Below are positions 1-64,000 of a stretch of DNA of 64,000 bases, piece after piece. Position numbers and translations under genes: made by a program. Origin of the DNA: Terriglobia bacterium (GTDB lineage: Bacteria > Acidobacteriota > Terriglobia > Terriglobales > Acidobacteriaceae). The notes beneath the pieces are model-generated. The model was not told the origin of the DNA. It saw only the letters and a program-made list of their open reading frames with translations, and searched no databases. The DNA lies in the NCBI GenBank assembly GCA_020073165.1, contig JAIQFP010000002.1, positions 124,001 through 188,000 on the forward strand, given 5' to 3'. The first letter of the stretch is position 1. The number at the start of each line of letters is the position of its first letter.

Positions 1-44
1 AAATCAGTATAAAGCATCCACCTCTCGCCCTTGAAAAGGCAAGC

Positions 45-81
45 AAAACGGGCGCCCGCTCGCTGGCTTGGCGCCCGTTTT
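45..81 (-). terminator. Intrinsic terminator after pstS
   Basis: A perfect 12-bp inverted repeat (AAAACGGGCGCC at 45-56, GGCGCCCGTTTT at 70-81) gives a GC-rich stem with A/T runs on both flanks, so it could stop transcription in either direction. It lies about 60 bp past the pstS stop, suggesting pstS is transcribed alone, without pstCAB directly behind it. Confidence 0.75.
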
Positions 82-143
82 GGGCTGGTTCCGCAGGTGC
101 CGCTCAGTTGCGGACGCTTGACCATCCACAATCCGCTGACCGG

Positions 144-1142
144 CTAGTGGACCTGCTTAATAGCGTCTCGGACCTTGGCTGCCACACTGTCGGGTAGGGG
201 GGCGTAATCCAACTGGGCAGTCATCGTTTCTCCCTGGTCCAGCATCCAGTTCAGGAAATCGACCAGGATCTTCCCCTTGGCCTGATCTTTGGACTGCACC
301 GGGATCAACAACCAGGTGAAGCTGGCGATGGGATAGGCATCCTTGCCGGGCGCATTGGTGATGGACACTCGGAAATCCGCGGGCATCTGCTTGACTGACC
401 CAGCCGCCGCCGTGGCCCCTTCCAAGCTCCCTTTCAACCAGGTTCCCGCGGCGTTCTGGATGGCGCCGTAGGCAATTTTGTTCTGTAGCGCGTAAATCAG
501 TTCCACGTAGCCGAAGGCTCCGTCCATCTGGCGGATCATCCCCGCCACCCCCTCGTTCCCTTTCGCGCCCAGCCCCACCGGCCATTTTACCGACGTTCCC
601 TTGCCAACCTGGCTCTTCCATTCATCGCTCACCTTGGAGAGATAGTCGGTAAAGATGTAATTTGTGCCGCTGCCGTCGGAGCGGTGCACCACGATGATGC
701 TCTTGTCCGGCAGTTTTACTCCTGGATTGTCCTTGGCGATTGCCTTGTCGTTCCAGTTCGTGATTTTGCCCAGACAGATTCCGGCTATGGTCTGGGGAGA
801 GAACCGCAGTTCGCCCGCTCCCGTCACGTTGTACGCCGGCACCACCGCACCCAGCACCGTGGGGATGTGCAGCAGCTTGACCTTGGCCTCCGCCAGTTGC
901 TCGTCAGACATCGGACCGTCGCTTGCCCCAAAATCCACCGTCTGGGCTACAACTTGGCGAATCCCGCCGCCGCTGCCGATCGATTGGTAGTTGATCTCAA
1001 TGTCCGGATGAGCCTTGTGGTACTCGTTGAACCATTTCGAGTAAATCGGATAAGGGAAAGTTGCGCCCGCCCCGTTCAACGTGGTCTGCCCCAAAGCGGG
1101 TAAGGACAGAACAAGACACAAAAGCACAATTCGACGGATCAC
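144..1142 (-). CDS. pstS: Phosphate ABC transporter substrate-binding protein PstS
   Basis: Periplasmic protein that captures inorganic phosphate and delivers it to the PstCAB importer. The 332 residues begin with a signal peptide (about residues 1-18, ending ALGQ). Phosphate-contact motifs of the family are visible: GAGATFPYPIY just after the signal, IGSGGG, GASDGPM and RSDGSGT. The start is GTG at 1142, preceded by a strong AAGGAGG. A Pho-box-like repeat lies upstream, and a terminator follows, so it looks monocistronic. No pstC, pstA, pstB or phoU is in the window; they may lie elsewhere. Length and motifs are normal for the family. Confidence 0.95.
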   Translation of the reverse strand: MIRRIVLLCLVLSLPALGQTTLNGAGATFPYPIYSKWFNEYHKAHPDIEINYQSIGSGGGIRQVVAQTVDFGASDGPMSDEQLAEAKVKLLHIPTVLGAVVPAYNVTGAGELRFSPQTIAGICLGKITNWNDKAIAKDNPGVKLPDKSIIVVHRSDGSGTNYIFTDYLSKVSDEWKSQVGKGTSVKWPVGLGAKGNEGVAGMIRQMDGAFGYVELIYALQNKIAYGAIQNAAGTWLKGSLEGATAAAGSVKQMPADFRVSITNAPGKDAYPIASFTWLLIPVQSKDQAKGKILVDFLNWMLDQGETMTAQLDYAPLPDSVAAKVRDAIKQVH

Positions 1143-1193
1143 TCGACGGTTCCTCCTTCTTTGGATTACAGCTACGCTTTCTACCTGTGAAGT

Positions 1194-1211
1194 GTTACAG
1201 CAGAGTTACAA
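1194..1211 (-). promoter_or_regulatory. Pho-box-like direct repeat upstream of pstS
   Basis: Read on the minus strand, two 7-mers, TTGTAAC and CTGTAAC, are spaced exactly 11 bp apart, with 4 bp between them. This is the architecture of PhoB boxes (two CTGTCAT-type heptamers, 11-bp period). It lies about 50 bp upstream of the pstS start. Seen: the repeat and spacing. Inferred: binding by a PhoB/PhoP-type regulator. Confidence 0.5.
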
Positions 1212-1343
1212 AGTAGTGAATTTCTGATGAATGACGGAGCCGGACTTGCATCGCCCAGGAAAGTTGCGCACCCATGAGCGGCCGCCTGTGGAAGAAAGGC
1301 CGATTCGTATAGAATTGTTGCCTTGCAGCCGACAAACCATCCC

Positions 1344-2615
1344 ATGCCAAGAAATCGCGCCTGCTGCCTTCTTTCTCTCCTCCTGGTTCTGGCCTCGGTT
1401 GTTGCGGTGGGGCAAAACAGCCCATCAGTCAGCGCCCGCGCCCGTGCGATCCACGATTCGGCAATTATCGTGGACACGCACGCCGACACGCCCCAGCGTT
1501 TCCTGGACGAAAACTTTGATATCGGCAACACCGATCCCAAGGACGTCGGCCACATCAGCCTAGACAAGGCCCGTGCCGGCAATCTGGGGGCCGAGTTCTT
1601 CTCCATCTGGGTGGATCCGGGTACAGTTCCGCCGGACCATTTCGCCCGCCACACCTTCGATCTCATCGACTCCGTTTATCAGCAGGCTGCGCACCATCCC
1701 GATCGCATGATGATGGCTTTCAGCGTCGCCGACATCGAGCGCGCCCACAAGCAGAAGAAGCTCGCCGCGCTGATGGGTATTGAGGGCGGCCATTCCATCG
1801 AAAACGATATCCACCTGCTGCGCGCCTATTACCGGCTAGGCGTGCGCTACATGACCCTGAGCTGGTCCAACACCAACGAGTGGGCTGACTCCTCCGGTGA
1901 TATCAACGATCCCAAAGTCCAGCACCACGACGGCCTCACTGACTTCGGTAAGCAGGTCGTGCTGGAGATGAACCGGCTGGGCATGATCGTGGACATCTCG
2001 CATGTGGCCGACAAGACTTTCTGGGACACCATCGCTACGACCAAGGCTCCGATTATTGCTTCGCATTCCTCCGCCCGTGCCCTTACCGACGCGCCGCGCA
2101 ACATGACCGACGACATGCTGCGGGCCATGACCAAGAACGGCGGCGTGGTGCAGGTGAACTTCTTCTCTGGTTTCGATGACGAGAACTACTGGAAGGCGTC
2201 GCAAGCCCAGGCGAAAGAGGCGGATTCCGCGGTCAAGGCATACATCGACCAGCAACGAGCGGCAGGCAGACAGCCGACCTACATCGAGGTGGATCGCATC
2301 GAGCGGGAATGGACGGAAAAGATTCCGCGGCCGCCGCTGAAATCACTCATCGACCACATTGACCACATCGCTAAAGTGGCCGGCGTGGACCACGTCGGAT
2401 TGGGTTCGGATTTTGATGGCGTCAGCGGCGCCACTCCCCAGGGAATCGACTCGGCGGCTGACTTGCCCAAGATCACGCAAGCCCTGCTGGATCGCGGTTA
2501 TAGCGCCGACGACATTCGCAAGATCCTGGGCGGCAATACGCTGCGCGTCTTTCGCGAGGTAGAGCGAGTTAGCCACGAACTGCAAGCTGTGGGGAGTGCC
2601 TCATCCGTCCAATAG
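1344..2615 (+). CDS. Membrane dipeptidase (peptidase family M19)
   Basis: Zinc dipeptidase of the renal dipeptidase family, cleaving dipeptides (in bacteria often with some D-residue tolerance) outside the cytoplasm. The chosen ATG at 1344 starts a clean signal peptide of about 24 residues ending AVGQ; a TTG 21 bp upstream is the alternative. Metal-site motifs are in family order: VDTHADTP, MGIEGGHS, VDISHVAD, IASHSSARAL and GLGSDFDG. It is 423 residues, normal for M19. It is divergent from pstS and followed at once by the exported cyclophilin, so the two may be cotranscribed. Confidence 0.9.
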   Translation: MPRNRACCLLSLLLVLASVVAVGQNSPSVSARARAIHDSAIIVDTHADTPQRFLDENFDIGNTDPKDVGHISLDKARAGNLGAEFFSIWVDPGTVPPDHFARHTFDLIDSVYQQAAHHPDRMMMAFSVADIERAHKQKKLAALMGIEGGHSIENDIHLLRAYYRLGVRYMTLSWSNTNEWADSSGDINDPKVQHHDGLTDFGKQVVLEMNRLGMIVDISHVADKTFWDTIATTKAPIIASHSSARALTDAPRNMTDDMLRAMTKNGGVVQVNFFSGFDDENYWKASQAQAKEADSAVKAYIDQQRAAGRQPTYIEVDRIEREWTEKIPRPPLKSLIDHIDHIAKVAGVDHVGLGSDFDGVSGATPQGIDSAADLPKITQALLDRGYSADDIRKILGGNTLRVFREVERVSHELQAVGSASSVQ

Positions 2616-2673
2616 TCGATCGTTTGTCGTACAATTTGTTATCGTCCAGTGCATGGAAACAAAGGAGTCGCTG

Positions 2674-3270
2674 ATGCGCAAATTTGCCCTGATTGCATTG
2701 TTCTGCCTGTTCTCCCTGGCCGCGTGGTCGCAAACCGCCATCATTGACACCACGGCCGGCAAGATGACCTGCAAGCTGTTTCCCGATAAGGCCCCCATTG
2801 GCGTAGCCAACTTCATTGGCTTGGCCGAAGGCACCAAGGATTGGACCAACCCTACCAGCGGGGCCAAGAAACACGGCGTGCCATTGTACGATGGGACCAT
2901 CTTTCACCGCGTCATCCCCAACTTCATGATTCAGGGTGGCGATCCCGCAGGCAGTGGCAGCGGGGAGATAGGGTTCCAGTTCAAGAACGAGACCTCGCCC
3001 GACCTGAAGTTTGATCGTCCCGGACGCCTGGCCTACGCTAATGCCGGCCCGGATACCAATGGTTCGCAGTTCTTTATCACCGAGGTTCCGTATGCCAGTT
3101 TGAACGGCGGGTACACCATCTTCGGCCAGTGCGACGATGCCAGCGTGGCTTTGGTGAAGCAGATCGCCCGCATGGGACGCGATTCCAACGACCGTCCCTA
3201 CCAGCCTGTCAAGATCAACCACATCACCATCGAGAAGGGCGGAGCGGCCAAGCCGAAGTCCCTCAAGTAG
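2674..3270 (+). CDS. Exported peptidyl-prolyl cis-trans isomerase (cyclophilin)
   Basis: Cyclophilin-type PPIase of 198 residues that would assist proline isomerisation during folding in the periplasm. The ATG at 2674 has AAAGGAG upstream and starts a signal peptide (about 20 residues, ending AAWSQ); a longer frame opens at 2596 but lacks these. Core motifs GTIFHRVIPNFMIQGGDP and NTNGSQFFIT, which contain the catalytic Arg and substrate-binding Phe/Gln, are present. The next gene is a close paralogue lacking a signal peptide. A TACAAT at 2630-2635 could be its own -10. Confidence 0.92.
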   Translation: MRKFALIALFCLFSLAAWSQTAIIDTTAGKMTCKLFPDKAPIGVANFIGLAEGTKDWTNPTSGAKKHGVPLYDGTIFHRVIPNFMIQGGDPAGSGSGEIGFQFKNETSPDLKFDRPGRLAYANAGPDTNGSQFFITEVPYASLNGGYTIFGQCDDASVALVKQIARMGRDSNDRPYQPVKINHITIEKGGAAKPKSLK

Positions 3271-3293
3271 CAAGGCCCAGCAGCGCCGGTTGT

Positions 3294-3316
3294 GGCGGGG
3301 GCTTCCCGCCCCCGCC
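3294..3316. repeat. Intergenic palindrome between the two cyclophilin genes
   Basis: Perfect 9-bp inverted repeat GGCGGGGGC / GCCCCCGCC with a 5-nt loop, 24 bp after the first PPIase stop. There is no T run, so terminator activity is doubtful; it may be a REP-like element that damps read-through into the second PPIase. Confidence 0.55.
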
Positions 3317-3340
3317 CTACTCATCAAGGAAAGGACTCTG

Positions 3341-3868
3341 ATGGCCCGCCAACCCGGTTTATACGCAACGTTCACCACGTCCGAAGGAACTGTCGTTTGC
3401 CGCCTGTTCGAGAAGGAAGCGCCCAAGACCGTGCTGAACTTCACGGAACTCGCCGAAGGCAAGCGCGAGTGGACCCATCCGGTCAGCCGCAAGAAAGGTA
3501 AGGATCGCTTGTACGACGGCACCATCTTCCACAGGGTAATTCCCAATTTCATGATCCAGGGTGGAGATCCGGCAGGCAATGGCATGGGCGGCCCCGGATA
3601 TCAGTTTGAAGACGAAACTAAGGGCTCTCCGTACAAGTTCGACAAGGCCGGCAAGCTGGCCATGGCCAACGCCGGGCCCAACACCAACGGCTCGCAGTTC
3701 TTCATAACGGTGGCACCCACGACGTGGCTCACTGGGAACCACACAATTTTCGGCGAGGTAGTAGAAGGCCAGGACATCGTCGACAAAATCGCCAACGTTC
3801 CCCGAGGCCGCCAAGACAAACCCAACAAAGATGTGGTGCTGCAGTCGGTGGCGATCGAGCGGGTGTAG
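3341..3868 (+). CDS. Cytosolic peptidyl-prolyl cis-trans isomerase (cyclophilin)
   Basis: Cyclophilin of 175 residues and the cytosolic counterpart of the upstream exported PPIase. The ATG at 3341 is preceded by AAGGAAAGGA; the frame extends upstream to 3290 without any signal peptide or conserved sequence. It shares the same GTIFHRVIPNFMIQGGDP and NTNGSQFFIT core as its neighbour, so the pair looks like a tandem duplication in which one copy gained or lost an export signal. No extra domain is visible. Confidence 0.93.
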   Translation: MARQPGLYATFTTSEGTVVCRLFEKEAPKTVLNFTELAEGKREWTHPVSRKKGKDRLYDGTIFHRVIPNFMIQGGDPAGNGMGGPGYQFEDETKGSPYKFDKAGKLAMANAGPNTNGSQFFITVAPTTWLTGNHTIFGEVVEGQDIVDKIANVPRGRQDKPNKDVVLQSVAIERV

Positions 3869-3895
3869 GTTGGTCCGCTGAAGAAACCGGGAAGG

Positions 3896-3916
3896 GCACG
3901 ACTTCCAGTCGTGCCA
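3896..3916. repeat. Short perfect palindrome downstream of cyclophilin
   Basis: Perfect 9-bp inverted repeat GGCACGACT / AGTCGTGCC with a 3-nt loop, 27 bp past the PPIase stop and lying between convergent genes. It resembles short dispersed palindromes of other GC-rich genomes; copy number cannot be judged here. Confidence 0.6.
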
Positions 3917-4034
3917 CCCAGGTGCCATTGAGAGATCGGCGCTAGCCGCTCAGGTGGTTTCTTTGCGTTTGGGCGGACAAGCAGTTCCCCCCTCGGGGGC
4001 GGAATAGGCTGACCAGGACAGGAATGGCCGACCA

Positions 4035-4961
4035 CTAAACCCCAATCACCCCCACCAACTCCTTCACTGCCTCCGCGCTCCTGTTCAGAGCAGCCTGCTC
4101 TTCGTGGGTAAGCTTGATTTCGATGATCTGCTCAATTCCCTTCGCGCCCAATTTCACTGGGACACCCACGAACAGTCCCCTTATGCCGTACTCGCCTTCC
4201 AGATACGCGGCACAAGGGAGAATCTTCTTCTTGTCTTTCAGAATTGCCTCGACCATCTCGGTTACCGCGGCCGACGGGGCGTAGTACGCGCTGCCGGTCT
4301 TCAGATACTTCACGATTTCCGCTCCGCCGTCTCGCGTGCGCTGCACCAGCCGTTCAATCGTCGCCGCATCCATCAGTTCCGTAATCGGAATGCCCGCGAC
4401 CGTCGAGTACCGTGGTAGCGGCACCATAGTATCGCCATGCCCGCCCAGCACGAACGCGGTCACGTTCTCCACGCTAACCTTCAGTTCTGCTGCAATAAAA
4501 GTGCGGAATCGTGAAGAATCCAGCACACCTGCCATGCCGACCACGCGGTGGCGCGGAAAACCGCTCATCTTGTACGCCGCCTGTGCCATGGCATCCAGCG
4601 GGTTCGACACAATGATCAGAATGCAGTTGGGGGAATGCTGCACCACCTTGCTCACAACATCTTTCATGATCTTGTGATTGGTGTGGAGCAGGTCATCGCG
4701 GCTCATGCCCGGCTTGCGCGGGATGCCGGCGGTGACCACGACGATATCGGAGTTCGCCGTGTCGGCGTAGTCCTGGGTGCCGAGCACCTGCGAGTCGCGT
4801 TTCTCGATGGGCATCGCTTCCAGCAGGTCGAGCCCCTTACCCTGCGGCACGCCATCGATGATGTCGATCAGGACTACATCCGCCAGTTCTTTGGACGCCA
4901 TCCAGTGAGCTGCGGTCGCCCCCACATTCCCGGAGCCTACGATGCTTACTTTCTTCCGCAT
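4035..4961 (-). CDS. mdh: Malate dehydrogenase
   Basis: NAD-dependent malate dehydrogenase of the LDH-like type, 308 residues, converting malate to oxaloacetate in the TCA cycle. The N-terminal Rossmann loop GSGNVGAT is followed by an acidic residue after beta-2 (VLIDIIDG), which favours NAD. The catalytic His lies in [12 protein letters not shown], and substrate arginines lie in [15 protein letters not shown]. Start ATG has AAAGGAAA just upstream. It follows isocitrate dehydrogenase on the same strand after about 210 bp that includes a palindromic element, so cotranscription is possible but not certain. Confidence 0.95.
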
Positions 4962-5067
4962 GGATTTCCTTTCTCAGGCAGAACTGTAGTCTGCTGCAAA
5001 ACCTGCAATTGTAAATTATCCAGGAGTCAAAGGGCCGTGCCAGGCGGACCCGCGACCGGAAAAAGCG

Positions 5068-5140
5068 AACCGCAAAGTCCGCAAAGCAGCGCGAAGGTCG
5101 CGAAGAAAATCTTTGCGCACTTTGTGAGCCCTTTGCGGTG
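5068..5140. repeat. Imperfect inverted repeat of AACCGCAAAG type
   Basis: Left arm AACCGCAAAGTCCGCAAAG (5068-5086) pairs imperfectly with the right arm at 5120-5139 (CTTTGTGAGC then CCTTTGCGGT). Inner segments (GCGAAGGTCGCGAAG and CTTTGCGCAC) extend the symmetry. It sits between icd and mdh. The look is of a degenerate REP or MITE-like element. Confidence 0.55.
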
Positions 5141-5170
5141 AAAAGGATCTTCTGCCCTAACTCCTTCGAA

Positions 5171-6595
5171 TCAGACGGTGGCCAGTTCCGGCGCGGTCAT
5201 GTTCTCGATGATGTAACTGCCGAACTCGCTGGTCTTCACCTTGGTCGCGCCTTCCATCAGCCGCTCAAAGTCATAAGTGACTTTCTTCTGCTCGATGGTG
5301 CGCTCCAGACCCTGCTCGATCAGGTCGGCGGCCTCGTTCCAACCCAGGAAACGGAACATCATCACACCCGAGAGGATCACCGAACCCGGGTTGATGACAT
5401 CCTTGTCGGCATACTTGGGGGCGGTGCCGTGGGTAGCCTCGAAGCAAGCGTAGCCGTCACCGATGTTGGCTCCGGGCGCGATGCCCAGCCCGCCAATCTG
5501 CGCTGCACAGGCGTCGGAGATGTAGTCGCCGTTCAGGTTGGGTGTGGCCAGTACTGCGTACTCATCGGCTCGCGTCACCACTTGCTGGAAAATCGAGTCC
5601 GCGATGCGGTCGTTGACCATCAGCTTCTGCTTCCACACGCCCTTGCCGTGAGTGGCGTAAATCGCATCCAGCACATCTTTCACTTCCTTGTAGACCGACT
5701 CCTGGAAGTCTTTGGTGGCAAACTCCAATCCGGGCTCGACCAGATGCGCGTTTTGCTCGATGCTGATATTGGGATTCCTGTCCTTGTTGTCGAGAATCCA
5801 GCTCTCGCGCTCGGTAACCACTTTGTCGCGGAACTCCTCCGTAGCCAGCTCGTAACCCCACTTGCGGAAGGCGCCCTCGGTGAACTTCTGGATGTTGCCT
5901 TTGTGTACCAGCGTAACGGATTTCTTGCCGTGCTCCAGCGCGAACTTGATTGCCATGCGCACCAACCGCTTGGTGCCGGTGACTGACATTGGCTTGATGC
6001 CAATGCCCGAATCCAAACGGATCTGCTTCTTGCCACCCTTCAGCATTTCTTTGTTCAGGAAGTCGATGAGCTTGGCTACTTCCGGCGTGCCCTGTTCCCA
6101 CTCGATCCCGGCATACACGTCTTCCGTGTTCTCGCGGTAGATGACCACATTCATGCGCTCGGGGTGCTTGACCGGCGATGGCGTGCCCTTGTAGTACTTC
6201 ACGGGACGCACGCAGGCGTATAGGTCGAGAATCTGGCGCAGTGCCACATTGAGCGAGCGAATACCGCCACCGACGGGGGTAGTCAGTGGGCCCTTGATGG
6301 CGACGCGGAATTCACGGAGGGCGTTCACGCTGTCGTCTGGCAGCCAGGTGCCGAACTTCGCCATGGCTTTCTCACCGGCGAATATCTCGTACCAAGCGAC
6401 ATGGCGCTTGCCTTTGTAAGCCTTCTCCACGGCGGCGTCGAAGACGCGCACCGATGCCTTCCAGATGTCACGGCCCGTGCCATCGCCCTCAATAAAGGGG
6501 ATGATCGGGTTATCGGGTACCTGGTAGCGCCCATTGCTGTACGTGATCCGGGCACCGTCCTTGGGCACCGGCAGACCGTTGTATGAAGCCGCCAT
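5171..6595 (-). CDS. icd: NADP-dependent isocitrate dehydrogenase
   Basis: Converts isocitrate to 2-oxoglutarate and CO2 in the TCA cycle, feeding 2-oxoglutarate to the glutamine synthetase system also in this window. It has 474 residues, longer than the 416 of the E. coli enzyme. Visible motifs: substrate loop SLNVALRQ containing the serine that aligns with the regulatory Ser, [14 protein letters not shown], the cofactor region [18 protein letters not shown] and the metal-binding [12 protein letters not shown]. Start ATG has GGAGGTG about 6 bp upstream. No kinase/phosphatase gene (aceK) is adjacent. Confidence 0.95.
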
Positions 6596-6744
6596 TACAC
6601 CACCTCCGTGATCAAATGAAGAACGCGCTCAATTATACGGCGGGGCGACAACCATCGAGAAATGACGGAGATCACAAGCACGTGTGACAGCCGTCGCGTT
6701 CCTGCGGCCAGAGGGCCTTTGTGGAAGCATGTGGCCCCCAGAAA

Positions 6745-9714
6745 TCAGGCCAGAATCCGGTCGTAAATCGTACGCACCGTGCTGCAGCTACGCATGAGCT
6801 CGGCTTCCAGCCCATCCGGGAACTCCCGCCGCAAAATCTGAGCGGTTAGCGCCTCCGTCACCTGCCGGGCATGCTCGGTTGCCGGCAGCCATTTGCGGGC
6901 CCGTCCCACCGCCAACCGCACTACGTGCTCTACTGTGCGCAGCAGTTCGGCAGCATGATCCAGCGCAGCGGCATCCGCTTTGTCCAGCGCGCCAAACGCC
7001 ACGCAGCGCCACAACCGGTCCCGCAAGCTTCCCTGTTTGTCGTTCACCGCGTGCTTGACCAGAAGAAAGCTGGATAGAAAGTCGATGTCGTAGATCGCCC
7101 CCGGGGAACTCTTGAAGCTCGGCTCCCCGGGTTCGGCGGTTTCCAGTTTGGCTCGCATCTGACGCACCTCATGAAGAAAGTTGGCATCGGCAGCAAAGCG
7201 TTCGAAAAGAGTCCGCGTGGCCTGGAGGGCACGTTCCGCCAAGGCTCGCGAGCCCGCCAGAAAACGTAACTTGGTGTACATCAGCGCTTCCCACGCCTGG
7301 GCCTCCTGCGCGAAGTAGGCGGCGAGTTGGGCGGGAGTCACGAGCAGCTCGCCTTCCCCGCCCCGCGGACGCAAACGCGCATCCACTGGAAATACCATGC
7401 CGTCGCGCGTGTAGGCAGCCAGGGCCTGCATGAATTGTTCGGCAGCCCTGGTCAAGAGCTGGCGGTCTCCCGATTCGTCACATACAAACAGCACGTCAGC
7501 ATCGGAGAGCACGTCGAACTCGCCACTCCCCAACCTGCCCATGGCCATCACCGCCAGACCGCCCGGGTCCCCGGCGATGCCAAGAGCTGCCGCGATGGCA
7601 TCTTCGGCCGCAGCCGTGGTGATCGCCAGCGACTCGTATACGTCCCGCAACTCTGTGATGTCCCGGGCACCCGAGGCAAAGATACAATGGCGGTAGTGCT
7701 GCCGCAGCAGCGCCAGCTTTTCGCCGTAGGAAACCGGCGCTTTCGCCAAGTAGGCAAACACTGGATCTCCCAACGCTGCGCCCTGCCCCAAGGTGCTTTC
7801 AAACAAGTATCCGCTGCCGACGCGCGAATGCATTTCGCCCAACTCCGCTAGAGAGGCAATCTCTTCGGGATGCCGGATCAGAAGGTCAGTGAGGTAGTCG
7901 CTGGCCTCGAACAGCACCAGGGCCCGGCTGACGGCTTCCGGATATCGCACCAGCGCGGCATAGCGCTCGGAGCTGGTAAGAGCTGCGCTGAAGAAACGAA
8001 AGAGATTCTTTCGCGCCGTCGGGCCGAGGCCGGGACGGTTGGTAATCTTGAACAGAGGCGGCGCATCCCCCGCCAGCCGTTCCAGAATCTGCTGGTTGGA
8101 TTGCTCGGCCGTGCCCGGCTCGAGCGTACTGCGCAGTTCGAACCCTGCGTCCGGCGCTTCGTGATGTCTGCGGATCTGCTGGTGATGGATGATGCGGTAA
8201 TAGATTTCCGCTACGGCAACCATCCGATGCCGCACCACGGTCGCCAAATCGCCAATTCGGGGTTCACCGGTAGCGCGGCTCTCCATGGCGTGCTGCAACA
8301 CCAGCGCCTCGCTGGCGTGCGTGGGCAGGCGATGGGTCTGCTGGCCCTGGCGCAATTGCAGGCGGTGCTCCAGATGGCGGAGAAATTCGTAGGCGCTGGT
8401 TAATTCGTGGAACTCATGGCCGCTGATGTGCCGCTTGTCGTGAAGTTTCTGCAGGGAGAACAACGTGCCGCCGGAGCGCAACCACGGCTCCGCTCCACCG
8501 TACACGCGTTGCAGGCATTGCACCAGGAACTCGATATCGCGGATGCCCCCGCGATCCAGCTTCACATCGATGCTCTGGTCGGGGTGCTCCAGTACCATCC
8601 GGAAGTGCCGCCGGGTTTGCATCCGCTCGCGCGCTTCCAGAGCGGTCTCGATCGCTTCGAAATTCACCCGCTCGGTGTAAACGTGCGGCTGCACCGCCCG
8701 CATGAACTCGCGCGCCAGGGTAGCGGACCCCGCGGAATGCCGGACTTTGATGAGCGCCTGTCGTTCCCAGTCGTGGGCACTGGCAACGTAGTAGCGCAGG
8801 GCATGTTCCAGGCTGATGGCCAGCTCGCCCTCACCACCTTGCGGGCGCAGGCGCATGTCAATGCGAAACACCGCTCCCTCGCGGGTCATCCGCGAGAGGA
8901 TCTCCGTGACCTGCTGCGCCAGACGAATGAAATACTCGCGGTTGGAAAACGGCGCCTCGGACGATTCTGCCCCGCTGCCGAAGATGTACATCAGGTCCAC
9001 GTCGGAGCTGTAATTCAGCTCGTTCCCGCCCAGCTTGCCCAAAGACAGCACCGCAAACGACGTGTCCACTAAACGGCCTTCAAGGTCCAGGTGCTGAGGT
9101 GTGCCATAGCGTCGCTGCAACTGGCTATCGGCCTCGCGCAGCGCTTCCTCAATGAGCACATCCGCGAGAGCGGAAATCTCGGCAGTGGTCTCCGCCAGCG
9201 GGGCGATGTTGAGCACGTCGCGCAGCATGATGCGTACGTACTCCCGCCGCTTGAACCGCGCCAACAGCAGCGAGACATCGGTCTCAAACGAACGCGAGCG
9301 AAAACGCGCCAGGCTCTCGTGGAACTCTTCTTTGGAGAAACTGCGGTCCAGATTCTTTTCCCGCAGGAAGGCCTGCAGTAGATCAGGGTTCTGGATCAGG
9401 GTCTCACCCAGAAAACGGCTATGCCCGAAGACGACGATGGCATAGTGGGCCAGAAAATTGTGGCGATCGAGCAGGCGGACGATCTCCGCCGAGGACTCGC
9501 TGACCAGGCGATCGAACAGAATCAGCGCAGAATCTGGATCGGGAGTCTCAGCCAGCAGCGCAGGTAGTGCGCCTCCCAGCGCCGATGACACGCGCCCCAG
9601 CGCGCGCCCCAGCGTCAGCTTGGCGCTTTCGGGATCATTGAAGGGAATGCTGGCCACCGCTGCAACAACGTCCAGCGGCTGCCGGGAATCGGTTGGCGGT
9701 CTGGTTTGAGACAA
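6745..9714 (-). CDS. glnE: Bifunctional glutamine synthetase adenylyltransferase/adenylyl-removing enzyme
   Basis: Adds AMP to, or removes it from, the conserved tyrosine of GlnA to match glutamine synthesis to nitrogen status. The 989 residues hold two nucleotidyltransferase domains: the N-terminal one with LGKLGGNELNYSSDVDLMYI and the C-terminal one with MGRLGSGEFDVLSDADVLFV, each with its Asp-x-Asp metal pair. The likely start is TTG at 9714 with only a weak Shine-Dalgarno, so the exact N-terminus is unsure. Its target glnA lies about 3 kb away on the same strand with an adenylylatable Tyr. Length matches the family. Confidence 0.95.
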   Translation of the reverse strand: MSQTRPPTDSRQPLDVVAAVASIPFNDPESAKLTLGRALGRVSSALGGALPALLAETPDPDSALILFDRLVSESSAEIVRLLDRHNFLAHYAIVVFGHSRFLGETLIQNPDLLQAFLREKNLDRSFSKEEFHESLARFRSRSFETDVSLLLARFKRREYVRIMLRDVLNIAPLAETTAEISALADVLIEEALREADSQLQRRYGTPQHLDLEGRLVDTSFAVLSLGKLGGNELNYSSDVDLMYIFGSGAESSEAPFSNREYFIRLAQQVTEILSRMTREGAVFRIDMRLRPQGGEGELAISLEHALRYYVASAHDWERQALIKVRHSAGSATLAREFMRAVQPHVYTERVNFEAIETALEARERMQTRRHFRMVLEHPDQSIDVKLDRGGIRDIEFLVQCLQRVYGGAEPWLRSGGTLFSLQKLHDKRHISGHEFHELTSAYEFLRHLEHRLQLRQGQQTHRLPTHASEALVLQHAMESRATGEPRIGDLATVVRHRMVAVAEIYYRIIHHQQIRRHHEAPDAGFELRSTLEPGTAEQSNQQILERLAGDAPPLFKITNRPGLGPTARKNLFRFFSAALTSSERYAALVRYPEAVSRALVLFEASDYLTDLLIRHPEEIASLAELGEMHSRVGSGYLFESTLGQGAALGDPVFAYLAKAPVSYGEKLALLRQHYRHCIFASGARDITELRDVYESLAITTAAAEDAIAAALGIAGDPGGLAVMAMGRLGSGEFDVLSDADVLFVCDESGDRQLLTRAAEQFMQALAAYTRDGMVFPVDARLRPRGGEGELLVTPAQLAAYFAQEAQAWEALMYTKLRFLAGSRALAERALQATRTLFERFAADANFLHEVRQMRAKLETAEPGEPSFKSSPGAIYDIDFLSSFLLVKHAVNDKQGSLRDRLWRCVAFGALDKADAAALDHAAELLRTVEHVVRLAVGRARKWLPATEHARQVTEALTAQILRREFPDGLEAELMRSCSTVRTIYDRILA

Positions 9715-9930
9715 GGCTCTCGGCTCGAATTTTCAGCATAGCATGGGGTCGCCGCCGAAAACCGCCTGCGAAGCCTGCAGTGCCAAGAACCCGATGCCTG
9801 CCTTTCTCACCACACCCGGCACTGGTTCTCCCGCACCATCGCTTGCCCCGCCTTGCAGCCGAACGCTTGCCGAAATTGCGGCAGGTTCGAGACTACGCCG
9901 TTGGTTCGGTACTTCTGCGCATTCGCAGTC

Positions 9931-10500
9931 CTAGTACCTTCTCTGCCCAAAGTACTTCCGCACGCCGATGGCGTTGTACCGTCCCCAAGGTCCGTTGGGC
10001 CCCAGGTCCGCGGCCCCCAAATCGCGATCCCGGGCTCCGAACCGTTGAAACAGGAAATGCTGTGTAATCCGCAGTTCGAACCCTTTTCCGATATAAACGC
10101 CGCCTCCCCACGACCGCTCCCAGCCAATCGCATCGAACGACCAGGTGTAGAGAGTTTGGGGCACGTTCTTTCCAAAGAGGAAATTCGGCTCGCCAAAGAA
10201 AAACAAGCGGCGCAGCTGGGTGCGCCCGAAAGGTCGTACCTCGACATATCCGGAAATCATGTAACGTCCGAAGGCATTGCAGGGCGCCTCCTTTCCCCCG
10301 AAGTTTCCCGCATCCGCGCGGCAGAGGTTAGGGTCGATCTCGTTATGTGGCGGCGCGATTTCAAACTGTCCCCACCCCCACAACGTGTCCGAGGGGAAAA
10401 ACAACCGGTCCTTGGGACCTAATGCGGGGGCTGGAGTCGTCTGCCCCTGCACCACCGTCGCCACGACCACACAGATCCACAGCCAAAGCAGCCGTTTCAT
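9931..10500 (-). CDS. Exported protein of unknown function
   Basis: I do not recognise the family. The 189 residues start with a signal peptide (about residues 1-19, ending VQGQ) and a GGAGAG Shine-Dalgarno supports the ATG. The mature part is rich in Gly, Phe, Trp and Tyr with alternating hydrophobic stretches, contains two cysteines close together (CRADAGNFGGKEAPC) that could form a disulphide, and ends in RRY. This suggests a small beta-rich periplasmic or outer-membrane protein. It lies between the multicopper oxidase and glnE, all on the minus strand but with gaps of about 200-300 bp. Confidence 0.7.
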   Translation of the reverse strand: MKRLLWLWICVVVATVVQGQTTPAPALGPKDRLFFPSDTLWGWGQFEIAPPHNEIDPNLCRADAGNFGGKEAPCNAFGRYMISGYVEVRPFGRTQLRRLFFFGEPNFLFGKNVPQTLYTWSFDAIGWERSWGGGVYIGKGFELRITQHFLFQRFGARDRDLGAADLGPNGPWGRYNAIGVRKYFGQRRY

Positions 10501-10810
10501 GATCTCTCCAGAATCAGTGCTCGATGAAACCGAGCCAGGATTGCGCTGGGCTCCGATGTTGCACGCCGTTCTCAGACCATACTTTCCAGCGCCAAACGCG
10601 ACGGCGCATTGTACTCTCTCTGGTTCACTTTGCGGTCAGTAAGTTGCCGATCGCTCGGGAGCTTCCCCGGGCTCGAGAGTCGAATTGTGAGGAATCGCCC
10701 GCAGGCGCATCGGAAGACGGGAAGGCTGCGGACAGTTCCTGCAAGTCCTGCAGTTGCGGAGGGCTCTTTTAGCACCATACCATCCGATGCCGGCCCAGCC
10801 GCCCAGTTTC
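10501..10810. other. Intergenic stretch without a recognisable gene
   Basis: About 310 bp between the unknown exported protein and the multicopper oxidase stop. Short frames on both strands lack a Shine-Dalgarno or recognisable sequence. It must carry the promoter of the exported-protein gene, but no convincing -35/-10 pair was picked out. Confidence 0.5.
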
Positions 10811-12676
10811 TTACTTGGCCGCCACAAACGTGAGCACTTGCGTCACTCGCACCGGAAACTGGCGGACCCCCGAATGCAACTCCGCAGTGCCGGGACTGTC
10901 CGCCTGGAACTCCACATCGTAAGTCTCGCCCACCGTGATCTCCATATCGGCAACAGAAGACCGCAATTGGGCGGGCGGCAGATCCATTCCGTCTTTCGCG
11001 ATGATCTTCCACTGTACCGGCGCGTCATTGCTGGTCAATCGCACCCGCAGGTTAACCAGGTTGTCGGTTATGTTAATGAGGCGCCAACGATATCGCGTCC
11101 CGGCTTGCAGGCTTATCGGACGCGGCTCCGGGCTGCCGTTCAGCAGCAGCATGTATCCGAACGGGGCATACTTGCCGGAACTGAAGAGGAAGGTCAGGTC
11201 ATGCGCCGGGTCGTACTTCTGCCCCGGCTCCAGCACGATCAGAGGTCCGTACACCCCATTCTGCAACTGGGCCGGGTCGTGCCAGTGCGTGTGGTAGATA
11301 AATGTCCCTGCTTTCGGCGGGATCATACGGGCGACAAATGACTGACCGGGAGCGACCGGAGGTGTGGTCTGCTGACCGGATCCGGTCCAGCCCGGCACGC
11401 CATCGTAGTAACTCTCCAGTTCGATCCCGTGCCAGTGGATCGCGGTCGGATGAGTACTCTGGTTCTTAACCTCGATCTCCGTCGCTTCCCCTCGCGTCAG
11501 CAAGATCGGCGGTCCCAACAGTTCGGGGTACTTGGCGTCCGCTTGCGGCGCTCGTGCAGGGTCATTCACTTCGAGCTTGTACAGCGGGACCTTCGCCGGG
11601 TCTTCCGAAATCACGAGTTGCAGCTTGTGCGCCGGGCTTGCGGCAACTGAAGCCACCGCAGGAGTCGCCCCGGGTCGCACCGTGATTCCGATCACCAGCC
11701 CGCCCATCCCAGCGCTCGGATCACTGACAGGCGAGTAGGCGGCAGGCATTTCGTGAGGATGGAGAACATCCGAGGGCGTCATGTGGGCCATCATGTGGCA
11801 GTGAAAGATCCAGTTCCCCGCCCGCTCCGGCGTCCACGTCATCTCGAACACATGGCCCGAGCCAACGTGTTCCGTGACCACCGTGCGCCGCTGCTCCGGG
11901 CTGTAGCGATCATAGTTTTCCCCGTCTCCTGCCCCATCCACCGTGAAATAAAAGCCATGAAGATGCATGGCGTGATCCGCGAATGTCGAGTTCAATACTC
12001 GCCAGTGGATCGTCTCTCCTGCGTCATAGGTCACATGCTCGGAATACGGCCATGACTTGCCATTGACGAATGGAATCTCCTCTCGCTTGGGAGTCTCGAG
12101 AAACTTTGTCCACATGCCGATAACAAAGATACGGTCATCCGGCCTGGCTCCGGGCGGGTCAACTACAAACGCTCCCGCCAGCACAGTCTCCGCTTCATCG
12201 CGATGCCGCAACGGCTGGGCCGACGTGGTCGCCCAATACATGTACGTGCCCGGCTCGCCGGCGATAAATTTCAGCTCGCGCGCTTCGCCCGGTGCGAGCG
12301 TCAGCGCGTCCTTGGAATCTCCCGGGTGGCGGTGCAGCCCATAGACTCTGGCCGCCAGAGGCAGGGTGTTGCGCACCGTCGCGTGGATCTCGGTCCCTTG
12401 CGGCACCCGAATCAGCGGGCCGGGATTCTGTGGAGCGCGACCCTCCTCCGCGAAAGCGTAGACCTGCACATGGTCGCCACCTTCGTCCTCGGGACACCAT
12501 CGGCCCTCGCTCAGTTCAAGCCGCAGGTTCAGGACGCCGTCTTTGAGTTGCCCGCCGGGTGTCCGGTTATCGTTCGCCACCAGCTGTGGCAAAGGAGAAT
12601 TCCCAGCAGCTTCAACAAACATCGCGGTGGGAAGCAGCATCAGGAAACTAATCCCCAGGCGGCCCCAATAACCCAT
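10811..12676 (-). CDS. Multicopper oxidase with permuted copper-motif order
   Basis: Exported cupredoxin-fold oxidase, 621 residues with a signal peptide (about 1-24). It would oxidise a substrate, possibly metal ions or phenolics, and reduce O2. Copper motifs: HLHG at about 238-241, HCHMMAHM at 292-299 (Cys of the type 1 site), HWHG at 414-417 and HTH at 462-464. In classic three-domain enzymes the HWHG and HxH motifs come first and HLHG/HCH last; here the order is reversed, and the N-terminal domain keeps only remnants (YGLHRHPG, TYMYW). Start at 12676 follows GGAGAG; the longer frame would run into glnA. Confidence 0.88.
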   Translation of the reverse strand: MGYWGRLGISFLMLLPTAMFVEAAGNSPLPQLVANDNRTPGGQLKDGVLNLRLELSEGRWCPEDEGGDHVQVYAFAEEGRAPQNPGPLIRVPQGTEIHATVRNTLPLAARVYGLHRHPGDSKDALTLAPGEARELKFIAGEPGTYMYWATTSAQPLRHRDEAETVLAGAFVVDPPGARPDDRIFVIGMWTKFLETPKREEIPFVNGKSWPYSEHVTYDAGETIHWRVLNSTFADHAMHLHGFYFTVDGAGDGENYDRYSPEQRRTVVTEHVGSGHVFEMTWTPERAGNWIFHCHMMAHMTPSDVLHPHEMPAAYSPVSDPSAGMGGLVIGITVRPGATPAVASVAASPAHKLQLVISEDPAKVPLYKLEVNDPARAPQADAKYPELLGPPILLTRGEATEIEVKNQSTHPTAIHWHGIELESYYDGVPGWTGSGQQTTPPVAPGQSFVARMIPPKAGTFIYHTHWHDPAQLQNGVYGPLIVLEPGQKYDPAHDLTFLFSSGKYAPFGYMLLLNGSPEPRPISLQAGTRYRWRLINITDNLVNLRVRLTSNDAPVQWKIIAKDGMDLPPAQLRSSVADMEITVGETYDVEFQADSPGTAELHSGVRQFPVRVTQVLTFVAAK

Positions 12677-12751
12677 TCTGTTCTCTCCATTGTTCCCAAC
12701 ACCAACAAGCTCAGGCAAACTACTCTTTCCGCACCCACCGGTCAATGCACA

Positions 12752-12780
12752 AAAAGGCCCGGCACATGCGGCCGGGCCTT
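12752..12780 (-). terminator. Rho-independent terminator after glnA
   Basis: Perfect 11-bp inverted repeat AAAGGCCCGGC / GCCGGGCCTTT with a 7-nt loop. Read on the minus strand it is followed by a T run (CTTTTTG). It lies 36 bp after the glnA stop and before the oxidase start, so glnA is insulated from the oxidase gene. Confidence 0.85.
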
Positions 12781-12815
12781 TCCGAGACCTGACACCCGAG
12801 AACTGAGACCCAATC

Positions 12816-14240
12816 CTAGATGTCGTAGTACAGCGCGAACTCAAACGGATGCGGCCGCAGCCGGACTGCGTCCACTTCCTTCTCGCGCTTGTAGTCGATG
12901 TAGGTCTTCAGCAACTCCTCGGTGAACACGTCGCCCTTGAGCAGGAAGGCGTGATCCTTTTCCAGGCAGTCGAGGGCATCTTCGAGCGAGCCGGGCATGG
13001 ACGGAACCTTCGCCAGCTCCTCCGGGCCCAGATCGTAGATGTCCTTGTCGAGCGGCTGACCGGGATCTATCTTGTTCTCCACTCCGTCGAGTCCTGCCAT
13101 CATCATGGCCGCGAATGCCATGTAAGGATTGCAGCTCGGATCGGGCGGGCGGAACTCCACGCGCTTCGCCTTGGGCGACGCCGAGTACATCGGGATACGG
13201 CACGCCGCCGAGCGGTTGCGCCGCGAGTACGCCAGGTTGACGGGCGCTTCAAAGCCCGGCACCAGACGCTTGTAGGAGTTGGTGGTGGGCGCGATGATCG
13301 CCGACAGTGCCGGCCCGTGCTTGATCAGCCCGCCGATATACCACAGCGCCATTTGCGACATGCCGGCGTAGCCGTCGCCGGCAAACAGCGGCTTGCCGCC
13401 CTTCCACAGCGACTGGTGGGTATGCATGCCGCTGCCGTTATCCTGGAAAATCGGCTTGGGCATGAAGGTCACGGTCTTGCCGTACTGGTTGGCCACGTTC
13501 TTTACGATGTACTTGTAGAGCATCATGTGGTCCGCGGAGCGCACCAGCGAATCGAACTTCAGGTCAATCTCGGTCTGGCCGCCCGTCGCGACTTCGTGAT
13601 GGTGGCACTCCACTTCCAGCCCGCAGCCCTGCATGGTCATCACCATCTCGCTGCGCAGGTCCTGGTAGTGGTCGGTGGGAGGTACCGGAAAGTAGCCTTC
13701 CTTGTAGCGTGGACGGTATCCCAGATTGTTCTCGACGCGGCCCGAGTTCCAGCGGCCTTCTTCCGCATCGATGAAGTAGAAACCGTGCTGCTCGCGCTGA
13801 TCGAAGCGCACGTTATCGAAGATGAAGAATTCGGCTTCAGCGCCGAAATAGGCGGTGTCGGCCAAGCCCGTCGAAGCCAGGTACATCTCCGCCTTGCGGG
13901 CGATATAACGGGGGTCGCGGTCGTAGCGCTGCTTGGTGACCGGATCGATCACATCGCAGGTCATGACCAGGGTGGACGCCTCGGTGAACGGATCCAGCAT
14001 GTAGGTATTCGGGTCGGGGATGAGCAGCATGTCGCTCTCGTGAATCGCCGCCCAGCCGCGAATGGACGAGCCGTCCATGCCAAAGCCCTCTTCGAACGAG
14101 GACTCCGTCAACTGGTCAATGGGATAGGAAACGTGGTGCCACAATCCCGGCAAGTCCGTGAAACGCAGGTCCAGCAGCTTGACCCCGTTCTTCTTCACGA
14201 ACTCCATAACGGTCTTTGGATCAGTTTTCGCTTCAGCCAT
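12816..14240 (-). CDS. glnA: Glutamine synthetase type I
   Basis: ATP-dependent synthesis of glutamine from glutamate and ammonia; dodecameric cytosolic enzyme of 474 residues. Family signatures seen: [11 protein letters not shown] near the N-terminus, [32 protein letters not shown], and NRSAACRIP. The loop [16 protein letters not shown] holds the tyrosine adenylylated by GlnE, matching the glnE gene nearby. ATG at 14240 is preceded by AAAGGAGCAATGC; the frame extends 29 residues upstream without conserved sequence. A terminator follows. Confidence 0.97.
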
Positions 14241-14607
14241 GCATTGCTCCTTTGTGCCGCCGGGCCTCTCCCGGGCGTGAAAGTGGCGCTTCGGCGGAAC
14301 ACACCGTGAGCCTTGCCGGAAGCGCAATCAAACTTGTCATCAGTAAATTAGGGGGATGTTGTGCGCCTGCCGCAATCGGTTTGTGTGCTGCAGGTCGGGC
14401 TTTAGTCTAGAAGCTGGCAGGCTGTGCAAGGAAATTGATTGTTTTTATGGCGGAGATAAGCGGGCGTTATCTACCAGAAGGGTTTTCGTTTCAATCGGTT
14501 GCACTGTGGAAAATGGGATTCGCAATGCCCGCAAATCTAGCCGCCCGGTACCCGCAGGAGAGCACCGGCGACTCACCGCGATTCTCAGGGGTTTTGAGCA
14601 AACCCCA
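14241..14607. other. glnA leader and intergenic DNA without a supported gene
   Basis: About 370 bp between glnA and the small Cys/His protein gene. It must contain the glnA promoter. I looked for a sigma-54 signature (TGGCAC-N5-TTGC) on the minus strand and did not find a convincing one. Short open frames here overlap each other in several phases and have no ribosome binding site. Confidence 0.45.
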
Positions 14608-14790
14608 TCAGGACTTGGCAACCATTCCCACGGATGCATCCCCTGACGGGCGAGCCGACCAATCCCGCCCCGCCTCTCCCCACGGCCCTTCCACCTTGGG
14701 CAAACTTGCGGTCACTTCCTTTCGCGCTGGAGGCAAACACAAACAGTGATCTTCGGGGTTGTAGTCCACACCACAATAGACGCAGTGCAT
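14608..14790 (-). CDS. Small Cys/His-rich protein, possibly zinc-binding
   Basis: Predicted 60-residue protein of unknown function. The first 18 residues hold Cys3, Cys6, His15, Cys16 and Cys18 (start MHCVYCGVDYNPEDHCLC), a spacing compatible with a small zinc knuckle; the remainder is polar and probably disordered. Support for translation is the strong AGGAGG about 6 bp before the ATG. It is isolated between glnA and glgB, on the glnA strand. It could be a metal-binding adaptor; no partner is evident. Conservation in relatives would settle whether it is real. Confidence 0.55.
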   Translation of the reverse strand: MHCVYCGVDYNPEDHCLCLPPARKEVTASLPKVEGPWGEAGRDWSARPSGDASVGMVAKS

Positions 14791-14935
14791 GGCGCCCTCC
14801 TACTGTCCGCAGCATAGGAGCGTTCCCTCCCCAGGAGAAATTCATAGTTTTAATGGGTGCAATCAAAATTTACGATGCTTGCCCCGGAGGGGGCCGGCTG
14901 GCTCGGCCATTCCGGTACACTAGTCACAGCTCATC

Positions 14936-16867
<1,932 letters not shown>

Positions 16868-16936
16868 TCGTCACCACTGCCGTCCTATCGGCAGGGGGCT
16901 AGTGCCAGACCTTCGCTATCAGGAACACAGCCATGG

Positions 16937-17368
16937 CTACGCTGGTCCGTTCCGGGGTCCCCCATTGGCACGCATCGTGACCGCGACAGGGGTCAGGGTT
17001 TTGCATGCCATGCCAAGCAGGATCGCAACTTGATCCAGGATCCTGTCCACCGGCCCACCTTTGACCAGGGCAGCATCTACGACATGGGACGCTGCCTCCG
17101 GAACCGGCTGCCGGCCCGTAATCATGATCACGGGAAGCGTTGGTTGGCAACGCTTTATCTCGGCAGCCAGCTCCGCGCCGTTCATTCCAGGCATGTGGTA
17201 GTCGGAGATGACCGCATCAATATCAGCCCCTTCGGCGTGAAGCAACTCCAAGGCCTGATGACCACTGCTGGCCACAATCACTCCATAGCCGTACCTGTCG
17301 AACAGCGTCTCGTAGAACCTACGCGTCGCGCGATCATCGTCCACGCACAGCAACGTAGGCCGTTTCAT
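16937..17368 (-). CDS. Stand-alone response regulator receiver protein
   Basis: Single receiver domain of 143 residues with no output domain. It has the acidic pair in CVDDDRATR, the phospho-acceptor Asp in AVISDYHMPGMNG, the Thr of VIMITG and the Lys of ALVKGG, so it should be phosphorylatable. The last 25 residues (TLTPVAVTMRANGGPRNGPA) are not part of the domain. ATG 17368 is chosen because the domain begins there; the longer frame upstream has no conserved sequence. No kinase is adjacent, so its partner is unknown; it may act in a phosphorelay or by protein-protein contact. Confidence 0.85.
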   Translation of the reverse strand: MKRPTLLCVDDDRATRRFYETLFDRYGYGVIVASSGHQALELLHAEGADIDAVISDYHMPGMNGAELAAEIKRCQPTLPVIMITGRQPVPEAASHVVDAALVKGGPVDRILDQVAILLGMACKTLTPVAVTMRANGGPRNGPA

Positions 17369-17628
17369 CAAGAAGAGGACGCTCCCACCACATCGCTGAC
17401 ACGCGCCTTGACGGTTGCAAGGCAATCGCCAAACTGGAATCGTGGGCGGGGCCGCGCGTCCGAGGGGAATAACGGGATTGCTACTTGCTTTGCGGAGGCG
17501 ACTACCTGGCAGGCTGCGGCAGACGTGGCGCTTCGTATCAGGGCATGCCTTCAGGCTTGCCACAAACGCGGCCCAAGAAGCGCGCCTTCAGGCGCTGCAC
17601 TGTAATATCAGGGCTTTGCTACAGAATG

Positions 17629-19095
17629 CTACGGGTTCCACACCCCCAGCTCTTTCAGGAAGTCTTCTAACCCCGCCTTGCGGATGATTTCTCCTACCGC
17701 CGCATGGTCAATGTGGGCGGAGATCGGCTGCGGATCCTGCGCCACGGCCCAGGCCGTGACCGCCACTATGGCGGCATCCGCTTTGAAGTTCAGTGGGTCC
17801 ACCTTGTCGAAGGTGTCGCTGGACTTGTGGTGGATCTCCATGTAGTGCGCCATATCCACTTCCAGATCCAGCGCCGGAATCCCCTGCAGCAGGAAAGGCC
17901 CGTGGTCGGTGTCATAGGTCACATCCATCGACAAATCGTCCCCGCTCAAGCCCTTGAGTAGAGACTCACTGATTGGCTCCATGGCGGCCTTCAGGTCCTT
18001 GCGGCCTTCTACCTTCCACCCGCGAGGATGACCGGCGCCATTGTCAGTGTTCAGGACTGCGACGCACTTGTCCAATTCCGCCCGGTGCGCCTGGGTGTAG
18101 GCCAGGGAACCGAGGATACCCTCCTCTTCCCCGCCCCAAAGCGCGAAGCGAATGGACCGTCGTGGCGGCTGGGCCAGGCTGGCAATGGCGCGCGCCGCCT
18201 CCAGTACCATGGCGCTTCCGGTGCCGTTGTCCTGCGCTCCGGTGCCAAAGTCCCAGGAATCCAGGTGGGCTCCAATCAGAATCCATTCATCGGGATGCTC
18301 GCGGCCGCGAATCTCCGCCACCACGTTGTGCACCTGGGTCGTCCCGGAGGTGGCGTTCTGTACCTCGAGCTTTACCGTGACTCTGCCCTTGGGCTCTTGC
18401 AGCAGACGGAGCATCATCTGGGCATCTTCCATGCCGGTCTGCACCACGGGCAAGGGACCGAGCGTGGCGTGATAGCCGGCGGCATGCGCGTTCAACACGT
18501 TGTCTTTTTCACGGTCCGGAAACAGGACGGCCAGCGCTCCTTCATCCCGCAGCAGCCCGTAGGCGGGACGCAACAACGGTAGAACTTTGCGATAGCCGTC
18601 AGCAAAGGCTTTAGCCGCGTCGAACAGGACAATGTGGTCTTTGATCTGGGCAGCTTGCGCCTTGATGCTGTCGGCGGAAAGATCGCCGATCACGATCACA
18701 TCCCCTTGCACTCCGCCTTGTTGCGTCGAGGGCGACCAACCCAGGGATGCGACGTGCAGCGGGCGCTCCACCGGTGAGGTCATCTCGCCCTGTGCCCATC
18801 CGCGCTGCCAGCCATTGGGCAGAGTGAACGCTTCCAGGCGCACGTTCTGGATGCCGTAGCTGCGAAACCGGTCAGCCGCCCACTCGGCAGCGTGCTCGTA
18901 GCTTGGAGACCCGCTGACACGCGGGCCAAAACCGTCTGCCAGTTCGTGCAGCGTGTTCATCGAGGGACCTGTGAGAATCGATCCCACCAGATGGTCTGCG
19001 GTCTGCTGGACATCACCCGCAGGCTCGGCCGCGCAGGCGAGCACCAGGGCCAACACAACCGAGAAGGGCAACGAGCGACGAAGGCTGATTTTCAT
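17629..19095 (-). CDS. Exported M28-family metallopeptidase with PA domain
   Basis: Zinc aminopeptidase or carboxypeptidase of the M28 family, 488 residues, with an N-terminal signal (about 1-20) that ends in LVLACAA and may be lipidated. A protease-associated domain (about residues 130-240) precedes the catalytic domain. Two-zinc site motifs: IGAHLDSWDFGTGAQDNGTG, ALWGGEEEGILGS, LNTDNGAG, and EIHHKSSDTFDKVD near the C-terminus. It probably digests peptides in the periplasm, complementing the M19 dipeptidase. It is divergent from lptFG with about 200 bp between them. Confidence 0.9.
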   Translation of the reverse strand: MKISLRRSLPFSVVLALVLACAAEPAGDVQQTADHLVGSILTGPSMNTLHELADGFGPRVSGSPSYEHAAEWAADRFRSYGIQNVRLEAFTLPNGWQRGWAQGEMTSPVERPLHVASLGWSPSTQQGGVQGDVIVIGDLSADSIKAQAAQIKDHIVLFDAAKAFADGYRKVLPLLRPAYGLLRDEGALAVLFPDREKDNVLNAHAAGYHATLGPLPVVQTGMEDAQMMLRLLQEPKGRVTVKLEVQNATSGTTQVHNVVAEIRGREHPDEWILIGAHLDSWDFGTGAQDNGTGSAMVLEAARAIASLAQPPRRSIRFALWGGEEEGILGSLAYTQAHRAELDKCVAVLNTDNGAGHPRGWKVEGRKDLKAAMEPISESLLKGLSGDDLSMDVTYDTDHGPFLLQGIPALDLEVDMAHYMEIHHKSSDTFDKVDPLNFKADAAIVAVTAWAVAQDPQPISAHIDHAAVGEIIRKAGLEDFLKELGVWNP

Positions 19096-19294
19096 GGAGT
19101 CCCCGATTATTTCATTGGACCAACCCGCGATGAGGTGGGCCGGAGATTGTGCTACGAACGGGGGCGGGGACGCAAGTCGGTGGAATCACCGAAACCCGCC
19201 AACCGGGTCAGGCTAAGCTGGGGTAGCATCCTCTTGCGGCGACGAGCGCTCCAGGGCTTGGCCCCGTGCTAGACTCCCCTTATCGTCGTCGCCC

Positions 19295-21628
19295 ATGCGG
19301 ATTCTCACCCGCTACATTCTGCGCGAAGTCACGTCCCATGCCCTCATCGGGGCGGCGGTGTTTACCTTCGTCCTGTTCACCCGCGACCTGGGACGAATCC
19401 TCGAACTGGTGGTGCGCAACAGTGCGCCTCTGCCCAGCGTGGCCGAAATTTTCTTCTTCACCGTACCGGTCGCACTCACCTTCACCATTCCTGCAGGCGT
19501 GCTGGTCGGCATTCTGATCGGCCTGAGCCGCCTGGCCGCCGACAGCGAGATCACGGCCATGCGCGCCAGTGGCCTCGGGGTGTGGACTTTCCTGCGCATC
19601 ATCTTGATTTTTGTCGCAGTTGCCTGGGTTCTCGCCCTAGTCAACGGCGTTTATGTGGCGCCGGAGTCCCAGGCCGCCTTGGGGCGGCTGCAGGACCGGT
19701 TGAAAACTTCGCAAGCCTCGTTTGAAGTCCAGCCGCGCGTCTTTTACGAAGGCTTCCCGCAGATTGTTCTCTATGTCCAGGACGTGAAAAGCGCGCAGGG
19801 GGCAGCCATCTGGAAGGGCGTTTTCCTGGCCGACATCACTACGCCTTCCTCCCCCCGCATCACGCTGGCCCAGGAAGGTATCCTGGTCAGTCAGGGACCC
19901 GACACGCTCCACCTGCACCTGACCAACGGGTCCACGCACGAGACCGATCCCAAGTTCCCTGACCATTACCAGATTTCTACTTTTGAACAGACCGACATCC
20001 CCATTCAGGTTCCGCACACCGAGAACAAGCCGGACCAGGAACCGGCGCCTTTGGCGGAACTGGGCACAAGGCAACTGCTGCAGGACGCGCCCCGGATGAA
20101 ACGAGTGACCGCCCGTTGGTACTACATCGAGTTCCACCGCCGCTTTGCTCTGCCTACCGCCTGCCTGGTGCTGGCGCTGGTGGGCATCCCCCTCGGACTG
20201 TCCTCAAAAAAGGGCGGCAAGTCCACCGGATTCGTGCTCACCATCCTGCTGGTGTTTGCCTACTACACTGCTTCGCTGGTGGGCGTGTCACTGGCGCGGC
20301 AGGGCAAGGTTTCGCCCGCGGTCGGCGTTTGGCTGGCCAATGTCGTGTTTTTCCTGGGAGGCGCGTTCCTGCTTTGGCGGGTGGAACGCCGGCCGTTCGA
20401 AATTGGCCCCATCCGAAACCTTTGGCACCCGTTCAAAAGGCGGTTTGAAGAAACTGGCGGGATCGTGCTGCGCCGCAGCCCGCAGGAGGATGCGTTCGCC
20501 AGAGCGGCCAGCCGGCTACGCGTGTTCAGTGCGCGCTTCCCCATGATTCTGGACGACTACGTCCTGCGCGACTTTCTGGCCTACCTGGCCATGATCCTGT
20601 CTACGTTCCTTATGCTGTTGCTGGTGTTCACCCTGTTCGAGCTCCTGGGAGACGTCCTGCGCAACCAGGTCTCGCCGCTGGTCGTGGGCGAATACCTGCT
20701 GAACGTAGCGCCGTATTTCCTGTACAACATCACCCCGCTTAGCATATTGCTGGCCGTACTCATCACCTTTGGGCTGATGCAGCGCTCCAACGAAATCACT
20801 GCGGTCAAGGCCACCGGGATCAGCATCTATCGCATCATCGTGCCGGTTCTGTTGGCTTCGGCTCTGCTGGCAGCCGGACTGTTCTTCTTCGACCAGTATT
20901 ATCTGCCCCATGCCAACAAGCGCCAGGACGCGCTGCGCAATCAGATCAAAGGCAAACCCGCCCAAACCTACCTCAATCCCGATCGCAAGTGGATTTTCGG
21001 AGAGCACTCTACCATCTACTACTACCAGTTGTTTGACTCCGACCGCGCCCAGTTCGGCAACCTGGCCGCTTTTCAGTTTGATCCTAAGAGCTTTGAACTG
21101 ACTCACCGCGTCTATGCGGAGCGCGCGCATTGGGCCGAGGCGATGGACCGCTGGGTTTGCGAGCAGGGATGGGAGCGTGTCTTCCGCCGCTCTGCCATCG
21201 AAAACTACCGCACCTTCGATGTCTCCACCTTTGCCGCACTCAGCGAAGAACCCACCTACTTCAAGAAGGAAGTGAAGCAATCCTCCGAGATGAGCTACGA
21301 CGAACTGCGGCGTTACATTCGCGACCTGCAACAGAGTGGGTTTGACGTAGTGCGCCTGCGGGTGCAGTTGCAGAAGAAGTTTGCCTTTCCCACCATCACC
21401 TTGGTCATGGCAGTGCTGGCCGTTCCGTTTTCGCTGTCGGCGGGCAAACGTGGCGCCATCGCCGGCGTCGCCGTGGCGGTGGGAATTGCGGTCGTCTACT
21501 GGACCGTATCAGGTCTGTTCGAAGCGATGGGAAACGTCAGCCAGTTGCCGCCGGTATTAGCTGCCTGGTCGCCCGACCTGATCTTCGCGATGGTGGGCGG
21601 ATACCTGATCCTGAAAGTCCCAACCTAG
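19295..21628 (+). CDS. Fused LptF-LptG lipopolysaccharide export permease
   Basis: Inner-membrane permease of the LPS transport ABC machine, which extracts LPS and passes it to the Lpt bridge. At 777 residues it is twice the usual length: residues about 1-365 are one YjgP/YjgQ unit (RILTRYILREVTSHALIGAAVF at the start) and residues about 412-777 are a second complete unit (ILDDYVLRDFLAYLAMILSTFL onward). Each half has the family layout of three N-terminal TM helices, a periplasmic jelly-roll region, and three C-terminal helices. So both half-transporters sit on one chain. No lptB, lptA or lptC is adjacent. There is no clear Shine-Dalgarno; TAGACT at 19270-19275 may be the -10. Confidence 0.9.
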   Translation: MRILTRYILREVTSHALIGAAVFTFVLFTRDLGRILELVVRNSAPLPSVAEIFFFTVPVALTFTIPAGVLVGILIGLSRLAADSEITAMRASGLGVWTFLRIILIFVAVAWVLALVNGVYVAPESQAALGRLQDRLKTSQASFEVQPRVFYEGFPQIVLYVQDVKSAQGAAIWKGVFLADITTPSSPRITLAQEGILVSQGPDTLHLHLTNGSTHETDPKFPDHYQISTFEQTDIPIQVPHTENKPDQEPAPLAELGTRQLLQDAPRMKRVTARWYYIEFHRRFALPTACLVLALVGIPLGLSSKKGGKSTGFVLTILLVFAYYTASLVGVSLARQGKVSPAVGVWLANVVFFLGGAFLLWRVERRPFEIGPIRNLWHPFKRRFEETGGIVLRRSPQEDAFARAASRLRVFSARFPMILDDYVLRDFLAYLAMILSTFLMLLLVFTLFELLGDVLRNQVSPLVVGEYLLNVAPYFLYNITPLSILLAVLITFGLMQRSNEITAVKATGISIYRIIVPVLLASALLAAGLFFFDQYYLPHANKRQDALRNQIKGKPAQTYLNPDRKWIFGEHSTIYYYQLFDSDRAQFGNLAAFQFDPKSFELTHRVYAERAHWAEAMDRWVCEQGWERVFRRSAIENYRTFDVSTFAALSEEPTYFKKEVKQSSEMSYDELRRYIRDLQQSGFDVVRLRVQLQKKFAFPTITLVMAVLAVPFSLSAGKRGAIAGVAVAVGIAVVYWTVSGLFEAMGNVSQLPPVLAAWSPDLIFAMVGGYLILKVPT

Positions 21629-21653
21629 ACTCGCCCCAGTTCGACCGCGTGTG

Positions 21654-22835
21654 TCACTTCAGCGCCACCGCCGAGGGCTGGCCTGCGGCGATCGTCGGTT
21701 TGTCCACTAGTTGCAGGGTTCCGGTTAGGACCCCTGCCGAGTTCTTGGTGATGCGATAGGAGGAGATCGAAGCTGCCCCGAAGTTGGCCACGTAAACATA
21801 CTGCCCGGTCGAAGGAATACCAACCGCCACCGGAGTCAACCCCGTGGAAATGGTGGCCGGGGTAGTGGCCGTCAAGGCGCCCGTGGCGGCACTGATCGTG
21901 TAGGACGAGACCTGGTTCGATCCCTTGTCCACCACATACAGAAATTCACCCCCGGGGGTCACCGCCAACGCCACAGGGCCGAGTTGAGCAGAAACTGGTG
22001 TACCAACCGAGATGAGGCTGCCATCCGCCACGGGGCAAGTGGTGGTGACCGCCGCGCAGATGGCGAAGGCACTGACGTTGTTGGAACCAGAATTGGCTGC
22101 ATACAAGAAGGTTCCATTGGCAGTGGCGGCGGTGGCCAGCCCGGAGGGCGTGATTCCCCCGGTCACGTACGGCGATCCTGCGACCGGCGCCAGCGCTCCC
22201 GTAGTGGAATCGAACGTGTATGCCGACACGGTTCCGTTGATGTTGTTGGCCGCGTACAGAAGGTTATTGGCCGGTGGCACCGCCAGCGCGACGGGCGTGG
22301 GACCGGTCTGGATCGCTCCCGCCGGGGTCAACGTGGTGCCAGAGATCGTGAACACCGAGATGGTATCCGTGACCGGGTCGGCGACGAACAGAAATTTCCC
22401 GCCGCCATCGACCGCCAGGCTCACCGGTTCCTGGTTCACGAGGTTTACAGGCGGCAGTACCGTCATGCCCGATGCGCTTACCGTCCCATCGGAACTGAGA
22501 CTGAACCCCGCGATGAAACCCGCGAGCGGCGTTGGCGGCTGCACCGAGGTGTCGAAACTGCTGTTGGCCACGAATGCCGTGTTGCCGTCCGGCGTAATCA
22601 CCATGGCTGTGGGCACGCTGGCCGGGCCGGTCGTGACTCCGGCTCCTTGCGCGCTCAGCTTGCCAGTGCTCAGGTCGACCTGAAAGGACGACACCGTCAT
22701 GTCACCCTGACTGGCAACCAGCAGATCCCCCGTCCCCCCGCCGCCACCCGGCGAGCTACTGCTGCTGCAGGCGGTCAAGACGCCCAGTGAAGCCACTGCT
22801 ACCAGACTGACCCACACACGGAACCTCATCAGCAT
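21654..22835 (-). CDS. Beta-propeller lipoprotein (lactonase-like)
   Basis: Exported lipoprotein of 393 residues with lipobox LTAC followed by a Ser/Gly-rich linker. The body consists of about seven repeats of roughly 50 residues with the pattern PVALAVTPxGxFLYVxNxxSNxVSxYxI, the signature of YVTN/6-phosphogluconolactonase-like propellers. Enzyme activity is not implied; many such proteins in this phylum are of unknown binding function. GGGAG precedes the ATG. Its 3' end faces lptFG convergently, 25 bp apart. Confidence 0.88.
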   Translation of the reverse strand: MLMRFRVWVSLVAVASLGVLTACSSSSSPGGGGGTGDLLVASQGDMTVSSFQVDLSTGKLSAQGAGVTTGPASVPTAMVITPDGNTAFVANSSFDTSVQPPTPLAGFIAGFSLSSDGTVSASGMTVLPPVNLVNQEPVSLAVDGGGKFLFVADPVTDTISVFTISGTTLTPAGAIQTGPTPVALAVPPANNLLYAANNINGTVSAYTFDSTTGALAPVAGSPYVTGGITPSGLATAATANGTFLYAANSGSNNVSAFAICAAVTTTCPVADGSLISVGTPVSAQLGPVALAVTPGGEFLYVVDKGSNQVSSYTISAATGALTATTPATISTGLTPVAVGIPSTGQYVYVANFGAASISSYRITKNSAGVLTGTLQLVDKPTIAAGQPSAVALK

Positions 22836-23098
22836 TCTTTCTCCCTGTTGCGCCTCAGCACCTGTAACGCAAAGCTAAACCCCACGCCAGACCGGGACTG
22901 AGGCTGTTCAGTGTACCCATTTGTGTATCAGGAATGCACCGGAAGCGCAAACGCCGTAGTGGTTGGAACCCGCCCGAATTGAGAAGGTTGCCCCGGCCGC
23001 GCCGCAGCGTGTCCTGAGCGCAGTCTGAAGATCCCGCCGGCCGGCGCGCCCTGCCCAAGCCCAAGCACGGGAGCGTCTGCCCTGGTCCCGGCAATTGG

Positions 23099-24520
23099 TC
23101 AACGCGAAAGGTTTTGCGACTCGGTGCGGTTGCTGGCGAGTTCCGCGTCGGCGGATAGAGACTTCACCTTCGCAGGCAGGCGAATCTCCACCATCAATCC
23201 ACCCTCGGGGCGGTTGGCCACCCGCACCTTGCCACCGTGCAGGTGAACCGCCCGCTGGGTAATGGCCAGGCCCAAGCCCACACCGCCGGTCTGGCGGCCG
23301 CGGGCGTCGTCAAGCCGGTAGAAGGGCCGGAACAGCTTGTCCAGCGCGTCCTCGGGCACGCCCGGGCCCGAGTCGGTCACCCGAATGACGGCCTCGGTAC
23401 GATCCACATCCGCTGCACACTCGACGTGAACCTGCACCTCCGTGCCCTCATGAGTGTAGCGCGTCGCATTGCGCACCACATTTTCGATGGCGCTGCGCAG
23501 CAAGCTTGGATCTCCGGTGACCACGCAATCGTCGGCGATCACACAGCCCACGTGGCAATGGCGGTTTTGCGCCTCGAAGTCCGCGTCGGCCGCGACTTCC
23601 GCCACCAGTTCTCCCAGGTCGACAGGAATTGCGTCCATGGCCTCGGCCCCGCCCTCGAGCCGCGCGATGGTGAGCAATCTGCCAATGAGTTCATTCAAGC
23701 GCTCAGCTTCCAGCTCAATGCGGTCCAGGGTGCTCTGGGCTTCGGGTCCTGTCCGCTGGCGCACCAAGCCAAGGGCCACATTCAGGCGGGCGAGCGGGGA
23801 GCGGAGCTCGTGCGAAATATCCTTCAGGAGCCGGCTCTGTGCGTTCACCAGGCTTTCCAGGCGCTCGGCCATGGCGTCGAAGTCACGCACCAGTTCCGCA
23901 ATCTCATCATGGCGGGTGCGCGATGCGCCCGCTCGCGCAGTCAGGTCGCCCGCCGCCAAACGCTGCGTGGCGGCTCGCAGTCGTACCACCGGCGCCGTCA
24001 AGTATCGTGCCAGGAGGTAACACACCAGTCCCGAAGAAATGATGGCGATAAGAATGCCCAACTCGGGCACGCCGTGCGGGCCGAAGAAGGCATGCTCTTC
24101 CGGGGGTAGTTCGATGACCAGCGTGTAGTTCTGCCCCTCGGGCGTGGTCAGCGATTGCCGCAGAAACTGCCTCGGACCGAACCTCCCCCAGAAGCTGTCA
24201 GCCGTGCGCACCTGCCCGCGCCGCACCTGCTCAATCCACTCCGGTGGCTTGCGCCCGCTCAGGTCTTTTCCCTGGCTGTCGAGCAGAAAAAAATGAAGGT
24301 GCTGGCTGTCGTGAAGACTGCGCAGGTAGCGGCGCGCCCCCTCCTCGCCGCCACTCCGGTAAGCTTGCACGGCGTCGCTCAGAAAACTGGGCGCCAGCGC
24401 CTCTACCGTTGCCAGCTCCCGGGTGGGACGCATCGCCATGGTCACCAGGATGGCCAGCACCAGGAACAGCGCCTGCGCCATCCAGTAGGAAAGGAAAATC
24501 CTGACAAACAGGCTTCTCAT
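23099..24520 (-). CDS. Sensor histidine kinase, CpxA-like
   Basis: Membrane kinase of 473 residues: TM1 (about 7-28), periplasmic sensor domain, TM2 (about 155-177), HAMP, then HisKA with DISHELRSPLARLN (phospho-His) and HATPase with NVVRNATRYTHEG, DSGPGVPEDALDKLFRPFYR and GVGLGLAI. The H-box and HAMP regions resemble CpxA. It overlaps the upstream response regulator gene by ATGA, so the two are translationally coupled. A Spy/CpxP-like gene lies divergently beyond the regulator, giving a complete envelope-stress set. Confidence 0.92.
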   Translation of the reverse strand: MRSLFVRIFLSYWMAQALFLVLAILVTMAMRPTRELATVEALAPSFLSDAVQAYRSGGEEGARRYLRSLHDSQHLHFFLLDSQGKDLSGRKPPEWIEQVRRGQVRTADSFWGRFGPRQFLRQSLTTPEGQNYTLVIELPPEEHAFFGPHGVPELGILIAIISSGLVCYLLARYLTAPVVRLRAATQRLAAGDLTARAGASRTRHDEIAELVRDFDAMAERLESLVNAQSRLLKDISHELRSPLARLNVALGLVRQRTGPEAQSTLDRIELEAERLNELIGRLLTIARLEGGAEAMDAIPVDLGELVAEVAADADFEAQNRHCHVGCVIADDCVVTGDPSLLRSAIENVVRNATRYTHEGTEVQVHVECAADVDRTEAVIRVTDSGPGVPEDALDKLFRPFYRLDDARGRQTGGVGLGLAITQRAVHLHGGKVRVANRPEGGLMVEIRLPAKVKSLSADAELASNRTESQNLSR

Positions 24521-25236
24521 GGCGCCCCGCTCCTTGCCTTCTCACGGGGACGCGCGAAGATATACCCAACCCCACGAACCGTCTTGATGTGCTCTGTCTC
24601 ACCTTCGGAATCGCCCAGTTTCTTCCGCACTTTGCTGACGTGCATATCGATGCTGCGGTCAAAGGGAGAAAACTTCCGGCTCAACACGGAATCCGCCAGG
24701 CGCTCGCGGGTTACCACGCGCCCGGCCTCGCTGAGTAGGACCTGCAAGAGGTTAAACTCCACCGAAGTGAGCTCGACCGGCCTCCCGGCCTGGCGCACCG
24801 TGCGTGTGGCCGGATCGAGTTCGACGTCGCCGACCCGCAGGATCTCGCCAGGTTGCACCTCGGGTTTCTGCGCCAACTGGGTCCGCCGTAGGATGGCGTG
24901 AATGCGAGCCACTAGTTCCCGCGGGTTAAAGGGCTTGGGAAGGTAGTCGTCGGCGCCGATCTCCAGGCCCACGATGCGATCCACATCTTCTCCCCGGGCC
25001 GTGAGCAGCAGCACCGGAATCCGCGAGCTGTTGCGGATCCTGCGCAGCACTTCGAAGCCGTTGATGCCGGGCAACATTACGTCCAGCACCACCAGGACAT
25101 AGCTCCCCCCCAGTGCGCTTTGCAAGCCGCGCTCCCCGTTGTGGACGGATTCCACCTGAAAGCCCTCGGCTGCGAGGTACTCGCCCACCAGGCTGCACAA
25201 TTCCACGTCATCGTCGACGACCAGGATGCGGTCCAT
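24517..25236 (-). CDS. OmpR-family response regulator, CpxR-like
   Basis: Transcription factor of 239 residues: receiver domain (1-120) with VVDDDVE, phospho-Asp in VVLDVMLPGING, LLLTARGE and YLPKPFNPREL, then a winged-helix DNA-binding domain (about 140-230) ending in HIKTVRGVGYIFA. It is cognate to the kinase encoded immediately downstream with a 4-bp overlap. The intergenic region upstream contains TTTAC/GTAAA elements matching the CpxR box, so it probably regulates both its own operon and the divergent Spy-like gene. Confidence 0.93.
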   Translation of the reverse strand: MDRILVVDDDVELCSLVGEYLAAEGFQVESVHNGERGLQSALGGSYVLVVLDVMLPGINGFEVLRRIRNSSRIPVLLLTARGEDVDRIVGLEIGADDYLPKPFNPRELVARIHAILRRTQLAQKPEVQPGEILRVGDVELDPATRTVRQAGRPVELTSVEFNLLQVLLSEAGRVVTRERLADSVLSRKFSPFDRSIDMHVSKVRKKLGDSEGETEHIKTVRGVGYIFARPREKARSGAP

Positions 25237-25252
25237 AGCCCTACCCTAATGT

Positions 25253-25346
25253 TTTACAACAGCCAGTCGGGGTGGCACGTAAAGAATTGTCACCCTCGGG
25301 CACGGGGTGGTTTACAAAACTTTACCCCGCTTGACCGACTCTTTAC
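25253..25346. promoter_or_regulatory. CpxR-box-like cluster in the divergent promoter region
   Basis: The core is TTTAC-AAAAC-TTTAC at 25311-25325, which on the minus strand is GTAAA-N5-GTAAA, the exact E. coli CpxR box consensus and spacing. Further half-sites: TTTAC at 25253 and 25342, GTAAA at 25279. The three at 25311, 25321 and 25342 are 10 and 21 bp apart, on one helical face. They lie between the regulator gene and the Spy-like gene. Seen: the sites. Inferred: binding by the adjacent regulator. Confidence 0.7.
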
Positions 25347-25424
25347 CGCGCTTTTCCCCGGAAGGTGTTCTTATCTATGAAGGCAAATTCACGCGGGGGA
25401 AAGGGAAAGCTCCCGGGAGGGTTT

Positions 25425-25904
25425 ATGAAGTCGAGTCGGATTGCGGTAGTAGGTGCCGTGCTGGCTATCACTCTAGTGGCAGCGCTGGCTTTGTCCCAGA
25501 CGGTCAAGCCGGTACACATGCACGACCACGGGATGTTTGGCGAACACATGTTGGGTTTCTTTGCGGACTACCTGAACCTCACGGACGCGCAGCAGGCCCA
25601 GATCAAACAGATCATGGACAACCAGAAATCCACGGTCAGGCCCTTGTTCCAGCAGATGGGGCAAAGCCACCAGGCTATGCGGCAACTGGTGCAGAGTGGC
25701 AGCTTCGACGAGGCCAAGGCCCGTACGATCGCCACCCAGCAGGCGCAGACCATGATCGAGTTGGAAGTCCAGAAGGCGAAGATGGAGTCCGCGATGTTCC
25801 AGGTGCTCACTCCGGACCAGCAGTCCAAGATGGTGGAGTTCATGAACAAGCGGCAGCAGCGATTCATGAAGCACATGCAGGAACCGCCGACCCAGAACCA
25901 GTAG
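25425..25904 (+). CDS. Spy/CpxP-like periplasmic protein
   Basis: Helical periplasmic protein of 159 residues with a signal peptide (about 1-24, ending LALSQ). It carries the two LTxxQ motifs that define the Spy/CpxP family: LTDAQ at about residue 52 and LTPDQ at about 128. Family members act as chaperones or as inhibitors of CpxA. His/Met-rich segments (HMHDHGMFGEHM after the signal, RFMKHM near the end) might bind metal. ATG 25425 has GGGAGG upstream. It is divergent from the Cpx-like regulator/kinase operon, with CpxR-type boxes between. Confidence 0.88.
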   Translation: MKSSRIAVVGAVLAITLVAALALSQTVKPVHMHDHGMFGEHMLGFFADYLNLTDAQQAQIKQIMDNQKSTVRPLFQQMGQSHQAMRQLVQSGSFDEAKARTIATQQAQTMIELEVQKAKMESAMFQVLTPDQQSKMVEFMNKRQQRFMKHMQEPPTQNQ

Positions 25905-25930
25905 CCGGCATGCCGCGCCAACACCTTTTG

Positions 25931-25990
25931 GCCACAGAAGCACGGAGCACGCGTTCTCCCCGACTCTGCGTTTCTGTGGCATTTTTCTTT
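25931..25990 (+). terminator. Palindromic terminator-like repeat after the Spy-like gene
   Basis: Arms GCCACAGAAGCACGGAG (25931-25947) and CTCTGCGTTTCTGTGGC (25964-25980) pair over 17 bp with three mismatches and are followed by ATTTTTCTTT. This fits an intrinsic terminator built from a dispersed-repeat type palindrome. Confidence 0.6.
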
Positions 25991-26006
25991 AGAAAGGGGT
26001 AGGGTC

Positions 26007-26225
26007 GTGTCCAGTTCAACGGTTCCAACCGAATTCGTCAGCGCAATCGTGGAAGAGATGGCCCTGGGGGTGGACGCGGCCGTCGAGTGCTGGATGGCGC
26101 AGATCGACCGGGCGCTACAGGACACCCGCCTGACCACGCTGGGGCGGATGAGCACCGTCCAGGAGATTCTCGCCAATTACAAACGCTTGACCGGTAAAAC
26201 CCAGCTGGCATGCCGGCGAGGCTGA
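26007..26225 (+). CDS. Small protein of unknown function
   Basis: Predicted 72-residue protein from a GTG start at 26007, with AAAGGGG about 10 bp upstream. It is mostly alpha-helical in appearance, soluble and acidic in its first half (EFVSAIVEEMALGVDAAVE), basic at the C-terminus (YKRLTGKTQLACRRG). No family recognised. It lies between the Spy-like gene and an ABC exporter on the same strand. It could be a genuine small gene or a chance frame; codon pattern and ribosome site mildly favour the former. Confidence 0.45.
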   Translation: MSSSTVPTEFVSAIVEEMALGVDAAVECWMAQIDRALQDTRLTTLGRMSTVQEILANYKRLTGKTQLACRRG

Positions 26226-26313
26226 TTGCCGGAGATGTCGGTAAGTCGCTGCCGCGGCGTGATCTCTCGACGTAAACTGAAGCCGGTGCTGGTAGAATCG
26301 CATCTACTAGCAG

Positions 26314-28092
26314 ATGCTCAAGAGCCTGCGTCCGCTCTTCCCTTACCTGAAGAAGTATCGCCGTAGCTACACGGTGGGGACGCTGTGCGTCTTCTTCAAC
26401 AACGGCATCTGGATCCTGTTCCCTCAGGTGATCCGCCGTGCTATCGACGATCTCCACCTGGGCGTAACCCGCCAGAAGCTTCTGACCTACGCCCTGCTCC
26501 TGCTGGCAGTGGCCGGTACAAAGGCAATCTTCCAATTCCTCACCCGCTGGATCGTGATCGGCATCTCGCGTGAGATTGAGTTCGACCTGCGCAACGACCT
26601 TTTCCGCCACCTGGAAAGCCTTTCGTATTCCTACTATCAGCGCACCCGCACCGGCGACATCATGGCCCGCGCCACCAACGACCTGAACGCGGTGCGCATG
26701 CTGCTGGGTCCGGCGATCATGTATTCGGCGAACACCATCGTGTTCACCACCGGCGCGCTGGCCTTCATGCTGGCGATCAGTCCCAAGCTCACGCTTTACG
26801 CCTTTCTGCCGCTGCCAATTGTGAGCATTGTGATCCAGTACTTCGGAACGCGGATTCACGAGCGGTTCGAAAAGATCCAGGCCATGTTTTCTGACATCTC
26901 GGCACGCGCGCAGGAGAATTTTTCTGGTGCCCGCGTGATTCGTGCGTACGTGCAGGAAGAAGCTGAGATCGCGGGCTTTGAGAAGGCCAACCAGGAGTAC
27001 ATCGCGCGCAGCCTGAAACTGGTTCGCCTGATGGGGATGCTGTGGCCGACGCTGGAAGTCATGCTCGGCTTGGCTATTGTGCTGGTACTCTGGCTGGGCG
27101 GACGGGAGGTACTCTACGGGCGCATCACAGTGGGCGACTTCGTCGCGTTTAATACCTACATGGTGCAACTAACCTGGCCGGTGATCGCCCTGGGCTGGGT
27201 GATTAACATTTTCCAGCGCGGCACAGCGTCCATGGCGAGGATCAATGAGATTCTGACTGAAAAGGCGGAGATTGTGGATACCCCCGAGGTCGCGGCTTCG
27301 ACCCATGGAAACGCGGGCGAGAGTGCCCGCGCCACACGGGAACAGATTCGGGGAGAGATTGAGTTCCACGGTTTGAACTTCGCTTACAACGGCACCCCGG
27401 TGCTGCACGATGTCAACCTCCGCATCCCGGCGGGCAGCAGCCTGGCAGTGGTGGGACCGACCGGCTCGGGGAAGACAACCCTGGTCAGCCTGATTCCCCG
27501 CATCTACGACGCCGCGCTTGGAACCGTTCTGATTGACGGCCGGCCTATTCGCGAATTTCCGCTCGCGTCTTTGCGTCACGACATCGGGTTTGTTCCCCAG
27601 GAAACCTTCCTGTTCAGCGAAACGGTGCGCGAGAACATTGCTTTCGGCAAGGAAGATGCCAGCGAAGACGAGATACGCTCAGCGGCCGAGGCCGCCAGCA
27701 TTGCGGCGGACATTGAGGGCTTTCCCGAGCAATACCAGACCATGGTCGGCGAACGCGGCATCACACTCTCCGGGGGGCAGAAGCAGCGCACCGCAATTGC
27801 ACGCGCCATTCTCCGCAACCCGCGGATTCTGATCCTCGACGATGCTCTCTCCAGCGTGGATACCCACACCGAAGACAAGATCCTCAACCACCTGCGCGAG
27901 ATCATGCGCGACCGGACGACGATCTTCATCTCGCACCGCGTCTCCACCGTCCGCAACGCCGACCAGATCGCGGTGCTGCACGGCGGCCGCATCGTTGAAT
28001 TAGGCACCCACGACGAACTCATCGCCCAGAACGGGTACTATACCGACCTGTATAACAAGCAACTGCTGGAAGAGGAGCTGGCCGAGGTGTAA
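26314..28092 (+). CDS. MsbA-like ABC exporter (fused permease and ATPase)
   Basis: Half-transporter of 592 residues forming a homodimeric or heterodimeric exporter of lipids or drugs. Six TM helices occupy about residues 15-310. The ATPase domain follows, with Walker A GPTGSGKTT, Q-loop VPQETFLFS, signature LSGGQKQR, Walker B ILILDDALSSVD and the switch His in FISHRVST. A short Ala/Gly-rich linker (about 330-345) separates the parts. A TAGAAT at 26293-26298 may be the -10. Substrate is not predictable; a second half-transporter gene is not adjacent, so a homodimer is likely. Confidence 0.92.
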   Translation: MLKSLRPLFPYLKKYRRSYTVGTLCVFFNNGIWILFPQVIRRAIDDLHLGVTRQKLLTYALLLLAVAGTKAIFQFLTRWIVIGISREIEFDLRNDLFRHLESLSYSYYQRTRTGDIMARATNDLNAVRMLLGPAIMYSANTIVFTTGALAFMLAISPKLTLYAFLPLPIVSIVIQYFGTRIHERFEKIQAMFSDISARAQENFSGARVIRAYVQEEAEIAGFEKANQEYIARSLKLVRLMGMLWPTLEVMLGLAIVLVLWLGGREVLYGRITVGDFVAFNTYMVQLTWPVIALGWVINIFQRGTASMARINEILTEKAEIVDTPEVAASTHGNAGESARATREQIRGEIEFHGLNFAYNGTPVLHDVNLRIPAGSSLAVVGPTGSGKTTLVSLIPRIYDAALGTVLIDGRPIREFPLASLRHDIGFVPQETFLFSETVRENIAFGKEDASEDEIRSAAEAASIAADIEGFPEQYQTMVGERGITLSGGQKQRTAIARAILRNPRILILDDALSSVDTHTEDKILNHLREIMRDRTTIFISHRVSTVRNADQIAVLHGGRIVELGTHDELIAQNGYYTDLYNKQLLEEELAEV

Positions 28093-28096
28093 TTGC

Positions 28097-28130
28097 CGAT
28101 TTTCAATTGCCGATTGACAATCGAAAATCG
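28097..28130. repeat. Inverted repeat after the ABC exporter gene
   Basis: 13-bp arms CGATTTTCAATTG and CAATCGAAAATCG (one mismatch) with an 8-nt loop, starting 5 bp past the stop codon. An internal direct repeat (ATTGCCGATT) overlaps it. No T run follows. Confidence 0.6.
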
Positions 28131-28171
28131 AAAGTTCCTGCCAGCGTTCTCGACGGTTTTCATTTCCTCTG

Positions 28172-28837
28172 ATGGGAAGAGTGGTCACTCCCGAATTGCT
28201 GGACAGCGATGCCGGCACGCCCGCCGAGGTGGTCTCTTCCCTGGCCGATCTCCGCCGTATTAACCGCTGGTTCGGCGGCGTCGCCACCACCTGCTCGATG
28301 GTGGAGCATGTGGCCCGCAAGCTGGATGCCACCGCGCTCTCCTTTCTTGAAGTCGCAGCCGGATCCGGCGACGTGCCTGAGCTTGTCCGCCAACGCCTTC
28401 AGTCCAAGGGCGTGCAGTTACAGACCACCCTGCTCGACCGCGCCCGCTCTCATCTGATCAATGGAAAGCAGGCGGTGGTCGGCGACGCTCTAGCGCTCCC
28501 CTTTGCTGACGGGAGTTTTGACCTGGTGGGTTGTGGCCTGTTTGCGCACCATCTGTCGCCTGACCAGCTCAAGGCCTTCGTCAATGAGGCCCTGCGAGTC
28601 AGCCGAGTCGCCGTTCTGATCAATGACCTGGTACGGCATCCCTTACATGCAGCTCTGGTGTACGCCGGTTATCCCCTGTACCGCAGTCGGCTGACCCGCC
28701 ATGACGCCCCCGCCTCGGTGCGCGCTGCCTACACCCCTGAAGAGATGCGGAACTTGCTACAGCGGACACGCGCGGCGCAGGTGGAGATTCGTCGGCACTA
28801 TCTTTTTCGCATGGCCGTAATTGCGTGGAAACCGTGA
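28172..28837 (+). CDS. Class I SAM-dependent methyltransferase
   Basis: Rossmann-fold methyltransferase of 221 residues, resembling the UbiE/type III polyketide-associated group. Motif I is FLEVAAGSGDVPEL, the post-I acidic residue follows in TTLLDRA, and motif II/III is seen in GDALALPFADGSFDLVGCGLFAHHL. The 3' end overlaps the start of the flavoprotein gene by 4 bp (GTGA), implying coupled translation and a shared pathway. No polyketide synthase is nearby, so the substrate, perhaps a lipid-like phenol or quinone precursor, is unknown. Confidence 0.85.
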   Translation: MGRVVTPELLDSDAGTPAEVVSSLADLRRINRWFGGVATTCSMVEHVARKLDATALSFLEVAAGSGDVPELVRQRLQSKGVQLQTTLLDRARSHLINGKQAVVGDALALPFADGSFDLVGCGLFAHHLSPDQLKAFVNEALRVSRVAVLINDLVRHPLHAALVYAGYPLYRSRLTRHDAPASVRAAYTPEEMRNLLQRTRAAQVEIRRHYLFRMAVIAWKP

Positions 28838-29925
28838 CCTGCGACCTTCTCATCATCGGTGGCGGCCCCGCGGGTGCGTCCGCCGCCATCACTGCGGCAC
28901 GCGCTGGCGCGCGCGTGGTCCTGTTGGAACGCGGGCGATTTCCCCGTCATAAGGTCTGCGGCGAATTCGTGTCGTCAGAATCTCTCGAGCTACTGGCCGC
29001 GCTCTTGGATTCGGGACACTCAGCGCTGCTGCGCGACGCGACGCGCATTCTTCAGGCCCGCCTGTTTCTCGACGGCCGTGTTCTTAGGACCGTCATCCAA
29101 CCGCCTGCCGCGAGCATAGCCCGGCTCGACCTGGATGCCGCCCTGTGGGATGCGGCGATCAGCGCCGGCGTCGAGGCCCGCCAGCAAACCACAGTGCAAA
29201 GCCTGGCAGGCTCCGGCCCGTTCCAGTTAGCAACTTCAGCCGGTGAATTCGAGGCCCGCACCGTGATCGACGCCTCCGGACGCTGGTCGAACCTGAACGC
29301 ATCGCCGAACGGCACCCAGCGCAAGAAGTGGCTCGGCGTGAAAGCGCACTTTGCCGAAGCCTCGCCCAACCCCTCGGTGGACCTGTATTTTTTCGATGGA
29401 GGTTACTGCGGCGTTCAGCCGGTCAAGCTGGAGAAGGCAGGTTCCAGCGGGCGTGTGAATGCCTGCGCCATGGTGCGCGCCGAGGTTGCCAGCACCCTGC
29501 CTGATATCTTCGCCCGGCATCCTGAACTGCACCAGCGCAGCCGCCATTGGCAACAGCTCAGCGAGCCTGTGACCACCTCGCCACTCATCTTCCGTGATCC
29601 CCGGCCCGAGCGGGAGGGGGCACTGATGGTTGGAGATGCGGCGGGGTTTGTGGATCCCTTCGTGGGAGATGGGATCTCCTTGGCCCTCCGCAGCGGAACC
29701 ATGGCAGCGCAGTGCCTCATCCCATTCTTTCGTGCAGAAGTCACTCTGAGGGAAGCTGTGGCGAGTTACAGGCAGAGCTATCAGGAGCGGCTGGCCCCTA
29801 TATTCCGGGCCTCGTCGAGAATCCGCCGGATGCTGGTTCTGCCTCGAGTTTTACGGGGCCCCTTGTTGTTTCTGCTCCAGAACAATCCAGCGCTCACGCG
29901 ATACGTTGTAAGCAAAACCCGCTAG
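28834..29925 (+). CDS. FAD-dependent oxidoreductase, geranylgeranyl reductase-like
   Basis: Flavoprotein of 363 residues with the FAD dinucleotide motif IIGGGPAGASAA at the N-terminus, the VCGEFVS segment and the second FAD motif GDAAGFVDPFVGDGISLALRSG, as in geranylgeranyl reductases and aromatic hydroxylases of the UbiH fold. GTG 28834 gives a 4-bp overlap with the methyltransferase; GTG 28825 is the alternative. The pair probably tailors one small molecule, by hydroxylation or double-bond reduction plus methylation. Confidence 0.86.
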   Translation: MTCDLLIIGGGPAGASAAITAARAGARVVLLERGRFPRHKVCGEFVSSESLELLAALLDSGHSALLRDATRILQARLFLDGRVLRTVIQPPAASIARLDLDAALWDAAISAGVEARQQTTVQSLAGSGPFQLATSAGEFEARTVIDASGRWSNLNASPNGTQRKKWLGVKAHFAEASPNPSVDLYFFDGGYCGVQPVKLEKAGSSGRVNACAMVRAEVASTLPDIFARHPELHQRSRHWQQLSEPVTTSPLIFRDPRPEREGALMVGDAAGFVDPFVGDGISLALRSGTMAAQCLIPFFRAEVTLREAVASYRQSYQERLAPIFRASSRIRRMLVLPRVLRGPLLFLLQNNPALTRYVVSKTR

Positions 29926-29962
29926 CGAAATTCCGCGGTTTCCTCGGTACTCGCAACAGATG

Positions 29963-30688
29963 CTAGCGAACCACCAGCACTTCTCTCACATTGTCCCGGG
30001 CCAAAAAGAACTTGATGGAGGCGAAGTCGCGGAACAGGTTTTCGATGTGCCGGTTGTTGAATACCCGCTGCAGGCGGAAGCCGCTGCCCACGGCAGTGTG
30101 CGCGACGCCGGTGGGCCCTTTGCGCACTTCGCGGCGGGCCTGGATGTGCTGCATCTCCAGCGTATCGCTACCGACAATGTGGTAGCGGTAGCAAGGCGCA
30201 TCCGGTCCTGCCTCTTTGGTGTGGAAGAAAGCCAGCAACATCCCCTGGGGTTTGAGCATCGTCCACAGACGTCCTACCACTGGCTTCACCAGGCTCTCGT
30301 CCAGGTAGTCAGCTAAGTTCCAACACAGCACCACGTCGAAATGCGCCGCGGGATAGACCAGGTTATCGGCCAGGAACTTCTTGCTGTCGAGAATGACGTT
30401 GCCCTGCTCATCCTTGGTGACCAGCGAGGGATCGGTCGACGCTACCAGCAGGTCTTCGCTGTAGATCTTGTGTCCGCGTTCGGTCATGTAGCGGATATTG
30501 CTGGGCGAGGTCGAACCCAGGTCGAGAACACACAGGGGCTCCTCCGACGCTAAAGAGCGCGCCAGTTCGGCCAGCCCGCTGGAGCGGCGCGTGAGCCTTT
30601 GCGCCCCGGCAGCCGCCCGGCTAGCCGGGCCGACGTCGGCCGATGATCCACGAAATAATTTCATGAAGCTGTTGGTTACGGATGCCAT
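29963..30688 (-). CDS. Putative SAM-dependent methyltransferase
   Basis: Protein of 241 residues. After a 45-residue Ala/Arg-rich leader it shows a methyltransferase-like core: CVLDLGSTSPSNIRYM as motif I, an acidic strand end (YSEDLL), FDVVLCWNLADYLDE and a later LKPQGMLLAFF. Motif I has Gly-Ser-Thr in place of the usual GxGxG, so activity is uncertain. AGGAAA precedes the ATG. It is convergent with the flavoprotein gene. A non-catalytic homologue is possible. Confidence 0.7.
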   Translation of the reverse strand: MASVTNSFMKLFRGSSADVGPASRAAAGAQRLTRRSSGLAELARSLASEEPLCVLDLGSTSPSNIRYMTERGHKIYSEDLLVASTDPSLVTKDEQGNVILDSKKFLADNLVYPAAHFDVVLCWNLADYLDESLVKPVVGRLWTMLKPQGMLLAFFHTKEAGPDAPCYRYHIVGSDTLEMQHIQARREVRKGPTGVAHTAVGSGFRLQRVFNNRHIENLFRDFASIKFFLARDNVREVLVVR

Positions 30689-30760
30689 CGCAATTTCCTG
30701 GCGTCCGGCTCCACAAAGTTCCGCATGTTAACTATAGCGCGGCGTGCCTAGTGAAGCCGG

Positions 30761-31249
30761 TCAAAACTTCTTTACCTCGGTTACCGGAGTTTTCTCCGCC
30801 GGGCTGACGTGGGAAACGCCACCCGCCGACACCCCCATGCCGGATGGGGCCACGGGATTACTGGCCGGGGTGGATGCGCTCTTCACCTCTGCCTTAGCTT
30901 CCGGCTTGGCGCTTTCTCTCTGGATATCCACCTTGCCCTTGAAGTAAGCGCCATCTTCGATCGAGATCCGTTGGGTGACAATGTCGCCCACGGCGACGGC
31001 TGATTTCTTTAACTCAGCCCGCTCGCTGGCACGAATGTTACCATCCAGCTTGCCTTCCACCACCACGCCCTTGGCGTTGACGTTCGCTCGCACCTGCCCA
31101 TTGGGACCGATGATCAGGCGGTTTCCATGCAGCTCGATGGTGCCCTCGACCTGGCCATCCACGTAGAGGTCCTCGCTGCCGGAAAGCTCTCCCTTGATGA
31201 TGACCGACCTTCCGATATGTGCAAACTCCGGCGTTCTGGTTGCGTCCAT
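30761..31249 (-). CDS. Bactofilin (polymer-forming cytoskeletal protein)
   Basis: Bactofilins self-assemble into filaments that help position cell-envelope enzymes. The 162 residues contain the DUF583 core (about 10-110), with repeated beta-helix rungs such as GELSGSEDLYVDGQVEGTIELHGNRLIIG, and a C-terminal Pro/Ala/Lys-rich tail typical of the family. ATG 31249 follows a strong AGGAGG; the longer frame upstream has no conserved sequence. It is divergent from a secreted protein gene. Confidence 0.93.
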   Translation of the reverse strand: MDATRTPEFAHIGRSVIIKGELSGSEDLYVDGQVEGTIELHGNRLIIGPNGQVRANVNAKGVVVEGKLDGNIRASERAELKKSAVAVGDIVTQRISIEDGAYFKGKVDIQRESAKPEAKAEVKSASTPASNPVAPSGMGVSAGGVSHVSPAEKTPVTEVKKF

Positions 31250-31451
31250 GGATGAGCCTCCTTGTCCGTGCTTACCGCGGGACAGCCAAGCGAGAATAAT
31301 GAATTCTAAATCATCTTGGCGAATTGCGCGGGCTCCGAGCCAAGCCGAGCGGGAGGCCTGCACTTCCCGGACGTCGACGGACCGGGCTGGCACGGATAAC
31401 AGCGGGGCACCTGATTCTCGTCTAAACTAGAGGCGGAGTAAAGCAACGGGC

Positions 31452-32348
31452 ATGAAGTTCACCCCAAGCCGATCGTTCTGGGCAGTGCTGGCTGCGCTCG
31501 TGATAGCGGGTGCCGGGGCCGTGGCTTCTCAAGCGCCCTCCGTTTCCTCCGCCGACCTCGTCCGCCAGACCGTGGACAATGAACTGAAGCACTCCGGCGA
31601 CAGCCCAAAGTTCATGTTTCGCGAGACCCGGGAAACCCCACACGGCTCGTCCACCAAGCTCATGGTGGAGACTCGTGATGCCATGGCAGGTATGCTCATT
31701 GCCCTCAATGGCAAGCCGCTCGGCCCGGGAATACGGCAAGCGGAGTTAGGACGGCTCAACCATCTCGCTCAAGATCCCGATGCCCTGCGGCACAAGCGCA
31801 AGCAGGAAAAGGAAGATGAGGCCCGCGTCAACCGCATCGTGAAAGCCTTGCCCGATGCTTTCATTTACGAACCGGATGGTGACCAGTTGGGCGTGCCAGG
31901 GATCGGCAAGCCGGGCGACGGACTGGTGCGGCTGAAGTTCCGCCCCAATCCCAACTACGATCCGCCCTCCCGCACCGAGCAGGTGCTCGCCGGCATGCAG
32001 GGCTACCTGCTGATTGACGCCAACAAGTGCCGGATCGCCAAGATCGACGGCACACTCTTTAAGGATGTCAGCTTCGGCTGGGGAATCCTGGGCCACTTGG
32101 ACAAGGGTGGCCACTTCTTGGTTGAGCAGGCGGATGTAGGTGGCGACCACTGGGAAATCAGCCACATGAGCCTCGACTTCACCGGCAAGATCCTGCTGTT
32201 CAAAAGCCTGAACATCAAGTCGAACGACGTCTACAGCGATTTTCGGCCCGCGCCGGCCGACCTCACTTTCGCGCAAGGCGTCGAGTTGCTGAAAAAGCAG
32301 GAAGCCGAGCTAGCCGAGAACCAGCGGCACAACGGAAGCCAGAAGTAG
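31452..32348 (+). CDS. Exported protein of unknown function
   Basis: Protein of 298 residues with a signal peptide (about 1-26, ending AVASQ). Features: an ETRETPHGSSTKLMVETRDAM segment, a charged helical stretch (HKRKQEKEDEARVNRIVK, about 115-135), and a beta-rich C-terminal half (LRLKFRPNPNY, GYLLIDANKCRIAKIDGTLFKDVSFGWGILG) that resembles lipoprotein-carrier-like or outer-membrane-lipoprotein-sorting beta folds. The family name is not recognised; similar proteins seem common in this phylum. It is divergent from bactofilin. Confidence 0.75.
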   Translation: MKFTPSRSFWAVLAALVIAGAGAVASQAPSVSSADLVRQTVDNELKHSGDSPKFMFRETRETPHGSSTKLMVETRDAMAGMLIALNGKPLGPGIRQAELGRLNHLAQDPDALRHKRKQEKEDEARVNRIVKALPDAFIYEPDGDQLGVPGIGKPGDGLVRLKFRPNPNYDPPSRTEQVLAGMQGYLLIDANKCRIAKIDGTLFKDVSFGWGILGHLDKGGHFLVEQADVGGDHWEISHMSLDFTGKILLFKSLNIKSNDVYSDFRPAPADLTFAQGVELLKKQEAELAENQRHNGSQK

Positions 32349-32428
32349 CTTTTTGGGCGGAACGAAAACCTGCCAACCGCACAGGTCGCAAAGATCTCAC
32401 GAAGGTTGCCACGGATGACGACCTGTCC

Positions 32429-34807
32429 CTAAGTACCAGTTCCCGACAGTGCTACGGTTTGTGGACTGCCGCCCCCATTGTCGGAGATGGAAAGCGTGGC
32501 GCTCCGAGAACCTTGCATTGTGGGTGTGAAGGTCACTTTGATCTTGCAGCTTCCATGCGCGGGCACACTGCTCCCGCAGGTATTGGTCTCGGCAAAGTCA
32601 CCGGAATCTGTTCCGCCGATGCTGATTCCGCTGATACTCAAGCTCAGGCTGGCCGTGTTGGTCAGGGTAATGGTGGCGGCGAGACTGGTAGTCCCTACTC
32701 TTTGGTTTCCAAAGTTCAGCCCAATGACTGAAAGCTCGACCACTGTTCCTACGCCACTCAGAGAGACGGTCTGCGGGCTGCCTGGTGCGTTATCTTGAAT
32801 CGCAAGCTGACCGGTGCGTGCGCCGGGGTGCTGGGGGTCGAATTGGACCGTGATGGTGCAACTGTCCCCCGGGTTCAGGTTCGTTCCGCAACTATTCTGC
32901 TCGGTGAAATCGCCAGTCGCCTTAATTGCGGTGATGGTCAGAGGTCCTGTACCCGTGTTGGTCATTGTGACCAGTTGCGGCGTGCTGGAAGTGTTCAATA
33001 GCTGTACCGGAAACGTGAGGCTGGTGGTAGACAGGGACACGACCGGGGCCACACCTGTGCCGGTGAGATCAACGGTCTGGGGGCTGCCCGATGCACTATC
33101 GTTCAGGTCGAGTGTAGCGATGCGGGTCCCTGTTCCACCAGGAGTGAATGTGACGGAAATCGTGCAACTCCCACCCGGAGGGACGTTGTTGTTTTTGCAG
33201 GTGTTGGTTTCAGCGAAGTCGTCAGGGTTGGTTCCTGCGAAAGTGATGCTATCGATAACCAACCGCCCGCTGCCGACGTTGGTCAGCGTTACTACCTGTG
33301 CCGGACTCGTCGTGCCCACGGTCTGCGGACCGAACATGAGGCTCGTTGGCGCGAGTGCTGGGTCAGGCAGCGGCCTGCCCTGCAGGACCACGTAAACGGA
33401 ACTTCCGCCATTGCCCAACGTAGCTGCGTCCAAACGACCGTCGTTGTTGAAGTCTGCCACCACCAGCCCGTAAGGATTGAATCCAGTCAGGTAGTCCGTG
33501 TGGCTCTGGAAGGTGCCGTCGCCATTCCCCAGCAGCAGGGAGAAATCTCCCAGCACGCAGTTGGATTGGCAGCTGTTATCATTTGTGACGGCGAGATCCA
33601 GTATGCCGTCACCATTGAAATCGCCAGCCACGATCTGTGCTGGCCCGGTTCCTGTTGCGTAGTCACTCTTCGCCCCGAATGTTCCGCCGCTGCCTCCCAA
33701 CAGGATGGAGACGGTGTTCCCGAGAGCAGTCACCGCCAAGTCCAGCCTGCCATCGCCGTTGAAGTCTGCAGCCGTCATCCAAAAGGGATAAGTACCCGTT
33801 GCGTAGTAGGCTGGGGGCTGGAACGTGCCGTCGCCATTGCCGAGAAAAAGGGCCACCTGCGCCGTTCCCACGCTAAGGATGGCAAGATCCAGAACACCAT
33901 CACCATTGAAGTCGCCAACGGCCGACGAACCGGTAACGACACACTCATTGGGCACATTGCCCACGGTGTAAAGGGCCCCGTCCTGGAATGTGCCGTCGCC
34001 GTTGCCGGACAAGACTCGAACCGACACGGTGCCTGAGCAGCTGTAGCCGGCAAACTCCGTGAGGATAAGGTCCAGCTTGCCGTCTCGATTAAAGTCACCC
34101 ACGAAAAACGCCATCGGATATTCATCTACCGAGAACTGGGGCAGCGCCGTGAACGTTCCGTCGCCGTTTCCCAGGCAGACTTGACCATACGCGTAGTAAT
34201 TGTAGTAATCCGAGTAATAGCTCGCCATGATGTCCAGCTTGCCGTCACCGTTGAAGTCACCTACAGTTTGCAGCGCGCCTTGACAAGTAGAATAAATCGC
34301 CGCGCCAAAAGTCCCGTGTCCCATACCGGGCAAAACGGAAAGTCCCAGTTCGTTATTGCTGCTCAAAACCAAGTCTTGGATCCCGTCGCCATTGAAATCA
34401 CCGCTGAAAACATTGGTGCCGTTGTAGGTTCCCGTCAGCGGCACTCCGTTGAACTTCACCACAGACTCGGGAGGTGCGATCGGAAAGAACGCAACATTCG
34501 ACGCGGCCGCGCCTGGATTCACCACCGTCACCGACGCCGTTCCCGCATGGGCAATCTGTGTTGCTGTGATCTTCGCTGTCAGTTTCTTGTCAGACACCAC
34601 ACTGGTGAGCAACGGCACGCCATTCCACTCGATCGCGGAACTGGAAACGAATCCCGCGCCGTTTACGGTCAGCGTAAAGCTCGCCCCACCTGAGGCCGCA
34701 CTCGCCGGCACGAGCGGCTGATTGATGAGAGGAACCGGGTTGGTTTGTGCGTACAGGACTGTGCCGACGAGAAACACGAACAGGCCGGCAAAGCGGACAG
34801 ACTTCAT
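32429..34807 (-). CDS. Exported VCBS/FG-GAP and choice-of-anchor-D repeat protein
   Basis: Large extracellular protein of 792 residues. After a signal peptide (about 1-19) comes an IPT/TIG-like domain, then about seven FG-GAP/VCBS repeats with the calcium-binding pattern DFNGDGxxDL (about 130-480), then three Ig-like choice-of-anchor-D modules of about 105 residues (LMFGPQTVGTTSPAQVVTLTN and equivalents). Such proteins are surface adhesins or carbohydrate binders in Acidobacteriota. ATG 34807 has GGAGG; the longer frame has no signal peptide. No C-terminal sorting signal was identified. Confidence 0.9.
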   Translation of the reverse strand: MKSVRFAGLFVFLVGTVLYAQTNPVPLINQPLVPASAASGGASFTLTVNGAGFVSSSAIEWNGVPLLTSVVSDKKLTAKITATQIAHAGTASVTVVNPGAAASNVAFFPIAPPESVVKFNGVPLTGTYNGTNVFSGDFNGDGIQDLVLSSNNELGLSVLPGMGHGTFGAAIYSTCQGALQTVGDFNGDGKLDIMASYYSDYYNYYAYGQVCLGNGDGTFTALPQFSVDEYPMAFFVGDFNRDGKLDLILTEFAGYSCSGTVSVRVLSGNGDGTFQDGALYTVGNVPNECVVTGSSAVGDFNGDGVLDLAILSVGTAQVALFLGNGDGTFQPPAYYATGTYPFWMTAADFNGDGRLDLAVTALGNTVSILLGGSGGTFGAKSDYATGTGPAQIVAGDFNGDGILDLAVTNDNSCQSNCVLGDFSLLLGNGDGTFQSHTDYLTGFNPYGLVVADFNNDGRLDAATLGNGGSSVYVVLQGRPLPDPALAPTSLMFGPQTVGTTSPAQVVTLTNVGSGRLVIDSITFAGTNPDDFAETNTCKNNNVPPGGSCTISVTFTPGGTGTRIATLDLNDSASGSPQTVDLTGTGVAPVVSLSTTSLTFPVQLLNTSSTPQLVTMTNTGTGPLTITAIKATGDFTEQNSCGTNLNPGDSCTITVQFDPQHPGARTGQLAIQDNAPGSPQTVSLSGVGTVVELSVIGLNFGNQRVGTTSLAATITLTNTASLSLSISGISIGGTDSGDFAETNTCGSSVPAHGSCKIKVTFTPTMQGSRSATLSISDNGGGSPQTVALSGTGT

Positions 34808-34928
34808 GGCGACGCCTCCGTGGGCGGACAACAAACGCGGGCAGGACTTGCTTGGCGACCAGCGCGGGGAAGCAGGTCGGGCTGAGAAGTCTGCCACCGC
34901 CTTGGAGCGACTGTCAAGTCAAATGCTC

Positions 34929-36047
34929 CTATCCGCTACCCGCGCGAATGGTTTCCTTCCGCACCGTGAGCTTTTCGATCAGGTCTTCGCGCAGGCGGTA
35001 TCCCGTGCCCGGTTCGTCGCGAATCACGATGGTGCCTTTTGGCGTGACTTCCACCTCAGGCTCAATGATGTCTTCCTTCCAATAGCGCTTGGAAGCCGAT
35101 ACATCTCCCGGCAAGCGAAAGTTCTCCAGCGTGGATAGCGCGATGTTGTGTGCCCGCCCGATCCCGGATTCCAGCATGCCCCCGCACCACACCGGGATTT
35201 TGGTCCCCTGGCAGACATCATGGACCTTCTTGGCCTCGGTGAAGCCGCCCACACGCCCTACTTTAATATTGATGATTCGGCATGCCCCGGTCTCGACTGC
35301 GAACGCGGCATCGCGTGCGTGCCGGATGGATTCGTCCAGGCAAATGGCTGTCCGCAACTCCCGTTGCAGGCGGGCATGGTAATAGATATCGTCGTTCCAC
35401 AGCGGCTGCTCGATCATGAGCAGATTGAACTGGTCGAACTTGCGCAGGTGCTCGACTTCATCCAGTCGGTACGCGGAGTTGGCGTCACAACTGAGCACGA
35501 TCTCCGGCCAGCGCGCGCGAATTCGCTCCAGCACGTTCACATCCCAGCCGGGCTTGACCTTCACCTTGACGCGTCGGTATCCCGCCTCCACTTCGACTTG
35601 AATCTTCTCCAGCAGTTGCTCGATCGAGTCTTGGATCCCGATGGAAACGCCACACGGAATCTCGCGCTGCGTGCCTCCCAGCAGCTTCCACAAGGCTTGC
35701 TGTTTCTGCCGGGCCTCGGCATCCCAGAGAGCGTTCTCCACCGCTGTCTTGGCCATGCGGTGGCCGCGTATCCTCGCCATCAAGGCTGCGCTTTCCCGGG
35801 CCGCGGTCAAGCTGCGGCCAAGCACCGACGGCGCCAGATAATGCTTGATAGTCGGCCAGGCGGTTTCGGCCCACTCGGCGCTGTAGAAGGGATCCTCGCC
35901 CGCCACACACTCACCCCAGCCCTCGACTCCTTCGCAGTGGGCCGTGACCAGTAGAATGCGGCGGCTGTAGGTACGGCCGAAGCTCGTCTCAAAGAAGTGG
36001 ACGAGCGGCATCTGAATCTCTCGCAGGGTGATGGCTTCTATCTTCAT
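34929..36047 (-). CDS. Enolase-superfamily o-succinylbenzoate synthase / N-succinylamino-acid racemase
   Basis: Member of the MLE subgroup, 372 residues. The full acid-base and metal set is seen: KVKVK (Lys161/Lys163), Asp188 in SCDANS, Glu213 in MIEQPL, Asp238 in CLDESI and Lys262 in INIKVGRVGG. Enzymes of this clade catalyse OSBS in menaquinone synthesis, racemise N-succinylamino acids, or both. The next gene upstream is a GNAT acyltransferase, the pairing known for the succinylation route that turns D- into L-amino acids, so racemase is favoured; no men genes are adjacent. Confidence 0.88.
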   Translation of the reverse strand: MKIEAITLREIQMPLVHFFETSFGRTYSRRILLVTAHCEGVEGWGECVAGEDPFYSAEWAETAWPTIKHYLAPSVLGRSLTAARESAALMARIRGHRMAKTAVENALWDAEARQKQQALWKLLGGTQREIPCGVSIGIQDSIEQLLEKIQVEVEAGYRRVKVKVKPGWDVNVLERIRARWPEIVLSCDANSAYRLDEVEHLRKFDQFNLLMIEQPLWNDDIYYHARLQRELRTAICLDESIRHARDAAFAVETGACRIINIKVGRVGGFTEAKKVHDVCQGTKIPVWCGGMLESGIGRAHNIALSTLENFRLPGDVSASKRYWKEDIIEPEVEVTPKGTIVIRDEPGTGYRLREDLIEKLTVRKETIRAGSG

Positions 36048-36125
36048 CGTAACGAACCGTGATTCTTGCTTGCTGATTGCCGAATGACAGTACATCCTTG
36101 CCTGTAATCCACAATCAGCAGTTAC

Positions 36126-36887
36126 CTAGTACGCCCATGGCTCGTCCCACCTTCCTAGAAGAAACGCACCGTTTCCTGCCCGGTCGCGCTCATAACCCAG
36201 CACCGCTAAACCCTCTGCAAAGGCTTTCTGAAATGCCGGGCGGTTGCGGTCCTGCACTTCCTGGGCCCGGACTCGCGTCGCCTGCGAGGCTTTCCATTCA
36301 TAGACCTGCGCCGGAACTGAAATGGTCTGCAGCGTCTTGAACGCCGGGTTGCTTTGCCCGCGCAATAGGTTCTCCACCCGCTTTGATTTCAGCCACCACT
36401 CCGCCACCAGGCGGTCGGTGGGCAAACCACCTTGCAAGGGTGAAGAGGTGATTCCGTACTGGTTAATGTTATAGCGGCGCGCAATGGCACCCAGCCTTTC
36501 GATATTGAGATAAGCGTTCTTGATCTCCAGGGGATCGAAGGTCCACTCCATCAGCTCAAACCCGCGCGCCAGGGCGTCTTCTCGCTGAAAGAGTTTCAGC
36601 CGCCGGCCCAGCCCCGCATTGCGATGATCCTGGCGCACCGCCAGCATGTGCGAATAGAGATAAGAATGCCCGGCGCGAAAACCGGGGATGGCAAAGGCAA
36701 AACCCACCAGTTCGCTGCCCTCGAACGCCCCCATCACCTGGCCACCTACCCGTTCGGCCACCACGAACAGGCGCAGAGGAACTAACTCAATATCAACAAA
36801 GCCCCAGACTTCCTTCTGCAGGGCCACGCAAGCCCGCATTTCGGCAAGTTCGTGACACTTGCGGAGCACGATCGAATCCGGCTTCAC
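36126..36887 (-). CDS. GNAT-family acyltransferase (COG3375-like)
   Basis: Predicted N-acyltransferase of 253 residues with an acyl-CoA-binding GNAT core: LVGFAFAIPG, SHMLAVRQDHRNAGLGRRLKLFQREDAL (the R/Q-x-x-G-x-G/A region) and ELMEWTFDPLEIKNAYLNIERLGAI. GTG at 36887 overlaps the mazG stop as GTGA, so it is favoured over ATG 36923. Homologues beside N-succinylamino-acid racemase genes succinylate D-amino acids; this context suggests the same here. It would act between the nucleotide pyrophosphatase MazG and the racemase in one operon. Confidence 0.82.
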   Translation of the reverse strand: MKPDSIVLRKCHELAEMRACVALQKEVWGFVDIELVPLRLFVVAERVGGQVMGAFEGSELVGFAFAIPGFRAGHSYLYSHMLAVRQDHRNAGLGRRLKLFQREDALARGFELMEWTFDPLEIKNAYLNIERLGAIARRYNINQYGITSSPLQGGLPTDRLVAEWWLKSKRVENLLRGQSNPAFKTLQTISVPAQVYEWKASQATRVRAQEVQDRNRPAFQKAFAEGLAVLGYERDRAGNGAFLLGRWDEPWAY

Positions 36888-37789
36888 CCGTTTCCCTGCT
36901 CCTGCTGCTTGGCCTGTTGCCATAGAGATTCCAGCTCGTCCATGGAAGCCTGTTGCGGGCCGCGGCCGGAGGCACGCAGTTGCTCCTCCATCCATTGGAA
37001 GCGCCGTTTGAATTTTCGGTTCGTCTTTTTCAGCGCTGACTCCGGGTCGAGCGAAAGATAGCGGGCGATGTTGACCAGCACGAAGAACAGGTCTCCCACC
37101 TCGTCTTCAAGGCGATTGCGCAAGTCCTGCGGCACCAGCTGCCCTCCGGAACCGGCCACGCCCCGCGCCTGGGGTTGCGGGCCGGGCGCGGGAAATTCCC
37201 GGAGTTGCTCTCGCAGCTCCTCGGTTTCTTCGTGAAGTTTCTCGAACAATCCCTCCACGTGGGGCCAGTCAAAGCCCACATGCGCCGCGCGCGAGCTCAG
37301 CTTGTGGGCTTCCAGCAGAGCTGGGATGGCGCCGGAAACGCCGGCCAGAACCGACTCAGGATTGCCCTTCTCTTTCGCAACCTTGCCCCCGCCTGCCTCC
37401 AGTCGCTTCTTCTTTTCTTCTGCTTTCAGGGCCTCCCAATTCCGCAGAACATCGGCAGGAGTCTCCGCCTTCACGTCCCCGAAAACGTGCGGATGGCGAT
37501 CCACGAGTTTGTTGGAGAGACGATCCAGCACTTCGTCGATCGAAAATGTGCCCTCTTCCTTGGCCATCTGCGCGTAGAACAGCACCTGCAAGAGCAGGTC
37601 GCCCAGCTCACCCGTCAGCTCCAACCAGTCACGGTTGTCGATGGCTTCCAAGACTTCATAGGTCTCTTCCAGGGTGTAGGGCTTGATGGAGTCAAACGTC
37701 TGCTCGCGGTCCCAGGGGCAGCCGCCTGGGGCGCGTAGGCGCGCCATGATGGCAACCGCTCGTTCGAAACGCTCTCCCGTGGTGGGCAT
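36884..37789 (-). CDS. mazG: Nucleoside triphosphate pyrophosphohydrolase MazG
   Basis: Hydrolyses NTPs, including abnormal ones, to NMP and PPi (housecleaning). The 301 residues carry two MazG domains: the first with CPWDREQTFDSIKPYTLEETYEVLEAI and ELGDLLLQVLFYAQMA, the second with LEDEVGDLFFVLVNIARYL. It is longer than the 263-residue E. coli protein because of a linker rich in Pro/Gly at about 215-235 (REFPAPGPQPQARGVAGSGG). The likely ATG is 37789, with another 30 bp upstream. It heads a mazG-GNAT-racemase operon. Confidence 0.93.
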   Translation of the reverse strand: MPTTGERFERAVAIMARLRAPGGCPWDREQTFDSIKPYTLEETYEVLEAIDNRDWLELTGELGDLLLQVLFYAQMAKEEGTFSIDEVLDRLSNKLVDRHPHVFGDVKAETPADVLRNWEALKAEEKKKRLEAGGGKVAKEKGNPESVLAGVSGAIPALLEAHKLSSRAAHVGFDWPHVEGLFEKLHEETEELREQLREFPAPGPQPQARGVAGSGGQLVPQDLRNRLEDEVGDLFFVLVNIARYLSLDPESALKKTNRKFKRRFQWMEEQLRASGRGPQQASMDELESLWQQAKQQEQGNG

Positions 37790-38142
37790 CAGCCCAAACA
37801 CTGTAAACGAGCAGCGCAATCAGGGGCAATGACAGGTGACCAATGGAACGAAAAACAAACCATGATTACGCGAGAGTGGAGTCGGCAAGAATGTCCCAGG
37901 GCAAACGGCATGGAACTATCAACCCTAATTTCAGTCACTTACACGCATCTGTTATAGCTTCGGACCAGATCAGAGCAAAGTTCATGGCCCCTGGGTTCCG
38001 CTTCCGAGCAATCTTGGATCCGGGGGTAACCTTCCGGTGGACTAAGGTTATCTTCCTCAGAACGCTTGATTGGAGCAGACTTAAAGCTGTGGTGCCCCGC
38101 GGGCGCCCACGTGTTTGCGGCGCTCGCATCTAAATCAAATGC
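37790..38142. other. Divergent intergenic region without a supported gene
   Basis: About 350 bp between mazG and glpD. It has a lower GC content than its surroundings. The only long frame, 96 codons on the plus strand from 37843, has no ribosome site or recognisable sequence. It should hold promoters for both divergent operons; none was assigned. Confidence 0.45.
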
Positions 38143-39786
38143 ATGAACTTCCCCGTCACAACCCGGCGGCCGCTGGAAGGCGAACACTTTCAGGTGGTCG
38201 TAATCGGCGGTGGAATCAACGGTGTGGCCATTGCCCGCGAGTGTGCCCGGGCTGGGCGGCGCACGTTGCTGGTGGAGCAGCACGACTTTGCCGCCGGCAG
38301 CACCAGCCGCTCGACCCGTATGATCCACGGCGGCCTGCGTTATCTCGAACATGGCGAGATCGGGCTGGTTCGGGAGTCCTTGCGCGAACGCCAGCGGCTT
38401 CTACGTCAGCGGCCGCACCTGGTTCACCCCGTGAATTTCCTGCTCGCCCTCGATTCCAGGAGTCGGCGCAGCGCGCTGAGCATACGCGCCGGACTGTGGC
38501 TGTACCGCGGCCTGGGCGGCAAGCCGCTGGGAGCAAACGGTTCGAAAGCAGACGAGTACAAGCTGGAGCGCGTGCTCGATTCAGGACGTCGCTGGTCGCT
38601 GTTCAGCTTTGAAGACGCGCAATGTGAATTTCCCGAGCGCCTGGTGGCCGAATGGCTGATGGAAGCCGTCGCAGCGGGTGCGGTGGTGCGCAATCACACC
38701 CAGGTGCTGGCGGTGGATGTTTTCCATGGGCGCGCCAAGGGGGTATTGCTGCACGACCGGCTGAGTGGGAAAGAGGACCGGGTCGAGGCCAACTGGATTA
38801 TCAACGCCACCGGGCCGTGGGTGGACCGCGTCTGCCAGCGCTCCCGGATCAACACCGGCCGCCCCATGCTGGGCGGAGTTCGCGGCTCACACCTCGTACT
38901 GCCACGCTTCGCCGGCGCACCCGATTCGGCGGTCTACACCGAAGCGACCGACGGACGCCCCATCTTCGTTATTCCCTGGAACGACCAGGTGCTGGTCGGG
39001 ACCACGGAAATTCCTGACAATGGCGACCCTGCCAAAGTCGAGCCCTCAACCCAAGAGACGGAGTACCTCCTGCGCTCGCTGTTGCACCTGTTTCCCCGAG
39101 CCCGGGTTTCACTGCACGATATACGTTATTCCTTTGCCGGGGTGCGTCCGCTGCCCTTCTCGCCCAAAAGCCGGCCCTCCGAAGTAAGCCGGAAACACTA
39201 CCTGCACGACCACACCAGCGAAGGGGCAGCCCACATGATTTCTGTGATTGGCGGCAAGCTGACCACGGCGGCAGAGTTGGCCCGGCAGTGCGTGGACAAA
39301 CTCGGGCTGCGGCCCAGGACCTCAGCGGGGTTGGCCACCGCACCCGAGGAAAATCTCGACGCGCTGCTGGATGGCTGGGTGGCTGAGATCGCCGATGCCG
39401 GTGGAATCGGCGCCGGTTCGGCGCAAGCCATTGTGGAGTGGCACGGCGGACGCTCGCTTGCCATTGCTGCCACCGCTGCCAGCAGCGCGAAAATGCGCGC
39501 TCCCTTGTGTCCCCACACTCAGCATATCGTGGCCGAGGCGGTCGATGCCTTCACCCACCAGTGCGCCGTCTCCCTGGCCGATGTCCTCCTGCGCCGGGTT
39601 CCGGTCGCGCTCGGCGGCTGTTGGTCAGAGACCTGCAGCCGGGATGCGGCCATGCGCGTCGGAACAGTGATGGGATGGAGCGAACACGAGGCAGCTGTCG
39701 AACTGGAAGGTCTCGAGATGGAGCGCACCGCGTTTCTCCGTAAGCCAGCCCGCATTGACCTGATGTTGAAAGCGGCCGCGGACTGA
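38143..39786 (+). CDS. glpD: Glycerol-3-phosphate dehydrogenase (FAD-dependent)
   Basis: Oxidises sn-glycerol 3-phosphate to dihydroxyacetone phosphate and passes electrons to quinones at the inner membrane. The 547 residues start with FAD motif VVIGGGINGVAIARECARAG and the signature FAAGSTSRSTRMIHGGLRYLE. A DAO fold and C-terminal cap domain follow. It converges on a glycerophosphodiester phosphodiesterase that would release its substrate. No glpK or glpF is adjacent. No clear Shine-Dalgarno precedes ATG 38143. Confidence 0.94.
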   Translation: MNFPVTTRRPLEGEHFQVVVIGGGINGVAIARECARAGRRTLLVEQHDFAAGSTSRSTRMIHGGLRYLEHGEIGLVRESLRERQRLLRQRPHLVHPVNFLLALDSRSRRSALSIRAGLWLYRGLGGKPLGANGSKADEYKLERVLDSGRRWSLFSFEDAQCEFPERLVAEWLMEAVAAGAVVRNHTQVLAVDVFHGRAKGVLLHDRLSGKEDRVEANWIINATGPWVDRVCQRSRINTGRPMLGGVRGSHLVLPRFAGAPDSAVYTEATDGRPIFVIPWNDQVLVGTTEIPDNGDPAKVEPSTQETEYLLRSLLHLFPRARVSLHDIRYSFAGVRPLPFSPKSRPSEVSRKHYLHDHTSEGAAHMISVIGGKLTTAAELARQCVDKLGLRPRTSAGLATAPEENLDALLDGWVAEIADAGGIGAGSAQAIVEWHGGRSLAIAATAASSAKMRAPLCPHTQHIVAEAVDAFTHQCAVSLADVLLRRVPVALGGCWSETCSRDAAMRVGTVMGWSEHEAAVELEGLEMERTAFLRKPARIDLMLKAAAD

Positions 39787-39826
39787 AGTCGCCAGTCGCC
39801 CCGCACCCGCTCCAACCCAGCACCCT

Positions 39827-40510
39827 TTAGTCCGATGCCGAGCTTTGCCCCCGCATGGCAGGACGCAGCGTGCTTACCAGCAATCCCGGATCATCCGCGA
39901 TGATTGCATCCGCTCCCCAGTCAGCGAAGCGCCGCATGGATTTCGTGTCGTTCACCGTCCACACGAAAAGTTTCTTCCCGGCGGCGTGGACCTCATCCAC
40001 TAGTTTCTGGTCAACCAGCGACTTGTGCGCCATCACGCAGTCGATGGGCAATTCGCTCCACTTGCGGAGTTGTGATTTCTTCTCGCAGATTATTCCCAGC
40101 GGGACCCGCGCGCTACGGGCTTTCAGCTCCAGCAGGACCGGCGGCAAGAAAGAAGAAACCACATATCCCCTTTCTGGCGGCTGCTTGCGCAGCGCCGCCA
40201 GCACAGCCGACTCCAGGCCTTTTACCTTGAGTTCAATGTCGAGGAAAACGCGACCGCCATAGCCCGCCAGAACGTCTTCCAAGCATGGCAGAGAAGGCAA
40301 CTGCCGGCGGGTGGCGCGGGAAATGGTCACGCGCCCTACCTTCGGATCGTGGCAAACCACCAGGCTGCGGTCTGCCGCGCCCCTTACATCGAACTCGAAC
40401 CCATCGCAGCCCTGCTTCAGCGCAAGATCAAAAGAGGTAAAGGTGTTCTCAGGAGCACAGCGGCACACACGCGCTCCGCGATGGCCGAGCAGCAGGGGGG
40501 GAGCGGACAT
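39827..40510 (-). CDS. Glycerophosphodiester phosphodiesterase
   Basis: Cytosolic phosphodiesterase (UgpQ-like, 227 residues, no signal peptide) that cleaves glycerophosphodiesters to sn-glycerol 3-phosphate plus alcohol. Active-site motifs LLGHRGARVCRCAPENTFTSFDLALK and GFEFDVR hold the catalytic His and metal ligands, and a later FLDIELK supplies the Glu/Lys. ATG 40510 starts directly at the domain. It is convergent with glpD, 40 bp apart. Confidence 0.93.
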   Translation of the reverse strand: MSAPPLLLGHRGARVCRCAPENTFTSFDLALKQGCDGFEFDVRGAADRSLVVCHDPKVGRVTISRATRRQLPSLPCLEDVLAGYGGRVFLDIELKVKGLESAVLAALRKQPPERGYVVSSFLPPVLLELKARSARVPLGIICEKKSQLRKWSELPIDCVMAHKSLVDQKLVDEVHAAGKKLFVWTVNDTKSMRRFADWGADAIIADDPGLLVSTLRPAMRGQSSASD

Positions 40511-40580
40511 CGCGCGCCATTGTACCCGAAACTGCACGCATGTGTGTCCTGTGAATTACTCGGAAAGAATTAACCGGAAG

Positions 40581-40889
40581 TTAATCCAAATCGAAGTCGC
40601 GGATGGGTTTCCCGGTGTCAGGAGATTCTTTGGCTTTCTTGACCGCTTCCTGGAACTTTTTCTCCAGTAGGTCGGCGGCGTGCTTCTGGGCTTCCACCGA
40701 CTGGCGAAAAATCGACTCGCGCCGGCTGTCTTGCTCCTTCATGGCCCGGGCCGCCTCCTCCATATCGTTGAAGGTGCGCGGTTTGACCGCGGCGGTATGG
40801 GCGATCACCGCCTTCTCCGCGGGATCCACCTTCAGCACCGCACTGCAGCACGGGCAAGTCACTTCAAACGCGGGAGCGCTCTTCACCAT
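40581..40889 (-). CDS. Small zinc-ribbon-like protein with charged helix
   Basis: 102-residue protein of unknown function. The N-terminus holds a CPCC motif (FEVTCPCCSAVLKVDP) that could bind metal or be redox active; the rest (about 40-95) is a long charged helix (MEEAARAMKEQDSRRESIFRQ and KHAADLLEKKFQEAVKKAKES), probably coiled coil. Only one Cys pair is visible, so a full zinc site would need dimerisation. ATG 40889 is chosen because the conserved-looking part begins there. It precedes GDPD in the same direction. Confidence 0.65.
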   Translation of the reverse strand: MVKSAPAFEVTCPCCSAVLKVDPAEKAVIAHTAAVKPRTFNDMEEAARAMKEQDSRRESIFRQSVEAQKHAADLLEKKFQEAVKKAKESPDTGKPIRDFDLD

Positions 40890-40915
40890 GCATGGAATGA
40901 TACCGCAAACCAGCG

Positions 40916-41245
40916 TCAGCGGGGTGCCAGCTTGATGGGCAGGATGTTGAAGACGTAGAGCATTTCCCAACCCAGCAGAATGAACGACACCACCACCACC
41001 AGGATGGCCAGCATTTCGCCGAAGTTGAGGTTCCTCCGCGAAGGCTCGAACCGTCTGGTCACCAGGCTAAGAATATTGATCGTGGCAAAACCGAAGACCA
41101 GCACCCAGAGAATGTTGTAAACGTTCCCCCGCTTGTCGTCGAAGTCCAGCAAGAACAAGAAATACGCCTGCACGGGAGCCGCCGAGAGTGCCCAGCATGC
41201 CAAGCCGATACAGCCAGCCGAGATCGAACTAAGGGATAGAGCCAT
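40916..41245 (-). CDS. Small membrane protein of unknown function
   Basis: 109 residues with three predicted TM helices (about 6-35, 42-65 and 75-100) separated by short charged loops (DFDDKRGN, TRRFEPSRRNLN). No family recognised. It is followed 26 bp later by the small zinc-ribbon-like gene, so the two may be cotranscribed. No Shine-Dalgarno is obvious, hence moderate confidence in the start. Confidence 0.65.
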   Translation of the reverse strand: MALSLSSISAGCIGLACWALSAAPVQAYFLFLLDFDDKRGNVYNILWVLVFGFATINILSLVTRRFEPSRRNLNFGEMLAILVVVVSFILLGWEMLYVFNILPIKLAPR

Positions 41246-41391
41246 GGGCGCGGTGTTCCACCGTCCGGAACGACAAACGTCACATCTACCAGAAGAATTA
41301 GGATATTACCCTTTTCTGCGGGCGAAGTCAGCCGCCGAGTCGCAACCCCGGTCTCAGAGGGTCTCGCGTCCCCCAGGGGCTCTCACTGCAA

Positions 41392-41397
41392 TACAAT
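41392..41397 (+). promoter_or_regulatory. -10 element directly before the HAD gene
   Basis: TACAAT ends only 7 bp before the ATG at 41405. With a start about 7 nt after the -10, the transcript would begin at or next to the start codon, giving a leaderless mRNA. No Shine-Dalgarno is present, which agrees. Confidence 0.5.
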
Positions 41398-41404
41398 TGT
41401 TTTC

Positions 41405-42079
41405 ATGCCCCTCAAGCCGAAGACTGTTTTTTTTGATGTCGGCAATACTCTTCTTTTCCCTAACCGGCAGGTCATCCATGCCCCGCTGCATGAGCGAAAG
41501 ATCGTCCCCAGCCAGCAGCAACTGCACTCCGTAGAACGCAGAACCAAGAAGGAATTCGACGCTTTGCAGCAAAGCGGCAAGGCCGATCACGGCTTCTGGT
41601 ACCTGTATTACACCCATCTGCTCGACGATCTTGGCACCCTGGATGACTCCCTTCGTGACATCCTGGTCGCAGCCACCCGGAACTCCGCCAACTGGGGCGA
41701 GATGCGTCCAGGCACCCGCGAGTCCTTACAGCGCATCGGGAAGAGCTATCACATTGGCGTAATTTCCAACGCCGACGGCAAAATCGCCACCCTGCTTGAG
41801 CGCAATAATATTGCCAACTGCTTTCTGAACATCACCGATTCCGGCCTCGTCGGGCATGAGAAGCCCCATCCCGCCATCTTCCAGGCCGCCTTGCGTGAGA
41901 TGAAAGCCTCGCCCAGCGAAAGCCTGTACGTTGGCGACGTTTATTCGGTTGATTACCTGGGCGCCACCGGAACAGGCATGCAGGCCATGCTGTTCGACGT
42001 CTCTGGGGCCTATTGCGAAACCGGACTGCCGCGCGTGGAATCCCTGGGTGAGCTCGAGGAGAGACTGCACACCAGCTAG
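41405..42079 (+). CDS. HAD-superfamily hydrolase
   Basis: Phosphatase-type HAD protein of 224 residues. Motif I is FFDVGNTLLFP (nucleophile Asp), motif II VISNADG, motif III Lys in GHEKPHPAIF and motif IV YVGDVYSVD. A helical cap lies between motifs I and II. The DVGNT form of motif I is usual for this HAD branch. Substrate unknown. It converges on bshC, and a 12-bp direct repeat overlaps the intergenic region. Confidence 0.88.
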   Translation: MPLKPKTVFFDVGNTLLFPNRQVIHAPLHERKIVPSQQQLHSVERRTKKEFDALQQSGKADHGFWYLYYTHLLDDLGTLDDSLRDILVAATRNSANWGEMRPGTRESLQRIGKSYHIGVISNADGKIATLLERNNIANCFLNITDSGLVGHEKPHPAIFQAALREMKASPSESLYVGDVYSVDYLGATGTGMQAMLFDVSGAYCETGLPRVESLGELEERLHTS

Positions 42080-42097
42080 CGTGTTCGGGATGATCCG

Positions 42098-42125
42098 ATG
42101 ATTCAATCTCTCAATGATTCAATCT
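42098..42125. repeat. 12-bp direct repeat at the HAD/bshC junction
   Basis: ATGATTCAATCT occurs at 42098-42109 and again at 42114-42125, a period of 16 bp. The second copy covers the final codons of bshC. It is one of several short-period repeats seen at 3' ends in this window. Confidence 0.7.
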
Positions 42126-43741
42126 AGCGTGATCACCTGGTGATCCAGGCAATCGGTATGGATGGTTTCGTAGAGTTGGCGCAGCAGATCGAGGCCGCGG
42201 CGCGCCACAAAATAGATGCCGCCGATTTCGCGCTCTTGCAGGGTCTTGTTGGGATAGAGCGTGTTGCTCAGGAATTCTGCGTGCCGGGCCAGGACTTCAC
42301 TATGGCGCAGCTCGGCGCGGGCCGCCCGCGAGCGCAGTTGTTCCAGCTGATGCTGCATCTTCGACCCGGCGTTGTTGGCAGCTTCCACCAAGGTCTTGTC
42401 CAGGCGAGCTAGCGACTCACGGAGCACGGACAGAGATTTCTCCAGGTTCGTACCGGCATTCTCGAAGGCCGCCTGCACCTCCTGCGAGAGCGTATGCGCC
42501 GCGAGCTGCTCGCGCAGGGATTCTGGCCCGGGGAACAAATCCGTCAATCCCAGCCGGTAACGTTGCAGTAAGGTCTGCGGCTTCGGCTCCACGATGGTGG
42601 CGGAAAAGCGCGGCACGATCGGCGTGATCCTGCCCAGCAGAGCCTCGTACGCCACCGCTGCCTGCGCGAAATAGGCAACTTCCGCAGCCCCGCCGGTGTA
42701 AGTCAGCGTGGGCAGCAGGTAGTCCTGCACCACCGGGCGCAGCAGGACGTTCGGGCTGAAATGGTGCGGCGCCGCGGCAATCCTCCGCAGCAATTCCGCC
42801 TGCGGAATCTTCTCTTCCCCGATGAGAAAGTCCGGTTGCGGGCTGCCGTTGGTGCGGCGGTGCACCGGAATGCGCCCGCCATCGCGAAGAGTGAATAGCA
42901 ATGTTGACGACGGCGTGACCTTCACCTGCTGGTGGTAGCCGGCGCTCTCCAGCGCTTTGCCGCGCACCAGCAGGGCCTCATCGAGTTCCTCCGCGCGTTC
43001 GACCGCAGAACCGTATATGGGCGCGGCAATAGCATGAAGTTCAGGGTCGGATGCATCCAGCAGAATCACGCCCCAGTCCGCAAACAGCTTGGCAAACAGG
43101 CGCGCAAAGGCGCTGCCCAACGTTTCTCCCGGCTGATAACACTGGCGCAGCCACCCCGCGACTTCGGAGTCACCCAGCAGCGCAGCTGCGGCTTCGACTA
43201 CCGGCCCGATCTCCGCACCCAACTTGATCGTGCTCACCGGAGCATCCGGTAGGCCTTCGGTCGGCGTCACAATTTCCTGCGGAAGCCCGTTCGCTCCCGG
43301 AATGGAGACGTGGTTGACCTCGGCCAGATCGTGATCTTCGGTCGCCAGCCAGAACACTGGAACGCAATCAACCCCGCTGTTTGTAGCCTGGTCGGCAAGC
43401 TTGACCGTGGTCAGCGCTTTGAAGATCGAAAAGGCGGGTCCGCCAAACAGCCCCACTTGCTGGCCGGTCACCGCAACCGAGGCGCCGGCGCGCAGGCGGC
43501 CAATGTTTTCCAGTGTCTTCGGCGAGGCTCCCCAACTCTTGTTCTGGCGTTCCAGGATTCCCGCGACTCGATCCCGCCGCGCCGAGTCATACCGAATCTG
43601 GCCGCTCTCCGCCTGCACCCACTCGACAAACCGTGGCGGGCGGGAGTAAAACGCTTGCACCTTGGGGAAATCAAACAGGAAGTCGGAGAACAGCTGCGTG
43701 GTGTGCGGAATCTGGCTGAACGGCAGACATTCCGACTTCAC
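42119..43741 (-). CDS. bshC: Bacillithiol biosynthesis cysteine-adding enzyme BshC
   Basis: Last enzyme of bacillithiol synthesis, adding cysteine to glucosaminyl-malate. It has 540 residues, close to the 539 of B. subtilis BshC. Signatures: VTGQQVGLFGGPAFSIFKALTTVKLA and CVPVFWLATEDHDLAEVNH, plus a long coiled-coil C-terminal half. GTG at 43741 is chosen because AGGAG lies 8 bp upstream; an ATG 57 bp earlier sits right against a TACAAT, probably the -10. bshA and bshB are not in the window. Confidence 0.93.
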   Translation of the reverse strand: MKSECLPFSQIPHTTQLFSDFLFDFPKVQAFYSRPPRFVEWVQAESGQIRYDSARRDRVAGILERQNKSWGASPKTLENIGRLRAGASVAVTGQQVGLFGGPAFSIFKALTTVKLADQATNSGVDCVPVFWLATEDHDLAEVNHVSIPGANGLPQEIVTPTEGLPDAPVSTIKLGAEIGPVVEAAAALLGDSEVAGWLRQCYQPGETLGSAFARLFAKLFADWGVILLDASDPELHAIAAPIYGSAVERAEELDEALLVRGKALESAGYHQQVKVTPSSTLLFTLRDGGRIPVHRRTNGSPQPDFLIGEEKIPQAELLRRIAAAPHHFSPNVLLRPVVQDYLLPTLTYTGGAAEVAYFAQAAVAYEALLGRITPIVPRFSATIVEPKPQTLLQRYRLGLTDLFPGPESLREQLAAHTLSQEVQAAFENAGTNLEKSLSVLRESLARLDKTLVEAANNAGSKMQHQLEQLRSRAARAELRHSEVLARHAEFLSNTLYPNKTLQEREIGGIYFVARRGLDLLRQLYETIHTDCLDHQVITLD

Positions 43742-43798
43742 CGGCAGTTCTCCTGACACCGTTGGGCGCTCGAGCTCATGGTTGGCAACTGGTCCCAT

Positions 43799-43804
43799 AT
43801 TGTA
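43799..43804 (-). promoter_or_regulatory. Probable -10 element of bshC
   Basis: TACAAT on the minus strand, ending 57 bp before the GTG start of bshC. It argues against the upstream ATG at 43798 as the translation start, since that codon would lie before the transcription start. Confidence 0.4.
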
Positions 43805-43937
43805 CAGGCGTGCAGCTAGATCAGATGTTAGACGAGGTTGCAGGATGCAAAGTTAGTGGTCATGGGGATTGAGTTGTTTCCGAGTAACCCACAACACAGC
43901 AAGAATCGCCGAACCGCCTGCAAGTGCTGCGTCGGGC

Positions 43938-43943
43938 TATAAT
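43938..43943 (+). promoter_or_regulatory. -10 element of the kinase gene
   Basis: A perfect TATAAT ends 11 bp before the ATG at 43955. Transcription would start about 5 nt before the ATG, leaving almost no leader and no Shine-Dalgarno. Confidence 0.5.
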
Positions 43944-43954
43944 GTTGCGCACCA

Positions 43955-46537
43955 ATGGCCCTTACCTCTGGCACCAAGCTTGGCCCTTATGAGATCCAAT
44001 CCCCGCTGGGCGCGGGCGGCATGGGCGAGGTTTATCGTGCCCGTGACTCCCGTCTCAAGCGCGAAGTGGCAATCAAGGTCTTGCCGCGAGCGCTTTCGCT
44101 CGACGCCGACCGGCTGCGCCGTTTTGAGCAAGAGGCGCTTGCCACCGCGGCCCTGAACCATCCCAATATTCTGGCGGTATTCGACATTGGCACCAGCGAA
44201 GGTGCGCCTTATGTGGTGTCCGAACTACTTGAGGGCGAGACCCTGCGGGAGCGCCTGCGCAGCGGATCGATCGCGATGCGTAAGGCTCTGGACTACGCCC
44301 TGCAAATTGCGCACGGGCTGGCCGCCGCCCACGAAAAAGGGATCATTCATCGCGACCTCAAGCCGGAGAATCTGTTTCTGACAAAAGATGGGCGGGTCAA
44401 GATCCTTGACTTCGGACTGGCCAAAGTAACGCAGCCCGAATCCGGCGCCCATACTTCGATGCCCACCGCGACCCACGGCACGGAAGCAGGCGTCGTGCTG
44501 GGAACGGCGGGGTACATGTCGCCCGAGCAGGTGCGTGGCATGGCCCTCGACACCCGCTCTGACATATTCAGCTTTGGCGCAATTCTCTACGAGATGCTCT
44601 CGGGCAAACGGGCATTCCACGGAGACACTCCCGCGGACACGATGAGCTCGATACTGAAGGAAGAGCCTCCGGAGCTGGCCGAAACCAATCGCAATGTTTC
44701 TCCGGCACTGGAGCGCATCGTGCATCACTGCCTGGAGAAGAATCCCGAGGCGCGCTTCCACTCCGCCAGCGACATTGCATTTGATCTCGAACATCTTTCC
44801 GGAGTTTCCGGCACCACTGCAAAAGCAGCTCCGGTTGCGGCTGGAGGCCCGAGTCGCAGGTTGTTGGCCGGCCTCGCAGGTGGTCTCGGTGTCGCAGTGC
44901 TGATGGTCGGTCTGGGCTGGTGGCTTGGCAAAGCCGGCGGTCCCGCGTCCGTGGCCGAGTACCAGCAAATCACCTTTCGCATGGGTTCCATCGGGAATGC
45001 CCGGTTCACCCCCGATGGCAGCATTGTTTACAGCGCTTCGTGGGAGGGCGGCGACCGCCAGCTATACATGGCGCGCACCGATGATCCCGGCGCGCGCGAA
45101 CTGGGGCTGAAGGATGCGGAGTTACTTTCGATCTCCAAAGGCGGAGAACTGGCGGTGCGGCTCAACACGGTAGGTTTCGGTGGCTACTCACGCGCTGGGA
45201 CGTTAGCGCGTGTGCCCATCAGTGGGGGATCGCCACGAGAAGTGCTGGACAATGTGCAGGACGCGGATTGGGCCGCCAACGGCGAGAGTATGGCAGTGGT
45301 CCGTTACGTTCCGGAAAACAACCACTGGCGCTTGGAATATCCCATTGGCAAGGTGCTGTTCGACAGCATCAACTGGATCAGCCATCCCAAGATTTCGCCG
45401 GATGGCAAGTGGGTCGCCTTTGCCGACCATGAGGTCCCGGAAGGCGACGACGAGGGCTCGGTCGCGGTGATTCCCTCGGATGGCAGCGGCAAAGAGAAGA
45501 AACTTTCTTCCGGATGGACGTCCGTGCAGGGGATTCTCTGGTCTCCACAGGGCGATGAGATCTGGTTCACGTCAAGCAATAGTGGCAGCGCCTCGAACCC
45601 GCGCGCCGTCACCCTGTCCGGCAAGCTGCGCACCATTACGAATGTGCCCGGCGGCATGTGGGTGGAGGATGTGCGGAACGGAGTCGTCCTGGCAGTCACG
45701 AATCAGACGCGGATCGGGATTCGAGGGGTGGCGCCGGGAGGAAAAGAAGAGCACGAACTGGGGTGGTTCGGATGGTCGGAGCTCCGCGATATCAGCCGGG
45801 ACGGCCGGAAGATACTGTTCGATGAAGAAGGCGATGGCGGTGGACCGAACTATACCGTCTTTCTTCGCGATACGGACGGATCGCCTCCGTCCCGCCTCGG
45901 TGAGGGAAACGCTATGGGCATCTCGCCCGATGCAAAATGGGCGATCACCCGACCATCGAAGGGCGGTCCCCTCAGCCTGGTGCCGACCGGAGCGGGTGAA
46001 TCCCAACAGCTTACGCACGATGCTGTCAGCTACAGTGAGGTTCGCTGGTTGCCCGACGGCAAGCGGTTGCTGGCCGCGGGAATCGAAGCCGGGCACGGCG
46101 CCCGTGACTACGTGATTGATCTGAGCAATGGCGATTCCAAGCCCATCACTCCGGAGGGCGTCGCCGGCACTAACATCGCACCGGACGGCAGCAGTATCGC
46201 AGTGCGGGGACCCGATGGAAATTGGGGACTTTGGCTACTCGCGGGTGGCAGTATTCGGGGGATTCCCGGACTTGATTCGCACTATAACGTGACGGGCTGG
46301 TCGCCGGATGGGGGATCTTTGTACGTGGTTCGCAGAGGCGGGAACCGGAAGATTGCCCAGCTCTACCAGGTGAATGCCGTGACCGGGAAAATGGAGTTGT
46401 GGAAGACCTTCGGAGCAGATGCGGCCGCGGGAGTCTCGACGGTAGCTGCGCCACATTTCTCCCGCGACGGAAGTGCCTACGCATACATCTACGTGCGGGT
46501 GCTGTCGCAGGCGTACGTGGTGACGGGATTGAAGTAG
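43955..46537 (+). CDS. Ser/Thr protein kinase with C-terminal PD40 beta-propeller
   Basis: Membrane-anchored eukaryotic-type kinase of 860 residues. The kinase domain (about 10-280) has [13 protein letters not shown], the Lys of [25 protein letters not shown] and a GYMSPEQ activation segment, so it looks active. One TM helix follows (about 305-325). The C-terminal 530 residues form TolB/WD40-like PD40 repeats ([27 protein letters not shown] and others), expected outside the cytoplasm as a sensor. This architecture is abundant in Acidobacteriota. Nothing indicates its substrate; the ADOP modules lie just beyond, convergently. Confidence 0.93.
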
Positions 46538-46583
46538 TTCTTGCAGCCCAGGTGGCCTGACGCAGCAGAGCCCCCAGTCCCGC

Positions 46584-49229
46584 CTATTCCGCCCGCAACG
46601 TAATCGCCGGATCGACCCGTGCCGCGCGCCAAGCCGGCGCCCAGCATGCGACCACCGACACGCCCCCCAGCAACGCAATCACCCCGAGATAAGTAACCGG
46701 GTCGAGCTGTGACACGCCGAACAGCAGCGTGACCAGGGCCTGGCTCGCGGCCACCGCGCCACTCAACCCGATCACGACACCAAACCCGGTGAGTGTCATT
46801 CCTTGGCGAACCACCAGGGCAACGATGTCGCCGCGTGACGCGCCCAGTGCCGTCCGTACACCGATCTCGCGCGTTCGCTCGGTGACGCTGCCGGCCAGGA
46901 CGCCGTAGATACCCGTCGCCGCGAGCACCAGCGCCACCAGTCCAAAGGCCTCGAACAGGATCAGCACAAAACGGCGCTGCGCGGCAGAAGCCGCCAGCAA
47001 GTCGTCCATGGTGGCGACCCGCACCACGGGCTGATCCTTGTCCACCGACCAGATCGCGCTTTTGATGGCGGTCGTAAGCGCCGCGTCCCCGCGTGTGCGC
47101 ACCACCAGCGACAGCGTTCCGTCCGCCCAATGCCACTGCTCGGTTGTGGTGTACACCGCTTCGGATTCGCTCAGCGCCAGCGACATCTGCTTCACGTCAC
47201 CGACCACGCCCACAACGGTGTACATCGGGCCGCCGACTTTGCCGCCGATGTGAACCCGCTTTCCAATCGGGTCTTGATCGGGGAACCGGCGCTTCGCCAA
47301 CGACTCGCTAATCAAGGTCACCGGCGGGGCATCCGTCCCGTCATGAGCGTCGAGCAGACGGCCGCGACGAAGCGGGATGCTCATGGTTTCAAAGTAGTCC
47401 GGGGTCACCGAGTACCGGAATGCAGGGTACGCAGCCTGCGGATTGTCGCCCTCAAACTGCACGCCATACGCGTCGGAGTCGCCGCTCAGCGGCAACTGGC
47501 TGGTGAACGCCGCCGCGGCGACCCCGGGGACCTGGCGCACCGCGTCCTGGGCTTGCGCAAAAAACTGGTGGCAGACGCGGTCGTCGTCGTAGCGCCGTCC
47601 GTAGGTCTGCACCTGCATGGTGAGCAGGTGCGATGAATTAAAGCCCGGAGGGATTGCGAACAGACGCCGCAGGCTGTGCAACAGCAATCCCGCGCTCACC
47701 AGCAGTACCAGCGCGAGCGCGACCTCGGCAACCACGAGGGTACGGCGTGTCCATTGGTGGCCACCGGCGGCACGCCGTGAGCTTTCTTGCAGTCCGATGT
47801 GCGGTTCGCTGCGGGATACGTGCAGCGCCGGAATCAGCCCCACCACCAGGCCAACCAGCGCCGTCACCCCGAGTGCGAAAGCAAATACCGTCCTGTCGAC
47901 CCCGATCGCATTCACTCGCGGCAACTCCGGTGGACTGAGCGCCACCAGGGCGCGCACGCCAAACTGGGCCACTACCATCCCGACCGCGCCGCCGAGGATG
48001 GCCAGCAACAGACTTTCCGTGAGCAGTTGCCGGATCAGTCGTGGCGGTGCGGCGCCCAGCGCGGCCCGCATGGCAAATTCGCCCCGCCGCTGTGCGCCCC
48101 GGGCGAGAAGCAAGTTCGTCACGTTGACGCAGGCGATCAGGAGCACCAGGAGGACTGCCCCGAGAACCGACAGTAACGCCGGCTTGACGCCCCGCGTGAC
48201 GTCGTCCTGCAGCGCGTTCGTGATGAACCCGTGCTCTAGAGACACCCAGGAGGGCCGGGGAAATTCCGCTACTGGAGCGTGCGCGATCAGGTCGAGATCG
48301 CTCCGGGCTTGCTCTATGCTGACGCCTGCCCGCAGCCGGCCGACCATCCGCAGGTGATGACCCCACTCTCTCGTCTCGATAGAAGTGATATTTCCCGTGT
48401 CGTATTGCAAAGGCGACCAGGCCTCCGCCGTGGGAGCCAAGATGTTGTCGAAGGTGCGCGGCATCACGCCGATGACGGTATAGCTGCTATCGTCGAGCCT
48501 GACCGGCTGTCCGATGATGCTGCTGTCGCCGCCGTAGCGCCGGCGCCACAACCCATTGCTGAGGATCACCACCTTGGGTCCGTGGAACACATCGTCGGCG
48601 GCCTGGAAGTCTCGTCCCAACGCGGGCGACACTCCCAGCGCACGAAAGTAATTGGCGCTTACCTGCTGGCCCTCGATTCTTTCGGGCTGATCCGCGCCGA
48701 CCACGGTCGGCTGCCAAGGTTTCATCACCGCGAGCGCGTCGAAGGAACGACTCCGCTCCGCTACTTCCCTATAGGTGTGGAAGGTCTGCGGGACGCTGGA
48801 GCCGTCGTCGCCCGCGTACCAGATCATCATGATCCGGCTGGCCTGCGGATACGGCAAAGGCTCGAACAGAATGGGGCTTACCGCGCTGAAGATCGCCGTG
48901 CTGGCCCCGATGCCCAGACCCAGGATCACGATGGCCGTTAAGGCGAAGCCTGGATTGCTTCGCAACTGGCGAAGGCCATAACGAAAATCCTGAAAAACAC
49001 TCTCGAATCGGAATCCGACCGTATCGAGGCTCTCTTCTTTGAGGCGTGCTGCGTTTCCAAATTGGCGCTTGGCCGCGTATTGCGCCTCTTCCGGAGTCAT
49101 GCCTTCGGCTTGCAGCGCTTTCTCTTGCTGTTCGCGGTGGAAGGCGATCTCCTCTTCCAGTTCGCTGTGGAAGCGCTCCCGTGTGACCAGCATCCATAGC
49201 TTCTTGAAGAAGCGTGCGACCGCGTCCAT
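46584..49229 (-). CDS. ADOP-family orphan ABC permease (copy 1)
   Basis: Acidobacterial duplicated orphan permease, 881 residues. A short soluble N-terminus (RFHSELEEEIAFHREQQEKAL) precedes TM1, a MacB-type periplasmic domain, an FtsX unit with three helices (about 380-500), a second periplasmic domain and a second FtsX unit at the C-terminus. No ATPase gene accompanies it, as is usual for the family, so the transport role is unknown. AGGAGG lies before the ATG. Its PadR regulator gene ends 9 bp upstream, forming one operon. Confidence 0.93.
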   Translation of the reverse strand: MDAVARFFKKLWMLVTRERFHSELEEEIAFHREQQEKALQAEGMTPEEAQYAAKRQFGNAARLKEESLDTVGFRFESVFQDFRYGLRQLRSNPGFALTAIVILGLGIGASTAIFSAVSPILFEPLPYPQASRIMMIWYAGDDGSSVPQTFHTYREVAERSRSFDALAVMKPWQPTVVGADQPERIEGQQVSANYFRALGVSPALGRDFQAADDVFHGPKVVILSNGLWRRRYGGDSSIIGQPVRLDDSSYTVIGVMPRTFDNILAPTAEAWSPLQYDTGNITSIETREWGHHLRMVGRLRAGVSIEQARSDLDLIAHAPVAEFPRPSWVSLEHGFITNALQDDVTRGVKPALLSVLGAVLLVLLIACVNVTNLLLARGAQRRGEFAMRAALGAAPPRLIRQLLTESLLLAILGGAVGMVVAQFGVRALVALSPPELPRVNAIGVDRTVFAFALGVTALVGLVVGLIPALHVSRSEPHIGLQESSRRAAGGHQWTRRTLVVAEVALALVLLVSAGLLLHSLRRLFAIPPGFNSSHLLTMQVQTYGRRYDDDRVCHQFFAQAQDAVRQVPGVAAAAFTSQLPLSGDSDAYGVQFEGDNPQAAYPAFRYSVTPDYFETMSIPLRRGRLLDAHDGTDAPPVTLISESLAKRRFPDQDPIGKRVHIGGKVGGPMYTVVGVVGDVKQMSLALSESEAVYTTTEQWHWADGTLSLVVRTRGDAALTTAIKSAIWSVDKDQPVVRVATMDDLLAASAAQRRFVLILFEAFGLVALVLAATGIYGVLAGSVTERTREIGVRTALGASRGDIVALVVRQGMTLTGFGVVIGLSGAVAASQALVTLLFGVSQLDPVTYLGVIALLGGVSVVACWAPAWRAARVDPAITLRAE

Positions 49230-49238
49230 CCTAGCCTC

Positions 49239-49568
49239 CTAGGTTTCCTGCAGCACGCGGCCGATGGCCGCCATCATCTGCTCAAACTGTGAAAGCTCAA
49301 TGCCAAGCTGCTTGCGGCCCGCCGCCGTCAAGGAGTAATAGCGGGCGCGCCGGTTGGTTTCCGTCTTCTTCCACTCCGCTTTGACCCAGCCTTTGAGCAA
49401 GAGTCGCTGAAGCGCGGGGTAGAGGGAGCCTTCTTCCACCGTCAGAACATCCTCGGAGATACGCTTGATGGAGAGCGCAATGCCATAGCCGTGCAACGGC
49501 GCCCGGGCCAGCGTCTTCAGGATGAGCATGTCGAGCGTTCCCGGCAGCAACTCGGATCTCTTTTCCAT
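49239..49568 (-). CDS. PadR-family transcriptional regulator (module 1)
   Basis: Winged-helix repressor of 109 residues with the PadR core LLPGTLDMLILKTLARAPLHGYGIALSIKRIS and VEEGSLYPALQRLLLKGWVKAEW, then a C-terminal dimerisation helix. It precedes ADOP copy 1 by 9 bp and should control that operon. ATG 49568 is preferred over the ATG at 49577, which lies inside the -10 element. Overlapping palindromes lie between -35 and -10, suggesting autoregulation. The inducer is unknown. Confidence 0.9.
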   Translation of the reverse strand: MEKRSELLPGTLDMLILKTLARAPLHGYGIALSIKRISEDVLTVEEGSLYPALQRLLLKGWVKAEWKKTETNRRARYYSLTAAGRKQLGIELSQFEQMMAAIGRVLQET

Positions 49569-49576
49569 GGGCCGCA

Positions 49577-49606
49577 TATATAGACCATCTATGGATAGAG
49601 TGTCAA
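49577..49606 (-). promoter_or_regulatory. Promoter and palindromic operator of PadR module 1
   Basis: On the minus strand: a consensus -35 TTGACA (49601-49606), an 18-bp spacer and -10 TATATA (49577-49582), only 8 bp from the ATG at 49568, so the mRNA is nearly leaderless. The spacer holds two overlapping palindromes, ATAGA-CCA-TCTAT (49580-49592) and CTAT-GG-ATAG (49589-49598), well placed for repressor binding that blocks polymerase. Confidence 0.75.
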
Positions 49607-49739
49607 GAGGGGAGTTGCCCGCGCCCGCTTTCGAGCGCCGCCTGGGAGGCGGCCAGAGCCTGTCACCGCGCAGCCTGCCGTTCGTAAGGCAAGAGCATCT
49701 CTGGATCCCTTGCGGATTCCCGCCAAGGGTTGCTGGTCA

Positions 49740-52382
49740 TTACTCGTAACGCAGTGCCGCCATTGGCTCGAGGCGCATAGCGCGGCGCGCCGGCACGTAG
49801 CACGCCAGCAGAGTGACGGCGGCCAGCAGGAGGGTAACGCTCACGTACGAGAGCGGGTCGCCTGCGCTTACACCGAACAGCAGGTGTGCCAGCAACCGCG
49901 ACAGCGCCAGTGCAGCCGCGACCCCGATTGCCAAGCCAAGCAGAAACAACCTGAGCCCGTGTGCCACGACCATGCGCAGCACATCTGCGGGCCGCGCGCC
50001 CAGCGCCAGCCGAACGCCGATCTCCTGCGTCCGCTGGGTGACCGCGAAGGAAAGCACCGCGTAGATTCCGAGCGAAGCCAGCAGCAACGCCATCGCCGCG
50101 AACCCGCCCAGCAGCGACGCCTGCAGCCGCGCTGGAGAAACGCTGTCTTCCACCATTTGCTGGAGCGGCATGACGGCGGCCACCGGCTCTTCTTTGTCAA
50201 CCGCCCAGATCTGCTGCCGCACTTCTTCGGTCAATACTGTTGGATCGCCGGCGGTGCGCACCGCAAGCGAGTCGGGCGCGAAAAAGTCGGCCTGCTCAAA
50301 GGGGAAGTAGGCCTCGGGCCGCACCGGAACGTTCATCCCGCCCTGCCGCATGTCGCCGACGATACCGACGACGGTCACCCACGGCGTCTTCGATTGCAGT
50401 AGGCCGCGCCTGAACCTCTGCCCGACCGGGTTTTCCGCCTGCCAGTAGGTGCGCGCCATGGATTCGTTGATCACCGCCACCTTGGGGCTGTCCGGACCGT
50501 CTTTCCGATCCAGCAGCCTGCCCTGGCGCAGCGTCATGCCAATGGCGCGGAAGTAGTCGGTGCTGACGACGCGCACGTTAGCAACCAACATATGGTCGGG
50601 ATCCTGCGGGTGGTTCTCCACTGTGACCACACTGCCTCCGCCCTCATCCGCCAGCGGCAGGTAGGTGGTGTACCCGGCGGAGATGACGCGGGGCAAGCTC
50701 TCGACCCGCTGCAGCACCTCGCGATAAAACTCGCTGCGCCTCGCCATGTCCTGATACTTGGGACGCGGCAGCGAAGTCTGCAGGGTCAGCACGTGTTCGG
50801 CGCGAAAACCTGGATCCTGGCGATAAAGCTTTTCGAAGCTGCGGATCATCAGCGCCGCACCGGCCAGCAGCACCATGGCAAGCGCCACTTCGCTCACCAC
50901 CAGCACGTGCCTCAGCCGCTGTCCGCCGGCGCCGACGCCCGCTTTGCCGCCACCCTGCTTGAGCGATCCGACAAGTTCCACCTGCGAACTGCGCATGGCC
51001 GGCAAGATGCCGAACAGCACACCCGTCGCAATCGAGACTGCCGCTGTGAAGGCAAGAAGCGTACCGTTCACGCCAGGCTGGCCGTCAACCGCCATACCCG
51101 GAGGAATCATCCCGCCGAGGAAGCGCGTTACCCGTGCGGCCAAGCCGAGCCCAACCACACCCGCCACACATGCCAGCAACAGGCTCTCCGCGAGCATTTG
51201 CTGCACTATGCGCTTTCGGCTCGCGCCCAGCGCAAGCCGGACCGCCATCTCGCGCTGGCGCGCGCTACCCCGGGCCAGCAGCAGGTTGGCGAGGTTTGCG
51301 CAGGCGATCAGCAGCACGAATGCGACTGCGCCCAGAAGGACCAAGAGGGCTGGTTTCGTGTCCCCGGCGAGTTGTTCGCGCAGCGGTACCACGACCGCGG
51401 TCAAGTCCGACACGTCGCCGGTCGCCAGTTGTTTGCCTAACACCGCCATCTCGGCGCTAGCGAGCGGCACGCTAATCCCGCTACGCATGCGCGCCACCAT
51501 GGTAAGGAAGTGGTCCGTCTTCCTTGATTCGATGAATTCAGGTGTCCACTGCGCCGGCACCCAGAGATCGACCGCGGGGTCGAGGAACTGGAACCCTCGG
51601 GGCATTACGCCGACCACGGTGTATTTCGCTCCGTTCAGCAGCAGGTCCTGGCCGATCAGCTGCGGATCGGCGCCGAAACGGCGCACCCAAAGTCCGTAAC
51701 CCATGACGAGCGCGAGCGGCGCTCCCGGACGCCCGTCGTCGGCGGTAAATGTGCGGCCGACTGCGGCGTTAACGCCTAGCACGGAGAAGAAGTTGGGAGT
51801 GACCGTGTCCGTATGCAGGTATTCCGGATTCCCATGACCGGTCAGGTTGAGCGAATCGTGGGTCAAAGCGGCCATGTCGTCGAAGACGTGATTGCTCTGC
51901 TTCCACTGCTGGAACGCCCAGGGGCTGCCATTGTTGCGAGGAAAGCCGTAGGGGGTGTCGTCCTGCCACACCATCACCAGCCGTGAAGGATCACGATACG
52001 GCAACGGGCGCAATAGCACGGCATTAGCGATGCTGAAAACCGCGGTGGTAGCGGCGATGCCAAGCGCCAGCGCTGCGCCCGCGAACAGCGTGAAGCCCGG
52101 GGACTTGCGAAACATGCGGGTGGCGTAGCGAAGGTCCTGCGCCACCTGGTCCAGCCGTGGCAGTCCGCGCTGCTCGCGGTAGGATTCGCGCAATCGGGCC
52201 GTTCCGCCCAGGCGCAAAAGCGCTTGGCGACGAGCTTCCTCTGGGGTCATTCCGCGGTGGAGGTTCTCCTCGATGAGCATGGTGGTGTGCGACTCGAGTT
52301 CTTCGGCAAAGTCCTGGTCGAGGCGGCGCATGCGCGCCCAGCACCATACCCGCGAACCCCACGTCCTTAGCCGCTCCCACAT
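49740..52382 (-). CDS. ADOP-family orphan ABC permease (copy 2)
   Basis: Paralogue of the neighbouring copy, 880 residues, with the same order: soluble N-terminal helix pair (RRLDQDFAEELESHTTMLIEE), TM1 (SPGFTLFAGAALALGIAATTAVFSI), MacB-like periplasmic domain, FtsX unit, second periplasmic domain and C-terminal FtsX unit. Similarity to copy 1 is clear in motifs such as LLIACxNxxNLLLARGxxRxxE but the two are well diverged, so the duplication is old. AAAGGAGGG precedes the ATG. Its own PadR gene ends 12 bp upstream. Confidence 0.93.
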   Translation of the reverse strand: MWERLRTWGSRVWCWARMRRLDQDFAEELESHTTMLIEENLHRGMTPEEARRQALLRLGGTARLRESYREQRGLPRLDQVAQDLRYATRMFRKSPGFTLFAGAALALGIAATTAVFSIANAVLLRPLPYRDPSRLVMVWQDDTPYGFPRNNGSPWAFQQWKQSNHVFDDMAALTHDSLNLTGHGNPEYLHTDTVTPNFFSVLGVNAAVGRTFTADDGRPGAPLALVMGYGLWVRRFGADPQLIGQDLLLNGAKYTVVGVMPRGFQFLDPAVDLWVPAQWTPEFIESRKTDHFLTMVARMRSGISVPLASAEMAVLGKQLATGDVSDLTAVVVPLREQLAGDTKPALLVLLGAVAFVLLIACANLANLLLARGSARQREMAVRLALGASRKRIVQQMLAESLLLACVAGVVGLGLAARVTRFLGGMIPPGMAVDGQPGVNGTLLAFTAAVSIATGVLFGILPAMRSSQVELVGSLKQGGGKAGVGAGGQRLRHVLVVSEVALAMVLLAGAALMIRSFEKLYRQDPGFRAEHVLTLQTSLPRPKYQDMARRSEFYREVLQRVESLPRVISAGYTTYLPLADEGGGSVVTVENHPQDPDHMLVANVRVVSTDYFRAIGMTLRQGRLLDRKDGPDSPKVAVINESMARTYWQAENPVGQRFRRGLLQSKTPWVTVVGIVGDMRQGGMNVPVRPEAYFPFEQADFFAPDSLAVRTAGDPTVLTEEVRQQIWAVDKEEPVAAVMPLQQMVEDSVSPARLQASLLGGFAAMALLLASLGIYAVLSFAVTQRTQEIGVRLALGARPADVLRMVVAHGLRLFLLGLAIGVAAALALSRLLAHLLFGVSAGDPLSYVSVTLLLAAVTLLACYVPARRAMRLEPMAALRYE

Positions 52383-52394
52383 GCGCTCCCTCCT

Positions 52395-52727
52395 TTAGAG
52401 CTGCAGCACCCGCCCGATCACGCCTGCAATGCGTTCCCAGTTTTCTGTTTGTTCGCGCAGCTGCCTCAAGCCACGAGCGGTGATGGAGTAGAACCTCGCC
52501 TTGCGGTTGTTTTCCGACGTGCCCCACGCCGCCGTGATCCAGCCCTTCTGCAGCAGGCGCACCAGCGAGGCGTAAATCGTGCCCTGGTTGAGCTCCAGCA
52601 CCTCTTCACTGATCTGCTCGATGCGGCGTGCCATTCCGTAGCCGTGCAAAGGCCCCATCGCGTGCAGGGTCTTAAGCACCATGAGATCGAGCGTCCCCTG
52701 CAGGATTTCCGACTTCGTTTTTCCCAT
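52395..52727 (-). CDS. PadR-family transcriptional regulator (module 2)
   Basis: PadR winged-helix protein of 110 residues: EILQGTLDLMVLKTLHAMGPLHGYGMARRIEQIS and LNQGTIYASLVRLLQKGWITAAW, then a C-terminal helix. It precedes ADOP copy 2 by 12 bp. ATG 52727 has CAGGAG directly upstream; a 43-residue longer frame overlaps the operator and has no PadR sequence. A perfect inverted repeat overlaps its promoter, distinct in sequence from that of module 1, so the two regulators probably do not cross-control. Confidence 0.9.
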   Translation of the reverse strand: MGKTKSEILQGTLDLMVLKTLHAMGPLHGYGMARRIEQISEEVLELNQGTIYASLVRLLQKGWITAAWGTSENNRKARFYSITARGLRQLREQTENWERIAGVIGRVLQL

Positions 52728-52741
52728 ACTCCTGTTGCTCC

Positions 52742-52780
52742 CCCACAGGAGAGAATGCACCCGCTCCTGTGGGATGTCAA
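52742..52780 (-). promoter_or_regulatory. Promoter and 10-bp inverted-repeat operator of PadR module 2
   Basis: On the minus strand: -35 TTGACA (52775-52780), 17-bp spacer, a weak -10 CATTCT (52752-52757). A perfect inverted repeat, CCCACAGGAG (52742-52751) and CTCCTGTGGG (52764-52773), has arms centred 22 bp apart and flanks the -10. A third partial copy (ACAGGAG) overlaps the ribosome binding site. Confidence 0.65.
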
Positions 52781-52899
52781 CAGGGATGTCAGACAGAACC
52801 GAATTATGACGGGACCGGTTCTTGCGCCACCGCCTCACCAGCCGAAATTCCACGTGCTATTCTCGTCTCCATAAGGCTTTTTCCTGGCGGGAGGAACTC

Positions 52900-53739
52900 A
52901 TGCGTAAGCCAAGCCGCGCGTTGCTGGCACTCATTCTGTTCGTGACCCTGGGGGCTGCTCAAGGCCCGAAGAAATTCCAGCCCGGATTCAACCTGTTTTC
53001 CAAGCAGCAAGACGTACAACTCGGCCAGGAATCGGCCGCCCAGGTACGCAAGCAAATGACCATCGTGAAAGATCCCTTCCTCAACCAGTACGTAAATCTG
53101 GTGGGCAAGCGCCTGGCCAATTCCCGGGAAGCCCAGGAGAGCGAATTCCCTTTCACCTTTGAGGTGGTGGCCGATCCCTCGATTAACGCCTTCGCCCTGC
53201 CCGGCGGCCCCATGTTCATCAACACCGGCCTTTTGAAAGCAGTGGACAGCGAAGCCCAGTTGGCCGGCGTCATGGGCCATGAGATGTCCCACGTGATCTT
53301 GCGCCACGGCACCAACCAGGCGTCCAAGAGTGAACTCATCCAGCTGCCCGCGATTCTCGGATCGCGGATGGCCGGCGGCTCCCTGGTCGGACAACTTGCA
53401 CAGCTCGGCATCGGGTTGGGCGCCAACAGCGTCCTGCTCAAGTTCTCCCGCACCGCCGAAACCCAAGCCGACCTCACGGGAACTCACCTGATGGCGGAGG
53501 CCGGGTATAACCCGATGGAGATGGCGCGGCTCTTCAAGAAACTCTCCGCTCAAGGCGGCCAACGCGCACCCCAGTTCATGTCGGACCACCCCAACCCTGA
53601 CAACCGCGAGCGCGCCATCGCCGAGGAGGCCAGCCATTTGCCCAAGCGGACCTACAGCTACCAAACCGGGCAGTTCCAGCAGATGAAGCAGGTGGTGGCC
53701 GGCATTCACGAGCCCCGTCCCAAGACCGCTCCGCGCTAG
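52900..53739 (+). CDS. Exported M48-family metalloprotease
   Basis: Zinc endopeptidase of the M48 family (BepA/LoiP-like), 279 residues with a signal peptide (about 1-21). The catalytic site is H127-E-M-S-H131 in GVMGHEMSHVILRHG, with the third ligand in AETQADLTGTHLM. There are no internal TM helices, so it is a soluble periplasmic enzyme, probably for outer-membrane protein quality control. ATG 52900 follows GGGAGG. It is divergent from the PadR/ADOP module 2. Confidence 0.92.
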   Translation: MRKPSRALLALILFVTLGAAQGPKKFQPGFNLFSKQQDVQLGQESAAQVRKQMTIVKDPFLNQYVNLVGKRLANSREAQESEFPFTFEVVADPSINAFALPGGPMFINTGLLKAVDSEAQLAGVMGHEMSHVILRHGTNQASKSELIQLPAILGSRMAGGSLVGQLAQLGIGLGANSVLLKFSRTAETQADLTGTHLMAEAGYNPMEMARLFKKLSAQGGQRAPQFMSDHPNPDNRERAIAEEASHLPKRTYSYQTGQFQQMKQVVAGIHEPRPKTAPR

Positions 53740-53812
53740 CGATGACCGACCTTCGCCGCCGCGTTGGGCCAAAGACCCACAGCTCTATGCCTTACACCCT
53801 TCTTGAATTGCT

Positions 53813-53840
53813 CGGTACTCGGTACCCGGTACTGGTTACT
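53813..53840. repeat. Four degenerate 7-bp tandem repeats
   Basis: Units CGGTACT, CGGTACC, CGGTACT, GGTTACT lie directly before the tmRNA promoter. It is one of several short-period imperfect repeats between genes in this window. Confidence 0.65.
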
Positions 53841-53848
53841 AGCTCGGT

Positions 53849-53877
53849 TTGACTTCCCGTCCATTGCGCCCTAGATT
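53849..53877 (+). promoter_or_regulatory. Promoter of ssrA
   Basis: -35 TTGACT (53849-53854), 17-bp spacer, -10 TAGATT (53872-53877). Transcription would start near 53884, giving a 5' leader of about 25-30 nt removed by RNase P to leave the mature tmRNA end. Confidence 0.7.
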
Positions 53878-53911
53878 AAAAGCAGCTCTTTACAGGGCCC
53901 ATCCCACCAGT

Positions 53912-54280
53912 GGGGGCGTCACGGCTTCGACGGAGATGCTTGCGGCCAAGAGGCATGCCGGGGTGCACACACCCGTAATCGCGTGCAAAACAACAATTGC
54001 CAATCAACAGATGGCATACGCTGCTTAATTTAGTTAAGTAGCCGTTCTCGGAGGCTTCGCCCGTGGGCCTCCGAAGGACGTCGCACAGCGGGCTGCTCTT
54101 CCCGGCTACGTCTGGGCCGGGAAGCTAAGATCTCAGGCTAGCGGCTTGCGTTTCTTGTCCGTTCTGAGCGCCGGTCGCGAACGTCCTGGGGTAATGCCCA
54201 GGGCATGAACTGGACTACGCATGTAGGCTCTTGACCAGTAACATTTTCGGACGCGGGTTCGACTCCCGCCGCCTCCACCA
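53912..54280 (+). ncRNA. ssrA: tmRNA (one-piece)
   Basis: Transfer-messenger RNA that frees stalled ribosomes and tags the nascent chain for proteolysis. The 5' GGGGGCG pairs with 3' CGCCTCC, followed by A and an encoded CCA. The T arm GGGTTCGACTCCC and the typical 5' ACGGCTTCGACGG are present. After TAATC the tag frame runs from GCG at 53981 to TAA at 54026-54028, encoding ACKTTIANQQMAYAA. The AYAA end fits ClpXP-type degrons; a Cys at tag position 2 is unusual. Middle segments form GC-rich hairpins consistent with pseudoknots. Circular permutation is excluded by the continuous acceptor pairing. Confidence 0.97.
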
Positions 54281-54542
54281 TAAAAACCTGTGCTCAGTCA
54301 TCAGCCCACCGCCTCAGCGCCCGAGCAAGCCGGTCTCGCCAATCAGTAAATTAGTCATAACAAACCACTTAGGGTGTCCGGACTTTGTCTGCCCTCATCC
54401 CAACTGGACCTTTGGTCTTTGTTCTCCGGTGCTCTTCGACCCCTTCGGCTGGGTTTGTTAATGTCTACCTGTCGCGAACTCAGCCTCGCTCTCCCAAGGT
54501 GTCGCGATATAGTTTTGCATTCACTCCCATTACGAGATTCTT

Positions 54543-55553
54543 GTGCACCAGGTCGAAAAATCACCGACGCGTTTTCAGGAAATCCTGAACAAGCCCATTC
54601 GCGATCTGGGTTTGAAGCTCGATGGGTCTCCCCTGGACCGCTTCGTGCAACAGTTGTACCGCGAACTGGAACGCAAGAAGCTGAGCAAGTTTCGTCCGCT
54701 TTGCTACCTGACCGACGAGTGGGGGTGTCCCTCGGGCGAGCCGGTGATTGGCATTCCCTTCTATCTCGCCAACCCTGATCTGGCTTCGCTGGAAAAGGAA
54801 ATGAACGATCTCGAGGATGCGCACGAGATCATGATGTACCTGCGGCATGAGGCTGGGCACGCCTTCAATTACGCCTACAGGCTCTACCGTACTCCGGAAT
54901 GGAAACAGATGTTTGGCTCGTATCGCCGTCACTACCGGGACCAATACCGGCCCGTGCCCTTCTCGCGCAAGTTCGTGCGGCATCTGGCGGGCTGGTATGC
55001 GCAGAAACATCCGGACGAAGACTTTGCCGAAACCTTTGCGGTGTGGCTTACCCCGCGTTCGGGATGGCGCAAGCGTTACCGCGGCTGGGGCGCAATGGCC
55101 AAGCTGCGCTATGTGGACCGGATTACGCGCGACCTGGCCAAAACGGATCCGCTTCGCCCGCGTGGCCGCACGGACATCACGGTGGATGAGATGGAGTCCA
55201 CCGTCGCCGACTTCTACCGCCAGTCCACCGCGCAACAGACTCCCGTTGCCGACCTGGCGCTGGACACCGATCTGCTGGACATTTTCAAAGTCTCCAAGAG
55301 GCGCAAGACCGGCCGTCCGGCGCGGGACTTCCTGCATGAGCACCGCAAAGAGGTGATCGATAAAATCGCCTACTGGTCGGGAGTGCAGCGCCCGCTGATC
55401 AAACAATTGGTGGAAGCGATTGAGAAAAGGATCGGCGAGCTGGGCCTGGTCGCGGACCGAACCCGCGAGTCCGAACACCTGACGGAAATCACCGTCTATG
55501 CCACGGCTCTCGCCACGAACTATCTGACCCGAGGAAAGTTTATTCAGCCATGA
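54543..55553 (+). CDS. Putative zinc metallopeptidase
   Basis: Cytosolic protein of 336 residues without a signal peptide. The gluzincin-like site is H102-E-A-G-H106 in YLRHEAGHAFNYAYRLY with a probable third ligand Glu163 in PDEDFAETFAVWLTP. The C-terminal third is helical and basic. It matches the family annotated as putative zinc-binding metallopeptidase; substrate is unknown. The start is GTG 54543 without an obvious ribosome site. The ATP-grasp gene begins 55 bp downstream on the same strand; the pair suggests that one makes and the other trims or matures a peptide bond. Confidence 0.82.
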   Translation: MHQVEKSPTRFQEILNKPIRDLGLKLDGSPLDRFVQQLYRELERKKLSKFRPLCYLTDEWGCPSGEPVIGIPFYLANPDLASLEKEMNDLEDAHEIMMYLRHEAGHAFNYAYRLYRTPEWKQMFGSYRRHYRDQYRPVPFSRKFVRHLAGWYAQKHPDEDFAETFAVWLTPRSGWRKRYRGWGAMAKLRYVDRITRDLAKTDPLRPRGRTDITVDEMESTVADFYRQSTAQQTPVADLALDTDLLDIFKVSKRRKTGRPARDFLHEHRKEVIDKIAYWSGVQRPLIKQLVEAIEKRIGELGLVADRTRESEHLTEITVYATALATNYLTRGKFIQP

Positions 55554-55608
55554 GTATCATCGCTGAGATGCATATAATTGGAGACGCGGCTGTCGGCCGG
55601 AGGCCCGC

Positions 55609-56676
55609 ATGATCGGCGCCAAGCTGAAAATTGCTGTTCTCTACGACCTGTGGGACGACGGAACGGCCCCAGAGCCGGTTGAAAAGCCCGCCCGCACCAC
55701 CAAGCCGCGCAAGAAGACCAAGCACGAGAAAGAAGACCGGGAAGAGATTTTCGAAGCGCTGGAGAAACTTGGCCACCAGCCCTTCTATCACGTGCTCGAC
55801 GGCGGCCTCCAGTCCCTGCACGCGGTGGCCAAGTGCGGAGCCGATCTGATCTTCAACCTGACCGAAGCCTTTGCCGGCGACGACACCAAGGAGATGAATG
55901 TCGCCGCCTATCTCGACCTGCTGGGTCTGCCCTTCACCGGCGCCGGCCCGCACGCCACGTTCCTGGCCCAGGACAAGGCCACTGCCAAGAAGATGTTCGC
56001 CTTCCATGGCATTCGCACCCCGTACTTCGCTACTGCCTATCGCGGCCGCATCGACCACGCCCATGACATTTCCTTCCCCCTCATCGTGAAGCCCCTGCTG
56101 GAAGACGGCTCCATCGGTATCGACTCGGAATCGGTGGTCAGCGGCGTCAAGGAACTCATGGAACGGGTGGAATATCTTCAGAACGAATTCGATTCGCCGG
56201 CGCTGATCGAGGAATACATCGAAGGTCGCGAGATTTACGCCGCAATCCTCGGCAGCTACGAGCACGCGCACGCGCTGCCACTAGTCGAACTTGACCTCTC
56301 CCGCCTGCCCAAAGGCACGCCCAAGATTGCCAGCTGGGACGTCAAGTTTGAGAAGGATACAGAAGTACACAAGCTCACCAAGTCCGCCGTCGCTGAGGAT
56401 CTTGATGAGGAGACCGCTGCCCGTCTGTCAGACACCGCGCTGGCTGCTTACCGCGCTGTCAAGTTGCGCGATTACGGCCGCATTGACATGCGCCTCTCCC
56501 CCAAGGGCGACGTGTACGTGATCGAAGCCAATCCCAATCCCTGGTTGTCCAGCAAGCACGAGTTCGCCATGGCCGCCAAAGCTTCCGGCCGTTCCTATAC
56601 GCAGCTGATCGGCGAAATCGTGGATTTGGCAATGGCCCGATATGCCCCGCGGAGCGGGTCGACAGCAACTTCCTGA
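55609..56676 (+). CDS. ATP-grasp ligase related to D-alanine-D-alanine ligase
   Basis: Protein of 355 residues of the Ddl branch of ATP-grasp enzymes. The N-terminal domain starts IAVLYDLWDDG and has a charged insert (EKPARTTKPRKKTKHEKEDREE, about 22-45). The ATP-grasp core shows QDKATAKKMF, FPLIVKPLLEDGSIGI, ALIEEYIEGREIYAAILG, RIDMRLSPKGDVYVIEANPNPWLS (metal ligands). FNLTEAF replaces the FNALHG of true Ddl, so the substrate is probably not D-Ala-D-Ala. GGAGG precedes the ATG. It is likely to form peptide or amide bonds on an unknown acceptor, with the metallopeptidase. Confidence 0.85.
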   Translation: MIGAKLKIAVLYDLWDDGTAPEPVEKPARTTKPRKKTKHEKEDREEIFEALEKLGHQPFYHVLDGGLQSLHAVAKCGADLIFNLTEAFAGDDTKEMNVAAYLDLLGLPFTGAGPHATFLAQDKATAKKMFAFHGIRTPYFATAYRGRIDHAHDISFPLIVKPLLEDGSIGIDSESVVSGVKELMERVEYLQNEFDSPALIEEYIEGREIYAAILGSYEHAHALPLVELDLSRLPKGTPKIASWDVKFEKDTEVHKLTKSAVAEDLDEETAARLSDTALAAYRAVKLRDYGRIDMRLSPKGDVYVIEANPNPWLSSKHEFAMAAKASGRSYTQLIGEIVDLAMARYAPRSGSTATS

Positions 56677-56697
56677 AGCACTGCTTGTCGACTGCCT

Positions 56698-59016
56698 CTA
56701 GAAGGCGGTGGGATCCATCAATTGCAGCGGAAATGCCGCCGGCACCGCGGGCACGGTAAGAGTCTGCGTAGTCCTTCCCGCCAGGCTGGGATCAAAAGGC
56801 ACAAAGCCCAGGTTCAGCGCCGGCGATCCGGGCGACAGCGTATAGTCGTCTCCGCTGGGATTGGCAAACATGGGGTCCAGGTTCTGCGAATGCATGTCCT
56901 CCCCCAACACCTGCCATTGTGCCAACGTATAGCTGGTTTCCTCGTGAGTGGTGGGATCGGTGGTGATGAACGTGGGAGCCTTGCCCGTTGTGTTCCAGTA
57001 AAGATTGTGGTCCAGCACAAATCGCGTTGAGCATGGCACCGGCTGGCCGCTGCCACCCACGTCGTAGCACGACCAGTTGCCGCCTTGCGGCTTGCCTAGA
57101 TCGAAATACGAAATATTGCGGGTAAAGCTGAAGGAAGACGGATTGTCGCCGCCCCGCTGGATGGTGTGGGGATCGCCCAAGGCAAAGATGTTGTTGTCCA
57201 CCAGGTTGTTCTGCGGGTAAATATCGTTAGTATTGTCGGAAAGATTGTTGAAAAAGCCGGCGGAGGAAGTCCGGTACACCAGGTTATTGCGAGCCACCAC
57301 GTTGGACGTTCCCTGATCGAAGTAGATCCCGTGGCCACCATAGCCATCGCTGTCCTGCCAGTTGTGCGTGACGTCGTGGACCACGTTATTCAGAACCTGG
57401 TTTCCGGTGGTTGCTGACGAAGCAAAATAGATTCCTCCCATGTCGCTGGTTACGCCTTGCCCCAGGTCGTGCACCAGGTTGTACGAAACCATGTTGTCGT
57501 GTGCCAGGCCGGCACCCCCCGCGATGCCATACTGGAAACCCACTCCGATCGCTCCGCTGTAGAAATCGTAAACCTCGTTGTGGGTGATGGTGTTGTGGTG
57601 AGAATCTCCCACCCAAATGCCGGTGCCGATCCCGGTCGGCTGGACTCGGCCGCCACCCGCTATCACATTATTCTGTACCAGCGTGTGCTGGGCCACACTC
57701 GCATCGGTGGTGTTTCCGTTCGGCCAGGACCCGATTCGGATGCCGCCCGCTCCCAGGTCGAACAGAGCGCTGTTAAGTACCTGGTTGTCGGTTGTGCTCG
57801 CCGATCCGTTGCCCTCAAACTCAACACCCCAGCCCTGCGTATGCGAAATGGTGCAACCGTCGAGAGTGATGTTGCTCGATCCCGTGAAGCTCAACGCCGC
57901 CGTCACCGTGGGAATGCCCTGCGCATCGCCATAGCCGGTGACCGGCGGCATCCAGTTGTCGTGGGAAAACACGATGCCGGTGAATGTCACATACTGCAGA
58001 TTCGTCGCCAGGATCAACTGCGCCTGCTGTGGAACAATGACCGAGTCCTTAGCCGGGGTTTCGTTCTCCTTCGCAAGGTACGTCAGTGTCCACATCCCGC
58101 TGCTGCTGGTGCACGCCGGAGGATTGGTGCAGCGGTCCAGGTACCATTGCCCCGGTTGGGTCAGTGCTTCCTTGACATTCTCGATCAGATAACGATGTCC
58201 GGTGATGAAGCCATTGACGGGACCTTGAATCGTGGGGCCGGTCAGATAAGCGATGCGGTTCCCTGCATCCACCGACTGCAGACGCATGCGGCTCATCGTC
58301 CAAACTTCAAAGTCCAGGATCTCCACGTCACCCAGTGCCAGGCTGTGGTAATTGGTGGCAACGTCATTGCTGTTGAAGTGGAAACGATCAAAACATTGCC
58401 ACTGTCCGCCGGTCTCGAAGGCGCAATTGGCCGACGAGGATGACTGGTACACCGGTCCGGCGTTGTAGAGATTTCCAGCGAGCGTCGTGCGCGGCCGGTA
58501 GCGCCGCTCGCCGTTGTAGAACAGCGCCTCGAAATTCTGGAAGCTGCTGGAACTGAGCTGCGCCGTCCACACATTGCCCGAGGTGTTCTTCCATCCGGTG
58601 ATCGGTGTTCCGCCACTGATCACTGGAGTTTCGCAGGGATAGTTTTCATAACTGATGGGGGAGGTTGCGCTGCCGGAATCACTCGCGGAGAAAACCAAGG
58701 GTGCGCTAAGGAAATAATTTCCGCCGCGGATCATGACCACATGCTTGCCGCCGGGTTCGCCCTGCACCGCGCGCCGCGCACGATCGGGGCTGGCAAAAGG
58801 ACCATCGCTGTTATCACTGTTAGGTGCGTCGAGAGTTCCGCTCCAGTTGTCGTTGCCGTCCGTGGCCACGTAGAAATCAGCCAAACCGGTGCCACAGCCG
58901 TTCCCAGAACCACCCTGGCCCTGCCCATCATTGAGGGTGGGACCGTTCTTGCCCCCGCAGCCGACGAGAACGAGGAGAAACAGCACCAGCCAGGCTACTA
59001 TCAGCCGGTTTCGCAC
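56698..59016 (-). CDS. Right-handed parallel beta-helix lipoprotein
   Basis: Surface or periplasmic lipoprotein of 772 residues with lipobox LVGC after a TM-like signal. The N-terminal domain includes GTGLADFYVATDGNDNWSGTLDAPNSDNSDGPFASPDRARRAV, typical of polysaccharide lyase-like beta-helix enzymes, and the centre (about 380-650) has repeated NxxxxNxI rungs (VSYNLVHDLG, NQVLNNVVHDV, NNLVYRTSSAGFFNN). Likely a carbohydrate-active or carbohydrate-binding protein. GTG 59016 with GGAGG upstream gives a normal lipoprotein signal; the longer frame adds 30 residues of no signal value. Confidence 0.88.
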   Translation of the reverse strand: MRNRLIVAWLVLFLLVLVGCGGKNGPTLNDGQGQGGSGNGCGTGLADFYVATDGNDNWSGTLDAPNSDNSDGPFASPDRARRAVQGEPGGKHVVMIRGGNYFLSAPLVFSASDSGSATSPISYENYPCETPVISGGTPITGWKNTSGNVWTAQLSSSSFQNFEALFYNGERRYRPRTTLAGNLYNAGPVYQSSSSANCAFETGGQWQCFDRFHFNSNDVATNYHSLALGDVEILDFEVWTMSRMRLQSVDAGNRIAYLTGPTIQGPVNGFITGHRYLIENVKEALTQPGQWYLDRCTNPPACTSSSGMWTLTYLAKENETPAKDSVIVPQQAQLILATNLQYVTFTGIVFSHDNWMPPVTGYGDAQGIPTVTAALSFTGSSNITLDGCTISHTQGWGVEFEGNGSASTTDNQVLNSALFDLGAGGIRIGSWPNGNTTDASVAQHTLVQNNVIAGGGRVQPTGIGTGIWVGDSHHNTITHNEVYDFYSGAIGVGFQYGIAGGAGLAHDNMVSYNLVHDLGQGVTSDMGGIYFASSATTGNQVLNNVVHDVTHNWQDSDGYGGHGIYFDQGTSNVVARNNLVYRTSSAGFFNNLSDNTNDIYPQNNLVDNNIFALGDPHTIQRGGDNPSSFSFTRNISYFDLGKPQGGNWSCYDVGGSGQPVPCSTRFVLDHNLYWNTTGKAPTFITTDPTTHEETSYTLAQWQVLGEDMHSQNLDPMFANPSGDDYTLSPGSPALNLGFVPFDPSLAGRTTQTLTVPAVPAAFPLQLMDPTAF

Positions 59017-59398
59017 GAGGGGCCTCCAGAGCTGCTCGCGGACGGTCGTGGTCAAAAATCGAGGGTAGCGCCAATGTTGTCTCCGGGGCAGGTCACGAAG
59101 GGCCACAGGAGGGCCTATGCAGTTGCACTTCAGAAGGACAGTAACCTGCCCAGGTGGCCAATGAACGGCCGCGCGCGAACTCCCGGTTCACACCCGCATT
59201 CCGCAACAGAAACGTGCACGCAAGGTCCAGGCTGCTGATTCAACCTGCTTTCCCCGCTGCGCTCAGAACCGGGAACTGTGAACCGAGAGCTGAACCCGAC
59301 AAAGAGGGACCTGAATGAATCGCACACTCTCGTGGGCATTCGCTGCCACCCTTGTCCAGCCCCCAAGCCCAGATTCGCGTTTACAATAAGATGTAACC
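59017..59398. other. Divergent intergenic region without a supported gene
   Basis: About 380 bp between the beta-helix lipoprotein and chdC. It holds an imperfect short-period repeat around 59267-59300 (variants of GAACCGGGAACTGTGAACCGA) and a TACAAT at 59382-59387, just upstream of chdC. The few open frames lack ribosome sites. Confidence 0.45.
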
Positions 59399-60262
59399 AT
59401 GTCATCCACCCGTACTGCTCGCCCGGAAACCGCTGCAGCGGAGATCCCTCCGGTTCCATTGACCATCGAAGGCTACAGCGTGCTGCATCAGATGATGCGC
59501 TTTCGCTGGCCGGCTTGGCGCCAACTGCGTCCCGCGCAAAAGAACGCGATCATCCATGAAGCCACCAGCGTCCTGGCCAAGATGGAGCAGAATCCCGCCG
59601 GCCAGTCGGCGCTTTACTCCCTCATCGGACACAAGGGCGACCTGATGTTCGTCCACTTCCGCCAATCCTTTGATGAGCTGAACCAGGCGGAATTGCATTG
59701 GGCGCGCCTGCGGTTGAGCGACTATCTCGAGCCCACCACTTCTTACCTGTCGGTGATCGAACTCGGGCTGTACGAGTCGACCATCAAAGCCTACAAGGCT
59801 CTGGCGGAGCGCGGTGTCGAAACACATTCCGAAGAGTGGAAGCGCGAGATTGCTGACACGGTCGCGCGTCAAAAAGAGGCCATGCACCCGCGGCTCTATC
59901 CCGACCTGCCCAAGCACCGCTACCTCTGCTTCTACCCCATGGACCGCCGCCGCGGCGAAGACAAGAACTGGTACACCCTGCCTATCGAAGAACGTGCCCG
60001 GCAGATGAACGAACACGGCCTCGTCGGCCGGCGCTATGCCGGAGAAGTCCGGCAAATCATCACCGGCTCAATCGGCTTCGACGACTGGGAATGGGGCGTG
60101 GACCTGTTCGCCGACGATCCCCTGGTCTTCAAGAAGCTGATTTACGAAATGCGCTTCGACGAAGTAAGTGCCGTATACGCGCTCTTCGGAACGTTCTACG
60201 TAGGCGTCCGTTGCCCCGCCGCAGGTCTAGGCACGCTGTTGCGCGGCGAGCTACCAAAGTAA
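59399..60262 (+). CDS. chdC: Coproheme decarboxylase (ChdC/HemQ)
   Basis: Catalyses the last step of the coproporphyrin-dependent heme pathway, two decarboxylations of coproheme to heme b. It has 287 residues. Tyr179 in CFYPMDRRRGEDKNWY aligns with the catalytic tyrosine, and His206 in RQMNEHGLVGRRYAGEVRQIITGSIGFDDWEWGVDLF with the proximal heme ligand. It lacks features of true chlorite dismutases (the distal Arg context differs). This implies a HemY/HemH/HemQ route rather than the protoporphyrin route. The next gene is an AhpD-like protein. Confidence 0.93.
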   Translation: MSSTRTARPETAAAEIPPVPLTIEGYSVLHQMMRFRWPAWRQLRPAQKNAIIHEATSVLAKMEQNPAGQSALYSLIGHKGDLMFVHFRQSFDELNQAELHWARLRLSDYLEPTTSYLSVIELGLYESTIKAYKALAERGVETHSEEWKREIADTVARQKEAMHPRLYPDLPKHRYLCFYPMDRRRGEDKNWYTLPIEERARQMNEHGLVGRRYAGEVRQIITGSIGFDDWEWGVDLFADDPLVFKKLIYEMRFDEVSAVYALFGTFYVGVRCPAAGLGTLLRGELPK

Positions 60263-60274
60263 CAACCTGCCGTA

Positions 60275-60296
60275 GAGACACAGCTTGCTGCGTCTC
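60275..60296. repeat. Palindrome of GAGACACAG type after chdC
   Basis: Arms GAGACACAG (60275-60283) and CTGCGTCTC (60288-60296) pair with one A-C mismatch around a 4-nt loop, 12 bp after the chdC stop. No T run follows. Confidence 0.55.
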
Positions 60297-60363
60297 CCCA
60301 AGGCAAATTTGGCGGACCTTCCGAACAAATTCCGTTACAAGTCTTCCAGCCCTGGAGAAAAAA

Positions 60364-60759
60364 ATGCCCCTTGGACTCATCGAATACAAAGACGCCAGCC
60401 CGGAAGTCCGCGCCGTGTACGACGACATCATGGCCACGCGCAAGACCGACTGGATCAATAATTTCTGGAAAGCGCTCGCCCACGATCCCGCTACCCTCAA
60501 GCGCACCTGGGAAGACATCAAGCAGATCATGGCGCCGGGAGCGCTCGACCCACTCATCAAGGAGATGATCTACGTCGCGGTGAGCGTCAGCAACCAGTGC
60601 GGCTATTGCATCGCCTCGCACACCGCCGCTGCCAGAAAAAAGGGCATGACCGACGCCATGTTCCACGAGCTGATGGCGGTGGTCGGCATGGCTAACGAAA
60701 GCAACCGCTTGGCAGCGGGATACCAGGTGGAGATTGATGAGCAGTTCAAGACTAGTTAG
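60364..60759 (+). CDS. AhpD-like carboxymuconolactone decarboxylase family protein
   Basis: 131-residue all-helical protein. The motif E67-x11-C79-G-Y-C82-x3-H86 is the AhpD peroxidase-type catalytic arrangement, so it probably acts in thiol-dependent peroxide or alkyl hydroperoxide reduction rather than as a decarboxylase. ATG 60364 follows CTGGAG; the frame upstream overlaps chdC and is not coding. Position beside chdC, which makes peroxide-sensitive heme, is suggestive. Physiological reductant unknown; bacillithiol is a candidate given bshC in the window. Confidence 0.88.
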   Translation: MPLGLIEYKDASPEVRAVYDDIMATRKTDWINNFWKALAHDPATLKRTWEDIKQIMAPGALDPLIKEMIYVAVSVSNQCGYCIASHTAAARKKGMTDAMFHELMAVVGMANESNRLAAGYQVEIDEQFKTS

Positions 60760-60807
60760 TCGGGAGTCAGGTATCAGACCTCAAGTATCAGGTCAGTGCT
60801 CCGTCAA

Positions 60808-61323
60808 TCATTCGCCGCTCTTGGGCTTGTTTTCGAGCTCGTCCTTCACGTGCTGAGGCAGGTTGTTCATCCGTTTGATGAAGGCGGCAAGGGTCCACAG
60901 TTCCTGGTCGGAATCCCAGGCACCGTTCGCGAACATCCCGGTTCTGCGGATGCCATGTTTTGCCACCCAGAATACCTGCGCCTCGGTGTACTCGGTCCCC
61001 ACGACCGCTAGTTGGGGAGCGGATGGATTCAAGGCATGGGGAAACTTGTTTTGCTTTCCTGGTGCTCCGTGGCAGCCAGCGCATTCGCCGCGATATTGCT
61101 TTCCCCCAGCGATGAGGTTCTCGTCCGTGGGCTGGACGGGATTGGAGAGCTCGGGCGCGTTTCGCCGGACGGCAGCATGCACCGCAGCCCGCATGAGGTA
61201 GTCCTCCAATCGCGATGCCGGCACGTCACCGCGCACCTCGGCCAGCCCCAGCCGCAGGCATCCGAAACCCCCGAGGACCAGAAGCAGCAGGGTGGCGAGC
61301 ACCCCCAGAAAAAAGTTCTTCAT
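60808..61323 (-). CDS. Membrane-anchored c-type cytochrome
   Basis: Electron carrier of 171 residues: one N-terminal TM anchor (about 5-26) and a single class I heme domain with heme-binding C81-A-G-C-H85 (ECAGCHG). A probable axial Met is in RRTGMFANG (about residue 130). It would face the periplasm. GGAGGG precedes the ATG. It is convergent with the AhpD-like gene, separated by a short imperfect repeat. Partner complex not indicated. Confidence 0.9.
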   Translation of the reverse strand: MKNFFLGVLATLLLLVLGGFGCLRLGLAEVRGDVPASRLEDYLMRAAVHAAVRRNAPELSNPVQPTDENLIAGGKQYRGECAGCHGAPGKQNKFPHALNPSAPQLAVVGTEYTEAQVFWVAKHGIRRTGMFANGAWDSDQELWTLAAFIKRMNNLPQHVKDELENKPKSGE

Positions 61324-61377
61324 GGGACCCTCCGTGATCTTGTGAATTTGCCGGGAGACAATTCCAGGAACCCGCCT

Positions 61378-61716
61378 TCAGGCTCGCAGCTTCTTCTTTG
61401 GACGAGGCCTTGGCATCTTGGATAGCGGGAATTTGAATTCGTGCTGCGCCATGTTCACCCGGCGTCCGCGAAAAACTATGCCTTCCGCTTCCAGCCGCAG
61501 GCGCTGTTCGATTGCCGAATCTCCGCGCAATTTGATCTCTCCCCCAGCGCCCAGCACCCGTTGCCAGGGCAGACCGAAGGAGCGATGCAGCGTCCAGGCC
61601 ACCTGCCGTGAGGCTCCAGGATAGCCCGCGGCCCGGGCGACGGCTCCGTAGGTAGAGACCTTACCTCGTGGAATCTTGCGGATGGTGGCCACAATCCTCT
61701 GGCGCATGTCTGACAT
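61378..61716 (-). CDS. Alkyltransferase-like protein (ATL)
   Basis: 112-residue relative of O6-alkylguanine-DNA alkyltransferase. The active-site segment that reads PCHRV in MGMT is PWQRV here (Trp51 in GLPWQRVLGAGG), so there is no alkyl-accepting Cys. Such ATL proteins bind alkylated bases and hand them to nucleotide excision repair. The DNA-binding helix (VSTYGAVARAAGYPGASRQVAW) is intact. It is followed by the cytochrome gene and preceded by the YeiH transporter, with no functional link evident. Confidence 0.88.
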   Translation of the reverse strand: MSDMRQRIVATIRKIPRGKVSTYGAVARAAGYPGASRQVAWTLHRSFGLPWQRVLGAGGEIKLRGDSAIEQRLRLEAEGIVFRGRRVNMAQHEFKFPLSKMPRPRPKKKLRA

Positions 61717-61777
61717 TGAAGGTTGATAGATTCGAAGGCGACTTCGCGGGATTCACCAAAGCTGGGTTGGCGCGTCC

Positions 61778-62701
61778 TTACAGCGCAATCCATCCCACCC
61801 GGATCAGCCACAGCGCTCCCACTGAGACCAGCAGCCACAACAACACACCTTGGAGGAGGGGGCGATGCCCGACCCGCTTTAGAGTCGCCACAGAGATCCC
61901 TGCACCGATCAGATAGAGCGTCACCGTAAGTCCGATCTTGGCAATCTTGCTGAGCATTCCGTAGGCTGGCGCGCCCGCCGGCCAATACGTGTTGCATACC
62001 GCCGCCAGGCAGAAAAAAGCAATGAACCAAGGCCACTGGATCTTCGCTTTCGCCCCGCGATACACCGCCGTCCCCACCGACATGGGCACGATCCACAAGG
62101 CGCGGGCCAGTTTCACAGTCGTGCCCACGGCCAGGGCGACGGCCCCGTACTTAGCTGCCGCTCCCACCACCGAACTGGTGTCGTGAATCGCCAGCGCCGC
62201 CCACAGCCCGAATTGCGTCTGCGTCATTCCCAGCGCGGATCCGATGGGCGGAAAGATCAGCAGAGCAATCGAGTTGAGCACGAACACCGTGCCCAGTGCG
62301 ACCGCCATCTGCTCTTCGCTGGCCTCGGTGATCGGGCCGACTGCCGCGATAGCACTGCCGCCGCAGATGGCCGTCCCCGTGGAGATCAGGAACGCTGATT
62401 TGTGCTGCACCTTGAGCAGCGCGCCCAGTGACATCCCCACGGCCATGGCAAAGCTGATGCTGAGCAGCGTATAGAGAAAGCCGCTACGTCCGGCATGAAT
62501 GACTTCGTGCAGGTTCATCCCGAATCCGAGTCCCACCACCGACGCTTGTAGCAGATATCTGGTAAACCTTTTCGACTCCCGCTGGAAAGGATGGGTGAGC
62601 GTCAACCCAAAGGCGAGCCCTAACGCCAGGGCCAGGGGCGGCGACACCAATCCGCTGGCAGCTGCAACCAGGCCAATGATGAAAACTAACTTGGAGATCA
62701 T
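61778..62701 (-). CDS. YeiH-family transporter (putative sulfate exporter)
   Basis: Integral membrane protein of 307 residues with about ten hydrophobic helices, matching the YeiH/UPF0324 family. Characteristic stretches: SVVGLGFGMNLHEV, STGTAICGGSAIAAVGPI and ALAIHDTSSVVGAAAKYG. Members have been proposed to export sulfate or related anions; no direct support here. It lies downstream of a terminator that ends the STAS gene on the same strand. Confidence 0.88.
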   Translation of the reverse strand: MISKLVFIIGLVAAASGLVSPPLALALGLAFGLTLTHPFQRESKRFTRYLLQASVVGLGFGMNLHEVIHAGRSGFLYTLLSISFAMAVGMSLGALLKVQHKSAFLISTGTAICGGSAIAAVGPITEASEEQMAVALGTVFVLNSIALLIFPPIGSALGMTQTQFGLWAALAIHDTSSVVGAAAKYGAVALAVGTTVKLARALWIVPMSVGTAVYRGAKAKIQWPWFIAFFCLAAVCNTYWPAGAPAYGMLSKIAKIGLTVTLYLIGAGISVATLKRVGHRPLLQGVLLWLLVSVGALWLIRVGWIAL

Positions 62702-62731
62702 GCGGTCAGGATTTTCCGGATACTACAACAA

Positions 62732-62758
62732 CAAACGGGCGGGCAAGGCGCCCGCCCG
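62732..62758 (-). terminator. Terminator after the STAS gene
   Basis: Perfect 9-bp stem CGGGCGGGC (62736-62744) / GCCCGCCCG (62750-62758) with a 5-nt loop. On the minus strand it is followed by TTTGTTGTTGT, a T-rich tract. It lies 33 bp after the STAS stop, separating it from the YeiH gene. Confidence 0.7.
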
Positions 62759-62791
62759 CCAAGTTTCGAAATGCTTCTCGCAGAAGCGGCA

Positions 62792-63148
62792 CTACGCGGC
62801 TACGCTCTTGCCGAACGCTTCAACCGCGCGCTCTTCGTTGTCGTAAACTTCAAAAACCGTGAGCAGCTTGGTCACCTGCAGCAAGTCGCCTACGCGCTGC
62901 GTAAGATTGGCCAGCTTTACGGCGCCGCCGGCGTTGTGTGCGGTGGTGTAGAGGGACACCAGCGTCCCCAGCCCGCCGCTATCGATGTAATTCACACCCC
63001 CCAGGTTGAGCACGATGCGGTTGTTCTCCGCGATCAGCTTCCGCACCGTGTCGCGCAGCATGGCGGATTCCTCGCCAAACACGATTCGACCATGGCAATC
63101 CACAATGAGCACGCCCGCAATGGTTCGGGTACTGAGTCTGAGTTGCAC
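62792..63148 (-). CDS. STAS-domain anti-sigma factor antagonist
   Basis: SpoIIAA/RsbV-like protein of 118 residues, a phosphorylation-controlled partner of an anti-sigma factor kinase. The loop LGGVNYIDSGGLGTLVSLY contains the phospho-acceptor Ser after the conserved Asp. GTG 63148 follows the strong AAAGGAGGG; the longer frame has no STAS sequence. No anti-sigma kinase or sigma factor is adjacent. It is divergent from dnaX. Confidence 0.88.
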   Translation of the reverse strand: MQLRLSTRTIAGVLIVDCHGRIVFGEESAMLRDTVRKLIAENNRIVLNLGGVNYIDSGGLGTLVSLYTTAHNAGGAVKLANLTQRVGDLLQVTKLLTVFEVYDNEERAVEAFGKSVAA

Positions 63149-63338
63149 GGGGCCCTCCTTTGGCTGGCGCGCATGCCAACCCACGCTAAGCGTATCCCTG
63201 GAGTGCGTTTCGCGCAAGAGTCTGGTGGCAGAATTTCGCGGAAAATCCGCGTTTCAGCGCCCAAATTGAACCGCCGACCCAGGAAAAATGGGGTAGTATG
63301 CCGTGCTGGCGCGGGCCGCGGTGTCCCCGCCCATCACG

Positions 63339-63344
63339 TATAAT
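63339..63344 (+). promoter_or_regulatory. -10 element of dnaX
   Basis: Perfect TATAAT ending 15 bp before the ATG at 63360; transcription would start about 9 nt before the ATG. No matching -35 or Shine-Dalgarno is evident. Confidence 0.45.
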
Positions 63345-63359
63345 CAGAGTTTCCTCACC

Positions 63360-64000
63360 ATGAGCTACCAGGTCCTGGCGCGCAAGTACCGTCCGCAGAA
63401 GTTCTCCGAAGTCATCGGGCAGGAACACGTTACCCGGACCCTGACGAATGCCCTGGAGCAGGGCCGCACCGCCCACGGCTACATCTTCAGCGGGCACCGG
63501 GGCATCGGCAAGACCACCGTCGCCCGTATTCTGGCCATGTGTCTGAACTGCCGGTCGTCCGACAAGCCCCTGGCCGAGCCCTGCGGGGTATGCGAGTCCT
63601 GCACCGAAATCCGCGCCGGCAACTCGGTGGATGTGATCGAAATCGACGCTGCCACCAACCGCGGCATCGACGAAATCCGCGAACTCCGCGAGGCCGCCCG
63701 TTACCGTCCGGCCCGCGACCGTTTCAAGATCTACATCCTCGACGAAGCCCACCAGATCACCGACGCCGCCTTCAATGCCCTGCTGAAGACGCTGGAGGAG
63801 CCGCCCGGGCACGTGGTGTTCATGCTGGCTACCACGCAGCCGGAAGATATCCCGCAGACCATCCGCTCGCGCTGCCAGCACTTCAGCTTCCGCGCTGTTA
63901 GGTTTGAGGAGATTCTCGGGCAACTGAAAGACCTCGCCGGCCGCGAAAAAATCCAGGCCGACGAAGATGCTCTCGCCCTGCTGGCCGAAGCCGGTGATGG
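63360..64000 (+). CDS. dnaX: DNA polymerase III subunit gamma/tau (partial, 3' end cut by window)
   Basis: Clamp-loader ATPase that loads the beta clamp and organises the replisome. The first 213 residues are present: YQVLARKYRPQKFSEVIGQEHV, Walker A GHRGIGKTT, the four-Cys zinc site in CLNCRSSDKPLAEPCGVCESC, Walker B YILDEAH, and the SRC arginine-finger motif (TIRSRCQHF). The reading frame is open to the window edge. The tau-specific C-terminus and any frameshift site cannot be seen. It starts at ATG 63360 close to a TATAAT. Confidence 0.97.
   Translation, partial: MSYQVLARKYRPQKFSEVIGQEHVTRTLTNALEQGRTAHGYIFSGHRGIGKTTVARILAMCLNCRSSDKPLAEPCGVCESCTEIRAGNSVDVIEIDAATNRGIDEIRELREAARYRPARDRFKIYILDEAHQITDAAFNALLKTLEEPPGHVVFMLATTQPEDIPQTIRSRCQHFSFRAVRFEEILGQLKDLAGREKIQADEDALALLAEAGD

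Follow-up and report, generated by a model that had tools for sequence, protein, structure and literature searches.

A widespread gene pair encoding a putative zinc metallopeptidase and a Ddl-fold ATP-grasp ligase

Two adjacent genes of a Terriglobia bacterium (Acidobacteriota; assembly GCA_020073165.1, contig JAIQFP010000002.1) pair a putative zinc metallopeptidase with an ATP-grasp enzyme predicted to adopt the fold of D-alanine–D-alanine ligase (Ddl), which raises the question of what the ligase joins and whether the peptidase acts on its product. The initial annotation read the pair as a system that makes and trims an amino-acid conjugate. Here we examine the two genes within a 64,000-nucleotide stretch of the contig (positions 124,001 to 188,000, hereafter the window), together with their relatives in other genomes.

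The gene pair and its two proteins

Both genes were confirmed where the initial annotation had placed them, a HEAGH peptidase gene followed after 55 bp by a Ddl-fold ATP-grasp gene, in open reading frames of the window that share the plus strand (Table 1). Compared with a genome of the same genus, the peptidase gene has a dN of 0.037 and a dS of 0.519, and the ligase gene a dN of 0.024 and a dS of 0.579. The low dN relative to dS indicates that both genes are maintained, and purifying selection on both is strong. Upstream of the pair lies a tmRNA gene, which we rejected as a functional partner: it is kept beside the pair in the same-genus genome (locus L169) but was not found, within the length of the loci scanned, at 26 other pair loci or in L170. 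The open frame that runs tail to tail with the ligase gene on the other side reads, by eye, like a secreted right-handed beta-helix protein.

Table 1. Features of the peptidase–ligase locus, in positions of the window.
Feature	Position	Strand	Details
tmRNA gene	53912–54280	+	tag ANQQMAYAA; 262 bp upstream of the peptidase gene
Peptidase gene	54543..55553	+	336 aa, GTG start; PF15887 Peptidase_Mx match at residues 78–169
RHEAGHA, HExxH zinc motif	54843..54863	+	residues 101–107; HEAGH is residues 102–106
HPDEDFAE, which probably supplies the third zinc ligand	55008..55031	+	residues 156–163
C-terminal, mostly helical region, about 130 aa	55155–55550	+	peptidase residues 205–336
Ddl-fold ATP-grasp ligase gene	55609..56676	+	355 aa
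Basic, probably disordered insert	55675..55737	+	about ligase residues 23–43; low confidence in the model
FNLTEAF substrate-loop motif	55852..55872	+	residues 82–88, where Ddl has the HGxxGEDG loop
Catalytic Y-x-R-x-D and E-x-N-x-N block	56473..56562	+	includes W312, H317 and E318
802-aa open frame	56698–59106	-	tail to tail with the ligase gene

The peptidase resembles Peptidase_Mx (PF15887), a family that Pfam itself calls "putative", in having an HExxH motif and a downstream acidic motif, and it passes the Pfam gathering score for that family (32.2 bits against a cut-off of 27). All 37 aligned peptidase sequences match PF15887 at E 0.001, and all 37, the window's included, contain H102, E103 and H106. 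Alignment of the HPDEDFAE motif points to E159 (36/37), D160 (37/37) or E163 (37/37) as the likely third zinc ligand. Y152 is likewise present in 36 of the 37 sequences, seven residues from E159, a tyrosine–glutamate spacing that we take to resemble the sites of PPEP endopeptidases and lethal factor. The predicted structure (mean pLDDT 88.4) had a best Foldseek E value of 0.38 and nothing at 0.001, leaving the peptidase with no confident relative among solved structures in that search. A second-look alignment placed its first 200 residues near zincin folds, with weak matches to the lethal factor catalytic domain (Z 10.3, 5.2 Å over 158 residues), PPEP-3 (Z 8.7, 3.8 Å over 134 residues) and 4l7a (Z 7.0, 4.8 Å over 159 residues). 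Lethal factor, the PPEP endopeptidases and 4l7a may thus be structural neighbours of the modelled peptidase, at a weak level of similarity. The helical C-terminal region is conserved with the peptidase and is barely covered by this structure comparison. A polar N-terminus suggests that the peptidase is putatively cytosolic.

The ligase scores about 96–97 bits against the D-Ala-D-Ala ligase C-terminal domain of Pfam, and its predicted structure (mean pLDDT 91.9) aligns with the solved Ddl 8evy_A over 293 residues (Z 33.7, 2.4 Å). Its ATP-grasp fold is that of Ddl, as are its metal and phosphate residues; R291, D293, E306 and N308 are invariant in 33/33 aligned ligases, and we presume that the conserved residues keep the metal and phosphate roles that they have in Ddl. 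Its best NCBIfam Ddl model reaches 136.2 bits against a cut-off of 243, and among 25 of 48 matched families no model passes its own cut-off. Scores of this kind against Ddl models mean that the protein is easily named Ddl, a name under which a separate and widespread enzyme would be hidden.

The same genome encodes a canonical Ddl on another contig; this protein reaches 250 bits with the Ddl domain, where the window ligase reaches 97, and it carries the motifs GGRSGEHEVSL and HGTFGEDG. The substrate motifs of Ddl (GGxSxEHE, HGxxGEDG and a Ser-Leu/Met pair), all found in this own-genome enzyme, are lacking in the window ligase. In place of the HGTFGED loop the window ligase has FNLTEAF, a departure from Ddl that the initial annotation had recognized and that alignment with the own-genome enzyme bears out; W312 replaces the glycine that follows NTMP, and H317 and E318 replace the Ser-Met pair. 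Within the family, F82 and N83 occur in 33/33 aligned ligases, E86 in 27/33 (with D in five and A in one) and E318 in 28/33. The positions of H317 and E318 are those of the Ser-Leu pair of E. coli DdlB, which we take to hold the carboxylate of the second D-Ala. Replacement of the Ddl loop and the Ser-Met pair by FNLTEAF, W312, H317 and E318 therefore suggests that the ligase uses another acceptor than Ddl.

With its motifs missing, its score below the cut-off and a canonical Ddl present elsewhere, we rejected the window ligase as the cell's Ddl. The initial annotation had held that its reading of the pair would fail if this were the organism's only D-Ala-D-Ala ligase, and the Ddl on the other contig shows that it is not. 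Likewise, a Ddl-domain match of at least 150 bits was found in 9/10 tested genomes of named loci. The basic N-terminal insert that the annotation had singled out does exist in the window ligase, but only part of the family has it (it is missing from L113, L117 and L124 of Myxococcales and from L118, L127, L133 and L140 of Gemmatimonadota), so it does not define the family. At one further locus (L110:9459-10582) the ligase gene seems to be split in two frames beside an intact peptidase, which may reflect a sequencing error or a pseudogene.

Conservation of the pair across phyla

The initial annotation had proposed a gene-neighbourhood survey and reasoned that rare co-occurrence in relatives would speak against a shared system; the survey found that the genes pair widely. 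Among 247 genomes of the window's phylum, the peptidase occurs in 60 (E 0.001) and the ligase family in 93 (E 1e-20). All 60 peptidase genomes also carry the ligase family (Fisher p 9e-34, a figure that ignores shared ancestry and is inflated by it). At least 48 of the 66 peptidase matches in this sample have a ligase match no more than 500 bp away, a count that left out one 46-bit fragment (G230:C41). The other 18 of the 66 had no adjacent ligase among the matches listed, which counts against a make-and-trim reading. Presence is patchy even close to the window's genome, at 21 of 60 genomes of its family and 45 of 200 of its order. In the phylum of Corallococcus, the peptidase is found in 57 of 146 genomes, at least 53 of which have an adjacent ligase; in one of these paired genomes (G273) the ligase lies upstream of the peptidase.

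At least 553 relatives came out of a scan of named genomes; the best 80 were kept as named loci, and 70 of these 80 have an adjacent or overlapping ligase frame. For four of the ten unpaired loci (L088, L089, L096 and L097) a contig end accounts for the lost ligase; the remaining six (L121, L130, L131, L137, L138 and L143) have no such excuse. The titles of pair loci name Acidobacteria, Myxococcaceae, Gemmatimonadetes, Rokuibacteriota, Eisenbacteria, Planctomycetaceae, Kiritimatiellae, Omnitrophota, Anaerolineales and others, most of them metagenome bins in which single taxon assignments may be wrong. The named genus Corallococcus carries the pair at two loci (L114 and L115).

By homology search, 88 of 120 loci (L044–L163, a set that includes some loci fetched for their ligases alone and in which some genomes occur twice) hold the pair within 800 bp. 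The two genes share a strand in 81 of the 88, with the peptidase first in every case, and lie on opposite strands in the other seven. Co-oriented pairs are closely spaced, with a median of 70 bp between the matched stretches and at most 200 bp in 74/81. The distance matrix of the peptidases tracks that of the ligases (r 0.90 over 75 pairs, where the highest value among 1000 permutations was 0.20), as is expected for genes inherited together; common ancestry alone contributes to this Mantel figure and inflates it. Exceptions to the arrangement are ligases of the same branch that stand apart from any peptidase (L062, L156, L158, L159 and L161) and one locus with the two genes about 4 kb apart (L160). 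The pair is thus a conserved, mostly co-oriented two-gene module that is inherited together across many phyla with its catalytic motifs kept.

The survey also covered third partners, of which no broadly conserved one emerged. No neighbour cluster beyond the pair occurs in more than 13 of 100 loci (L044–L143, many of them short, clustered from open frames of at least 80 aa), and the commonest clusters sit at scattered distances and in both orientations. Eight flanking proteins compared with Pfam were mostly dissimilar: a protein kinase (in L112 and L124), a FUSC transporter, an alcohol dehydrogenase, an epimerase-like protein, an autotransporter and two proteins without a match. On these grounds a broadly shared third partner was rejected. 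The remark in the initial annotation that no obvious precursor peptide gene is present also holds across relatives, as the largest family of small open reading frames within 1 kb occurs at 6/81 loci, all of them in Gemmatimonadota, against 2/72 for a control region 3–4 kb away. We read this excess as shared flanks, since it is confined to small groups of relatives. With no recurrent small reading frame within 1 kb, a graspetide or other RiPP system with a precursor peptide was rejected; the search would overlook a precursor that is distant or very divergent.

Further candidate contexts fell away. The peptidase query had no tblastn match in a plasmid collection, and plasmid carriage was rejected. 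A phage or anti-phage defence origin was rejected as well, as both proteins matched zero PADLOC-DB families and no PHROGs at E 0.01. No open frame was matched by both proteins, which disposes of a fused peptidase-ligase.

Two ligase branches and their aminomutase-linked relatives

In a ligase tree built by a quick method from frames of at least 300 aa, one supported branch of 82 rows contains all rows labelled as co-oriented pairs. The "solo" labels at L054, L058, L115, L116 and L136 in this tree are artefacts that arise where long frames overlap in GC-rich DNA, and L160 is mislabelled in it. A divergent branch of six rows (L050, L051, L129, L139, L141 and L142) has FNQYDDVVHG in place of FNLTEAF, and its ligase genes are convergent with genes of the same peptidase family, in Aminicenantes, Planctomycetaceae and others; the tree carries a long-branch warning where this convergent branch meets L151. 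The separation of co-oriented and convergent ligases indicates that the same peptidase is partnered by two ligase branches in two gene orders.

Other members of the superfamily are tandem FN-type ATP-grasps, 27–40% identical to the window ligase. They differ from the pair in that a KamA-family gene is found at many of their loci and no peptidase at the tandem loci read. At five loci (L149, L150, L151, L152 and L153) ligases of the superfamily, often in tandem, are neighbours of lysine-2,3-aminomutase-like radical SAM genes; in L149 and L152 a GNAT acetyltransferase gene stands between the aminomutase and the ligases. Three of the aminomutase examples pass the KamA-family cut-off of 199 with 307–379 bits, and the same three, at 481–515 bits, fall just under the lysine 2,3-aminomutase cut-off of 525. 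The LAM_C domain has 55 matches in 51 of the 247 genomes, at least 34 of the 55 within 5 kb of a ligase-family match; the largest distance among those 34 or more is 2413 bp. These loci are a candidate beta-amino-acid peptide pathway, and their aminomutase-like neighbours give hints that the ligase superfamily may handle beta-amino acids. The window's genome has no LAM_C match, and only 17/60 peptidase genomes have one, so the hint is not directly transferable to the pair.

What the pair may make and cut

That the two genes are functionally linked, as the initial annotation held, is strongly supported by their co-occurrence; that they make and trim a conjugate is chemistry that we infer. The ATP-grasp enzyme would phosphorylate a carboxylate with ATP and couple it to an amine, giving an amide. 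Loss of the carboxylate-binding serine of Ddl, together with the mostly conserved acidic E318, suggests an amine or a side chain as a possible acceptor, in place of a free D-amino acid. The zinc peptidase would hydrolyse, trim or recycle the ligase product, or cut it to primers. We put at about even the chance that the ligase builds an amide bond onto a small peptide, an amine or an amino-acid conjugate and that the peptidase cuts or trims the product. Making and trimming an amino-acid conjugate is the most economical reading of the pair, one that is as apt to prove wrong as right.

Enzyme combinations of this kind have precedents. The osmolyte N-acetylglutaminylglutamine (NAGGN) is encoded by genes that bring a ligase and a peptidase together in one neighbourhood. 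The amidoligase survey of Iyer in 2009 reportedly describes an ATP-grasp ligase and a peptidase in one gene neighbourhood as well; the literature searched gave no account of the present pair, and that survey, the likeliest place for one, was outside the search. The closest worked-out precedent that we found is cyanophycin synthetase, an ATP-grasp and Mur-ligase-like enzyme whose product is cut into primers by a metallopeptidase-like site (PMC9262961). CphA1 resembles the pair in combining ATP-grasp ligation with a metallopeptidase-like site that acts on the product (PMC9262961). It differs in being a single protein, in having an HxxEH site and in carrying a domain like that of Mur ligases.

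Several other readings accommodate some of the same observations. RimK and tubulin-ligase enzymes, working with carboxypeptidases, are a model for a protein-tagging cycle, in which a protein would receive an amino acid from the ligase, at a side chain or a terminus, and lose it again to the peptidase. The constant pairing of one ligase with one peptidase and the lack of a broadly shared biosynthetic partner suit such a cycle, and a substrate encoded elsewhere would explain why neither a third gene nor a recurrent precursor was found. The ligase nevertheless has the fold of Ddl, whose substrates are free amino acids, no protein target can be named, and the patchy presence in the window's family and order speaks against an essential one; we consider tagging unlikely. 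Similarly unlikely is a pairing without shared chemistry, in which the peptidase would regulate or process the ligase protein, or the two would have only a condition of expression in common. Nothing ties the peptidase directly to a small-molecule product, it could act on something unrelated to what the ligase makes, and the 18 matches with no ligase beside them among those listed fit such independence; against it, the pairing has been kept in both gene orders and by both ligase branches, and every one of the peptidase genomes keeps the ligase family.

A storage peptide or polymer like cyanophycin, whose peptide or isopeptide chain the ligase would extend and for which the peptidase would make primers or recycle the chain, is harder to credit, as Ddl-fold enzymes usually make dipeptides. 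Cyanophycin synthetase does join an ATP-grasp domain with a primer-cutting metallopeptidase-like site (PMC9262961), but the window ligase had no Pfam match to a Mur-ligase domain at E 0.1, and we judge the idea improbable. Lastly, the pair could be a D-Ala-D-Ala or D-Ala-D-X ligase with a VanX-like dipeptidase, forming a glycopeptide-resistance or cell-wall variant. The logic of VanA and VanX is that of a ligase plus a zinc dipeptidase, and the ligase does have the Ddl fold; moreover, the best PF07478 match in a Planctomycetaceae bin (G252, locus L139; completeness not given) is 96.7 bits, and this genome, having no canonical-scoring Ddl, makes a Ddl role of the ligase family possible in some genomes. 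The missing substrate motifs, the score of 136 bits against a cut-off of 243 and the canonical Ddl elsewhere in the window's genome all argue against this variant, as does the peptidase, which matched no VanX family in Pfam and matched PF15887 instead. We regard it as very improbable.

Returning to the making and trimming of a conjugate, a bolder form of this reading is a phylum-spanning module that makes and unmakes an amide. In it, a ligase derived from Ddl would link a protein or a small molecule to an amino acid (perhaps a beta-amino acid or an amine), and a dedicated zinc peptidase would reverse the attachment or mature the product. The ligase would be one branch of a wider FN-type ATP-grasp superfamily, and its sister branch would work with lysine-2,3-aminomutase-like enzymes. 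We offer this form as speculation, and think it doubtful in its entirety.

The module itself is real and widespread. As it consists of two genes and no other broadly shared partner, its reconstitution would involve an unusually small system, and its presence in the named genus Corallococcus means that a peptide, conjugate or protein mark could be sought directly, by comparing cells that have the genes with cells that do not.
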